Of a stretch of DNA of 64,000 nucleotides, positions 1-64,000 are shown in pieces. The notes under the pieces are model-generated. The model did not search any database, was not told the origin of the DNA, and saw only the letters and a program-made list of their open reading frames with translations. The stretch spans positions 28,106 through 92,105 of the forward strand of contig WVZL01000025.1 of NCBI GenBank assembly GCA_011772495.1, written 5' to 3'. Origin of the DNA: Candidatus Aminicenantota bacterium. GTDB lineage: Bacteria > Acidobacteriota > Aminicenantia > Aminicenantales > Aminicenantaceae. Each line of letters starts with the position of its first letter. Position 1 is the stretch's first letter. A program made the position numbers and the translations under genes.

Positions 1-93
1 AGATCTTTTCAAGATCTTGGCCAGAACATTCCCCGTAAAGAGAACACCGTCTCCAGCTTTTCCGGCGATTAATACTGAAACATCATTTATCAT
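1..93 (-). CDS. 2-oxoacid:acceptor oxidoreductase, N-terminal fragment (continues past window edge)
   Basis: Minus-strand translation from ATG at 93: MINDVSVLIAGKAGDGVLFTGNVLAKILKRS; the GxAGDGVxxTGxxLA motif is typical of the gamma/alpha domain of 2-oxoacid:ferredoxin oxidoreductases. Only 31 aa visible. Confidence 0.7.
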   Translation of the reverse strand, partial: MINDVSVLIAGKAGDGVLFTGNVLAKILKRS

Positions 94-311
94 ATTTTCT
101 TCACGACTTCGGTAACTCCAACGGTGATCAAATCCTCAAAAGTCTTAACTTAATGTTAATTGCAATATTAATGCCAATTCGAATCCTTTATTTTTTATAT
201 TCTAACTCATTGATTTAAAAAAAAATACAAATTTATTAAAAAATTCAAGGGAACGGTTCAATTGAAATTTACCGAAATGTCGGTGTGTTTCAATGATTTA
301 TTTTCAACATA

Positions 312-2357
312 TCAGGGGAGCTTGGCTGCAGCTTCTTTGCCTATTCCTAATTTTTTCATGCGACTCTGAAGGGTAGAGGGCTTCAGGCCTAATATTTTGG
401 CTGCACCCTTAGGGCCATAGATGACACCTTTGGTATGTTGAAGAACTTCGGTGAGGTACTGCTTCTCGTATTCCCGGAAAGGGATGAGCTTCTTGTCTTT
501 ATCTCTAGGTTGACGGATAAAATAAGCTTCTGGAATTTCAAGAGTGTCTCCCTTGGTTATGACCATACTATGCTCAATAATGTTTTCCAATTCCCTGATA
601 TTGCCAGGCCAGGAATAATTCAAAAAAAGCTCCATGGTTGCCTCATCCACCCTATCTACTTTTTTTCCAATTTTCTTTCGGTAGATTTCCAGGAAATAAG
701 CAACCAGAAGGGAAATGTCTTCTTTTCGCTCCCGGAGGGGACGTATTTCCATAGGGAAAACATTCAAGCGGTAGTATAAATCTTGCCTGAATTTCTTTTC
801 TCTGACCAGAAGTTCCAAATCACGGTTGGTCGCCACCAGAATTCTCACATCCACTTTTAAAGTCTTTGAGCTCCCCACCCGTTCAAATTCACCATTCTGG
901 AGAACACGAAGGAGCATAGCCTGAGTCTCCAAGGGCAAATCCCCGATCTCGTCTAAAAAGATAGTGGCTCCTTCAGCATATTCGAAGCGCCCTATTCTTC
1001 TCTGGAGGGCGCCAGTAAAAGCCCCCTTCTCATGACCAAAAAGCTCTGAAGTGATTAAACCTTCAGACAGGGCGGCACAGTTGACTTTAACCAAGACTCT
1101 ATCTTTTCGAGAGCTGAGTTCATGGATATAGCGGGCAACTAATTCTTTGCCAGTGCCCGTCTCTCCTTTAATCAGAACTGTGGTATCGGTGGGAGCCACT
1201 TGCTGAATGGCCTTCTTAACACTTTGAATAGCCGCGCTTTTCCCTATCATTTCCCCAAAAGGATACTCTGATCTTATTTCATCTTTCAAGGCCAGAGTCT
1301 CTTGATAATACCTGTCTTTCAACGCCTCAGTTTGAGCTTTTTTTAATCTCTCCTCTTCAAGCCTTATAGAATCGGTGATATCGCGGAAAGTTCCTCTATA
1401 GCCTGAGATAATACCTTTGACACCTTTCACTGATGCCAAAGAAAACTCAAGGTACTGCTTCTCATCTCCGACTGAGAAGGCTAGAGCAAAATCACTCAAC
1501 GAGTCTTGGACATCGACCTGTTCGATGAATTGTTCCCATTCCTTTTTATTCAGGCCTAAGTCAGTTATCTTGATGGGTGGTTTGGTGAACCTTTCTGGAG
1601 AAGAATAGCCTAGGAGATTAGCTCCTTTTTTGTTTATCTGAAGAAAATTGCCTTTCGTATCCAGCTCCAGAATGCCGATGGAGGCTGAGTTGAATAAAGC
1701 TTCTAGTTTCTTTTGGGATTCAATGAGCTCAGAATAGAGTCGAGAATTTTGGATGGCTATCCCCAGCTGGCTGCTCACCTTTTCTAAAAACTGAACCTTA
1801 GGAAGGGGAAACAGTCCCTTTTTCCTGTCCGAGAGATAAAGCTCGGCAATAATTTTGCCCTTGGATTTTATGGGGATCAGAGCTATGGATTCATAGGACA
1901 TATCAGTGCAGACTTTTCTTAGGGGGTTTCCACCCGTATCAAAAGAATTCTCCTCCTGCCAGGTCAGAAAATCAGTTGAAGAATTTGTATGGAAAGAGCC
2001 GTAGTCGGTGATAAAGGATAATTTTTTGTCAACTCGACCTCTGGCCACATATCCACATAAACAATCATCAACAGTCACCCAGTGCTCTGAATCTAAGAAT
2101 TCTTTCTCTAATCCCAGCTGGGCGTAGAAAGGAATATTGCCCTGCTGGTCGATTATCCTAATGGCCAAGTGCTCGCATTCAGTCACTGGCTTCAAAATTT
2201 TAAGGATTTCAGTCAAGGTCGTCTTTAAATCCTTCAACTGGCTTATCTTCTCGGTAATCCGGGAGAAGACAGGGAGCTCGTTCGAATTGTTGTAGCGCAT
2301 TCCGACTGATTTTCCCCTAACAGTTTTCTTGGCCATGTCTTCGTATGTCCAGGACAA
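312..2357 (-). CDS. Sigma-54-dependent transcriptional regulator with GAF and PAS domains (FhlA/NifA-like)
   Basis: Walker A GETGTGKE, intact GAFTGA (HEKGAFTGA), Walker B IFLDEIGD, C-terminal Fis-like HTH, N-terminal GAF/PAS region. Confidence 0.9.
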   Translation of the reverse strand: MSWTYEDMAKKTVRGKSVGMRYNNSNELPVFSRITEKISQLKDLKTTLTEILKILKPVTECEHLAIRIIDQQGNIPFYAQLGLEKEFLDSEHWVTVDDCLCGYVARGRVDKKLSFITDYGSFHTNSSTDFLTWQEENSFDTGGNPLRKVCTDMSYESIALIPIKSKGKIIAELYLSDRKKGLFPLPKVQFLEKVSSQLGIAIQNSRLYSELIESQKKLEALFNSASIGILELDTKGNFLQINKKGANLLGYSSPERFTKPPIKITDLGLNKKEWEQFIEQVDVQDSLSDFALAFSVGDEKQYLEFSLASVKGVKGIISGYRGTFRDITDSIRLEEERLKKAQTEALKDRYYQETLALKDEIRSEYPFGEMIGKSAAIQSVKKAIQQVAPTDTTVLIKGETGTGKELVARYIHELSSRKDRVLVKVNCAALSEGLITSELFGHEKGAFTGALQRRIGRFEYAEGATIFLDEIGDLPLETQAMLLRVLQNGEFERVGSSKTLKVDVRILVATNRDLELLVREKKFRQDLYYRLNVFPMEIRPLRERKEDISLLVAYFLEIYRKKIGKKVDRVDEATMELFLNYSWPGNIRELENIIEHSMVITKGDTLEIPEAYFIRQPRDKDKKLIPFREYEKQYLTEVLQHTKGVIYGPKGAAKILGLKPSTLQSRMKKLGIGKEAAAKLP

Positions 2358-2563
2358 TCTTCAGCACCATTCTCATAGGTTGACTGAATTCGTCTATTCT
2401 TTTATGAACATTCCCTGATAAAAAGCTAGACGGGGGTATATTAAAAAAACAAGCGGATTGAGATACGAAAAAAGGATGTCCCTCCTTAAATTAAAAACAC
2501 AAATCGATATAAAAGGTAATTTATTCTGGAAATAACCAGAAAATTCCTGTTTTCTCTAAAGCC

Positions 2564-2860
2564 CTATTTTTTCTTCTTGGCCCTTTTCTTCATGGGCTTC
2601 ATGCAACAAATAAAAGTATGCTCTTCAACACAACCACAAGCCTCATCAACAACGACCCCGACCCCACATACTTGGCATTGATAAGTTTCGCCTTTCTTAA
2701 CTTTAGCAGTTTTTTTTCTGGGGGCCGCTTTTTTCTTTGGTGCAATCTTTTTCTTAGGCGCAGCTTTTACTGTTTTTCTGGGTGTAGCCTTTTTGGCTTT
2801 CTTGACTGTCCTTTTGGCTGCTTTCTTGGTTGCTTTCTTTGTTGTCCTCTTTGCAGGCAT
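2564..2860 (-). CDS. Histone H1-like Lys/Ala/Pro-rich tail fused to a C-terminal desulforedoxin-like metal-binding domain
   Basis: N-terminal ~55 aa of KK/AA/PKK repeats, then GETYQCQVCGVGVVVDEACGCVEEHTFICCMKPMKKR (CxxC...CC pattern). Confidence 0.75.
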   Translation of the reverse strand: MPAKRTTKKATKKAAKRTVKKAKKATPRKTVKAAPKKKIAPKKKAAPRKKTAKVKKGETYQCQVCGVGVVVDEACGCVEEHTFICCMKPMKKRAKKKK

Positions 2861-3005
2861 TCAAGACCTCCAACGTTAAATTAAGTACACTGAGCCTATA
2901 TCATTACCATTGAGACGATATGTTGTCAAGAACATGTCGGATCAGTAAACATTCCCTTTCCAGAAGCTAGGGTGGGCGTTATTGAGTCGACTGGTCTGAG
3001 CGGCT

Positions 3006-4151
3006 TCAGATAATAACTCTGGGGATAAGATTGTTGATGCGGGTCACAATGTCATAATTTATGGTGCTGGCTAAATCGGCCAAGTAATCGGCAGAAATGA
3101 CTTCTTCTCCCTCTTGGCCGAGGAGTATGACTTCATCTTCCAGGTCTACTCCAGGGATATCCGTTATATCCACCATGATGAAATCCATGCAAACCCGGCC
3201 GCGGAGAGGAGCCCGATGACCTTTAATAAGTACGTAGGAATAATTCGACAAATTACGGCTGTATCCATCATAATATCCTACAGGCAGGACACCCAGAACG
3301 GTCTCCCGAGTCGTTCTGTAGGTGCAGCCATAACCAATAAAGGAACCCTGGGGAATCTTTTTGATCTGGGCAATTCTTGTTTTCCAGGAAAGAACCGGTT
3401 TCAGCAAAATGGGTTTTTGCTTTTCAAGAATGCTGGAAAGATAAGTCTCTTTTGAAGGCCACAAGCCGTACATGCCTATGCCGACGCGAACCATATCAAA
3501 ATAGGTGTCCGGAAAAAGTATGGTTGCTGCTGTGCAAGCCATGTGCTTAATCGGAATTTCAGTGTTATTCTCCTCGACTTTCTTGATTATCCTTTTAAAC
3601 CTTTTCAGCTGTAGACGGGAATAGGTGTGGTCCGTAGTATCCTCGATGTTGGCAAAATGTGAAGACAGACCTTCAACGACAAGATACGGATGTTTTCGAA
3701 TTTCTTGTGTGAACGCGAGAACATCCTCTTCCAGGATTCCCTGTCGATTGGTGCCTGTCTCAACCTTGAGATGAAGCAACGCCTCTTTCTTAAGACGGCG
3801 ACAGATTTGCGCCAGGAAATGAATAGTATCTAAATTGTAAACAGTCAAGCGGAGCCCATGGGTCACTGCCCTCTCCAATTCCTGAGAAGGAACGTAGCCC
3901 AAGACTAATAGAGGGCAGTCAATTCCTTCCTGGCGAAGGAGAAGACCTTCGTCTAGGGAATGCACTCCTAGCCAACCCACTCCCGCCTTCAAAGCCATCT
4001 TTGATATCTCAAGGATTCCATGACCATAGGCGTTGGCCTTCACAACGGCTAGAAGATTGATTTTATCTCCGATCAGACTCCTGAACTGCTTTATATTGCT
4101 GGTGAGAGCAGCGCGGTTCAATTCCACCCATTGCATTAATTCTTTGCTCAT
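3006..4151 (-). CDS. alr: Alanine racemase
   Basis: PLP-lysine motif AVVKANAYGHG and C-terminal GRVCMDFIMVDIT region. Confidence 0.95.
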   Translation of the reverse strand: MSKELMQWVELNRAALTSNIKQFRSLIGDKINLLAVVKANAYGHGILEISKMALKAGVGWLGVHSLDEGLLLRQEGIDCPLLVLGYVPSQELERAVTHGLRLTVYNLDTIHFLAQICRRLKKEALLHLKVETGTNRQGILEEDVLAFTQEIRKHPYLVVEGLSSHFANIEDTTDHTYSRLQLKRFKRIIKKVEENNTEIPIKHMACTAATILFPDTYFDMVRVGIGMYGLWPSKETYLSSILEKQKPILLKPVLSWKTRIAQIKKIPQGSFIGYGCTYRTTRETVLGVLPVGYYDGYSRNLSNYSYVLIKGHRAPLRGRVCMDFIMVDITDIPGVDLEDEVILLGQEGEEVISADYLADLASTINYDIVTRINNLIPRVII

Positions 4152-4282
4152 TTTACTCCTGTCCCTCGCCTGCTTCTGGATTTGCTGCGCTTTTCTTTAA
4201 GCCGAATGTCAGGCTGGCCATCTTCACTTCGCTCTCTGAGTTTTGACGTGTATAGAGATAATCTTTATGGATTGTGGTGGCA

Positions 4283-5617
<1,335 letters not shown>

Positions 5618-5701
5618 TCATCAAATAGACTGTTTTTCTCTATTAAAGGAGGCTCTCAGAATGAGAATGAATTCTATCAGAACTTAATCTTGGAAACAAG
5701 G

Positions 5702-6712
5702 TCAAAAACTCAAGGCTACTTGGGCTGAAATTGTATTATTCTTAAGCTCCAGGATCTTTTCTCGGTTATAATCATACTCCAGCTTAAAAACAAGGGTAGG
5801 AGCAAAAAAATAGACCAGACCGAAAGACCAACGACTTTTCTCTTCAAAAATTCCTCCTCCTGGGTAGGAAGGCAGGATGAACCCTAATCCGTGGTAGGGA
5901 TCATCGTATTCAAGATATTGATAGCTGACTACAGGCCGAAGACTATCTATGTTAAAGGAGACTTGAACGAAATACCCTTTGATTTCTCCAGAGGAGTAAG
6001 GCTCAGGATTTTCGAGCGAAGCTCGAGAATACTCTGCCAGGAAATGCAAACCTTCGAATTCCCATATCAGGTCTGCGCCTTGAAAGCTCAAGTACCTGCT
6101 GTTGTCTTCATCATACTTTCCCCTGTAATAAGAGAAAGCAACCGCTAGATTCTGCGAGAGGAACAAACCCGCTCTTGCTCCCAGGGCTTTATTTTTATTA
6201 TTATCCTCGAATTGCTGGCTTTCCTTTAGATTCAGCTTCTCGGCTAGACCATTACCGACATAAGCCGAATAGAACAAAGAGCTGATTCTGCCTTCTAACA
6301 GAATACCCAGCTCTCTCCAGCTCCACGGATACATCTCCTCCACCTGGAGGGGTGGATTTATAAGGTCTGTTTGATAAGGCCGGTTCGATTGATTGTATCT
6401 CCCGAAGGGAACAAGAAAGAATCCCGCACTGAGAGCAAAAGATTCGGATGCTTTATATCTTACCCAAGCTTGCTCCACCTTAACAGCAGTCCCTTCAGAT
6501 CTTAGCTCGGCAGCATAATCGAATTTGGGAGCAATCTCTCCCGAAAAAAATAGTCCTAACTGTGAATTCTTAAAGCTTCCTAGATGAACATCGCTTTCCT
6601 CTTGGCCGCTCATGTATTCCAGAGATAAATAACCCCTGATTTGGACTTGAGCTAGACCCAGAGGGAGGAACGAAAAAAAAATGACTAGAACGAGTATGAC
6701 TTTAGTTCTCAT
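5702..6712 (-). CDS. Putative outer-membrane porin (phosphate-selective porin O/P-like)
   Basis: Signal peptide, alternating beta-strand pattern, C-terminal ...ISAQVALSF ending in aromatic residue. Confidence 0.65.
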   Translation of the reverse strand: MRTKVILVLVIFFSFLPLGLAQVQIRGYLSLEYMSGQEESDVHLGSFKNSQLGLFFSGEIAPKFDYAAELRSEGTAVKVEQAWVRYKASESFALSAGFFLVPFGRYNQSNRPYQTDLINPPLQVEEMYPWSWRELGILLEGRISSLFYSAYVGNGLAEKLNLKESQQFEDNNKNKALGARAGLFLSQNLAVAFSYYRGKYDEDNSRYLSFQGADLIWEFEGLHFLAEYSRASLENPEPYSSGEIKGYFVQVSFNIDSLRPVVSYQYLEYDDPYHGLGFILPSYPGGGIFEEKSRWSFGLVYFFAPTLVFKLEYDYNREKILELKNNTISAQVALSF

Positions 6713-7911
6713 AGCCTAGTAAAATCAAAATCGTCGTTGAGGATCGAATCTTTCCACTTCCCCACGTTTTTCTTTTCAGAAATGATCCGGCTTATATGGT
6801 CGACTCCATTCTTGGTTCCAATCCAAAGCGCTCCGACAACTATTCCATCCTGGAGAATGATCTTTTTATAAATGCCTTCTTCTCTTCTCTCTTCCCTGAT
6901 TTCTTCCTGAGACTCTTCTTCAGCATTAATCAAACCAATGGAAGTAAGATAAAGACCAGCCACCTTCAAGGTGTTCCAGGGAATCGTGCCTTCATATCTT
7001 TTCCTATCCCCAAGAATATTGGAGGCAACCAGGCGAGCCTGAGCAAAAGTGGCCGGAATAATCCCGTAGATTCGTCCCCCATGCTGCAGAATATCCCCAG
7101 CCGCAAATATCTTGGGTTCACTCGACTGAAGGAAATCATTCACCACCAGACCGCGGTCAACTTCAAGGCCAGCCTCTTTCCCCAGCTCCATCTCAGGCCT
7201 TATTCCAGCCGCCACTAGCGCCATATCAGCCCCTAGTTCTTGGCCGCCCTTAAATTTCAAACCTTTCATCTCCTCCTGGCCCAGAATTTCCTCTGTCGCT
7301 AAACCTAGATGAATCTTTATTCCCATTTTTTCGATTTCAGATTTTAGTAGCAAAGAGCCTTGGGTATCAAGCTGACGAGGGAGCAAATGCTCAAAAAATT
7401 CTACAACTTCGACTGAACCTCCTCCTGAGCTCAAGGCTCGAGCGATCTCCAAGCCCAAGAGTCCACCTCCAATCACCACCATTCGGCTGTGATTTTTTTG
7501 ATATTCAAGAATTTCTAAGGCGTCGTCTAAAGTCCTCAAAGTGAAGACACCTCGTTTTTCAGCTCCTTTAAAAGGGGGAACAAAGGGAATGGAGCCTGCT
7601 GCCAGGAGTAGGGCATCATATTTCTCTGTCTTCCCTCCCTCCAATTCTATTTCCTGGGAAGCTGGGATTATTTTCTTGACTGGTTTTTGGAGCTGAACTT
7701 CAATCTTTTGCTGGTCGTACCACTCCTCGGAATAGGCAAAAATCTTCTCCATCGGCAGGTTGCCGGCCATAAATTCGATGAGATTCGGGCGAGGATAATA
7801 ATGATATTTTTCTTCAGCAAAGATGTCTATTTCGACATCTGGGCCAATTTCCCGAAGCGTTTTAGCAGCAATGGTTCCTCCTAAACCATTCCCAATGATG
7901 ATGACTCTCAT
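6709..7911 (-). CDS. NAD(P)/FAD-dependent oxidoreductase (rubredoxin/nitrite reductase NADH-subunit family)
   Basis: N-terminal IIGNGLGGTIAAKTL, NAD-binding VVIGGGLLGLEIA, FAD motif KIFAAGDI; adjacent to rubredoxin. Confidence 0.85.
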   Translation of the reverse strand: MRVIIIGNGLGGTIAAKTLREIGPDVEIDIFAEEKYHYYPRPNLIEFMAGNLPMEKIFAYSEEWYDQQKIEVQLQKPVKKIIPASQEIELEGGKTEKYDALLLAAGSIPFVPPFKGAEKRGVFTLRTLDDALEILEYQKNHSRMVVIGGGLLGLEIARALSSGGGSVEVVEFFEHLLPRQLDTQGSLLLKSEIEKMGIKIHLGLATEEILGQEEMKGLKFKGGQELGADMALVAAGIRPEMELGKEAGLEVDRGLVVNDFLQSSEPKIFAAGDILQHGGRIYGIIPATFAQARLVASNILGDRKRYEGTIPWNTLKVAGLYLTSIGLINAEEESQEEIREERREEGIYKKIILQDGIVVGALWIGTKNGVDHISRIISEKKNVGKWKDSILNDDFDFTRL

Positions 7912-7920
7912 AATCGACTC

Positions 7921-8082
7921 TTAAGCCATTTTCTGGAAGAATTCTTTTCCTACTCCACACTGAGGACAAACCCATTCCTCCGGCAAATCTTCGAAAGGCA
8001 TGCCAGGACTTATTCCGTGTTCTGGGTCGCCTTTTTCTGGATCATAGACATAGCCACAAGCCGTGCATTCCCATTTTTCCAT
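7921..8082 (-). CDS. Rubredoxin (not in supplied ORF track, 53 aa)
   Basis: Translation [53 protein letters not shown]; two CxxCG motifs in rubredoxin spacing. Confidence 0.95.
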
Positions 8083-8165
8083 CTTAACACTCCTCGATAG
8101 ACTTTTTCTTCAAATCAATCACCAAAAAATTTCTTCTCTCCAAGATGGGCCATTTTGAACCGACT

Positions 8166-8612
8166 TCAATCCCACTCCAGAACATGCTTTTCGTATTCTG
8201 TTTCCAGCTTCAGCTTGTGTGATTTCTCCTGTTCTACCAAAAACTCGAATAACTTTTTTAGTTCTTCGCTTTCTGACTCTTCGGCTAATTTTGAATAAAG
8301 CTTCACAGCATTCTGTTCTTTTTTAGCGGCAAAAATGAGGAGCTGTTGAAAATCCATCTCGGCATCTAGAGTGTCCTCTTCCAAGTAGTCACTGATCTTC
8401 AGGTCAATAACCTTGGTTGGCAGGTAAGATTCAACCTTTCCTTCTGTTAGCTCCTGAAGTAGCTTCTTGTGTTTTCTCTCTTCCTCCTGCAGCTCCTGGA
8501 GCAATTTGTTAATCCCGGGTGTTTTGGCAACTTCAATCATGCTTCCGTAGCCTTGGATAGCATCTTCTTCCCTCTTGATGGCAAAAAAAATGACTTCGTC
8601 AAAGGTATTCAT
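8166..8612 (-). CDS. Rubrerythrin-like / ferritin-like diiron protein
   Basis: Four-helix pattern with repeated E...EExxH motifs (QEEERKHKKLL, VEQEKSHKLKLE); located between rubredoxin and desulforedoxin. Confidence 0.8.
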   Translation of the reverse strand: MNTFDEVIFFAIKREEDAIQGYGSMIEVAKTPGINKLLQELQEEERKHKKLLQELTEGKVESYLPTKVIDLKISDYLEEDTLDAEMDFQQLLIFAAKKEQNAVKLYSKLAEESESEELKKLFEFLVEQEKSHKLKLETEYEKHVLEWD

Positions 8613-8648
8613 GGTCTATCTCCTTGTTTGAAGGTTTTCCAAAGCCGT

Positions 8649-8768
8649 CTAGCCTTCTCTCTCGGTCATAGGCTGGTCACAACACACTAAAGTTCCTGCT
8701 CCTGCTTTAGTGACCTTTACCTCTTGACCGCATAATTCGCATACATAAGTCTTGCCTTCTTCGGCCAT
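8649..8768 (-). CDS. Desulforedoxin (not in supplied ORF track, 39 aa)
   Basis: Translation MAEEGKTYVCELCGQEVKVTKAGAGTLVCCDQPMTEREG; CxxCG...CC..PM desulforedoxin pattern. Confidence 0.9.
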   Translation of the reverse strand: MAEEGKTYVCELCGQEVKVTKAGAGTLVCCDQPMTEREG

Positions 8769-8831
8769 AGGAACTTCCTCCTTCGCGAAAGCAGTAAAAA
8801 ATGTAGGTCTTTATAGATTGCAATTGGAAAT

Positions 8832-8846
8832 GAATAACAATTATAA
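8832..8846 (-). promoter_or_regulatory. Candidate PerR/Fur-type operator upstream of the desulforedoxin-rubrerythrin-rubredoxin cluster
   Basis: Minus-strand TTATAATTGTTATTC matches 11 of 14 defined positions of the PerR box consensus TTATAATNATTATAA. Confidence 0.35.
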
Positions 8847-8945
8847 TGAAATCCTATTTTATGTCAACGATAATAAGAGAATAAAGCCAGAAAAGCTAGC
8901 CGAATGATTTTTCCTCTTGCCTAGGTTCGTATAAAAGGAGGAGCA

Positions 8946-10190
8946 ATGATCGAGGATTCCTTACGCAAAAAAGCTAAGAAACAACTCTATAAAGCCGCTC
9001 AGGAGATCAAGCTTGATTCGAATCTATTGAAAATTCTGGAAAAGCCAAAACGGATTCTCAAAATCTCCATTCCTATCAAATTAGATAGCGGAAAAATTAA
9101 GGCCTATATCGGCTTTCGCTGTCAGTATAACGATGCTAAAGGACCAACTAAAGGTGGGGTTCGTTACCATCCTGATGTCTCAGAAGACGAAGTCGTAGCT
9201 TTAGCGGCCTGGATGACCTGGAAGTGCGCTCTTCTCGATTTACCCTATGGCGGAGCCAAAGGAGGAATCATTTGTGATCCTAAAAAGCTCTCTGAGTCCG
9301 AGCTGGAAAGGCTGACGAGAAGATACACCACCGAGATTATGCCTGTTTTGGGTCCTCAGATCGATATTCCTGCGCCAGACGTCTATACGACTTCCAAAAC
9401 CATGGCCTGGATCATGGATACTTTTTCCATGTTCAAAGGTTACACCGAACCCAGTATCGTCACTGGAAAGCCAGAAATCCTGGGCGGCTCGAAAGGCCGA
9501 AAGGAGGCTACAGGAAGAGGGGTGGCTATCATAACTCGAGAATTCTTAAAAGCCAGAAAGAAAAGTTTAAAAGGGGCTAAAGTTGCTATGCAGGGATTCG
9601 GCAATGTCGGCGGTCATGCTGCTCTTTTCCTCTCTCAAATGGGAGCCAAAATCGTGGCTGTCTCTGATGTGTCAGGTTGCCTCGTTAACCCAGACGGTCT
9701 GGATGTCCCTGGACTTATCAATTGCGTAGAAAAACATGCCTGTGTCATCAAGCATCCAGGAAAACAAATAGATAGAGAAGAGCTCCTTTTTCAGGATGTC
9801 GATATCCTTATACCAGCTGCGCTGGAAAACCAAATTCACCGTAAGAATGCTCATAAAATTAAAGCCAGGATAATCGTCGAAGGGGCCAACGGCCCAACAA
9901 CTCCTGAAGCCGATGAAATCCTGGAGAAAAAAGGTATCCATATCATTCCTGATATCTTGGCCAATGCAGGAGGGGTTGTGGTCAGTCATCTGGAATGGGT
10001 ACAGGCCCTGAGCGGACTTTACTGGGAAGAAAAAGAGATTAACGCCGAGCTGGAGAAGAAAATGACCAAGGCTTTCCAGCATGTCTGGGAAACGGCGATC
10101 AAGAGAAAGGTTTCCCTACGTTGCGCGGCCTATGTTGTCGCCATCGAAAGGATAGCTGAAGTCTATAGCTATCGAGGACTGTTCCCTTAA
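8946..10190 (+). CDS. gdhA: Glu/Leu/Phe/Val dehydrogenase (glutamate dehydrogenase)
   Basis: PTKGGVRYHPDVSEDEVVALAAWMTWKCALLDLPYGGAKGG, GFGNVG, EGANGPTTPEAD motifs. Confidence 0.93.
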   Translation: MIEDSLRKKAKKQLYKAAQEIKLDSNLLKILEKPKRILKISIPIKLDSGKIKAYIGFRCQYNDAKGPTKGGVRYHPDVSEDEVVALAAWMTWKCALLDLPYGGAKGGIICDPKKLSESELERLTRRYTTEIMPVLGPQIDIPAPDVYTTSKTMAWIMDTFSMFKGYTEPSIVTGKPEILGGSKGRKEATGRGVAIITREFLKARKKSLKGAKVAMQGFGNVGGHAALFLSQMGAKIVAVSDVSGCLVNPDGLDVPGLINCVEKHACVIKHPGKQIDREELLFQDVDILIPAALENQIHRKNAHKIKARIIVEGANGPTTPEADEILEKKGIHIIPDILANAGGVVVSHLEWVQALSGLYWEEKEINAELEKKMTKAFQHVWETAIKRKVSLRCAAYVVAIERIAEVYSYRGLFP

Positions 10191-10216
10191 ACAAGAGCCT
10201 GCTCGAATCACGTCCT

Positions 10217-11047
10217 TCAGTCAATACCTCTATTTTTCTCAACCTGACACTGGGGGCAGAAAAAGCTACTTCTTCCCCCCTTCCGTAGCCGCTCAATCTC
10301 CTCACCACATCTGGAGCAGAGTTCCGATTCCTTGCCGTAGACTCGAAGGCGATTCCTAAAATCACCTTCTTGACCCTCAGCATCCCTGAAATCACGGATT
10401 GAAGTGCCTCTGTACTCAATAGCCATTCTTAGAATGAATCGTATGGCCTTCCACAATCTCAAGAACTCCTCTTCTTCCAGCAAGGAAACAGGAAGCCCGG
10501 GATGGAGTTTAGCTTCAAAAAGAATTTCATCCGCATAAATATTGCCTATTCCAGCTAGGAAGCTCTGATTTAAGAGCAGGTTTTTCAACCGCCCTCTACG
10601 GCCCTGAAAAAGCTTTCGGAAATGAGAAAAACTCACTCGGAGGGGCTCAGGGCCTAGGTTTAAGAACTTCAAGACTTCAGGAGTAGGATAGCAAGAAATA
10701 GAACCGAACTTGCGGACGTCCCTGAACCGCAATTCATATCTGCTGTCTTTAAAGGAAAGGATGAAGTGCGTGTGTTTATCGAGAGGCCTTTCCGAAGGGA
10801 TGAAAAGAAGCTGACCGGTCATTTTTAGGTGACAAACAAGGCTTAAATTGTTCTCAAAATCGATGAGTATCCATTTTCCCCGTCGGCGGAGGTGAATGAC
10901 CTTTTTTCCTTTGAGTTTTTGTAAGATGTCTTGATCGTTGTTCTTGAGCAACCCTGGGAAAAAGAAGTTGAACGAAGAGCCTTCAAGACCAATAAGTTTT
11001 GAAGAAAGACTGCGAATAATGGTCTCTACTTCTGGAAGTTCTGGCAT
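10217..11047 (-). CDS. mutM: Formamidopyrimidine-DNA glycosylase
   Basis: MPELPEVETIIRSL N-terminus, zinc finger CSRCGEEIERLRKGGRSSFFCPQCQ. Confidence 0.96.
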   Translation of the reverse strand: MPELPEVETIIRSLSSKLIGLEGSSFNFFFPGLLKNNDQDILQKLKGKKVIHLRRRGKWILIDFENNLSLVCHLKMTGQLLFIPSERPLDKHTHFILSFKDSRYELRFRDVRKFGSISCYPTPEVLKFLNLGPEPLRVSFSHFRKLFQGRRGRLKNLLLNQSFLAGIGNIYADEILFEAKLHPGLPVSLLEEEEFLRLWKAIRFILRMAIEYRGTSIRDFRDAEGQEGDFRNRLRVYGKESELCSRCGEEIERLRKGGRSSFFCPQCQVEKNRGID

Positions 11048-11101
11048 GTTCTAATTTTACTTGATTTGCATCTTTTTTTCTTTTATTATGGTTAGTCAAA
11101 A

Positions 11102-11470
11102 ATGAGAGGACCTAAAATCATCTATCTCCTCCTGGGTTGGATAGTTCCTGGCCTAGGCCACATTTCCATGAAAAAATACTGGCGAGGTGGTATTTTCTTC
11201 GGCTGCATAGCTGCTATGGTTGCCATGGGACTATTCATGGGAGGAAGGATCTATTCTTTCCAGACAGAAAATCCTCTGACTATCCTTGCCTTCTTTGCCG
11301 ATATCGGGAATGGACTTCTCTATGTTCTCTCCAGGATCTTCCCTTTTGGGGAAGGAAGCCTGAAAAATATTACTTTTGAATTCGGAACAGCTTACCTAGC
11401 CGGAGCTGGTCTTCTCAATTATCTGGTTGCTTTAGATGCTCTAGATATTGCTTCAGGTAAGAAGAAATGA
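11102..11470 (+). CDS. Small integral membrane protein of unknown function
   Basis: Hydrophobic segments LLLGWIVPGLGHISMKKYWRGGIFFGC; start preceded by mutM divergent spacer. Confidence 0.6.
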   Translation: MRGPKIIYLLLGWIVPGLGHISMKKYWRGGIFFGCIAAMVAMGLFMGGRIYSFQTENPLTILAFFADIGNGLLYVLSRIFPFGEGSLKNITFEFGTAYLAGAGLLNYLVALDALDIASGKKK

Positions 11471-11646
11471 TTTTTAAAAGCCATATCATTTCCATGATCC
11501 TTTATTCGGGTTTTGTCTGCATTGTCTTGGCTCTCATAAGAAGAGAGGAAATAAAGGAACAGATAAAATACGGTCTATTTCTCTTTTTAATCATGGTCGT
11601 GGGAGCTCTCCTTTTCGGCTGGTTCATGTATCTGTTTGCCATTTGA
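11467..11646 (+). CDS. Small membrane protein (59 aa, not in ORF track), translationally coupled to the preceding ORF
   Basis: ATGA overlap with stop at 11470; MIFKSHIISMILYSGFVCIVLALIRREEIKEQIKYGLFLFLIMVVGALLFGWFMYLFAI, two predicted TM segments. Confidence 0.6.
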   Translation: MIFKSHIISMILYSGFVCIVLALIRREEIKEQIKYGLFLFLIMVVGALLFGWFMYLFAI

Positions 11647-11753
11647 ACTATCCTTGTCTTAATTTCCTCAATATCTCTAATCCCAAAGATTCCTTCTCCT
11701 TTGATTCAAAAAATCGATATGATATAATCCTAACCTAGCCAAGGGATTTCCTG

Positions 11754-13268
11754 ATGTACGAACCTGTCATAGGTCTCGAAATTCACGCCCAGCTCCTGAC
11801 GAAAACAAAGCTCTTCTGCGGCTGCAGTGCTGCCTACGGAAATCCGCCAAACTCCCTTACTTGTCCTATGTGCTTAGGTCTTCCTGGGGCTCTTCCGGTT
11901 CTCAATCATGAAGCTGTGGTCATGGCTGTCAAACTCGCCCTAGCTGTCAAAGCAAAAATCCATCTTTGTTCTGTGTTCAGCCGAAAAAACTATTTTTATC
12001 CTGATTTACCAAAAGGTTATCAGGTCACTCAATACCAACATCCTATCGCTTCCGAAGGACGTTTAAGAATTGGATACAATGGAAGTATTAAAGCCATTGG
12101 TATCGAAAGGATAAACCTTGAAGAGGATGCAGGGAAATCTATCCATGACCATAGACCAGAATCTCCAGAAAAAACTTACCTAGATTTCAACCGGAGCGGT
12201 GTACCTCTTCTGGAAATAGTGAGTAAACCCGAAATAAATTCACCCTCTGAAGCAGTCGAATTTCTTCAGCTTTTCAGAACGGTCCTGCAATATCTCGAGA
12301 TTTGCAGCGGAAACATGGAAGAGGGAACTTTTCGGTGCGATGCCAATCTTTCGGTGAGAAAGAAATGGGCCCAAGAAATGGGCGTAAAAGCTGAAATTAA
12401 AAATATCAACTCTTTCCGTTTTCTTCAAAAAGCCTTAGAATACGAAGCCTGCCGACAGATGGAACTCATTAAGGCCGGAAAACCTATCAAACAAGAAACG
12501 AGATTCTGGGATGAGCGCCAAAATCAAACTCTCCCCATGAGGAGCAAAGAGGAAGCCCATGATTACCGTTACTTTCCTGAACCCGATCTTCCTCCACTCG
12601 TCATTCCGGAAAAGCTCATAAAAAGAATAAAAGCCACTCTCCCTGAGCTTCCTCAGGAAAAGATAGAGAGGTTTAAACAAAAATACAAACTCCCGCCCTA
12701 CGATGCCAAAATATTGTCAGCCTCCAGAGATCTAGCAGACTATTTTGAACAGACAGCTGTCGAATCGAATAATCCGAAGCAGTCAAGCAACTGGATAATG
12801 AGAGATGTTCTTCAGTATCTTAAAGAGGAAAATATGGATATTTCTCAATTCCCCTTGCCCCCAAAATATCTAGCCGAGCTCATCCTCTTGGTAGAGAACA
12901 AGAAAATAAGCCTTAGGATAGCCAAAGAGAAAGTCTTCCCGCGGATGACCGGCACCAGGAAAAGGGCCGGAAGAATCGTGAAGGAGGAGGGGCTGAGCCA
13001 GATTTCTGATGTTTCCCAGATCGAAAAGCTGGCCCGGAAAACAATTAAAAGAAACCCTCGTTTAGTACAGCAATACAAAGGAGGGAAAGTGCAAGTGCTT
13101 AGCTTCCTGGTCGGACAAGTCATGAAAGAAACAAAGGGTACGGCCAATCCTCAGCTTGTCAATAAGATCCTGAAAGAAGCCTTAAATAGTTTATCTGATT
13201 CGTCTAGTTCGAAAAGAAAAAAGCTAAATAAACTGAAACAGACTAAACATACTAGACAGACTAAATAA
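11754..13268 (+). CDS. gatB: Aspartyl/glutamyl-tRNA(Asn/Gln) amidotransferase subunit B
   Basis: EPVIGLEIHAQLLTKTKLFCGC, CPMCLGLPGALPVLN, HDYRYFPEPDLPPL; C-terminal tail encoded by period-9 repeats. Confidence 0.97.
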   Translation: MYEPVIGLEIHAQLLTKTKLFCGCSAAYGNPPNSLTCPMCLGLPGALPVLNHEAVVMAVKLALAVKAKIHLCSVFSRKNYFYPDLPKGYQVTQYQHPIASEGRLRIGYNGSIKAIGIERINLEEDAGKSIHDHRPESPEKTYLDFNRSGVPLLEIVSKPEINSPSEAVEFLQLFRTVLQYLEICSGNMEEGTFRCDANLSVRKKWAQEMGVKAEIKNINSFRFLQKALEYEACRQMELIKAGKPIKQETRFWDERQNQTLPMRSKEEAHDYRYFPEPDLPPLVIPEKLIKRIKATLPELPQEKIERFKQKYKLPPYDAKILSASRDLADYFEQTAVESNNPKQSSNWIMRDVLQYLKEENMDISQFPLPPKYLAELILLVENKKISLRIAKEKVFPRMTGTRKRAGRIVKEEGLSQISDVSQIEKLARKTIKRNPRLVQQYKGGKVQVLSFLVGQVMKETKGTANPQLVNKILKEALNSLSDSSSSKRKKLNKLKQTKHTRQTK

Positions 13269-13328
13269 ACAAGATAAACTAAATGAACGAAATAAACTAA
13301 ATAAACTAGACAAACTAGACAGACTAAA
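13221..13328 (+). repeat. Degenerate 9-bp minisatellite, 12 units, spanning the gatB 3' end to the ftsE start
   Basis: Units: aagctaaat aaactgaaa cagactaaa catactaga cagactaaa taaacaaga taaactaaa tgaacgaaa taaactaaa taaactaga caaactaga cagactaaa. Confidence 0.9.
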
Positions 13329-13994
13329 ATGATAGAGCTTTATCACATCTGGAAGCAGTACCAGAAGCCACACTGGGCTCTCTCTGACATCACTCTCAAG
13401 ATAAGAAAAGGAGATTTTCATTTCATCACTGGACCGAGCGGGTCGGGGAAGACGACTCTTTTAAGGATTGTTTATAGAGAGCTCTTTCCCACCCTTGGAC
13501 AAATCATCATTGACGGCCGAAATACTCTCCGTATACCCGAGCACAGAATTTACAAATTGAGAAGAATCATGGGCATCGTCTTCCAAGACTTCCGTCTTCT
13601 CTTCCACCGAAGGGTTTTCGATAATGTGGGAACAGTGCTCCAGGTCCTGGGAACACCTCAAAAAGAAATACGCAGAAAGGTCTTTAACGCTCTCCGGATG
13701 GTTAATCTCCAGCACAAAATGTGGGAATATCCTTCCCGTTTATCTTATGGTGAACAACAAAGAGTGGCCATTGCTCGAGCAGTGGTGAATAATCCAAAAA
13801 TCATTTTAGCGGACGAACCCACTGGAAACTTGGATCCAGAGCTGGCCTTTGAGATCATGGGCTTGTTCAAAGAAATAAACAAACAGGGCACCACCATCAT
13901 TGTGGCTACCCATGACAGGGAATTGATTCGACATTTTGGATATAAAATTCTATTCCTTCAAAAGGGAAAGCTAATCGGAAAGGAAGGATTCTGA
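13329..13994 (+). CDS. ftsE: Cell division ATP-binding protein FtsE
   Basis: GPSGSGKTTLLR Walker A, LSYGEQQRVAIARAVVNNPKIILADEPTGNLDP. Confidence 0.95.
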   Translation: MIELYHIWKQYQKPHWALSDITLKIRKGDFHFITGPSGSGKTTLLRIVYRELFPTLGQIIIDGRNTLRIPEHRIYKLRRIMGIVFQDFRLLFHRRVFDNVGTVLQVLGTPQKEIRRKVFNALRMVNLQHKMWEYPSRLSYGEQQRVAIARAVVNNPKIILADEPTGNLDPELAFEIMGLFKEINKQGTTIIVATHDRELIRHFGYKILFLQKGKLIGKEGF

Positions 13995-14890
13995 TTACAC
14001 AAAAATTAATTTATCTCATCCGGGAGACAATAAATAATCTTTGGCAGTACAGGGTCCGGAACTTCTTCTCGGTGACTATTATCTGCTTGTCTCTCTTGTT
14101 CCTAGGAATTTTTCTCTCTCTCTCGAACAATCTCCAATACACGGCCCAAGAGCTCTCCAAAAATATGATAGCTGTATTTTTCCTCAGCAAAGATACCTCC
14201 CAAAAAGAATTAAACTCGGTCGAACAGACTCTAAAGAAATTCCATCTGGTAACCAATGTTCGATTCATCAGCTCAGAGCAAGCTTTAAAGAAATTTAAGG
14301 TTGACTTTCCTGAGCTCCGGCAAATTATCGATAATTTGAAGATAAATCCTTTCCCGTCATCGTTAGAGGTTTCATTGAGCGAGAAAGCACTGACGTCCAA
14401 CGAGATTCTGGGTTTTATCGACGAAATGAGAAACATGAAAGGTGTCGAAGATGTTCAATTCAATAGGGATTGGGTGGAGAAGATGCAGTCCTTCAGCAAG
14501 CTTACCAAGGCCATAGGCCTCTTTTTAGGAGGAATTTTAATCCTGGCCTCCTTTTTCATCATCTCGAATGTCATCAAATTGAGTGTCTTTGCCCGGAAAG
14601 ATGAGATCGAAATCCTGAGGCTTGTGGGTGCCTCGAACACATTCATAAAAACTCCTTTCCTGCTCGAGGGAATTGTGCTAGGAATTTGCGGGGGCTCGCT
14701 TTCTCTCCTCTTTCTTTTTCTTCTAGTGAAGATATTTCCCTTTTATCTCGGGAGCTCCCTAGGCGTACTCAATGAACTTATCAATTTCCGGTATCTAACC
14801 CTATCGCAAAGCCTAAGCCTAGTAGGAGGAGGAGCTTTTATCGGCTTCTCGGGGAGCTTGAGCTCGCTTTCACGTTTCCTCAAGATATAA
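13994..14890 (+). CDS. ftsX: Cell division protein FtsX (probable ATT start at 13994; ORF track begins at internal GTG 14072)
   Basis: Downstream of ftsE; TM and extracellular-loop pattern, C-terminal FtsX-like domain. Open frame from 13994 encodes the expected cytoplasmic N-terminus ITQKLIYLIRETINNLWQYRVRNFFSVTII. Confidence 0.85.
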   Translation: MTQKLIYLIRETINNLWQYRVRNFFSVTIICLSLLFLGIFLSLSNNLQYTAQELSKNMIAVFFLSKDTSQKELNSVEQTLKKFHLVTNVRFISSEQALKKFKVDFPELRQIIDNLKINPFPSSLEVSLSEKALTSNEILGFIDEMRNMKGVEDVQFNRDWVEKMQSFSKLTKAIGLFLGGILILASFFIISNVIKLSVFARKDEIEILRLVGASNTFIKTPFLLEGIVLGICGGSLSLLFLFLLVKIFPFYLGSSLGVLNELINFRYLTLSQSLSLVGGGAFIGFSGSLSSLSRFLKI

Positions 14891-14931
14891 AGCTGGATAA
14901 ACTCATTAAACGAGTTCTGTCCCTTAATTTC

Positions 14932-15585
14932 TTAAGTTCTTCGGAATATCTCGCGCGATAATCTATGGGCTACTCTTAGGGGCTCTGGAATCCGGAATTT
15001 AGTGCAGCTCAGCACGATTTCGATCGAAGATGTAATATCAGTTCTATTGCCAGGAGAAACAAAAACAGGTTTGATTCCGGTTCGTGTTCTGAGGCATACA
15101 CCTACTTTTTCTTGCTTATCGTTCAGGAGAGAAGTGTAGGCTCCCCTGTTTTCAGAGGGCAGAAGGAAGGGATATAACGGATTCTTGGCGCAGCCGATGG
15201 TGGCGATTCCCAGGAGGATCCCGATATAGGAAGCCAAGCCCATTCTCCTGGGATGAGCAATTCCGTTGCCATCGAAAAAAGTGACTTCTGGCTTTTTTTT
15301 GATCTTGCGGAAAGCATCAAAAAAAACAGGCCCTTCTCGAAATGACAAGAAGGTTGGAACATAGGGAAACTTGACCTTTTGTATCGCCTGAGAAGTCTCT
15401 ACGATATCAAAGTCTGGAAGTCTCAGAACTACGATACTGGCTCCTATACGTTCCTTTTTTTTATCATAGCCACAATCAGCCCCTCCCACCAAGTTCACGG
15501 GCTTGACATACTTTTTGAGTTCCAGTCTAGAGGCTAATCTCTCCTGCAATTTGGCTAGTGTTTCTAAATCTGCCTGTTCCACCAT
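14932..15585 (-). CDS. nfi: Endonuclease V (deoxyinosine 3'-endonuclease)
   Basis: NLVGGADCGYDKK, YVPTFLSFREGP, DGNGIAHPRRMGLASYIGILLGIATIGCAK motifs. Confidence 0.95.
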   Translation of the reverse strand: MVEQADLETLAKLQERLASRLELKKYVKPVNLVGGADCGYDKKKERIGASIVVLRLPDFDIVETSQAIQKVKFPYVPTFLSFREGPVFFDAFRKIKKKPEVTFFDGNGIAHPRRMGLASYIGILLGIATIGCAKNPLYPFLLPSENRGAYTSLLNDKQEKVGVCLRTRTGIKPVFVSPGNRTDITSSIEIVLSCTKFRIPEPLRVAHRLSREIFRRT

Positions 15586-15650
15586 TTGAATCTATGTCTT
15601 TGTCTTGGATGGTTTGTCAGGTAGAGCTAGTATATATATAAACCTTAAAA

Positions 15651-15704
15651 TAAACAACCTAACCAGAATAGACTGAATCGACTAAATATAATTGAGACAA
15701 CGAA
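15651..15704 (+). repeat. Degenerate 9-bp repeat tract
   Basis: taaacaacc taaccagaa tagactgaa tcgactaaa tataattga gacaacgaa; period 9 resembling the 13221-13328 tract. Confidence 0.5.
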
Positions 15705-15788
15705 AAAATTACATCAAATCCTGGGGTCAAGTCAGTCTAGCTTCTGGTAATTGACATGTTTTTTCAATTATCCTAAAATCTGGTACGA

Positions 15789-16559
15789 ATGGCATCTCTT
15801 GGGCAAGAACTCAAAAGAGAGAGAGAGTTAAGGGGGATCTCTTTAAAAGAAATTGCCGGCTCCACCAAGATCAATATGAAATTCCTTCAAGCTTTGGAGA
15901 ATGATGAATTAGAGATTCTTCCAGGAGAATTTTTCATAAAAGGAATTCTCTCTGCCTATGCTAGGTGTCTAGGACTGGAAAAGGAATATGTTCTGAACAA
16001 ATACTATGAAGACTCTCTTCTCAAAGAGCAAGATTCAGAAGTAGAACAACGTACAGAGAAAAGCTCTCCCAATGTTTTTCCAAGAAAACTTAATTTTTTC
16101 AGCCTGGTCTTTATATCTGTATTGCTATTTATCGTTTTTTTATCCTTCTATTTCATTGCTCGGCCCCGAAAATCTGCTGAAGCTTACCCAGAAACACAAA
16201 TTGCTGTACCAATACAGGAGCAAGAGCCGATCCCTCCTCCCAAAGAGCTCCCTCAGATAAAAGAAGCATCAGAATTAGGCCTTAAAATTTCCTTCCTCCA
16301 TGATACCTGGATCCAAGTTTACGCTGACGGAGAACTCGTCCTGGATGGATTGATGAGCGAAGGTGAGGAAGCCAGCGTCAGAGCAAGAGAGGAGTTGATC
16401 CTTCACTTAGGGAACGCTGGGGGAATATCTTATTCCTTGAATGGTAGAATAGGGAAGCCTCTGGGAGTCTTGGGTGCAGTGCGGAAAAACATTAAGATAG
16501 ATTTCGATAATTTCAACGAGTTTCTTGTCCAAAGTGAACAAGAAGAGAAAGAAAAATAA
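15789..16559 (+). CDS. RodZ-like protein: N-terminal Xre/HTH_25, single TM, C-terminal DUF4115-like domain
   Basis: LGQELKRERELRGISLKEIAGSTKINMKFLQALENDELEILPGEFFIKGILSAYARCLGL; TM; ISFLHDTWIQVYADGELVLDGLMSEGE. Confidence 0.85.
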   Translation: MASLGQELKRERELRGISLKEIAGSTKINMKFLQALENDELEILPGEFFIKGILSAYARCLGLEKEYVLNKYYEDSLLKEQDSEVEQRTEKSSPNVFPRKLNFFSLVFISVLLFIVFLSFYFIARPRKSAEAYPETQIAVPIQEQEPIPPPKELPQIKEASELGLKISFLHDTWIQVYADGELVLDGLMSEGEEASVRAREELILHLGNAGGISYSLNGRIGKPLGVLGAVRKNIKIDFDNFNEFLVQSEQEEKEK

Positions 16560-16595
16560 AAAAGAGCAAAAAAGAGGAATAGGAAAAGGAAAAAA

Positions 16596-18761
16596 ATGGA
16601 GGATTCAAAGAAAAAAGGCTCCCGAATAATCGGTGCAGCCATTGTCTTCTTCATTATCCTCTTCTTTGTAATTGAGTTTTTTGTCCAAAAATCCCAGGAA
16701 TTCTCTCCGACTGTCGTAACCACGATTCTCCTTTTTTCTCTGTACATCATTGTTTTCCTCCTTTTCCTCATCCTTCTCTTTGTTTTAAGCAGAAACCTGA
16801 TTAAACTCTATCTTGAAAGAAAAAGAAAAGTCGTCGGTGCTCACTTCAAGACCAAGCTTGTACTGTTTTTCATCGCTCTCTCCTTCATCCCCACTCTCCT
16901 TCTTTTTTTCTTCGCCAGTGATCTCACCAGCCGCAACATTGAACAGTGGTTTCAGACTCCGATTGAAAAAATACTCAATGATACGAAAAGCGTTTCTGAC
17001 GGATTCTACGTGAACAGCGAAGAAATCACCATCCATTATGCCCATTGGTTAGGGAAAACGATCCAGAAAGACAGGCTGATTTATCCTGAAAACAGACAAA
17101 AATTAATGAATTTCATCCGTTCTAAATTGACAGAATACAAGCTGGACGAAATCAGCATCTATGTTGAGGAAAAGGAGCTTTTCGCCTATCTTAGTGCTAA
17201 CCTCCCCCTCCAGTATTATCGAGACCTCAAAACCAATATCGTTAAAAGAGCTCTACTGGGTGAGGTTTTCAGGAGCATCGAAAACATGGGAAAGGGAGAA
17301 ATCATCCGCACCGGTATTTCCTTTATTATCCCTGATGTCGGAAGTGTATTAGTAGTCACCGGAAAATTCCTTCCTCAAAATTATGCCCAAAAACTCAACA
17401 ACATCTCCTCCTATGTCGAGAGATACCGCCAGCTGAAAATCCAAAAGAATCCGTTGAAGACATTTTACATCTTAGCCCTGATTTTCATCACTCTGCTCAT
17501 CATTTTTGCAGCAAGCTGGATTGGCTTCCAGCTGGCCAAAGGGATTACTGTGCCCATTGAAAAGCTCGCCCAGGCTACCAAGGAGGTTTCAAAAGGAAAT
17601 CTGAATGTCAAGGTAGAGGACCCTGCTTCTGATGAACTGGGGATTCTCATCGATTCCTTCAACCAGATGGTTTTTGACCTGCGAAGGGGTCAACACAATA
17701 TTGCCCAGAAAACCTCTGAACTAGAGGGTCGAAGACAGTATATAGAGACCATTCTGGACAACATCACCACCGGCGTGGTAACCCTGAATTCCAGGGGAGT
17801 CATTACCACCATGAATCCCTCGGCTCGAGAAATGTTGGCTCTGCCGGACAAAAACCTCATCGGCAAAAGCTATAAAGAAATTCTCAGCCATGAGAAGTAT
17901 CGAGAGATTGTTAAGAATATCCAATCCGGGCTGAAAAATAAGTATAAATTATCGGATAAAGAAATTGACATAAGCTTTGATGGACAGAGCACAACTGTTT
18001 CTCTGACTCTATCTCCCTTGAGAAAGCCGAACAATCAATTCACAGGCATGATCATCGTGCTCGACAATCTCACCCAACTCATTAAAGCCCAGAAGATGGC
18101 TGCCTGGAAAGAAGTGGCTCAGAGAGTTGCCCACGAAATCAAGAATCCTCTGACTCCTATCCAGCTTTCGGCTGAACGCATTATCAAAAACCTGAAGAAA
18201 AAGGACCATGATTCCCGGAAGGTCATAATAGAAGGAGCCAGCACAATCGTGGAAGAAGCAAGAACCATAAAATCCTTGGTGGATGAATTCTTCAATTTTG
18301 CTCGTATGCCCACGGTGAGGTTGGAGCCTTCAGATCTCCATCAAATCCTGGAGCAAACTGTCTCCCTCTTCAGAGGGATATTTACCGACATCGAATTTGA
18401 CGTTCTCTTTTCCGCTAAAGTGCCCTCTCCGATTCAAATCGACCCAGAACAGATAAAAAGAGTTTTCATTAACCTTATCGATAATGCCATCGACGCCATG
18501 AACAAAAAAGGAGCAATAAAAATTCGTACTGACTTTGATAAAAAATTAAGAAGAGTGAATATCGAAATTTCTGACTCAGGCCCTGGTATCTCCCCTGAAG
18601 ATAAAGGAAAACTTTTTCTACCAAATTTTTCAACCAAGAAAAAAGGGACGGGCCTTGGTTTAGCCATTGCCCATAGGATTGTCATAGAACATGAGGGCAC
18701 CATCAAAGTGCAGGATAATAAGCCCCAAGGTGCTAAATTCGTCATTCATATTCCAGTATGA
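16596..18761 (+). CDS. NtrY-like membrane sensor histidine kinase
   Basis: TM helices, HAMP, PAS, H-box KEVAQRVAHEIKNPLTPIQLSAERI, N/G boxes NLIDNAIDAM, DSGPGIS, GTGLGLAI. Confidence 0.93.
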   Translation: MEDSKKKGSRIIGAAIVFFIILFFVIEFFVQKSQEFSPTVVTTILLFSLYIIVFLLFLILLFVLSRNLIKLYLERKRKVVGAHFKTKLVLFFIALSFIPTLLLFFFASDLTSRNIEQWFQTPIEKILNDTKSVSDGFYVNSEEITIHYAHWLGKTIQKDRLIYPENRQKLMNFIRSKLTEYKLDEISIYVEEKELFAYLSANLPLQYYRDLKTNIVKRALLGEVFRSIENMGKGEIIRTGISFIIPDVGSVLVVTGKFLPQNYAQKLNNISSYVERYRQLKIQKNPLKTFYILALIFITLLIIFAASWIGFQLAKGITVPIEKLAQATKEVSKGNLNVKVEDPASDELGILIDSFNQMVFDLRRGQHNIAQKTSELEGRRQYIETILDNITTGVVTLNSRGVITTMNPSAREMLALPDKNLIGKSYKEILSHEKYREIVKNIQSGLKNKYKLSDKEIDISFDGQSTTVSLTLSPLRKPNNQFTGMIIVLDNLTQLIKAQKMAAWKEVAQRVAHEIKNPLTPIQLSAERIIKNLKKKDHDSRKVIIEGASTIVEEARTIKSLVDEFFNFARMPTVRLEPSDLHQILEQTVSLFRGIFTDIEFDVLFSAKVPSPIQIDPEQIKRVFINLIDNAIDAMNKKGAIKIRTDFDKKLRRVNIEISDSGPGISPEDKGKLFLPNFSTKKKGTGLGLAIAHRIVIEHEGTIKVQDNKPQGAKFVIHIPV

Positions 18762-20119
18762 TTAAAGATAGAATCCTAGTCATCGATGATGAGGCCGGAA
18801 TCAGGTCCTCTCTGAAGGGGATTCTGGAAGATGAAGGTTTTGAGGTGAAAACAGCTGAAAAGGGAGAGGACGGCCTCGACATGATAAAAAGTCATAATTT
18901 CGACCTCATTCTGCTGGACATATGGCTTCCGAAAATGAACGGGATTGAACTCCTCAAAGAAATAAAAAAACACGAAGAAAATATCCAGATCATCATGATC
19001 ACTGGCCATGGAACGATTGAAACAGCTGTTCAGGCGACCAAACTTGGAGCCTACGATTTCTTAGAAAAGCCTCTCACATATGAAAAGGTCATTTTAACGG
19101 CTAAAAATGCCCTAAAGCAAAAAAAGCTCGAAGAAGAAAACATACGACTCCGAGAAAAAATCAAACCCAGGTATGAATTAGTAGGGAAAAGCTCTGTTAT
19201 CCAGAAACTTAAAGAAAAGATAAAAGTTGTCGCCCCTACCGATGGTCGAGTTCTCATTTATGGAGAAAACGGCACTGGAAAAGAGCTCATCGCACGCTTG
19301 ATTCACCAGAATAGTCCCCGAAAGAATAACAGTTTTATCGAAATAAACAGCGCGGCCATTCCGGATGAGCTCATAGAAAGTGAACTCTTCGGGTATGTCA
19401 AGGCGGATTTCAATCACACCAGGATCGGGAAAAAGGGAAAATTGCTTGAAGCTGAAGGAGGAACCCTTTTTCTCGATAATATCAGCGAGATGAGCCTTAA
19501 GGCTCAGACCGAACTGCTGAGAGTCATTAAGGGACAAAAATTCCAACCCTTAGGAGCTAATGAGTCTTTGGCCATCGACACCAGGATCATAGCGACCTCG
19601 AACAAACCCCTGAAGGAACTCATCTCAAAGGGAACATTCAGAGAAGACCTATATTTTAAGCTTAACGTCATTCCCATCGTCGTCCCCCCTTTGAGAGAGA
19701 GAAAAGAGGATATTCCCCTGCTCATAAACTATTTCCTTAAATATTTCTCCCGAGAATCCAGAAAAAAGCAAAAAAAAATGAACGCCGAAGCCATGATGGC
19801 CTTCCTCAACTATTCCTGGCCGGGAAATATCAGTGAATTGGCAAACGTAATCGAAAGATTTGTCATCATGGTTCCAGAGGTTGAAATCAAGGCTTCCCAT
19901 ATTCCGCTTCTCGTCGAGCCGAGGGAAGCGCAATACATCCCTGAACTCAATAACCACCGATCATTAAAACAAGCAAGACAGATTTTTGAGAGAGAATACA
20001 TCCATAATGCCCTCAAGAAAAACAACTGGAATCTTTCTCAAACCGCAACAGACCTCAATATCGAAAAGAGTTATCTCGACAAAAAAATTAAAGCGCTGGG
20101 AATAACTTTCTTTGGTTGA
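18758..20119 (+). CDS. NtrC/NtrX-family response regulator with degenerate sigma-54 interaction and ATPase motifs
   Basis: Receiver domain (VIDDEAGIR, LLDIWLP), Walker A GENGTGKE, but VKADFNHT at GAFTGA site and LFLDNISE at Walker B; Fis HTH; ATGA overlap with the kinase gene. Confidence 0.9.
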   Translation: MIKDRILVIDDEAGIRSSLKGILEDEGFEVKTAEKGEDGLDMIKSHNFDLILLDIWLPKMNGIELLKEIKKHEENIQIIMITGHGTIETAVQATKLGAYDFLEKPLTYEKVILTAKNALKQKKLEEENIRLREKIKPRYELVGKSSVIQKLKEKIKVVAPTDGRVLIYGENGTGKELIARLIHQNSPRKNNSFIEINSAAIPDELIESELFGYVKADFNHTRIGKKGKLLEAEGGTLFLDNISEMSLKAQTELLRVIKGQKFQPLGANESLAIDTRIIATSNKPLKELISKGTFREDLYFKLNVIPIVVPPLRERKEDIPLLINYFLKYFSRESRKKQKKMNAEAMMAFLNYSWPGNISELANVIERFVIMVPEVEIKASHIPLLVEPREAQYIPELNNHRSLKQARQIFEREYIHNALKKNNWNLSQTATDLNIEKSYLDKKIKALGITFFG

Positions 20120-20141
20120 TCCCCCCTTGCAAGTTTTTCTC

Positions 20142-20222
20142 GTTTATCTAGTTTGTCTAGTTTGTCTAGTTTATCTGATTTTTTAAGTTTGTCTAGCTGG
20201 TTGAATTTGCCTGGTTTTACTT
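20142..20222 (-). repeat. Degenerate 9-bp minisatellite, 9 units, inverted relative to the 13221-13328 tract
   Basis: gtttatcta gtttgtcta gtttgtcta gtttatctg attttttaa gtttgtcta gctggttga atttgcctg gttttactt; reverse complement resembles the gatB/ftsE tract unit. Confidence 0.85.
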
Positions 20223-20242
20223 CAACTGACCTGCTGTCTTTC

Positions 20243-30163: not shown

Positions 30164-30169
30164 CTTCTT

Positions 30170-31318
30170 TTAATATTCAAAACCAACACCTGCTCCGATA
30201 TGAAGTCCGCCGACATTGAGTTTATCCTCACCAGTTGATACTCGGCAATAGCTGTATTGGGCATGAACATCAAAGACTAGACCTCCTTTTATCTTGAAAA
30301 AAACCCCAGCCAGTCCTATATATCCAATCTTTCTATCCTTAATTTCTTCAGCCAGCAAGATTTCTTTATACAGAAAATAGGAGACCCCAAATCCAAAATA
30401 AGGATTCACTGTCCCTTTGTTCAACCTGAACTTCAATCCCGCTTCAAGAGGAATAAGATTTATTCTTCTCTCCTCACCAGCCTCATCTAAGTGTCTTTTA
30501 TGAAAATACTTCTCGGCGATCCATAACTCTGCAAACTTCCAAACACCCACGTTCAGTCCTAGTCCGTATATCAAACCTCCCTCGTAGGTATCTTTGAGGA
30601 TTTTTTCTCGAGGTTGAAAATGCCCTCCCATAGCCTCGATCCTAATAAACTGCCTTCTCTCCCTTGTTTTCTCGACCTGAATCTCATCAAGGGCCTCAGT
30701 CAATTCGTCCAGGACCTTTTTGGTCTCCTTTGGCTGCTCATCGCTCTTTTCCAGGGATTCCTTTATTTCTGTTTCCAATTTAGTGGAAAGTTCACTCATG
30801 GAAACAGTTTCTGGTTGTTTTTCTTCCTCTTTTACAGCTTTCTCCTCTATCTTTACTGCTGGCTTTTCCTCAGGAACTATCTTTTCTTTTTCCGCCTCCG
30901 GAGCTTCTATCGGCCAAAAGGAAACCTTCAGTCCTCTTTCTATTGTTTCTATTTTATAGGGCGGAATATCTGCTTTTAAGTCGAAAACAACCCTGGCAAT
31001 ATTAGTCTTGAACATGCCTGCTCTGATAGCCTGGATTCCAAAATCATTGATTTCAAAACGGCGACGGGCAAGGATGTCTTCAATGTTCAGTAAATCGATG
31101 ACTATCTGATTAGGATGGTCAAGTATTAGCTTTCGGTGGGAAGTGTAAAAATTGCAAAGAATCCTGACTTCAAGGGTGGGAGGTGTTCTGGTGATGACAA
31201 TCTCTTCCAGAAGTCCCATCTGGCCAGGACCATCATAATCTCTGGGAAATGAGAAGCTGACTAAAGATATGAAAAACAGGAACTGGATTGTCAGGAAGCG
31301 GTATTTTTTGTTGCCCAT
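30170..31318 (-). CDS. AMIN-domain protein with C-terminal outer-membrane beta-barrel-like domain
   Basis: Signal peptide; LEVRILCNFYTSHRKLILDHPNQIVIDLLN...IARVVFDLKADIPPYKIE (AMIN); acidic/Lys linker; C-terminal barrel with ...GAGVGFEY. Confidence 0.65.
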   Translation of the reverse strand: MGNKKYRFLTIQFLFFISLVSFSFPRDYDGPGQMGLLEEIVITRTPPTLEVRILCNFYTSHRKLILDHPNQIVIDLLNIEDILARRRFEINDFGIQAIRAGMFKTNIARVVFDLKADIPPYKIETIERGLKVSFWPIEAPEAEKEKIVPEEKPAVKIEEKAVKEEEKQPETVSMSELSTKLETEIKESLEKSDEQPKETKKVLDELTEALDEIQVEKTRERRQFIRIEAMGGHFQPREKILKDTYEGGLIYGLGLNVGVWKFAELWIAEKYFHKRHLDEAGEERRINLIPLEAGLKFRLNKGTVNPYFGFGVSYFLYKEILLAEEIKDRKIGYIGLAGVFFKIKGGLVFDVHAQYSYCRVSTGEDKLNVGGLHIGAGVGFEY

Positions 31319-31515
31319 TCAAGAACCTTTCCAGAGTTAGGTTCGTGAATCCAGACACTTCATTTATAGCACTTAAGAAATTCAATTTCAAGATAACAAG
31401 ATAGAGAGAGATTCTATTTTATCTATTAAAAACAGAACCGTCCCCCTCCATCATTTCTAATTATTGATTTTTTAGAAGAAAAGAGTAAACTATTAGACTC
31501 TCATGGAGGTCTGGC

Positions 31516-32034
31516 ATGAGTGAAGAACATATATCGAAATGTCAAATATGTGGCAATAATATTGATCTCAAAAGCCATCATTTCATTCTGGCCTTTAACA
31601 AGGAAGCCATGGAAGACGGCAGCAAGAAAATCTTAGAGAGTACAGAAGCAGCCAAAATCTGTGCAGAGTGCGGCCAAGAAGGCTTCAGCACAGTTCTCAG
31701 GCAACTAAAACTCATCACTGATTTCGACACCGAGCTAAATGAGAAGATGGAAAGGATTAAAAAATCCGTGGATATGATGAACCTCATGGAAGACTTCAGC
31801 ATTTCAGGAGAAAAAGTCGGAGTTTCAAAACAATACTTGGCTAAATGTCCGTTCCATGACCAAGAGTCTTCTTTTTTATTCGATACCAAAAGTAAGGAAT
31901 ATTTTTGCTTCTGTGAAGGGCTGAAAGGAGATGTTTTCTCCTTTGTGATCAACTACGAAAGAGACGTCAACAAGAAGCACCTGACTTTAAAACAGGCGGT
32001 CGATTTATTAATGGAGAAATATCAGATTCAGTAA
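31516..32034 (+). CDS. Zinc-ribbon protein with DnaG-type CHC2-like zinc finger, no primase catalytic domain
   Basis: N-terminal CQICG...CAECG; C-terminal KCPFHDQESSFLFDTKSKEYFCFCEGLKGDVFSFVINYE. Confidence 0.75.
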   Translation: MSEEHISKCQICGNNIDLKSHHFILAFNKEAMEDGSKKILESTEAAKICAECGQEGFSTVLRQLKLITDFDTELNEKMERIKKSVDMMNLMEDFSISGEKVGVSKQYLAKCPFHDQESSFLFDTKSKEYFCFCEGLKGDVFSFVINYERDVNKKHLTLKQAVDLLMEKYQIQ

Positions 32035-32118
32035 ATTATTATCATAGAAATTTTTCATCAAGCCAGCCATCGTTCTCCAACAAATCATATTTTTCAATCA
32101 GACAAACCTTCCAGGGCT

Positions 32119-34443
32119 TCAAAGAGTCCAAGCATATCCGATCTTCACGAAGAAAGTTCTGTCTTTTTGGGTCAGGTCGATTCCGGTCTGCCCGAGATAA
32201 TTATCAGTGTAACCCAAGAACAGAACAGTCTGGGGATTAAGCTTGTAAGAGAAAAGAAATTGGGTGAAGATATGTCGTTCTTTCGATTCCACGGGGAGAA
32301 AATAAAGGTCAGGATTTCTGGTCAAATCTGTATACTGGACGATCGCCCGGAAAAATGTACGAACATTGAAATGAAAGATAAGGCGTGCCTGAGAGAGGTT
32401 GGCTTCGAAAACCTCCCCTTCCTTTAACCAGAGGCGCTCCAGAGTATGATTGAAACTGACATTAAAATGCCGGCCGAGGTTGAACTCGATACCGGGTATG
32501 AGGTCTAAAAGAGTGGCTGGCCGCGAATTTGAGTAGTCAATGCCATCGCCATATATACCAAGAAAATTGATCCTAAGTCCCCCCCGGGGCTTGATCTCGA
32601 AATCCATCTCCACGCGGTCCAGGTCATAGGTCACTTCGTTGAAATATTCCTTCATGCGATAGCCGTAAAATGCCACGCTAGACTGCAAAGGGCCATTGTA
32701 ATTTGCCATAAGCATGACCATTTGATCGGTAAGATTCCCATCGTGGTCTTCGACTCTCGTGCCCAGAATTCCAAAATTGAGCTGGGTGAACCAGCCTTGA
32801 GGCTTTCCCCAAAAGGTATGCATTATTAGGCCTTGAGCTCTCTGAATATCCACCCGTGGAATATAGCCGTAATCGGCCCGGAAGCCTGAGGTCAAGTTTC
32901 TGTAATTAGCTGAAACATACCAGTTGCGGCTCATGTGCAAGAATTCCGCCGCTAGGGCATTCCCTCCGAACCATTTTGTTTCTTGCCCTATATCGACAGC
33001 CAAGTCATCCGGGTAATCGGTTTCTGAATGGAGATACTGGAGACTAAAAGTGTTGGTCCGGGATAGCCTTAAGAAACCATCTATTCCGAGAACATGATTA
33101 TAATAGTCTTCTCCTTCCCGTCGAGTATACAGAACTCCCAGGGTGGAGCCTCGGCCGACGTCCCGGCGGTAACGGAATACCCCGCCAAAAACATCTTGGT
33201 CCAGGGAAACAGGAAAAGACCCAATATTAGAAGGAATGATCAAGTTGTTGACTCTATCGCCAGTGGCAAAAACTCCCAGGGCGTTTTTACCTGATTTCTG
33301 GGTGAGCTTTAAGCCCCAGAGAGGATCAGCCACGGTCCGGGTGAAGACAATCTCAACCGGAGTCAGGAAAAAATCTGCTCCTTCCAGGAAGAACGGCCTC
33401 TTTTCAGGATACCGTAAAGCATAACGGATGTTGACATCCAGTTGAGCCACGTCAGCTTCGACCTGTGAGAAATCAGGATTGACGGCAGCATTGAGGATGA
33501 GATTAGGGGTTATGCCCCAGCGGGCCGTAAGACCGGGTTGTGTATCCACTTTTCCTGCCTCCATGGATCCCTCTGGAAAATCTTCGCGAGTATCGGTTCG
33601 GCTTGAAGTCAGGGTAGGATCAAATTCTATGTTCCGTCCTGGAGACATTCCTTGGAAACCGTTTAGCTTATTGAACTGACAGAGAAGACAGCTAATGTTT
33701 CGGTCTCTGGGATGGGATATCATCCGATGTCGCACTGAGCGCGGATAGGAACGCATGGCACTGAATCCCCACGTTTGTTTTTCTTTAGTCTGAGGAAAAC
33801 GTAGCTGATTGAAGGGTATAGCCAACTCCACTACATACCCGAAATCTGTGATCTTCCCTGCTGACTTCCAGATGGCATCCCAGGAAAAATCCTCATAGCC
33901 TTCCAGTTCGCTGAAATTTGCATCGGCCTGAACTCCCAAGGGATTGACCCGAAACTGGAAGCCACGACGTTCATCATTGAAGGGATCAATGATAATACTG
34001 ATGTGATCATCTTGAATGAAAGTATCTATGGCGTCTCTGTCCATCAGGTGGGCCCGAATTTTTCGGGGCTCTGGGTCGAAGCAACGAAAGGCGATATAGA
34101 GTTTGTTGGTGTCAAATGTCACCAGGCATTCCGTATCCACCGGAGGAGGGATATTATCTCCGGGTAAATATTCATAAAAATCGTTAAGGACAGGAGCCTC
34201 CTTCCAGGCAGCCTCATCGAGCACTCCATCGATTCTTACCTCGGAGGTTGTTTGTTTGACTTGGTAGTGCTTTGGTGGGGGCAGTTCTTTCTTTTCTTCA
34301 CTCTGCACCTGAGACAGAGAAGAAGAGCCTTCAGCAGCAGGGCTGTTTTCTCCAACAACCATCTGAATCTCATTTCTTGAAACCACTAAAATTACAAAAA
34401 AAAAGAATAAACTGATTATGAAAATTATCGGGAGTTTTTTCAT
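32119..34443 (-). CDS. DUF5916/CBM9-like domain outer-membrane-associated protein
   Basis: Signal anchor; VDGVLDEAAWKEAPVLNDFYEYLPGDN, VTFDTNKLYIAFRCFDPEP, RNPDLYFLPVESKERHIFTQFLFSYKLNPQTVLFLGYTDNY beta-barrel end. Confidence 0.8.
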   Translation of the reverse strand: MKKLPIIFIISLFFFFVILVVSRNEIQMVVGENSPAAEGSSSLSQVQSEEKKELPPPKHYQVKQTTSEVRIDGVLDEAAWKEAPVLNDFYEYLPGDNIPPPVDTECLVTFDTNKLYIAFRCFDPEPRKIRAHLMDRDAIDTFIQDDHISIIIDPFNDERRGFQFRVNPLGVQADANFSELEGYEDFSWDAIWKSAGKITDFGYVVELAIPFNQLRFPQTKEKQTWGFSAMRSYPRSVRHRMISHPRDRNISCLLCQFNKLNGFQGMSPGRNIEFDPTLTSSRTDTREDFPEGSMEAGKVDTQPGLTARWGITPNLILNAAVNPDFSQVEADVAQLDVNIRYALRYPEKRPFFLEGADFFLTPVEIVFTRTVADPLWGLKLTQKSGKNALGVFATGDRVNNLIIPSNIGSFPVSLDQDVFGGVFRYRRDVGRGSTLGVLYTRREGEDYYNHVLGIDGFLRLSRTNTFSLQYLHSETDYPDDLAVDIGQETKWFGGNALAAEFLHMSRNWYVSANYRNLTSGFRADYGYIPRVDIQRAQGLIMHTFWGKPQGWFTQLNFGILGTRVEDHDGNLTDQMVMLMANYNGPLQSSVAFYGYRMKEYFNEVTYDLDRVEMDFEIKPRGGLRINFLGIYGDGIDYSNSRPATLLDLIPGIEFNLGRHFNVSFNHTLERLWLKEGEVFEANLSQARLIFHFNVRTFFRAIVQYTDLTRNPDLYFLPVESKERHIFTQFLFSYKLNPQTVLFLGYTDNYLGQTGIDLTQKDRTFFVKIGYAWTL

Positions 34444-34704
34444 AGAGAGAGCCTCCAGTTGAATAGAAAAAATATCAAGATTCCAGTTTCCTTCAATTAT
34501 ATATACGTCTGAAAAGCAATCAAGGTTATCTCAAGGGATTCTCAGAAGAAAAAATCACCCTATTAAAAAATTGTCTCGTGTCCCAATCCAAAATCAACCG
34601 AAAAGTTTCCGGAAAATTCAGGATAACTGGATCATTTATCTTGTCTCATCTCTAAATGCAAAGATGAATAGAAATCGCCTTCAGATTGAAAATTCCAAAA
34701 AAAA

Positions 34705-34780
34705 TGGTGGAGCTGAGGGGATTTGAACCCCCGACCTCTTGACTGCCAGTCAAGCACTCTCCCAGCTGAGCTACAGCCCC
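34705..34780 (-). tRNA. tRNA-Ala (anticodon GGC), CCA encoded
   Basis: Minus strand GGGGCTGTAGCTCAGCTGGGAGAGTGCTTGACTGGCAGTCAAGAGGTCGGGGGTTCAAATCCCCTCAGCTCCACCA; acceptor stem, D, anticodon and T arms all pair; loop CTGGCAG. Confidence 0.97.
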
Positions 34781-34900
34781 ACCAGGGGAATTCCATCTTA
34801 CAAAAAGATGGCTACTGCGTCAAGCCATCCAAAGGAAAAGAACTCTTTAGCCTGGATTGGAAATTTTTACCTCAGCTCTTCCAAGAAATGAAATGTTGAA

Positions 34901-34950
34901 AGTCAAGACCTGACCCCAAATTTTCAAATTTTGTCAAGGCTTGACCCTGG
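34901..34950 (+). repeat. Tandem pair of dispersed motif GTCAAGRCYTGACCCC
   Basis: agtcaagacctgaccccaaa and ttgtcaaggcttgaccctgg; also at 63543-63560, 46784-46800 (partial) and 15721-15735 (reverse-complement variant). Confidence 0.75.
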
Positions 34951-35059
34951 ATTCGATCCTATTTTCGAGTCATTTGATAAAAAAAATCGTTTTTTACTAA
35001 GAGTTATGTTAACAATCTTAAGAAAAAATGTTAAAATACTGTTGTCAGAAGGAAATAGA

Positions 35060-36967
35060 ATGCCTAAGAAAAAAACCAAACCATTTAGAAATATTCTCGT
35101 CTGGCTGGCCGTAGGAATCATCATTATCCTCCTCTGGAGCCTCCTCCAGTCTCCCAATGCAGCCAAAAAAGAACTGGATTTCAGTCAATTCCTCACCGAT
35201 GTCGAAGAAAACCTGGTCGAAGAAGTCACCATCGCCGGGAGCCAGATCAAGGGGAAATACAGCAATGGAACAACTTTTAAGACCATAGCTGCGCCTCAGT
35301 TTGACGATTTAGTCAAGATTCTAAGAGAACACAAAGTGAGCTTCAAGGTGAAGGATACGTCCAGAAGCCCTTGGTTTTCCTATCTATTCACCTGGTTTCC
35401 CATCATCCTTTTAATTTTCTTTTGGATATTTTTCATGAGACAAATGCAGGCAGGAGGCAATAAGGCCCTCTCCTTTGGCAAGAGCCGAGCCAAACTCTTC
35501 TCTGGTATTCAGAAGAAAGTCACTTTTAAGGATGTGGCCGGAGTTGAAGAAGCCAAAGAGGAGCTTCGCGAGATCATAGCCTTCTTGAAAGATCCTCAAA
35601 AATTCCAAAAATTGGGCGGGCGAATCCCTAAAGGTGTTATCCTTGTCGGAGCACCTGGGACCGGGAAGACTCTTCTAGCTCGAGCTGTGGCCGGAGAGGC
35701 TAATGTTCCCTTTTTCTCTATCAGTGGTTCCGACTTCGTGGAGATGTTTGTTGGAGTTGGAGCCTCACGAGTAAGGGATCTTTTCGACCAAGGGAAAAAG
35801 CATGCTCCCTGCTTGATCTTCATTGATGAGATTGATGCGGTAGGAAGACAAAGAGGCGCCGGACTGGGGGGTGGGCATGACGAGAGGGAACAAACTCTGA
35901 ATCAACTCTTGGTTGAGATGGACGGCTTTGATTCCAACGAGGGGATCATTCTCATTGCCGCCACCAACAGGCCAGATATATTAGACATGGCTCTTCTCAG
36001 GCCGGGACGATTCGACCGCAGGATCGTGGTCAACATGCCTGATATAAAGGGGAGAGAGGAGATTCTAAAAGTTCACGTAAAAAGCATCCCCTTAGCTAAG
36101 GATGTAGAACTCACGGTGCTCGCTCGTTCCACGCCAGGTTTTTCAGGAGCTGACCTAGCCAATCTTGTCAATGAGGCTGCCCTCATCGGGGCCCGGCATG
36201 GTCAAGATAAGGTTACTATGAAGGATATGGAATACGCCAAAGATAAAGTGCTTATGGGTGTTGAAAGAAAGAGTATGATCATCAGCGAAGAAGAGAAAAA
36301 AAGCACTGCCTTTCATGAAGCAGGACACGCCCTCATAGCTGCCCTCATCCCTGAAGCTGACCCCATTCATAAAGTCACCATCATCCCTAGGGGCCTGGCT
36401 CTAGGCTTGACTCAACAGCTCCCCTTGGACGATCGTTACACTTACTCCAAAGATTATCTGGAAGCTCAGCTTTCCGTGCTTATGGCAGGACGAGTTTCTG
36501 AAAAGTTATTCCTGGAGAAAACAACGACTGGAGCTGCCAGCGATTTTGAGAAAGCCACTGAAATCGCCCGCAAGATGGTCTGTCAGTGGGGAATGTCTGA
36601 ATTAGGACCTTTAACCTTTGGCGAGCGAGATGATCTCGTTTTCCTGGGAAGAGATTTAGCTATGCATAAAAATTTCAGTGAGAAAACAGCTGAACTCATA
36701 GACGCCGAAGTCAAAAAAATCATCAACAGAAACTACCAAAGAACTAAAGAACTCTTGGAAAAAAATAAAATAAAATTGAAAAAAATCGCCGCCCTTTTGC
36801 TCGAAAAAGAAATCTTAACTTCAGAGGAAATCGACCTTATCATCAAAGGGAAAAAAATAACCAAGCCCAAAAAAACTGCTCCGGCAAAAAAAGACAAAGA
36901 CCTGAAAGTAAAAAAAGAAGAAAAAAAAGTTCAAACCATAAGAAAACCTGAAATAGCTAAAGCATAA
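35060..36967 (+). CDS. ftsH: ATP-dependent zinc metalloprotease FtsH
   Basis: [21 protein letters not shown] region, HEAGH zinc site. Start 35060 (MPKKKTKPF) preferred, because the track start 34931 lies inside a dispersed repeat. Confidence 0.96.
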
Positions 36968-36970
36968 AAG

Positions 36971-37864
36971 GTGAGAAAAAGATACTCCTTCCAGGTTAAT
37001 GGCAAGGATTATCTTCTTGGCCAAAGAACCTGGTTCATGGGAGTGCTCAACATAACCCCAGATTCCTTCTCTGATGGAGGCCGCTATTTCGATAAGGACA
37101 AGGCTCTAGAGAGAGGACTAGAGCTGGCCGCAGATGGCGCTGACATCATCGATGTCGGCGGTGAGAGCACCAGACCGGGTTCTGATCCTGTTCCTGTTCA
37201 GGAAGAACTGAGGCGAGTCATTCCTGTGGTCTCTTCTTTGAAAGAAAAAACAGACGTCTTGATTTCAGTGGACACCACAAAATCAGAAGTTGCCGAAGCC
37301 GCTATAGAGGCAGGGGCAGATATCATTAACGACATAAGTGCCTTCCGCTTGGACTCGAAGATGCCATTGCTCGCTGCCCAAAAAGGCATCTCTGTGATTC
37401 TGATGCACATGAAAGGAACTCCCAAAACCATGCAGATCAACCCTTATTATGAAGACCTGCTCTCCGAAATAAAGTCCTTTCTCCAAGAAAAGATTCAATT
37501 TGCACAGGCTTCCGGCATAAACAAAGAAAAAATCATTATCGATCCTGGAATAGGGTTCGGCAAAAGCGCTGCCGATAACCTGATTCTAATCAACCACCTC
37601 AACTTCCTGGAGGAACTGGAATGTCCGATACTCATTGGCACTTCTCGGAAGTCTTTTCTCGGAAAAATCCTGAACCTGCCTCCCCAGGAAAGGAGCGAAG
37701 GCAGTATAGCCTCAGCTGTAATGGGTGTTATACGAGGGGCTCACATTCTAAGAGTCCATGACGTTCGAAGTGTCAAAAGGGCTGTCTTGGTGGCAGAGTC
37801 CATTCTCAACGAAAAAATAGTCGTTAATGCACAAGGGGAGAAAAAAGAGGAGCATGTTTGCTGA
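36971..37864 (+). CDS. folP: Dihydropteroate synthase
   Basis: GVLNITPDSFSDGG, DVGGESTRPGS, DPGIGFGKS, GTSRKSFLG. Confidence 0.96.
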   Translation: MRKRYSFQVNGKDYLLGQRTWFMGVLNITPDSFSDGGRYFDKDKALERGLELAADGADIIDVGGESTRPGSDPVPVQEELRRVIPVVSSLKEKTDVLISVDTTKSEVAEAAIEAGADIINDISAFRLDSKMPLLAAQKGISVILMHMKGTPKTMQINPYYEDLLSEIKSFLQEKIQFAQASGINKEKIIIDPGIGFGKSAADNLILINHLNFLEELECPILIGTSRKSFLGKILNLPPQERSEGSIASAVMGVIRGAHILRVHDVRSVKRAVLVAESILNEKIVVNAQGEKKEEHVC

Positions 37865-38627
37865 TATCGTAAATGCCCTGACCCGTTTCAACATCGGAGA
37901 CCTCATAGATATTCTTCTCGTCACTTTTATCCTTTATTCGCTTTTTGTTCTTATCAAGGATACCAAGGCCTACCAAATGGCCATAGGCCTGGGGATCGTT
38001 GGGCTTCTCTATTTAATCACTCAATGGGGCAAATTAGTGGTATCTCACTCGCTTATAAAAATCTTCTCTCCCTTTCTGATCATTGCGGTCATCATCCTAT
38101 TCCAGGGAGAGATAAGGAGATTTCTAACCACCCTAGGCTCTCGTTCTTTTACGAAACCATTCTCTCTTAAATCATTCACCGAAAAACTGGAGGATGTTTT
38201 CTTGGCTGTCGATTACCTCTCCTCCAAGAAAATAGGAGCCTTGATTGCCGTTGAAAAGGAAATTTCACTCAAGAGCTATGCTGACCGGGGAACAAAAATC
38301 CAGGGAGAGCTCACTAAAGACCTTCTGGTCAGCATTTTCTATCCCCACTCTCCTCTTCATGACGGAGCTGTCATCGTTAAAGGAAATAAGATTCTCGCTG
38401 CTGGCTGTCTCCTTCCCCTTCCAACAACTCATAAATTGGGGAAGGAGTTCATGCCCCGAACTCGGCATCTAGCTGCTATAGGTCTTTCTCAAGAAACTGA
38501 CAGCGCAGTCATCGTCGTTTCTGAGCAAACAGGGTCTATTTCTCTGGCCACCAAAGGGAATTTAGCAAGGGCATTGGATAAAGAACAGCTTAAAAAAGAT
38601 CTCCTCGACTACCTACAGAAAAGATGA
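37854..38627 (+). CDS. cdaA: Diadenylate cyclase CdaA-like (DisA_N domain)
   Basis: Three N-terminal TM segments, PHSPLHDGAVIVKG, PRTRHLAAIGLS; followed by a YbbR protein and glmM. Confidence 0.9.
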   Translation: MFADIVNALTRFNIGDLIDILLVTFILYSLFVLIKDTKAYQMAIGLGIVGLLYLITQWGKLVVSHSLIKIFSPFLIIAVIILFQGEIRRFLTTLGSRSFTKPFSLKSFTEKLEDVFLAVDYLSSKKIGALIAVEKEISLKSYADRGTKIQGELTKDLLVSIFYPHSPLHDGAVIVKGNKILAAGCLLPLPTTHKLGKEFMPRTRHLAAIGLSQETDSAVIVVSEQTGSISLATKGNLARALDKEQLKKDLLDYLQKR

Positions 38628-39301
38628 AAAGATTTATCAGGCGATTATTCCTGAAAAACTGGGGCCTCAAGTTATTTTCCCTCCTCCTGGCCCTCATCTT
38701 ATGGCTGACTCTTATTCCGGAAGAAAAGACCCTCTCAGAAAAAACCCTTACCATTTCCCTTGAGCCTCATAACATACCGGCGGCCATGGAACTGGTTGAG
38801 AAACCTCCAGCCACGATCGATGTTGTCATCCGCGCTCCCAACCGTATCATTGATCAGATCACTCCAGCTAATGTGGTGGCCAAATTAAACCTGGAAAGGG
38901 CTACTGTAATCCAGAGAGAATACCCCCTTTACGAAACCATGATCAGCGTCCCCTCAGGAGCTGAAGTCATAAAAGTCTCTCCGAATAAAGTCAACTTAAA
39001 ATTAGAGAAAACCAGAGAAGTTATGCTGGATGTCGAACCGAATATAATCGGGGAGCTGGCTGCAGGCTATAAAATAGAGAAGATAGAAGTCATTCCTCCC
39101 AGCGTCAAAGTCATCGGAGCAGAGAGTAAAATTAGAGATAGAGACAAAGTCCGAACCAGCCCGATCGATATTTCCGACCTAACCGAATCTACTGAAATCC
39201 AGGCAGATCTAATCCTTCCCAACCCGGATCTCAGGCTAGTCTCTTCTCCCACCAACGTAAAGATAAAGATCACCATTCAAGGGAAAGATACCGAAGAATA
39301 A
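38624..39301 (+). CDS. YbbR-domain protein (CdaR-like)
   Basis: TM at N-terminus, YbbR repeats, conserved cdaA-ybbR-glmM order. Confidence 0.85.
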   Translation: MKRFIRRLFLKNWGLKLFSLLLALILWLTLIPEEKTLSEKTLTISLEPHNIPAAMELVEKPPATIDVVIRAPNRIIDQITPANVVAKLNLERATVIQREYPLYETMISVPSGAEVIKVSPNKVNLKLEKTREVMLDVEPNIIGELAAGYKIEKIEVIPPSVKVIGAESKIRDRDKVRTSPIDISDLTESTEIQADLILPNPDLRLVSSPTNVKIKITIQGKDTEE

Positions 39302-39319
39302 AGAGTGGAAAGAGGTGGA

Positions 39320-40660
39320 ATGGAAAAGCTCTTCGGGACCGACGGAATTAGAGGAGTTGCTGGCGAATATCCTTTAGATTATTCCTCAGTCTATGCTTTA
39401 GGAAAGGCCCTAATCTCGCTTCTTCAAGCCAAGGGATTGGAACCAAAGGTTTTGATCGGCAGGGACACCCGGGAATCAGGGGTCTGGCTCGAAGAAGCTC
39501 TGTTTGCTGGAATAAGAGAAAAAAAAGGAGAAGCTGTCACGGCAGGCATAATTCCCACCTCAGCGATTTCCTTTTTAACGAAAAAATATTCATTCTCGGC
39601 AGGAATTGTGATTTCAGCTTCCCATAATCCGTATCATGACAATGGCATCAAGGTCTTTTCTTCAGAGGGCATGAAAATCTCAGATAAATGGGAAGAGCAG
39701 CTCGAAAAGGCTGTAAGCTCTGCTAATAAAACTAGCCAAAAAGAAAAAGCAGAGATTCTTCTCCATCCTGCTTTCCGTCGGGATTATGTCGATTTCTTGG
39801 AGAGCCAATTCTCGCCCGAGAAGCTGCACAGAAATATCAAAGTTGTCCTCGACTGCGCGAATGGGGCTAGCTTCTCTATTGCTCCCCAGGTATTTTCTGA
39901 TTTAGGGCTGGAGGTCACCACCTTAAACAACTCTCCTGACGGACGAAATATCAATGAGAACTGCGGCTCTCTCTATCCCCAGTACCTTTCCAGAAAAGTT
40001 ATCGAAACGCAGGCCGACTTAGGCATTGCCTTCGACGGGGATGCTGACCGAGCGGTTTGGGTTGACGAAAAAGGAAATGTCTTGAACGGCGACCATACTC
40101 TTTTTGTGCTCTCTCGATTCATGAGAGAAAAAGGGCGCCTCAGGTCCAATAACATCGTGGCCACAACCATGAGCAATATGGGATTAGAAAACGCTCTTGA
40201 AAAACTCGGCCTCAAGCTCATCCGAACCCAGGTGGGCGATAAATATGTTCTCGAGGAGATGATCAAGATAAAAGCGAATTTGGGAGGAGAGCAGTCAGGA
40301 CACACTATCTTTCTGGATGATTGTCCCACAGGAGACGGAATCCTGACCAGCGTCAAATGGCTTGAAGCTATGGCCGAATTCAATCTTCCTGCTTCCAGAT
40401 TGGTTGATGACTTTGATGAATACCCCCAAGTCCTCAGGAATGTCCGGGTCAGAAAGAAAACCGATTTCAATCAATTCCCCGAGATTGTCAAAACCATTGA
40501 GAACATAAAAAGCCAGCTCGAAACATCTGGTCGAATGGAAGTCCGTTTTTCGGGTACCGAACCCATGGCCAGAATCATGATCGAAGGAAAAGATAAGACC
40601 CTCCTGGAGCAGTACTGCCAGGAAATGGCTACCATTATCCATAAATACCTGGGGAATTAA
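39320..40660 (+). CDS. glmM: Phosphoglucosamine mutase
   Basis: KLFGTDGIRG, phosphoserine loop ISASHNPYHDNGIK, DGDADR, GGEQSGH, RFSGTEP. Confidence 0.96.
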   Translation: MEKLFGTDGIRGVAGEYPLDYSSVYALGKALISLLQAKGLEPKVLIGRDTRESGVWLEEALFAGIREKKGEAVTAGIIPTSAISFLTKKYSFSAGIVISASHNPYHDNGIKVFSSEGMKISDKWEEQLEKAVSSANKTSQKEKAEILLHPAFRRDYVDFLESQFSPEKLHRNIKVVLDCANGASFSIAPQVFSDLGLEVTTLNNSPDGRNINENCGSLYPQYLSRKVIETQADLGIAFDGDADRAVWVDEKGNVLNGDHTLFVLSRFMREKGRLRSNNIVATTMSNMGLENALEKLGLKLIRTQVGDKYVLEEMIKIKANLGGEQSGHTIFLDDCPTGDGILTSVKWLEAMAEFNLPASRLVDDFDEYPQVLRNVRVRKKTDFNQFPEIVKTIENIKSQLETSGRMEVRFSGTEPMARIMIEGKDKTLLEQYCQEMATIIHKYLGN

Positions 40661-40714
40661 TATATTCTTTTCTCGACAGTTTAAGAAGGATTATATTGAC
40701 TTAGGGAGGCCTCA

Positions 40715-41431
40715 ATGAAGCTGGCCGTGAATGTCGATCATTTTGCGACTATCAGAGAGGCTCGACAGAGCGACGAGCCTGAACCCATCTTGGCAGCGCT
40801 TCTGGCCGAACAAGCCGGCGCAGAAGGAATTGTCTGCCACCTAAGGGGCGATAGGCGCCATATCAAAGAGAGGGACCTAAGATTGCTCCGAGATGTCATC
40901 AAGACAAAGCTCAATCTAGAAATGGCCGCCACAGCAGAGATGAAAAAAATTGCTCTAAAAATCAAACCAGATGTCGTCTCCCTTGTTCCTGAAAGGCCAG
41001 AGGAGCTCACAACCGAAGGAGGCCTGAACGTCATAGCTAGCCAAAAAAACTTGGCTCCCTTCATCCAGGAACTGGTGAAAGCGAGGATAAAGATCAGTAT
41101 ATTTGTTGACCCTGATCTAAAACAAATCCAAGCCTGCCATAAAGTCGGCGTCTCCTTGATTGAGATAAACACCGGAAAATATGCTGACGCCAAGCCTGGA
41201 AGGACCCGCCAAAAAGCCTTAAGAGAAATACAGAAAGCAGCCGAATACGGTCATGAATTAGGCCTGGAAATCCATGCTGGCCACGGGCTGGACTACAAGA
41301 ATGTGCTACCTATAATGGCTATCTCAGAAATATCCGAACTCAGTATCGGTTTCTCCATCGTGGCCAGATCCGCGCTAGTCGGAGTCGAGCTAGCTGTTAA
41401 GGAAATGGTCGCCCTCCTCGAAAAAGGCTGA
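40715..41431 (+). CDS. pdxJ: Pyridoxine 5'-phosphate synthase
   Basis: KLAVNVDHFATIREARQ, HLRGDRRHI, EINTGKYADA, HAGHGLDYKNV. Confidence 0.97.
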   Translation: MKLAVNVDHFATIREARQSDEPEPILAALLAEQAGAEGIVCHLRGDRRHIKERDLRLLRDVIKTKLNLEMAATAEMKKIALKIKPDVVSLVPERPEELTTEGGLNVIASQKNLAPFIQELVKARIKISIFVDPDLKQIQACHKVGVSLIEINTGKYADAKPGRTRQKALREIQKAAEYGHELGLEIHAGHGLDYKNVLPIMAISEISELSIGFSIVARSALVGVELAVKEMVALLEKG

Positions 41432-41570
41432 CCTAAGGTTTTTACTATAGAATCTTTTTTCCGTTGGTACCATGCGACTTCAAGTCTGTTTTTAGGAATG
41501 ATTTTGCTCTTTTTATTTCGGGGAAATTTCTATTCTTTTGTCTCACCTATGGTCTGAACAGCTAGAATTT

Positions 41571-41598
41571 TTATTAAAAAAAATAGAACCGTCCCCAT
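41571..41598 (+). repeat. Copy of dispersed motif AAATAGAACCGTCCCC
   Basis: ttattaaaaaaaatagaaccgtccccat, shared with 31421-31446 and 46690-46731. Confidence 0.7.
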
Positions 41599-41718
41599 CT
41601 CGTACCCATCTCAATGCTACTTTAATCTTCAGCTTTGACTTCACGTCTTTTTTCTGGTAAGAATTGCTTTATCCTCAATCACTAGGACTAGAAATTACCC
41701 CAGAAAGGAGAGGAAAAG

Positions 41719-44700
41719 ATGAAAAAAATTCTTTTTATCATCAGCATTTTAATTTTAGGTTCGAACTTTATTTATACTATTGACGACTGTAAGCTCCTCC
41801 GCCAGCCGGATGTATGCAGTAAAGGCATTGTTTTTTCCTACGGAGGAGACCTCTGGATAGTGGGGAGAGAAGGTGGCGATGCCCGCCGGCTCACCTCTCA
41901 TATCGGATTTGAATTTTCCCCAAAAATATCGCCTGATGAGAAATGGGTTGCTTTCTCTGGAGAGTATGACGGAAACATGGATGTCTACCTCATTCCTCTT
42001 GAAGGCGGAGCCCCAAAACGACTCACCTTTCATCCAGGTTCTGATTTTGTGGTCGAATGGACTCCCGACAGCCGAAACATCGTTTTTAGCACACCGCGAA
42101 TAAGCTACCAGCGGTTTTTAAAATTTTTTAAAGTGGACATCGAAGGAGGCTTTCCCGAACCTCTTCTCCTCCCCATGGCTTACCTAGGCTCATACTCCGC
42201 TGACGGATCACATATGGCCTATACTCCGCTGCCCAATGCCTTCAACACCTGGAAACGATACCGAGGAGGACTGGCCCCCCACATCTGGATCTTCAGCTTT
42301 AAAGACTACTCAACCAAAGAAATCCCTCACGGAGACGCCAACAACACTTATCCCATGTGGTTGGGAAATAAGGTCTATTTCCTCTCTGATAGAGAAGGGA
42401 TCATGAATCTTTTTTCTTACGACACGAAAAAAGAGACAGTGGAGCAGGTCACCGACCTAAAAACATTCGATATCAAGAGCGCCTCGGCTGGGGATGGAGC
42501 GATTGTCTACGAATGGGCTGGTGAAATTCACCTTCATGAGCCTTCCTCCGGAAAATCATCCAAAGTCATTGTCAACGTGCCCAGTGATTTGATCAACGTC
42601 CGTCCTCGGTTTGAAAAAGCAGAAAGACAAATCTTGAATTATGACCTTTCCCCTACCGGCGTTAGAGCTGTGTTTGAAGCCCACGGAGAAATTTTAACTG
42701 TGCCCGCCAAGAAAGGGGACATCCGCAACTTGACGAACAGCCCAGCCTTTTGTGATAGAGACCCTTCCTGGTCTCCAGATGGTCAATCCATAGCTTACTT
42801 CTCCGATACCTCCGGAGAATACGCCCTTTATATCGTCGACCAGAAAGCGGCCAGGAATCCGGTGAAGATCACTTTTGACCAGCCATCATTTTATTACTCT
42901 CCGAACTGGTCACCTGATAGTAAAAAGATAGCTTTCACTGACAAACATCTCAACCTTTATTATTTAGATTTAGCGGCAAGAGAACCTGTCTTGATCGATA
43001 CGGATACCTATTCCCATCCTGATAGATCTTTAGACCCAGTATGGTCGCCGGACAGCCAATGGATTACCTACACCAAAAGATTGGATAATCATTTCCGAGC
43101 AGTTCATCTCTATTCCCTCGAAAAAGGGAAATCCTATCAAATCACCGACGGCATGAGCGATGCCATATCGCCGGTTTTTGATGCCAGCGGAAAATATCTC
43201 TACTTTGCTGCCAGCACTGATTCTGGTCCCACCAGCGGCTGGCTTGACCTCTCCTCAATCTACCGTCGCGTCTCACGCTCCCTTTACGTCGTGGTTTTAA
43301 GAAAAGACCTCCCTTCTCCACTTGCCCCTGAAAGCGACGAAGAAAAAAAAGAAGAGAAGGAAACTGATGAGGAAAAAGCCAAAAAGTCAAAGAAAAAAGA
43401 GAAAGCCGATGAAGATAAAGAGGAACCAGAGTTTAGAGTTGATCTGGAAAACATAGGCCAGCGCATACTTTCCCTTCCTGTGCCAGCAAGGGATTACAGT
43501 ACCCTTCGCACTGGCGATAAAGGCATTCTCTTTTACCTTGAATCTGTGCCCAATCAACGTGGGTATACTCTCCATCGCTTCGAGATGAAAGAGCGGAAAA
43601 GTGAACCCTTTCTTGAAGGTGTCTTTGCTTACAGTGTCTCCCATGACGGCAAAAAACTCCTCTATTTCAATTTTACGCAAAGGATCTGGGGAATTGTGGA
43701 TACCAAAGGGAAAGTGAAAATCGGGGATGGCAAACTGAACACGGCTGCCATGGAAGTCCGGATCGATCCTAAAGCAGAATGGGAACAGATGCTCAGGGAA
43801 ACCTGGCGCATAAACCGAGATTACTTCTATGACCCGGGGATGCACGGAGTTAACTGGCCGAAGATGTACGAGCGTTATGCTTCCTTTTTACCTTACGTTT
43901 CCCACCGGAGCGACCTCAATTTTCTCATCGCCGAGATGATCGGAGAACTGGTCGTCGGCCATGCTTATGTTGGAGGCGGAGATTACCCTGATCTCGAACG
44001 CATCCCGGGAGGTCTTCTGGGCGCTGATTACGAAATTCAGAACGGCCGCTACCGCTTCAAGAAAATCTACTCTGGCTTAAATTGGAATCCAGATTTAAGA
44101 GCTCCCCTTACCGAACCTGGGGTCGACGTACAAGAGGGAGATTATATCCTGAAAGTCAACGGCCGTGAACTCCTAGCGCCTACCAATATCTACAGCCTAT
44201 TTGAAAAAACAGCCGACAAACAGGTTGTCCTGACCGTCAATTCCGAGCCCGAAGAAAAAGGGGCTCGAGAAGTGACTGTGGTTCCGATTCAGAACGAGAC
44301 AGGCCTCCGGAACAGGGCCTGGGTCGAGGGCAACCTCAAGCGCGTGGATGAGCTCTCTGACGGTAAGGTCGGTTACGTTTATCTTCCCAACACGGCTGGG
44401 GCAGGGTACACTTATTTTAACCGCTATTTCTTCGCCCAACTCCAGAAAGATGCCCTAGTCGTCGACGAGCGCTTTAACGGTGGTGGTTATGCAGCCGATT
44501 ATATCATCGATTTACTCGACCGGCCTCTCTTAAGCTACTGGGCAACTCGAGACGGAAAAGATTTCCCGACTCCGTTGGGCTCAATCTTCGGTCCTAAGGT
44601 CATGATCATCAACGAGTATGCAGGCTCTGGCGGCGATGCTCTTCCTCTGTATTTTCGCCGCCGTGGTATCGGTCTTCTGGTGGGAAAGAAAACCTGGGGT

Positions 44701-44973
44701 GGCCTCATCGGAATCTACGATTACCCTCGTCTTATGGATGGTGGATTTGTTACCGCACCGCGTCTGGCTATCTGGAGTCCGGATGGAGAATGGGAAGTGG
44801 AAAATGTAGGGGTTCCTCCTGATATCGAAGTGGAGATGATTCCTGCCCAAGTGATCGCTGGAAAAGACCCTCAGCTGGAAAAAGCGGTTGAGGTTGTCCT
44901 CAAAGAACTCGAAAAAAAACCTGTACCGAAACCCAAAAGACCAGCCTATCCGGATAAAAGTAAAATTAAATAG
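41719..44973 (+). CDS. Tricorn-protease-like S41 peptidase (beta-propeller + PDZ + C-terminal protease), secreted
   Basis: Signal peptide; WD40/TolB-like repeats (WSPDGQSIAYFSD, WSPDSKKIAFTD); tricorn C1; PDZ; VIDERFNGGG-like VVDERFNGGGYAAD and EYAGSGGDALPLYFR catalytic region. Confidence 0.92.
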   Translation: MKKILFIISILILGSNFIYTIDDCKLLRQPDVCSKGIVFSYGGDLWIVGREGGDARRLTSHIGFEFSPKISPDEKWVAFSGEYDGNMDVYLIPLEGGAPKRLTFHPGSDFVVEWTPDSRNIVFSTPRISYQRFLKFFKVDIEGGFPEPLLLPMAYLGSYSADGSHMAYTPLPNAFNTWKRYRGGLAPHIWIFSFKDYSTKEIPHGDANNTYPMWLGNKVYFLSDREGIMNLFSYDTKKETVEQVTDLKTFDIKSASAGDGAIVYEWAGEIHLHEPSSGKSSKVIVNVPSDLINVRPRFEKAERQILNYDLSPTGVRAVFEAHGEILTVPAKKGDIRNLTNSPAFCDRDPSWSPDGQSIAYFSDTSGEYALYIVDQKAARNPVKITFDQPSFYYSPNWSPDSKKIAFTDKHLNLYYLDLAAREPVLIDTDTYSHPDRSLDPVWSPDSQWITYTKRLDNHFRAVHLYSLEKGKSYQITDGMSDAISPVFDASGKYLYFAASTDSGPTSGWLDLSSIYRRVSRSLYVVVLRKDLPSPLAPESDEEKKEEKETDEEKAKKSKKKEKADEDKEEPEFRVDLENIGQRILSLPVPARDYSTLRTGDKGILFYLESVPNQRGYTLHRFEMKERKSEPFLEGVFAYSVSHDGKKLLYFNFTQRIWGIVDTKGKVKIGDGKLNTAAMEVRIDPKAEWEQMLRETWRINRDYFYDPGMHGVNWPKMYERYASFLPYVSHRSDLNFLIAEMIGELVVGHAYVGGGDYPDLERIPGGLLGADYEIQNGRYRFKKIYSGLNWNPDLRAPLTEPGVDVQEGDYILKVNGRELLAPTNIYSLFEKTADKQVVLTVNSEPEEKGAREVTVVPIQNETGLRNRAWVEGNLKRVDELSDGKVGYVYLPNTAGAGYTYFNRYFFAQLQKDALVVDERFNGGGYAADYIIDLLDRPLLSYWATRDGKDFPTPLGSIFGPKVMIINEYAGSGGDALPLYFRRRGIGLLVGKKTWGGLIGIYDYPRLMDGGFVTAPRLAIWSPDGEWEVENVGVPPDIEVEMIPAQVIAGKDPQLEKAVEVVLKELEKKPVPKPKRPAYPDKSKIK

Positions 44974-44975
44974 AT

Positions 44976-46202
44976 ATGGATATCAGAGTCAACTTCGAGC
45001 GCCTCAAAGGAGATATCGAGAGCCTGGCGCAGATAGGCCGTGATCTAAAGGGAGGAATCACCAGGCCTTCCTACAGTAAAGCTGACCTTATAGCGCAGGA
45101 ATGGCTGAAAGAGAAAATAGAAGCAGCCGGTCTGCTCCTCCGCCAGGATGGAGCAGGAAACATCTTCGCCCGCCTAGAGGGCAAGGGAAAAACAATTATG
45201 GTCGGCTCCCACATCGATACAGTGATCAACGGAGGGATGTTTGACGGCGCGGTGGGAGTCCTTTCTGGGCTCGAGTGTCTAAGGAGAATAAAGGAGGAAA
45301 ACCTAAACCTTTCTAAGCCCTTGGAGCTGGCCTCCTTTGTGGACGAAGAAGGAAATTTGGTGGGAGATTTCCTCGGCAGTCGAGCCTTCATAGGACTTCT
45401 GGAAAGAGAGACTCTAGAAAAAGGGATGACCCAATTCGGAATTCCTTTCACCGATGTCTTGAAGGGAACACAATTCACCATTGACAGCATCATGGAGGCT
45501 CATAAGCAAAGACTCGAGATAGAATCCTTCCTGGAAATCCATATTGAGCAGGGCCCCACGCTGGAAATGGAGAATAAGCCCATAGGAATAGTAGATAGCA
45601 TTGCCGGAAAGCATTACCGGTGGTGCGCCTTTCTCGGAAAAGCAAGTCACTCCGGGACCACTCCCCTAGAACTTCGGCACGATGCCTTCTTAGGCCTGGC
45701 CGACTTTGCCCTGAGAAGCACTCAGCATGTGGCCACTAAACACTATGGAAGCATGGTGACCATAGGGAAAATAAATGTTCACCCTGGAGCCTTCAGTGTA
45801 GTTCCCGGCCAAGTTGATTTTTCTTTCGAATACAGGAGCACCTCCAAGGAAACCCTCGAAGAGCTTGAAAAATCCCTTCTGGCTCTGGCTGAGGATATCG
45901 CTTCCACCAGAGGGCTTGAATTCAAATCAACCGTAGTCGATAAAACAGAGCCAGTTAAGATGTCTCCTCGAATCATCGAAATGATGAAGGAAGAGTGTCA
46001 GAAGCTAGGCTATCCCTTCCTGATGATTCCCAGTGGCGCAGGTCACGATGCCCAGATTATAGCCAGGGAGGCTGAAGTAGGGATGATTTTCATCCCCTGT
46101 GTGGACGGAATCAGCCACTCCCCAGAGGAAATGATCAACTGGAAGGATTTAGAAAAAGGCGCTAACCTGCTCCTAGCAGTACTTTTAAAGCTGGCCGGTT
46201 AA
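44976..46202 (+). CDS. M20-family Zn hydrolase (hydantoinase/carbamoylase, allantoate amidohydrolase-like)
   Basis: GSHIDTVINGGMFDGAVGVLSGLE, DEEGNLVGDFLGSRAF, HIEQGPTLE, SGAGHDAQI. Confidence 0.92.
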   Translation: MDIRVNFERLKGDIESLAQIGRDLKGGITRPSYSKADLIAQEWLKEKIEAAGLLLRQDGAGNIFARLEGKGKTIMVGSHIDTVINGGMFDGAVGVLSGLECLRRIKEENLNLSKPLELASFVDEEGNLVGDFLGSRAFIGLLERETLEKGMTQFGIPFTDVLKGTQFTIDSIMEAHKQRLEIESFLEIHIEQGPTLEMENKPIGIVDSIAGKHYRWCAFLGKASHSGTTPLELRHDAFLGLADFALRSTQHVATKHYGSMVTIGKINVHPGAFSVVPGQVDFSFEYRSTSKETLEELEKSLLALAEDIASTRGLEFKSTVVDKTEPVKMSPRIIEMMKEECQKLGYPFLMIPSGAGHDAQIIAREAEVGMIFIPCVDGISHSPEEMINWKDLEKGANLLLAVLLKLAG

Positions 46203-46216
46203 CTTTAAACTGGAAT

Positions 46217-46672
46217 TTATCTATCTAAATCTTCTGGATGAGGACGAAAACTTCGTTCTTTCTTCTTCTGCGAATGCTTACTTTTTTCCTCCAGTATCTT
46301 AAGCTTAGCCTTCTTAGAGCGCTTTCTCTTCTGGCGGCGGATTTTTTCGATTCTCTGCTGTTCCTCGCTCTTTTTCCCTAGAATCATCTTTTCGATCTTA
46401 TCGGTGAGAATCCTACGGGCAAGGAATCGGTTTAGGGCTTGATAGCGCTCCCGCTGACACTTCACTTCGATATTGGTCGGAATATGCTTTAAATAAACAC
46501 AGGTGGAAGTCTTGTTGACCTTTTGCCCACCTCTCCCGCTAGAACGTATAAACTTCTCCACGATATCCTTTTCGAAAATACCCAGACTTTCCATTCTTTG
46601 GCGCAGGGCTTCTTCTTTTTCCTTGGAAACGTGCATCACTGTATATTTTATACTATTCAATCCCCTGGCCAA
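46217..46672 (-). CDS. Class I release-factor-domain protein (GGQ; ArfB/mtRF-R-like) with Lys/Arg-rich tail
   Basis: RSSGRGGQKVNKTSTCVYLKHIPTNIEVKCQRERYQALNRFLARRIL, basic C-terminal extension. Confidence 0.85.
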   Translation of the reverse strand: MARGLNSIKYTVMHVSKEKEEALRQRMESLGIFEKDIVEKFIRSSGRGGQKVNKTSTCVYLKHIPTNIEVKCQRERYQALNRFLARRILTDKIEKMILGKKSEEQQRIEKIRRQKRKRSKKAKLKILEEKSKHSQKKKERSFRPHPEDLDR

Positions 46673-46689
46673 AGCTAAACCAAAAAATA

Positions 46690-46731
46690 GGGGACGGTTC
46701 TATTTTTTCTCAAAAAAATAGAACCGTCCCC
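46690..46731. repeat. Near-perfect inverted repeat of the dispersed GGGGACGGTTCTATTTTTT element (REP-like hairpin)
   Basis: ggggacggttctatttttt CTC-loop aaaaaaatagaaccgtcccc; 19-bp stem. Confidence 0.85.
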
Positions 46732-46806
46732 ATTTATTTATATTTATCTATATCATTTGACTAGGTTTAAAAAAAAGTTAAATGAGTAGACCTGACCCTA
46801 ATTTGT

Positions 46807-48513
46807 TTGATAAACTCTTCCTTCTTTCCCAAAGCGTATCATGAAAGGAAAAATACCATGAAAAAAAGAAAAATGATTCTTTTTCTCTATTTCATACTTT
46901 CTATGCTCTTGACTTCCTCGCTTACTTACTCTACCTCAACCAAGAAAAAGCCATTGACAGTAGCTGAATCGAGCCATTTCACTGCGACTTCTCGCTATGT
47001 TGAGGTCATAGAATTCATAAGAGAATTGCAGCGGCAGAGCTCTCAAATCAGAGTTGAAACCTTCTGTCAAAGCATCGAAGGAAGAGATGTTCCCCTTCTC
47101 ATCCTCGGGCAGCCTGTCCCCTCCTCTCCCCAGGAGCTGAGGAATGATAAAAGAGGCGTCATCTACATCCAGGCAAACATCCATGCTGGGGAAGTTGAGG
47201 GGAAAGAGGCTTCCCTCATGCTTGCTCGAGATATTCTTCTCAACGAGAAACTTCCCTTTCTTGATAAGCTGGTTATTCTCATCGCACCGATCTTGAATGC
47301 TGACGGCAACGAGAAGATAAGCCCTGAAAACCGACCACGCCAGGCTGGCCCGGAAAAGGGAGTCGGTGTTCGTCACAACGGTCAGAATCTTGATCTGAAC
47401 CGCGACAGCATGAAACTGGAAAGCCCAGAGCTTCAAGGCTTAGTCCGAAACGTTCTGATGCGCTGGGATCCTCTTCTTCTTGTGGATTGTCATACCACGA
47501 ATGGTGTCTATCACGAAGAACCCGTGACCTACTCCTGGCCTCTAAACTCAAATGGCGACACTTCCATCATTGAGTACATGAGAGAGAGCATGCTTCCCTC
47601 GATAAGCACTCGTTTAAAGGACAAATACAACACTCTCTCCATTCCCTATGGGATCTTCATGGACGTCAACAATCCAGAAAAAGGGTGGCGCACTTTTGCC
47701 CCCCAGCCGCGTTTTGTCACCAATTACACGGGCTTAAGAAACCGATTGGCCATCTTGGATGAAAACTATGCTTATGCCGATTACAAAACTAGGGTCTTTG
47801 GTTGTTATCATTTCCTTCTATCCATCCTGGATTACTGCCACGCTCACAAGGATGATATCGCTGCTCTTGTCGTGGCAGCAGACCGGAAGACAATCCAGCG
47901 AGGACTTCATCCTTCTGAGAAAGACGCCTTTGCTGTTGAGTTTGAAATGAAACCTTTAAAGAAGCCGGTCACGGTTCACGGTTGGGAAATGAAGGTCTTT
48001 CCCAGAGAAGGAAGATGGCCTCGAGTTGAAAAGACCGATGTTAAAAGAGTTTTCACTCTTTCCTATTATGCTGATTTTATCTCCAAGAGAACCGTTAAAT
48101 TTCCGTATGCCTATCTTCTTCCTGATCCTATCCCTGAGATCAATGAAAAACTCCTGCAACATGGGATCATGTTAGAGAGGCTTACTCAAGCTGTAGCGTT
48201 GGAAGTGGAATCTTTCCGGATAAAAGAAATCAAGGGAGCGGACAGGCTTTATCAGGGGCATCGTTTGAATGCAGTGAAAGGTGATTACGCCGTCGAACAA
48301 AAAAACTTTCCTGAGGGAACAGTTTTCATAGGCACAGCTCAACCGCTGGGGACTCTGGCTGCTTGCCTCCTTGAGCCTGAGAGCGACGATGGACTTCTGG
48401 TCTGGAATTTCTTTGATCGCTATCTCGTCACTCAATGGCGGGGAGCCCCACGAACCTATCCAGTCTATAAGCTCTTGAAACCGGTGAATATACCCAAAGA
48501 AATGAGGAGATGA
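46807..48513 (+). CDS. M14-family zinc carboxypeptidase, secreted
   Basis: Signal peptide, GRDVPLLILG, IYIQANIHAGEVEGKEA, NADGNE, DLNRD, LVDCHTTNG. ORF start at 46807; ATG at 46858 (MKKRKMILFLY) also plausible. Confidence 0.9.
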   Translation: MINSSFFPKAYHERKNTMKKRKMILFLYFILSMLLTSSLTYSTSTKKKPLTVAESSHFTATSRYVEVIEFIRELQRQSSQIRVETFCQSIEGRDVPLLILGQPVPSSPQELRNDKRGVIYIQANIHAGEVEGKEASLMLARDILLNEKLPFLDKLVILIAPILNADGNEKISPENRPRQAGPEKGVGVRHNGQNLDLNRDSMKLESPELQGLVRNVLMRWDPLLLVDCHTTNGVYHEEPVTYSWPLNSNGDTSIIEYMRESMLPSISTRLKDKYNTLSIPYGIFMDVNNPEKGWRTFAPQPRFVTNYTGLRNRLAILDENYAYADYKTRVFGCYHFLLSILDYCHAHKDDIAALVVAADRKTIQRGLHPSEKDAFAVEFEMKPLKKPVTVHGWEMKVFPREGRWPRVEKTDVKRVFTLSYYADFISKRTVKFPYAYLLPDPIPEINEKLLQHGIMLERLTQAVALEVESFRIKEIKGADRLYQGHRLNAVKGDYAVEQKNFPEGTVFIGTAQPLGTLAACLLEPESDDGLLVWNFFDRYLVTQWRGAPRTYPVYKLLKPVNIPKEMRR

Positions 48514-49335
48514 TTATTTCTTTTTCTTCCTGGAGGCGATAAGGAACTTGCCGCAGTTCTCGCAGACAAAAATATCATTGCTTCCTTCGATGGCAGAACT
48601 CATTCCCGTAGCGATGTTGATATTGCATCCCTGACAAACACCCCCGTCCATTTCAGCCACGGCAAACCCGTATCGTTCCATCAGTCGATCAAACCTAGTC
48701 AACAAGGACTGATCGAGCTCCTCCCGAATGAAATCAGCCTGTTTCTGGATAGCTTTCCGCTTTTCTTTGGAAGCCTTTCTCTTCTTGATCTCAATATCCT
48801 GAAGCTTCTTGAGAAGACTGGCTCGATTGATGATCTTATCCTCTTGGGGAAGCTCCAGCTTAATCTCAGAAAGCACCTTATAGAGTTCTGTTTTGTTCTT
48901 GGCTTCGAAGAGCCTGTGCCTGAATCCAGGCCTCCGCAAGAACTTGGCTAAGCCGGCAAAAAGGTGGTTGAAAAGACCTGGAATGGAAGGATTCCAGATC
49001 ACCAGAATGATCAGATGGACTTCTTTGTTGTCGATAGATTCAAAGTCGATGCCTTTTTTGGACTTGCCGACAGCAACTATCAAATCTCCTCCAGTATTGA
49101 CTCGAGCATGGGGCACAGCCACACCGTGGCCGATCCCAGTTGATTCCAGCCTCTCTCGATCGATAACCCGAGTCAAGAGGAGCGTCTTGTTCTTGATGAG
49201 CTTTTGCTTGGCTAAGATATCCAGCAGTTCTTCGATCCCAGCGACTTTATCCTTTGCTTTAAGGTCGAAGCTGATCTGGGAAGGCTTTAAATAATCGGAG
49301 AAATAAGAGCTTTTAAGAGGAACTTTCCTCTCCAT
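48514..49335 (-). CDS. PTS EIIA (nitrogen/fructose-type) domain fused to C-terminal zinc-ribbon (DUF164/zf-RING_7-like)
   Basis: RLESTGIGHGVAVPHARVNTGG (EIIA His site), coiled region, C-terminal MDGGVCQGCNINIATGMSSAIEGSNDIFVCENCGKFLIASRKKKK. Confidence 0.85.
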   Translation of the reverse strand: MERKVPLKSSYFSDYLKPSQISFDLKAKDKVAGIEELLDILAKQKLIKNKTLLLTRVIDRERLESTGIGHGVAVPHARVNTGGDLIVAVGKSKKGIDFESIDNKEVHLIILVIWNPSIPGLFNHLFAGLAKFLRRPGFRHRLFEAKNKTELYKVLSEIKLELPQEDKIINRASLLKKLQDIEIKKRKASKEKRKAIQKQADFIREELDQSLLTRFDRLMERYGFAVAEMDGGVCQGCNINIATGMSSAIEGSNDIFVCENCGKFLIASRKKKK

Positions 49336-49469
49336 CGTGACTTCATTTTAGCATAAAAATAATCCTATCAAAAGAATAATGAGTTCAAAATCCAATTTTT
49401 TCTGGATTATGGTCTAAATCTAAAATAGCTTGTCTCTTTGAATCGAATAAACAAATGAATTTGAAGAGA

Positions 49470-50501
49470 TTAGCGGAGGATGAATCCATCTTGGAGAGGG
49501 TCCTCTGGGTCAAACAAGAATTCATGCTGGCCAGTGATATAAGCCGAACCTTCCACTTCAGGAATGATTGCAGGATGAGGTCCAAATTTTTTAGTCTCCA
49601 CGATGCGCCCTGTGAAACGAGTGCCGATAATACTCTCAATGTCGATCTGCTGGTTCAAGGCAATCTTTTGCCTCGCATGCAGGATGGCCAGGCGGCCGCT
49701 GATACCTGTTCCGGTCGGAGAGCGGTCCACTTCTCCTTCGGCAAAGATGCAAACACTACGGCTGTCTGCTCCTTTACTTAAGGGAGGGCAGATGAAAATA
49801 GTCCCATAGAGGAAATTCAAGTCTTTCTCGTAAGGATGAACGATGGGACGGCTGGCCATGACTGCTCTTTTGATAGCCATCCCCTTCTCGATGAAGTCAC
49901 GGAATTTATCAGGCGTACAGGTTAAACCCACTTCCTTGGCTTTGACATAAGCATAGAAAGCACCCCCAAAAGCGATATCATAAGAGATTTTGCCTAATCC
50001 GGGTACTTGAATCCTTTCGTCCAGGGCAAGGACAAAGGAGGGTACATTTTGAAAGGCGACACTTTTTACCCGCCTCCGGGCGACTCTGGCCTGGGCTGTT
50101 ACTAATCCAGCCGGGGTGTCTATCTTAACAGTGGTTGTCGGCGCAGTCATGGGAAGCATTCCCGTTTCCAGGACAACTGTGGCTATGGCGATGATGCCGT
50201 GGCCGCACATAGTGCTGTAGCCTTCATTATGGAAGAATACGACTCCTGTATCAGCTTCAGGAGTGACAGGAGAAGTGAGGATGCATCCGTACATATCTGC
50301 ATGGCCCCGGGGCTCCCACACCAGAGCTGTACGCAGATGGTCTAAGTTTTTCTGGCAGTAGCGGCGCCGAGCAAGAATCGTTTTTCCTGGCAGATCAGGG
50401 AAACCGCTAGTGATAATCCTTAAGGGTTCGCCCTCGGTATGAGCATCAATGGTGGTTATCTTCAGCCATTTCTTAGGAGGCTTCCATTTCTTCTTAGCCA
50501 T
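49470..50501 (-). CDS. Proline racemase-family enzyme, Cys/Thr type: predicted trans-3-hydroxy-L-proline dehydratase
   Basis: First catalytic residue in STMCGHG; second site DRSPTGTG (Thr, where racemases/epimerases have Cys). Confidence 0.85.
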   Translation of the reverse strand: MAKKKWKPPKKWLKITTIDAHTEGEPLRIITSGFPDLPGKTILARRRYCQKNLDHLRTALVWEPRGHADMYGCILTSPVTPEADTGVVFFHNEGYSTMCGHGIIAIATVVLETGMLPMTAPTTTVKIDTPAGLVTAQARVARRRVKSVAFQNVPSFVLALDERIQVPGLGKISYDIAFGGAFYAYVKAKEVGLTCTPDKFRDFIEKGMAIKRAVMASRPIVHPYEKDLNFLYGTIFICPPLSKGADSRSVCIFAEGEVDRSPTGTGISGRLAILHARQKIALNQQIDIESIIGTRFTGRIVETKKFGPHPAIIPEVEGSAYITGQHEFLFDPEDPLQDGFILR

Positions 50502-50728
50502 TTCCCTTCTTCACAATAATAAAGCTCAACTCTAAAGTCAATCCAAACAAAAAGAAAGAGGGCAGTCCAAACAAGATCAGGTCTCTAGAGGCGTGGTAAA
50601 GAGGAATAGTCCATGATTAAATAATGAATCTATAGACCTGGCTTTTTGTTCTCGTTGACTTCGAATTCAGCCCTGCTATAAACTACCAAAATAGAAAAAC
50701 GGATACGAGGAAAGAAACAAGAAAGAAC

Positions 50729-51883
50729 ATGGGTGAGTGGAAAAACACAGCCGACGTTGTCATTGTTGGCGGAGGAATCATGGGAGCCAGCACAGCCTAT
50801 TACCTGGCGAAGCGCGGCCAAAAGGACGTGGTGCTCCTGGAAAAGGACCTTCTGGCCCAAGCCACAACCGGACTGAGTGTGGGGGGAATCCGTCAGCAGT
50901 TTTCGCATCCGGCTAATATCCTTTTATCCCAAGAAACCTTGCGCCTCTTTAAACGCTTCCCAGAAGAGTTCGACACTGACATCGGTTTTCATCAAGTGGG
51001 ATATCTTTTTCTGGCCCAAGAAGAAGAAACCTGGAAAGAATTTTTGGACAATGTCAACCTTCAAAGGAGTTATAAAGTTCCGGTTGAAGTATTGAATCAA
51101 AGAGAAATCAAGGAACGCTGGCCTTACCTGGAGACAGATGATTTAAAGGGAGGTACTTTCTGTGCTGAAGATGGTTATGCTGATCCCTACAGTGTGGCCA
51201 TGGGTCTGGCTAATGTGGCCAGAAAGGATGGAGTATGCATCGAGGAAAAAACAGAATTAACCAGCATCCAGGTTGAAGGAGACAGAATCCAAGGAGTCGA
51301 GACCAATAAAGGCTCCATCTCCACACCGGTCGTCGTCAATGTGGCAGGCCCGTGGAGTGGCAAAGTCGCCAAAATGGCTGGCGTTGACCTTCCAGTAAAA
51401 CCCTACCGCCGTCAAGCCTTCGTGACCACTGCTTTCAAGGATATTCCCAAGCCAATCCCCTTGATCCTTGACTTCGATGTGAGCTTTTACTTTCGAGAAG
51501 AAGGACCTGGAATCCTCATGGGGAGGAGTGACCCGGATGAGCCATCAAGCTTTAGTACTAACGTGGATTGGAATTTTCTAACCAAGGTTACAGAGACGGC
51601 TGTTCTGAGGGCTCCTGTCCTCGAAAAGGCACAAATCAGGCGAGGCTGGGGAGGGCTCTACACCATTTCTCCTGATAACAACCCGATTATCGGGCCTTTG
51701 CCTGGAGTGGAAGGCTTCTATTGCGCCAGCGGTTTCTCAGGCCACGGCTTTCAGCATGGACCTCCGGCTGGGCGCATCCTGAGCGAGCTCATCCTTGATG
51801 GCCAGACCGGCTTTGACCTTACCCCTTTTTCGTATGACCGGTTTAACACAATGAGGAAAATAGTAGAGAAGAGGGTGGTGTGA
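50729..51883 (+). CDS. FAD-dependent amine/amino-acid oxidoreductase (sarcosine oxidase beta / ProDH beta-like)
   Basis: DVVIVGGGIMGASTAYYLAKRG, GLSVGGIRQQFSHP, RRGWGGLYTISPDNNPIIGPLPGVEGFYCASGFSGHGFQHGPPAGR. Confidence 0.88.
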   Translation: MGEWKNTADVVIVGGGIMGASTAYYLAKRGQKDVVLLEKDLLAQATTGLSVGGIRQQFSHPANILLSQETLRLFKRFPEEFDTDIGFHQVGYLFLAQEEETWKEFLDNVNLQRSYKVPVEVLNQREIKERWPYLETDDLKGGTFCAEDGYADPYSVAMGLANVARKDGVCIEEKTELTSIQVEGDRIQGVETNKGSISTPVVVNVAGPWSGKVAKMAGVDLPVKPYRRQAFVTTAFKDIPKPIPLILDFDVSFYFREEGPGILMGRSDPDEPSSFSTNVDWNFLTKVTETAVLRAPVLEKAQIRRGWGGLYTISPDNNPIIGPLPGVEGFYCASGFSGHGFQHGPPAGRILSELILDGQTGFDLTPFSYDRFNTMRKIVEKRVV

Positions 51884-51884
51884 G

Positions 51885-52880
51885 ATGTTTAAATTAAAAA
51901 TCCTTACTAGAGAGGAAGTGCGCCAGCTGGTGACCATGGCCCAGGCCATTGCTGCGGTCAAAGAAGCTTTTCTGCAGCTTTCCGCTGGCAAATCAATCCT
52001 GCCATTGAGGACTCAGGTTCCGGTTGAAAGCCAAGATGGGGTAACTCTTTTTATGCCTGCTTATTTATCCACCAGTGACGCCCTGGGAGCCAAGATCGTC
52101 TCCGTCTTTCCCAAGAACGTGAACAAGGACTTACCCACGATCCATGCTCTCATGGTCCTAGTCAATCCAGAGACCGGACAGCCAGCAGCCGTGATGGACG
52201 GGACCTATCTAACAGCCCTCCGAACAGGAGCTGCCTCTGGTGTGGCTACTGAAATCTTAGCCAGAACCGAGGCTTCTGCGGCAGCTATCATCGGAGCAGG
52301 GATTCAGGGACACACTCAATTGGAAGCTGTGTGTACGGTCCGAACTATCAAAAAAGCCTGGATTTATGACTCCCGGCTTGAAGCTGCTACGGCTTATGCC
52401 AAGGCTATGAAAAAGCAGGGAGGTCCCATTCCGGCTGACATTTCTGTGGCTGACTCAGCAGCTCAAGCTGTCCGAGAAGCTGACATTATCTGTGCAGCAA
52501 CAACATCTACAGAACCGGTATTCGAAGATGAGGACCTCAAGCCAGGGGTACATATAAACGGCATCGGCTCTTACACCCCAGAAATGCATGAAATTCCCTC
52601 CCAGACAGTTGCCCGCTCCAAAGTCATCGTCGATTCCCGTTCAGCCTCTTTGGCTGAGGCCGGTGATTTGATTATCCCTATGAAAGCAGGCTTAATAAAT
52701 GAAGAACACATTCACGGGGAAATCGGAGAGATCGCAGCCGGAAAGATTCCAGCCCGGGAATCTGACGATGAAATCACCTTCTTTAAGTCCGTGGGACTGG
52801 CTGTTCAGGATGTGGCTGTGGGCGAGCTCATCCGGCGCCAAGCTGAGCGGCTTGGCATGGGGAAAGAAGTGGAGATATGA
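51885..52880 (+). CDS. Ornithine cyclodeaminase/mu-crystallin family; predicted delta1-pyrroline-2-carboxylate reductase
   Basis: [83 protein letters not shown]. Confidence 0.88.
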
Positions 52881-52961
52881 TACACTCTTAAGGTTATCAC
52901 GGCATAATAAGTGGATAGATCATAACCAAAGAAAACAAATCAGAAAGAAAAATAAGAAAAC

Positions 52962-53870
52962 ATGAAATCAGGTTTGATATTTGATATCAAAAGATATGCC
53001 ATTCATGACGGACCAGGAATACGCACCACTGTTTTCTTCAAAGGTTGTCCCTTGCAGTGCCCGTGGTGCCATAATCCAGAGGGGCAGGAATCGAATCCCG
53101 AGCTTTCCTTCAACAAGACGAGATGCCTCGAAGGTTGCTCAGAGTGTATAAAGATTTGTCCGCAAGACGCGCTTTCCCGCGTAAATGGCCTTGTTTCCAT
53201 AGACAGAGATAAATGCGATTTATGCGGGGACTGCGCTCCAGCCTGCCCAACCGAAGCCCTTGAAATCATCGGCAGGGAGCTGAGTGTAGAAGAGGTGATG
53301 GAAGAGATCGAGAAAGACAGAGTATTCTTCGAGGAATCTGGCGGCGGAGTGACATTTTCTGGTGGAGAACCCCTGGCGCAGCTTGAATTTTTGAAGGCGG
53401 TACTCGATAAATGCAAGAAAAAGGGTGTTCATACCGTCCTGGACACTTGTGGATACGCCCCTTACGAGGATTTGGAGAAAATCGCAAAAAAAATCAATCT
53501 TTTTCTGTATGATTTTAAATTGCTGGATGATAAAAAACACCAAGAAGCCATGGGAGTATCGAATAAACTCATTATCCAAAATTTAAAGAAACTCTCAGCA
53601 AAGGGCAGCAATATAGTTGTCCGCATCCCGATCATAGAAGGTGTAAACGACACCGATGAAAACATCATTGGGACCGCGAAATTCATAGCCTCTCTACCTG
53701 GAATAAAGGAAATAAGCCTCCTTCCCTATCACAAAGGAGGTCGCCAGAAGTACTCCAGGTTGAACAAAGCCTCCAGGATGGATAAGGTTCTTGCGCCTTC
53801 AAAGGAGAAGATCAAAAAAACAAAGAAAAAATTGGAACGCTATGGTTTTCGGGTTAAAATAGGAGATTAG
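52962..53870 (+). CDS. Glycyl-radical enzyme activating enzyme (radical SAM, with ferredoxin-like insert)
   Basis: DGPGIRTTVFFKGCPLQCPWCHNPE; CSECIKICPQDAL and CDLCGDCAPACPTEAL; TFSGGEPLAQ. Confidence 0.96.
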   Translation: MKSGLIFDIKRYAIHDGPGIRTTVFFKGCPLQCPWCHNPEGQESNPELSFNKTRCLEGCSECIKICPQDALSRVNGLVSIDRDKCDLCGDCAPACPTEALEIIGRELSVEEVMEEIEKDRVFFEESGGGVTFSGGEPLAQLEFLKAVLDKCKKKGVHTVLDTCGYAPYEDLEKIAKKINLFLYDFKLLDDKKHQEAMGVSNKLIIQNLKKLSAKGSNIVVRIPIIEGVNDTDENIIGTAKFIASLPGIKEISLLPYHKGGRQKYSRLNKASRMDKVLAPSKEKIKKTKKKLERYGFRVKIGD

Positions 53871-53874
53871 GGCG

Positions 53875-56238
53875 ATGGAAGAAAGGATAAAAAAACTCAG
53901 GAAGCAGACAATCAGTGCCAAACCTACTCTCTCTTCAGAAAGAGCTGTCCTGATCACAGAATTCTACAAAAGCGCCTTGGCCAACCAGGTCTCTGCTCCT
54001 GTAAGAAGGGCCTTGGCTTTCAAATACTTGCTGGAAAAGAAAAAGATCTCCATCAACGAGGGGGAATTGATCGTGGGAGAGAGAGGACCTGCTCCCAAGG
54101 CCACTCCTACCTATCCCGAGATCACTACCCACAGTCTCATAGACCTTAAGACCCTGAATTCGCGGCAAAAAACATCTTTTTCGGTGAGCGAAAAAATAAA
54201 GAAACTATATCAAGAGGAGATCATTCCTTTCTGGAAAGGAAAATCCATCCGAGATAGAATTTTTGCGGAAATGTCTCCGGAGTGGAAGGATGCTTATGAA
54301 GCGGGAGTTTTCACGGAGTTCATGGAACAGCGAGCGCCAGGCCATACAGTGCTGGACGATAAGATATACAAAAAAGGATTCCTGGATTTCAAAGAAGATA
54401 TCAAAAGAAATCTAAAAAAACTTGACTTTCAGGAAGACCCGGAAGCCTACGAGAAAAGGGAACAGCTGCGAGCCATGGAGATCGCAGCTGAAGCTTTGAT
54501 TCTTTTTGCCGAGCGCCACGCCCAAAAAGCCAGAGCACTGGCCAAGCGGGAGAAAAACCAGAAGAGAAAAGAAGAACTGAGAAGAATTGCCGAGATTTGC
54601 TCGCGTGTTCCTGCCCATGCTCCCCGCGATTTCTGGGAAGCCCTGCAGTATTACTGGTTCGTCCACCTGGGAGTGATCACTGAGCTCAACGGCTGGGATG
54701 CCTTTAATCCTGGAAGACTCGACCAGCATCTCTACCCTTTTTACAAGAAAGGATTGAAGCAAGGGACTCTAACCAAAGAAAAAGCCAAGGAACTGCTGCA
54801 GGCCTTCTGGATTAAATTCAACAACCAGCCAGCTCCCCCAAAGATCGGCGTCACGGCTGAAGAAAGCAGCACCTACACGGATTTTGCCCTGATAAACACA
54901 GGAGGAGTAAAGGCCGATGGCTCGAACGGTGTGAACGAGCTCTCCTACCTCATCCTCGATGTCATCGAAGAAATGAGAATCCTGCAACCGAGTTCAGCTG
55001 TTCAGATCAGCCAGAAGACCCCGCACAGCTTCTTGAAAAGGGCTCTGAAGATCATCAAAACCGGCTTCGGACAGCCATCGATCTTCAACACCGACGTCAT
55101 AGTTCAGGAGTTAGTGAGGCAGGGGAAATCCATCCAAGACGCCCGCAATGGCGGGACCAGTGGCTGTGTGGAAACCGGCGCTTTTGGGAAGGAAAATTAC
55201 AATCTCACCGGGTACTTCAACCTGACTAAGGTGTTGGAGATAACATTAAATAACGGAAAAGACCCGAGAACCAGGAAAAAAATCGGATTGGAAACAGGAG
55301 ACCCGGCCCGATTTAGCACGTTTAACCAGCTCTTTGAGGCCTTCAAGAAACAGGTTAACCATTTTGTGGATATCAAGATTAAAGGAAATAACATCATCGA
55401 GAGACTCTATGCCGAACACATCCCAGCTCCTTTCCTATCACTCCTCATTAACGACTGTATCGCCAAGGGAAAGGATTATCACGATGGCGGAGCTCGATAC
55501 AACACCTCCTATATTCAAGGCGTGGGAATGGGAACCATGACTGATGCCTTGACCGCCATTAAATACAATGTCTATGACAAGAAAATCATAACCATGAAAG
55601 ACATGCTGAAGGCTCTGCAGGAGAACTTCAAGGGTCAGGAGATCATTCGCCAGAGGCTCTTGAATAAAACTCCAAAATACGGAAATGATGATGATTATGC
55701 TGATGAGATCATGAAGTCCATATTTGAAACCTATTTTAAGGCTGTTGATGGAAGACCCAACACCAAAGGCGGCACCTACAGGATAAATCTTCTGCCCACT
55801 ACTGTTCACATCTATTTTGGCCGGGTGGTGGGAGCGACTCCGGATGGTAGAAAAGCCTCAGAACCTCTATCCGAGGGAGTCTCGCCTGTTCAGGGCGCTG
55901 ACCGAAACGGACCGACAGCGGTGATAAAATCAGTGGCCAAGATGGACCATATCAGAACCGGAGGCACGCTCCTCAACCAGAAGTTTACTCCTCATCTGCT
56001 GGCCGATGAGGAAAGAATGGATAAACTGGCTCATCTCATCCGGTCCTATTTCAAACTCGAGGGCCACCATATCCAACTCAATGTTGTCGATGCCCAGACC
56101 CTCCGGGCTGCGCAAAGAAATCCTGAAAAATACAGAGACCTTATCGTGCGGGTGGCGGGTTACAGCGATTATTTCTGCGACCTCAACAAAGACCTTCAGG
56201 ATGAAATCATCTCCCGGACTGAACACCAGGCTTTTTAA
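53875..56238 (+). CDS. hypD: Glycyl radical enzyme, predicted trans-4-hydroxy-L-proline dehydratase
   Basis: Thiyl Cys431 in GGTSGCVETG, glycyl loop RVAGYSDYF; H157, D275, S331, D336, F337, E433, Y447, T642 align at a constant offset with C. difficile HypD active-site residues (numbering from memory). Confidence 0.88.
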   Translation: MEERIKKLRKQTISAKPTLSSERAVLITEFYKSALANQVSAPVRRALAFKYLLEKKKISINEGELIVGERGPAPKATPTYPEITTHSLIDLKTLNSRQKTSFSVSEKIKKLYQEEIIPFWKGKSIRDRIFAEMSPEWKDAYEAGVFTEFMEQRAPGHTVLDDKIYKKGFLDFKEDIKRNLKKLDFQEDPEAYEKREQLRAMEIAAEALILFAERHAQKARALAKREKNQKRKEELRRIAEICSRVPAHAPRDFWEALQYYWFVHLGVITELNGWDAFNPGRLDQHLYPFYKKGLKQGTLTKEKAKELLQAFWIKFNNQPAPPKIGVTAEESSTYTDFALINTGGVKADGSNGVNELSYLILDVIEEMRILQPSSAVQISQKTPHSFLKRALKIIKTGFGQPSIFNTDVIVQELVRQGKSIQDARNGGTSGCVETGAFGKENYNLTGYFNLTKVLEITLNNGKDPRTRKKIGLETGDPARFSTFNQLFEAFKKQVNHFVDIKIKGNNIIERLYAEHIPAPFLSLLINDCIAKGKDYHDGGARYNTSYIQGVGMGTMTDALTAIKYNVYDKKIITMKDMLKALQENFKGQEIIRQRLLNKTPKYGNDDDYADEIMKSIFETYFKAVDGRPNTKGGTYRINLLPTTVHIYFGRVVGATPDGRKASEPLSEGVSPVQGADRNGPTAVIKSVAKMDHIRTGGTLLNQKFTPHLLADEERMDKLAHLIRSYFKLEGHHIQLNVVDAQTLRAAQRNPEKYRDLIVRVAGYSDYFCDLNKDLQDEIISRTEHQAF

Positions 56239-56299
56239 AGATTGAAGCTCGGCCTCAGCAACGGAATTTTTTAAAATGTTCTAGAGCTTATTTTCCAAG

Positions 56300-57220
56300 T
56301 CAAGAGCCCGTGCCTCTTCCATGGTGCAAAGTCAAAAGGTAGGTTTCTTCGACGCCGGTAAGGTTGACAGCCTTGGTGGCTAGCTCAAGCCCGAAACAAG
56401 CCGCAGTGACAGGGTCCTTCCCTTCCATCAACCTGGCTGCTGTGGCCCCGCAGAAAACATCCCCGCAACCAGTTGTATCCACCACGCTTTCTGCCTCCGA
56501 AGATGCGATCTTTTCTAAGCCTTCAGGAATCATCACTATTCCGCCTTCTTGACCTAAGGTCATAAACACCGCTTTTACACCCAGCTCCATGGCTCTCTTC
56601 CCAAAACGGGCTATTTCCTCCTCATCTGGCAACCGCTGGGGGTGACCGAGCATGGAAGCCACTTCCTGTTTGTTGGCCTGCAAATAGTCAACCCCCTCTA
56701 CCCAGGCTTCCCAATCTGCAAGGGAAACATAGCCCCTAGGCTTCTGGAGCTTTTTGGCCAGGGCTAAGGAATGAATATCTATCCAAGCCGGACAGGAAGC
56801 AGAGTCAGTGATTTTTTTCCAGTCTTTAAGTTCGATATCAAAACCAGAGTTTAAAACGAGAAGGAGCATGCCAAATCCAGGAAGTTCCTTGACAATTTGA
56901 GCAGTACCCAGCGGAGGAACCACGGATTTCAAAACTTCCTCTCGCTCTCCTTTCTCAGGATAATGGAGCTCCACTCGATTTCCAGGACCTGGGACGTACT
57001 GAATGCCTGTTTGATCAAGATGAGACCAGCTCTCAATGATTTCCTTAACCTGAGGAACCAGTTCTGCGCCTAGGTTGGTATAAAGGGAAACCTCCTTCTC
57101 CAAACCGCAGAGGACAGCTGCCTGGTAGAGAACACCTCCTATCCCTTCAAAATTCAATCCTGACTCATAAGATATCAGATCATGAGTTATGGTACCCAAG
57201 AGAGCCGCTCTTTGACTCAC
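56300..57220 (-). CDS. PfkB-family carbohydrate kinase
   Basis: GVLYQAAVLCGLE, VDTTGCGDVFCGATAARLMEG. GTG start at 57220. Confidence 0.87.
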   Translation of the reverse strand: MSQRAALLGTITHDLISYESGLNFEGIGGVLYQAAVLCGLEKEVSLYTNLGAELVPQVKEIIESWSHLDQTGIQYVPGPGNRVELHYPEKGEREEVLKSVVPPLGTAQIVKELPGFGMLLLVLNSGFDIELKDWKKITDSASCPAWIDIHSLALAKKLQKPRGYVSLADWEAWVEGVDYLQANKQEVASMLGHPQRLPDEEEIARFGKRAMELGVKAVFMTLGQEGGIVMIPEGLEKIASSEAESVVDTTGCGDVFCGATAARLMEGKDPVTAACFGLELATKAVNLTGVEETYLLTLHHGRGTGS

Positions 57221-57223
57221 CTC

Positions 57224-57300
57224 GCTAGTCCTCTGTTGATCTCTTTAGTCTTCATTATTAATCTTCACTCGTTAATCGCCCTGTTTGTCAATCTGTTTTT
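57224..57300. repeat. Degenerate 9-bp repeat tract
   Basis: gctagtcct ctgttgatc tctttagtc ttcattatt aatcttcac tcgttaatc gccctgttt gtcaatctg; weak period 9. Confidence 0.4.
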
Positions 57301-57375
57301 CGCTTCACACTCCAGATGGTCGCTTTTGCCTTTATTATGATATATTATTAAGCCCTGAGATGGAAAGCCATAAAC

Positions 57376-58644
57376 ATGGATGAGTTAAAAGCCAAAGCAA
57401 GGGCCTTGATAGATGAATTCAAGGGCAAGAATTATATCTGTGGCCTCGGCTGTTTGGAGAATACCGGAGCGCTGGCAGCATCCCTGGGAAAAAAGGTTCT
57501 TTTCATCACCAACCTTAACCGCAGGAGTCCTGAGGTTTTTCATCAGCTTCTCGATTCTTTAATGCAGGCCAAATTGGACACAGAAGGGCCCTTCCCCTCT
57601 GCTCAGCCGAATTCTCCCCAGGAAGATGTGGAGACCATAAAAGAAGAGATCTTGAGGGCAAAGCCTGATGCTGTGCTGGCCGCCTCTGGCGGCTCAGGAA
57701 TCGATGCTTCCAAAGCTGCCCTAGTCCTGGCGGCGTTGGGCGGCAATATCGAGGATTATTTTGGGATGGGAAGAGTCACTGAAAAGCTTAAAATCTCTGG
57801 AAAAGCGCTTCTCCCCTGCATTGCTGTTCAGACAGCTTCCAGCTCTTCTGCTCATCTTACGAAATACTCCAACATAACAGACCTTAGAACCCATCAGAAA
57901 AAACTCATCGTCGACGAGGCGATTGTGCCTCCCAAAGCTCTTTTCGATTATTCCTTGACCGAATCCATGTCAGCCTCTTTCACCGCGGATGGCGCCTTTG
58001 ACGGCCTGGCCCACTGCCTTGAAGTCTACTACGGAGCCAAACCTGATTCCTACCAAAAAATCGAGGAAATCGCCCTGATAGGCATCGAATTGATTATTGC
58101 CTCTCTGGAAAAAGCAATTGCTGAACCCTTGAACCAGGAGGCCAGAGAAGGTCTTGGTCTGGGGACAGACCTGGGCGGCTATGCCATCATGAAGGGCGGC
58201 ACCAATGGTGCTCACCTCACGAGTTTTTCCTTAGTAGATATTCTCAGTCATGGCCGTGCTTGTGCTCTGCTCAATCCTTACTACACTGTCTTTTTTGCTC
58301 CAGCCATCCAAAAACAGCTCCAAGAATTGGCCAGACTCTTCTCCAAATATGGTCTGATGGAAGAATCACCGAGAAGTCTCCAAGACCAAGAACTCGGCTT
58401 GGTTGTGGCCGAAGCCTTGATCGAGCTGAGCAGACGGGTGAACTTCCCCACAACTCTTGGCGAAATCGAGGGCCTGAGTGATTCCCATATTCAAAAGGCG
58501 CTTCAAGCTGCTAGAAATCCTCAACTGGAGATGAAGCTTCGCGACATGCCCGTTCCTTTAACACCAGACATGGTGGATGAATACATGAAACCAATCCTGG
58601 AAGCCGCAATGGAAGGAGACTTCAGCCGCATAAAAACTCTTTAG
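57376..58644 (+). CDS. Iron-containing alcohol dehydrogenase family
   Basis: AASGGSGIDASKAALVLA, PCIAVQTASSSSAHLTKYSNI, FDGLAHCLEVYYG metal-binding region. Confidence 0.87.
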   Translation: MDELKAKARALIDEFKGKNYICGLGCLENTGALAASLGKKVLFITNLNRRSPEVFHQLLDSLMQAKLDTEGPFPSAQPNSPQEDVETIKEEILRAKPDAVLAASGGSGIDASKAALVLAALGGNIEDYFGMGRVTEKLKISGKALLPCIAVQTASSSSAHLTKYSNITDLRTHQKKLIVDEAIVPPKALFDYSLTESMSASFTADGAFDGLAHCLEVYYGAKPDSYQKIEEIALIGIELIIASLEKAIAEPLNQEAREGLGLGTDLGGYAIMKGGTNGAHLTSFSLVDILSHGRACALLNPYYTVFFAPAIQKQLQELARLFSKYGLMEESPRSLQDQELGLVVAEALIELSRRVNFPTTLGEIEGLSDSHIQKALQAARNPQLEMKLRDMPVPLTPDMVDEYMKPILEAAMEGDFSRIKTL

Positions 58645-58706
58645 AAAGGTAGGTCAACGCGACTGGCTGGCCAGGTGAAAAGAGAGAGGCTGTTTAGCAA
58701 AGATTA

Positions 58707-60080
58707 ATGAAAGAAGTCGACTTTGATTTAGGCCATACCAGCTTCTCCATCAAGGTTCCTGTTCATACCGATATCCTGGCCATGGGAAAAGCGCTCCCCT
58801 TGTCTAATCCTGAGGCCAAGATCTGCCAGGCCCTCAGAAACCCTACGGGCTGCTCTCCGCTTGAATCCCTAGTCCGGAAAAAGCTGGAAAGCAAACCTGA
58901 AGCCAAGGCAGTGGTAGTCATCTCAGACAACACCCGGCCAGTTCCCTATTCAGGCGAATCGGGAATCCTTCTCCCGATTGTTGAGGAAATGATAAAAGCA
59001 GGTCTCGAACCTTCCCGAATTCGAATCCTGGTGGCCACAGGTACGCATCGGGCCATGACAGACGATGAACTGAGAGAAATCATTGATCCGAGGGTGTTTT
59101 CACTGAATCTTCGCATCATCAATCATGACAGTCGTAATTTCAGCGAACTAAAGGCAGTAGGTCGGACTGAACTGGGAGGAGAAATCCTCCTGAACCGCCA
59201 TTATTTAGAAAGTGACCTGAAGATTCTAACCGGACTGGTAGAAAGCCACTTCATGGCCGGGACTTCGGGTGGAAGAAAATCCATCTGCCCCGGAGTTCTG
59301 GCGGAAGAGTCCACCTATGTGCTCCACAGCGGACCGGTCCTGGCTTCCCCCAGAGCAACGAATCTCATCCTAGAAGGAAATCCAGTGCATGAAGAAGCTC
59401 TCCGAGTGGCCAAGATGGCTGGATGTGATATGAACGTCAACGTCACTCTTGATTCCGATTATAGATTGACGGGAATATTTGCCGGCGACCTGGAGAAGGC
59501 CCACCTGGCAGCAGTAGAAAAACTACGGAGCTATGTGGCTATTCCCGCTCAGAAAAAATATGACCTAGTCCTCACTCATACCGGGTATGTGGGAGTCAAT
59601 CATTATCAAGCAGCTAAGGCTGCCGTAGTTGCAGCGCCCTTGATTAAGAGCCAGGGAATCTGTCTCTTAGCCGCTCACCACACTGATCCAGACCCCATAG
59701 GTGGCTCTAATTATAAAAAGATGATGCGTAGGCTTGGAGAATTGGGGACAGACAAATTTATCGATATGATCCTTGATCCTTCCTGGACCTTTGTTCCTGA
59801 ACAGTGGGAAGCGCAGATGTGGACCCGCCTTTTTAGAAGAATTCCTCCTGAGAATCTGATCTATTGTTCCCTGGAAATTCCAAGAGAGGCCTTCTCCTGG
59901 CTGCCTGAAACAGACGCTCGCAGCCTGGTCAAGGGAGCAAAAAAACTTCCAGGATTAGTAGAGAGCTCTCTTGGGATAGCGCTTAAAAAACTGCGCTCTT
60001 CCTTGCCCAGAGAACCTCGGGTCGCCTTCCTTCCCGATGGACCTTACGGCATTCCCGTCCTTGAAGGTAATCAAGTTTAG
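58707..60080 (+). CDS. LarA-like (lactate racemase domain) protein
   Basis: ISDNTRPVPY, VATGTHR, INHDSRN, GLVESHFMAGTSGGRKSICPGV (LarA-type His and Lys). Confidence 0.87.
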   Translation: MKEVDFDLGHTSFSIKVPVHTDILAMGKALPLSNPEAKICQALRNPTGCSPLESLVRKKLESKPEAKAVVVISDNTRPVPYSGESGILLPIVEEMIKAGLEPSRIRILVATGTHRAMTDDELREIIDPRVFSLNLRIINHDSRNFSELKAVGRTELGGEILLNRHYLESDLKILTGLVESHFMAGTSGGRKSICPGVLAEESTYVLHSGPVLASPRATNLILEGNPVHEEALRVAKMAGCDMNVNVTLDSDYRLTGIFAGDLEKAHLAAVEKLRSYVAIPAQKKYDLVLTHTGYVGVNHYQAAKAAVVAAPLIKSQGICLLAAHHTDPDPIGGSNYKKMMRRLGELGTDKFIDMILDPSWTFVPEQWEAQMWTRLFRRIPPENLIYCSLEIPREAFSWLPETDARSLVKGAKKLPGLVESSLGIALKKLRSSLPREPRVAFLPDGPYGIPVLEGNQV

Positions 60081-60110
60081 ACCAAGCCGCTTTTATGCTA
60101 GACTGAGTCT

Positions 60111-60833
60111 ATGATCTATCATTTGGGAACTTCTGGCTGGAGTTATCAAGGCTGGAAAGGAAGATTCTATCCCGAAGAGCTTTCTCAAAAAGAATGGTTT
60201 CCTTTTTATGTGCAGCATTTCAACACCGTCGAGATCAACATGACCTTTTACCGCTTTCCCAAGCCAGAGACCTTGCAAGGATGGTTCAGTAAAGTTCCCG
60301 AACAATTCAAATTCACCCTTAAAGCCAACCGCCAGATCACCCACTACAAGAAAATAAAGGGAGTTAAAAGCGATCTCAACTATTTCTATATTCTCGCCGA
60401 TAATCTCCGCGAAAAACTGGGCTGTATCCTCTTCCAGCTGCCACCTTCTCTAACTCTGGACCTAGGTTTGTTGGAAGAGTTTCTCTCCAGCTTATCCGCG
60501 GAACATAAGAATGTGATCGAGTTTCGCCATGAAAGTTGGTACACCAAAAAAGTCTATGACCTTCTTGAATCTTATCGTGCCATATTCTGTGTTGTTTCTT
60601 CCAAGAAAGTGCCCAACACTGTAGTGGAGACCGCAGAGACCTGCTATTTCCGGTTTCATGGTCTCACCGGCGGATACAGGTACTCCTACCCGGATGAAGA
60701 ATTAGAGGAGTGGACAAAAAAAATAAAGAAAACCAAAGCCAAGGAAACTTATATTTATTTTAACAACGATTACCAGGCTTATGCAGTGGCCAACAGCAAA
60801 AAGCTCGGCGAATTCCTCCAAATAGAGGAGTGA
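60111..60833 (+). CDS. DUF72-family protein
   Basis: YHLGTSGWSYQGWKGRFYPEEL, NTVEINMTFYRFP, FRFHG. Confidence 0.92.
   Translation: MIYHLGTSGWSYQGWKGRFYPEELSQKEWFPFYVQHFNTVEINMTFYRFPKPETLQGWFSKVPEQFKFTLKANRQITHYKKIKGVKSDLNYFYILADNLREKLGCILFQLPPSLTLDLGLLEEFLSSLSAEHKNVIEFRHESWYTKKVYDLLESYRAIFCVVSSKKVPNTVVETAETCYFRFHGLTGGYRYSYPDEELEEWTKKIKKTKAKETYIYFNNDYQAYAVANSKKLGEFLQIEE

Positions 60834-64000: not shown

Follow-up and report, generated by a model that had tools for sequence, protein, structure and literature searches.

Can a single bacterial locus serve the anaerobic use of both collagen-type isomers of hydroxyproline, and where would their carbon then go? The question is raised by a block of genes in a 64,000-nucleotide stretch of DNA (the window) from the 3.28-Mb, 88% complete genome of a sediment-type bacterium (Candidatus Aminicenantota, family Aminicenantaceae). 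A preliminary description of the sequence had named five gene families at 49470-56238 and, in the surrounding region, genes for C25, tricorn-like and M14 peptidases. All five open reading frames are intact and match the profiles of the families named, and the three peptidases are likewise found by family. The features considered here are as follows.

20592-23453: C25 peptidase with propeptide
41719-44973: tricorn-like peptidase
44976-46202: M20-family gene
46807-48513: M14 peptidase
49470-50501, minus strand: homolog of trans-3-hydroxy-L-proline (t3LHyp) dehydratase (t3HypD), Pro_racemase family (343 aa; Pro_racemase, 378 bits)
50502-50728: divergent intergenic region of 227 bp, as defined by the ORF coordinates
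50729-51883, plus strand: FAD-dependent amine/imino-acid oxidoreductase of the DAO fold, predicted L-proline or D-proline dehydrogenase (384 aa; DAO, 268 bits)
51885-52880, plus strand: OCD/mu-crystallin family protein, predicted reductase of Delta1-pyrroline-2-carboxylate (Pyr2C) to L-proline (331 aa; OCD_Mu_crystall, 267 bits)
52962-53870, plus strand: radical-SAM activase of a glycyl radical enzyme (GRE), HypD type (302 aa)
53875-56238, plus strand: GRE, HypD (787 aa; PFL-like, 794 bits, and Gly_radical, 130 bits)
56300-60080, context: PfkB kinase (minus strand), Fe-ADH (plus strand) and LarA-type protein (plus strand)

On the plus strand, the gaps from DAO to OCD, from OCD to the activase and from the activase to the GRE measure 1, 81 and 4 bp; the four genes thus look like a single operon. 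G+C content is uniform over the block (0.45-0.51). The t3HypD homolog is encoded divergently across the 227-bp region, in which promoter-like matches are not clearly above those in shuffled sequence and no Rfam family is matched; the counts of the promoter/terminator scan are close to those of the shuffles.

Judged from sequence, this locus probably allows both hydroxyproline isomers of collagen type to be used anaerobically, through routes that converge on Delta1-pyrroline-5-carboxylate (P5C) and lead to glutamate. In the first branch, the Cys/Thr racemase-family enzyme would convert trans-3-hydroxy-L-proline to Pyr2C, the OCD-family enzyme would reduce Pyr2C to L-proline, and an FAD enzyme (the DAO protein of the window or a proline dehydrogenase, PRODH, encoded elsewhere) would oxidise L-proline to P5C. 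In the second branch, the radical-SAM activase would set the glycyl radical on HypD, which would dehydrate trans-4-hydroxy-L-proline (t4LHyp) directly to P5C. A P5C dehydrogenase (P5CDH) encoded elsewhere would then oxidise P5C to glutamate, no proC having been found. Family identities, catalytic residues, the presence of P5CDH and PRODH genes and the lack of a detectable proC can be read from the sequence, and from these we infer all enzyme activities, co-transcription, the direction of flux and the DAO substrate; collagen would be the source of the hydroxyproline. Several findings count against the pathway: the t3HypD homolog, the OCD protein and the activase each score under their own NCBIfam cut-offs, the PRODH gene elsewhere makes a proline dehydrogenase activity of the DAO protein redundant, DAO-OCD is also present where no t3HypD was detected, and the majority of HypD genes in the class have no t3HypD gene nearby.

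Several lines of evidence identify the GRE as HypD, as the preliminary description had proposed. It scores 1353 bits against the NCBI HypD equivalog NF043068 (cut-off, 1100; next equivalog, 610), and its best solved relative is Clostridioides difficile HypD (6vxc; 1120 bits, next 591), to which it is 60% identical. All 13 HypD active-site residues checked are kept, including Asp278, Asp339 and the CVE Cys loop; F152, counted among the 13, is mentioned once in PMC7077986. In C. difficile HypD, the residues checked are either essential or in contact with the substrate, and Asp278 and Asp339 are reported to be HypD-specific (PMC7077986). Clustering of the GRE away from HypD had been named as grounds for refutation; in a FastTree tree, the GRE falls into a clade (support 0.98) that contains the C. 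difficile enzyme and HypD homologs from many phyla and excludes glycerol dehydratase as well as further GREs of the class. Its nearest HypD relatives are encoded in MAGs of Candidatus Aminicenantes, and it is the only PFL-like protein detected in the source genome.

HplG reportedly also acts on hydroxyproline (Duan et al., 2022, cited in PMC11528403), and an isomerase supplies its substrate. For the GRE of the window, an HplG identity is highly improbable and was rejected: the HplG score (443 bits) is far under that of HypD (1120 bits), all HypD-specific residues are kept and the GRE lies within the HypD clade. For the activase, the HypD-activase model NF043069 is the top equivalog (411 bits, 14 under the cut-off of 425), and TIGR02494 is matched well over its cut-off (369 bits; cut-off, 174). 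The protein carries CPLQCPWC and ferredoxin-type Cys motifs.

A second GRE, which is a sister of HypD in the tree, is present in two relatives (L171:6625-12851, in G004 C122; L172:700-4322, in G009 C142). No match above 47% identity to it was found among 396 genomes of the phylum, and it is about 40-43% identical to C. difficile HypD. Its Cys loop, GCVSPNCDGK, has Ser in place of the eliminase Glu, and HypD Asp278 is replaced by His. In G004, the gene is preceded by that of a TauE/SafE-type permease and followed by genes for a dedicated activase and a proline-racemase homolog of the Cys/Cys type; a similar TauE/SafE-type permease gene adjoins it in G009.

The minus-strand protein had been described as a Cys/Thr-type racemase homolog of the t3HypD kind, and its sequence agrees. 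The best solved relative is the t3LHyp dehydratase of Thermococcus litoralis (6r76; 482 bits, next 304; 60% identity), the catalytic dyad consists of Cys99 (MCGH) and Thr263 (SPTGTG), and Met98, Tyr183 and Thr265 correspond to Met103, Tyr188 and Thr270 of the T. litoralis enzyme. The change from Cys to Thr is a mark of t3HypD (PMC4113996). Proline racemase and 4-hydroxyproline epimerase were rejected as identities because the second Cys is Thr and because both NCBIfam and PDB comparisons rank t3HypD top. As the protein falls under both NCBIfam t3HypD equivalog cut-offs (NF045511, 403 versus 540 bits; the other, 258 versus 550), it is termed here a t3HypD homolog and not a curated member of t3HypD.

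The OCD protein is likewise in agreement with the preliminary description, which had it as a Pyr2C-reductase homolog: its best solved relative is T. litoralis Pyr2C reductase (6t3e; 304 bits, next 209; 46% identity), and it lies under both NCBIfam Pyr2C-reductase cut-offs (267 versus 322 bits; 149 versus 400). In relatives, OCD genes adjacent to t3HypD genes belong to two distinct lineages, one 53-61% identical to the OCD protein of the window (G010, G011, G013, G024, G025 and G034) and the other about 33-37% identical (G003, G006, G016, G021, G027 and G096), which argues that OCD acts together with t3HypD. The protein might instead be a true ornithine cyclodeaminase that yields proline without proC, the hydroxyproline link being incidental. 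Such a role would suit a source genome in which proC was not found (1 of 60 relatives is over the cut-off), and DAO-OCD, with or without t3HypD, lies beside carbamoyltransferase and amino-acid-kinase genes in seven relatives (G001, G010, G011, G013, G024, G025 and G034; families read on the G024 copy). It is nevertheless improbable, as the best solved relative is a Pyr2C reductase, the score against PRK07589 is only 154 bits (cut-off, 350) and t3HypD pairs with two different OCD lineages. In several relatives, the gene of a protein of about 730 aa without a Pfam match (L211:10209-12392; homologs in L212, L213, L218, L224, L225 and L227) sits between the carbamoyltransferase gene and DAO-OCD.

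The DAO protein, to which the preliminary description had assigned no specific role, has as its closest solved relative 1y56_B of Pyrococcus horikoshii (deposited as sarcosine oxidase; 223 bits, 34% identity), which we take to be an L-proline dehydrogenase beta subunit; unlike in the P. horikoshii system, no alpha subunit gene is adjacent in the window. L-proline is the first choice of substrate, with a confidence of about one half. A serious rival is D-proline dehydrogenase, because DAO-OCD occurs without detected t3HypD and because PRODH is encoded elsewhere. The DAO protein would then oxidise D-proline to Pyr2C, from which OCD would produce L-proline, making DAO-OCD a module for inversion of D-proline (or another cyclic D-imino acid) to L-proline; t3HypD would supply the same Pyr2C pool, and PRODH and P5CDH would complete the breakdown. 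A comparable inversion of D-arginine is described for DauA/DauB. The DAO and OCD genes are adjacent in 22 of the family's genomes, counting the source genome, and no t3HypD was detected in four of these (G020, G030, G032 and G035); the PRODH gene would make a second L-proline dehydrogenase superfluous. As the closest solved relative is 1y56_B, and as the protein scores 31 bits against the NCBIfam D-proline dehydrogenase model (cut-off, 600) and 188 against the SoxB-type subfamily, inversion is possible but the less favored of the two; L-proline oxidation is retained in the scheme above.

The fate of P5C depends on enzymes encoded outside the block. A search for proC elsewhere in the genome had been suggested; profile search of the source genome gave no match to TIGR00112, whereas all 14 control genomes matched, an absence that is no proof alone since it rests on a profile search of a genome that is 88% complete. 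ProC seems to be missing throughout the family and order: among 60 relatives, it is over the cut-off in one, and a few others have partial or weak matches. The source genome does encode P5CDH (L122:4823-6457; TIGR01236, 787 bits; cut-off, 613.6) and a Thermus-type PRODH (L120:5773-6666, in G000 C25), the latter a fragment broken by two Ns that resemble a scaffold gap. With proC not found and P5CDH and PRODH genes present, the two isomers probably meet at P5C and proceed to glutamate, and proline is an unlikely end point of the HypD branch. This differs from C. difficile, in which HypD is paired with ProC and the product is proline (PMC9044972). Thus, of the earlier proposal that both isomers are funnelled to proline/P5C, convergence on P5C is probable, while proline is unlikely as the end of the HypD branch.

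Of the 143 genomes of the class, 107 have HypD over the cut-off, 54 have a match to PF05544 and 52 match both. In eight of these 52 genomes (G000, G003, G006, G021, G039, G053, G107 and G108; the racemase-family gene is fragmentary in G003 and G039), the HypD and t3HypD genes share a contig and are no more than about 7 kb apart, a lower bound given the fragmented contigs, and one drawn from non-independent genomes. Most HypD genes of the class lie away from t3HypD. Across phyla, a racemase-family gene is found in the flanks of 8 of 80 HypD loci; among the 34 loci whose flanks each span 5 kb or more, 4 have one. The two genes are near each other in at least five gene arrangements, as follows.

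Window (G000): t3HypD divergent from DAO-OCD-activase-HypD
G021 and G003: t3HypD-OCD divergent from activase-HypD-LarA
G053, and G039 with a GntR gene in between: t3HypD divergent from activase-HypD-aminopeptidase P
G107 and G108: GntR-activase-HypD-aminopeptidase P-t3HypD-OCD
L071, Zixibacteria: activase-HypD-t3HypD-OCD
L048 (Caldithrix) and L052: activase-HypD-aminopeptidase P, then t3HypD-OCD

The preliminary description had suggested that such co-location may be unusual. This is true of the gene order in the window, which is seen only in the source genome; co-location itself is a recurrent minority pattern in the class and in other phyla. A chance rearrangement without shared function would account for the unique order and for G012, in which a single contig carries the three modules at great distances from one another. 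It is unlikely, however, because an arithmetic estimate for 52 genomes with a size of about 3 Mb predicts 0.2-0.3 pairs as close as about 7 kb, whereas eight were seen, in varied gene orders, and because further loci come from Zixibacteria, Caldithrix and others. The repeated adjacency of the two hydroxyproline routes in unrelated bacteria points to a real shared function.

HypD often adjoins a Xaa-Pro aminopeptidase gene of the aminopeptidase P type (M24 plus AMP_N), consistent with a supply of residues cleaved from X-Pro/X-Hyp peptides. Such pairs are found at L165:3437-4831, in L164, L166 and L170 and in some 20 loci of the set L002-L080. They occur in Aminicenantes, Caldithrix, Planctomycetota and Bacteroidetes, among others, and a gene for a GntR/FCD regulator frequently accompanies them.

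Besides P. horikoshii 1y56_B, three known systems resemble parts of the locus. The C. difficile HypD/HypD-AE/ProC (P5CR) cluster (Levin, 2017; PMC7077986; PMC9044972) shares the GRE, the activase and the predicted conversion of t4LHyp to P5C; in contrast, the window has no adjacent or detected proC and an attached 3-hydroxyproline route, and its P5C would presumably be oxidised to glutamate and not reduced to proline for Stickland reduction. The T. litoralis t3LHyp dehydratase (6r76/6r77) and Pyr2C reductase (6t3e) are the closest solved relatives of the first two branch-1 enzymes (60 and 46% identity) and share the dyad, whereas the pair in the window is bacterial and linked to an FAD oxidoreductase and HypD. 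The same enzyme pair occurs in bacterial neighborhoods of t3HypD and OCD-type Pyr2C reductase (eLife 2014, PMC4113996), in which the 4-hydroxyproline branch proceeds via cis-4-hydroxy-D-proline with DAAO, DHDPS and ALDH enzymes; in the window, this branch depends on a glycyl radical enzyme.

All enzymes are of known kinds; what is modestly new is how they are combined, the recurrence of this combination and a setting without ProC. More broadly, HypD, t3HypD/Pyr2C reductase and Xaa-Pro aminopeptidase might be a recurrent gene set for anaerobic imino-acid breakdown that came together independently on several occasions in uncultured phyla of sediments and the subsurface, and that would convert both collagen hydroxyprolines to P5C and glutamate without ProC, unlike the clostridial proline route; we consider the chances of this to be evenly balanced. 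If so, hydroxyproline of protein detritus would be a source of carbon, nitrogen and electrons common to uncultured anaerobes (most genomes of this class carry HypD), and P5C would exit to glutamate and not proline. HypD would then matter not only for Stickland fermentation in the gut but also for the turnover of protein in sediments and the subsurface, and there would be a testable tie under anoxia between the two hydroxyproline isomers of collagen.

As relatives hold its parts separately, the cluster was probably assembled locally from three modules joined within the family. The same t3HypD gene (72-74% identical to the window copy) lies beside Fe-ADH and LarA-type genes in G004 (L173), G009 (L174) and G023 (L180), with PfkB in the latter two and a PTS-IIA-type gene on the opposite side; DAO-OCD-activase-HypD is absent there. 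DAO-OCD directly adjoins t3HypD in six relatives and is at times near tricorn-like genes and an amino-acid permease gene (L210 and L214), and HypD-activase is a module apart from both. Two-sided flank synteny and the composition of the block give no sign of a chimeric assembly. Horizontal acquisition of the block was rejected, local rearrangement being more likely given the uniform G+C content and the identities to same-family relatives (HypD up to 78%, t3HypD 74%, DAO 70%, OCD 69%). The minus-strand gene at 48514-49335 of the window encodes a PTS EIIA type-2 domain joined to a C-terminal zinc ribbon, and it lies beside the t3HypD gene in relatives too.
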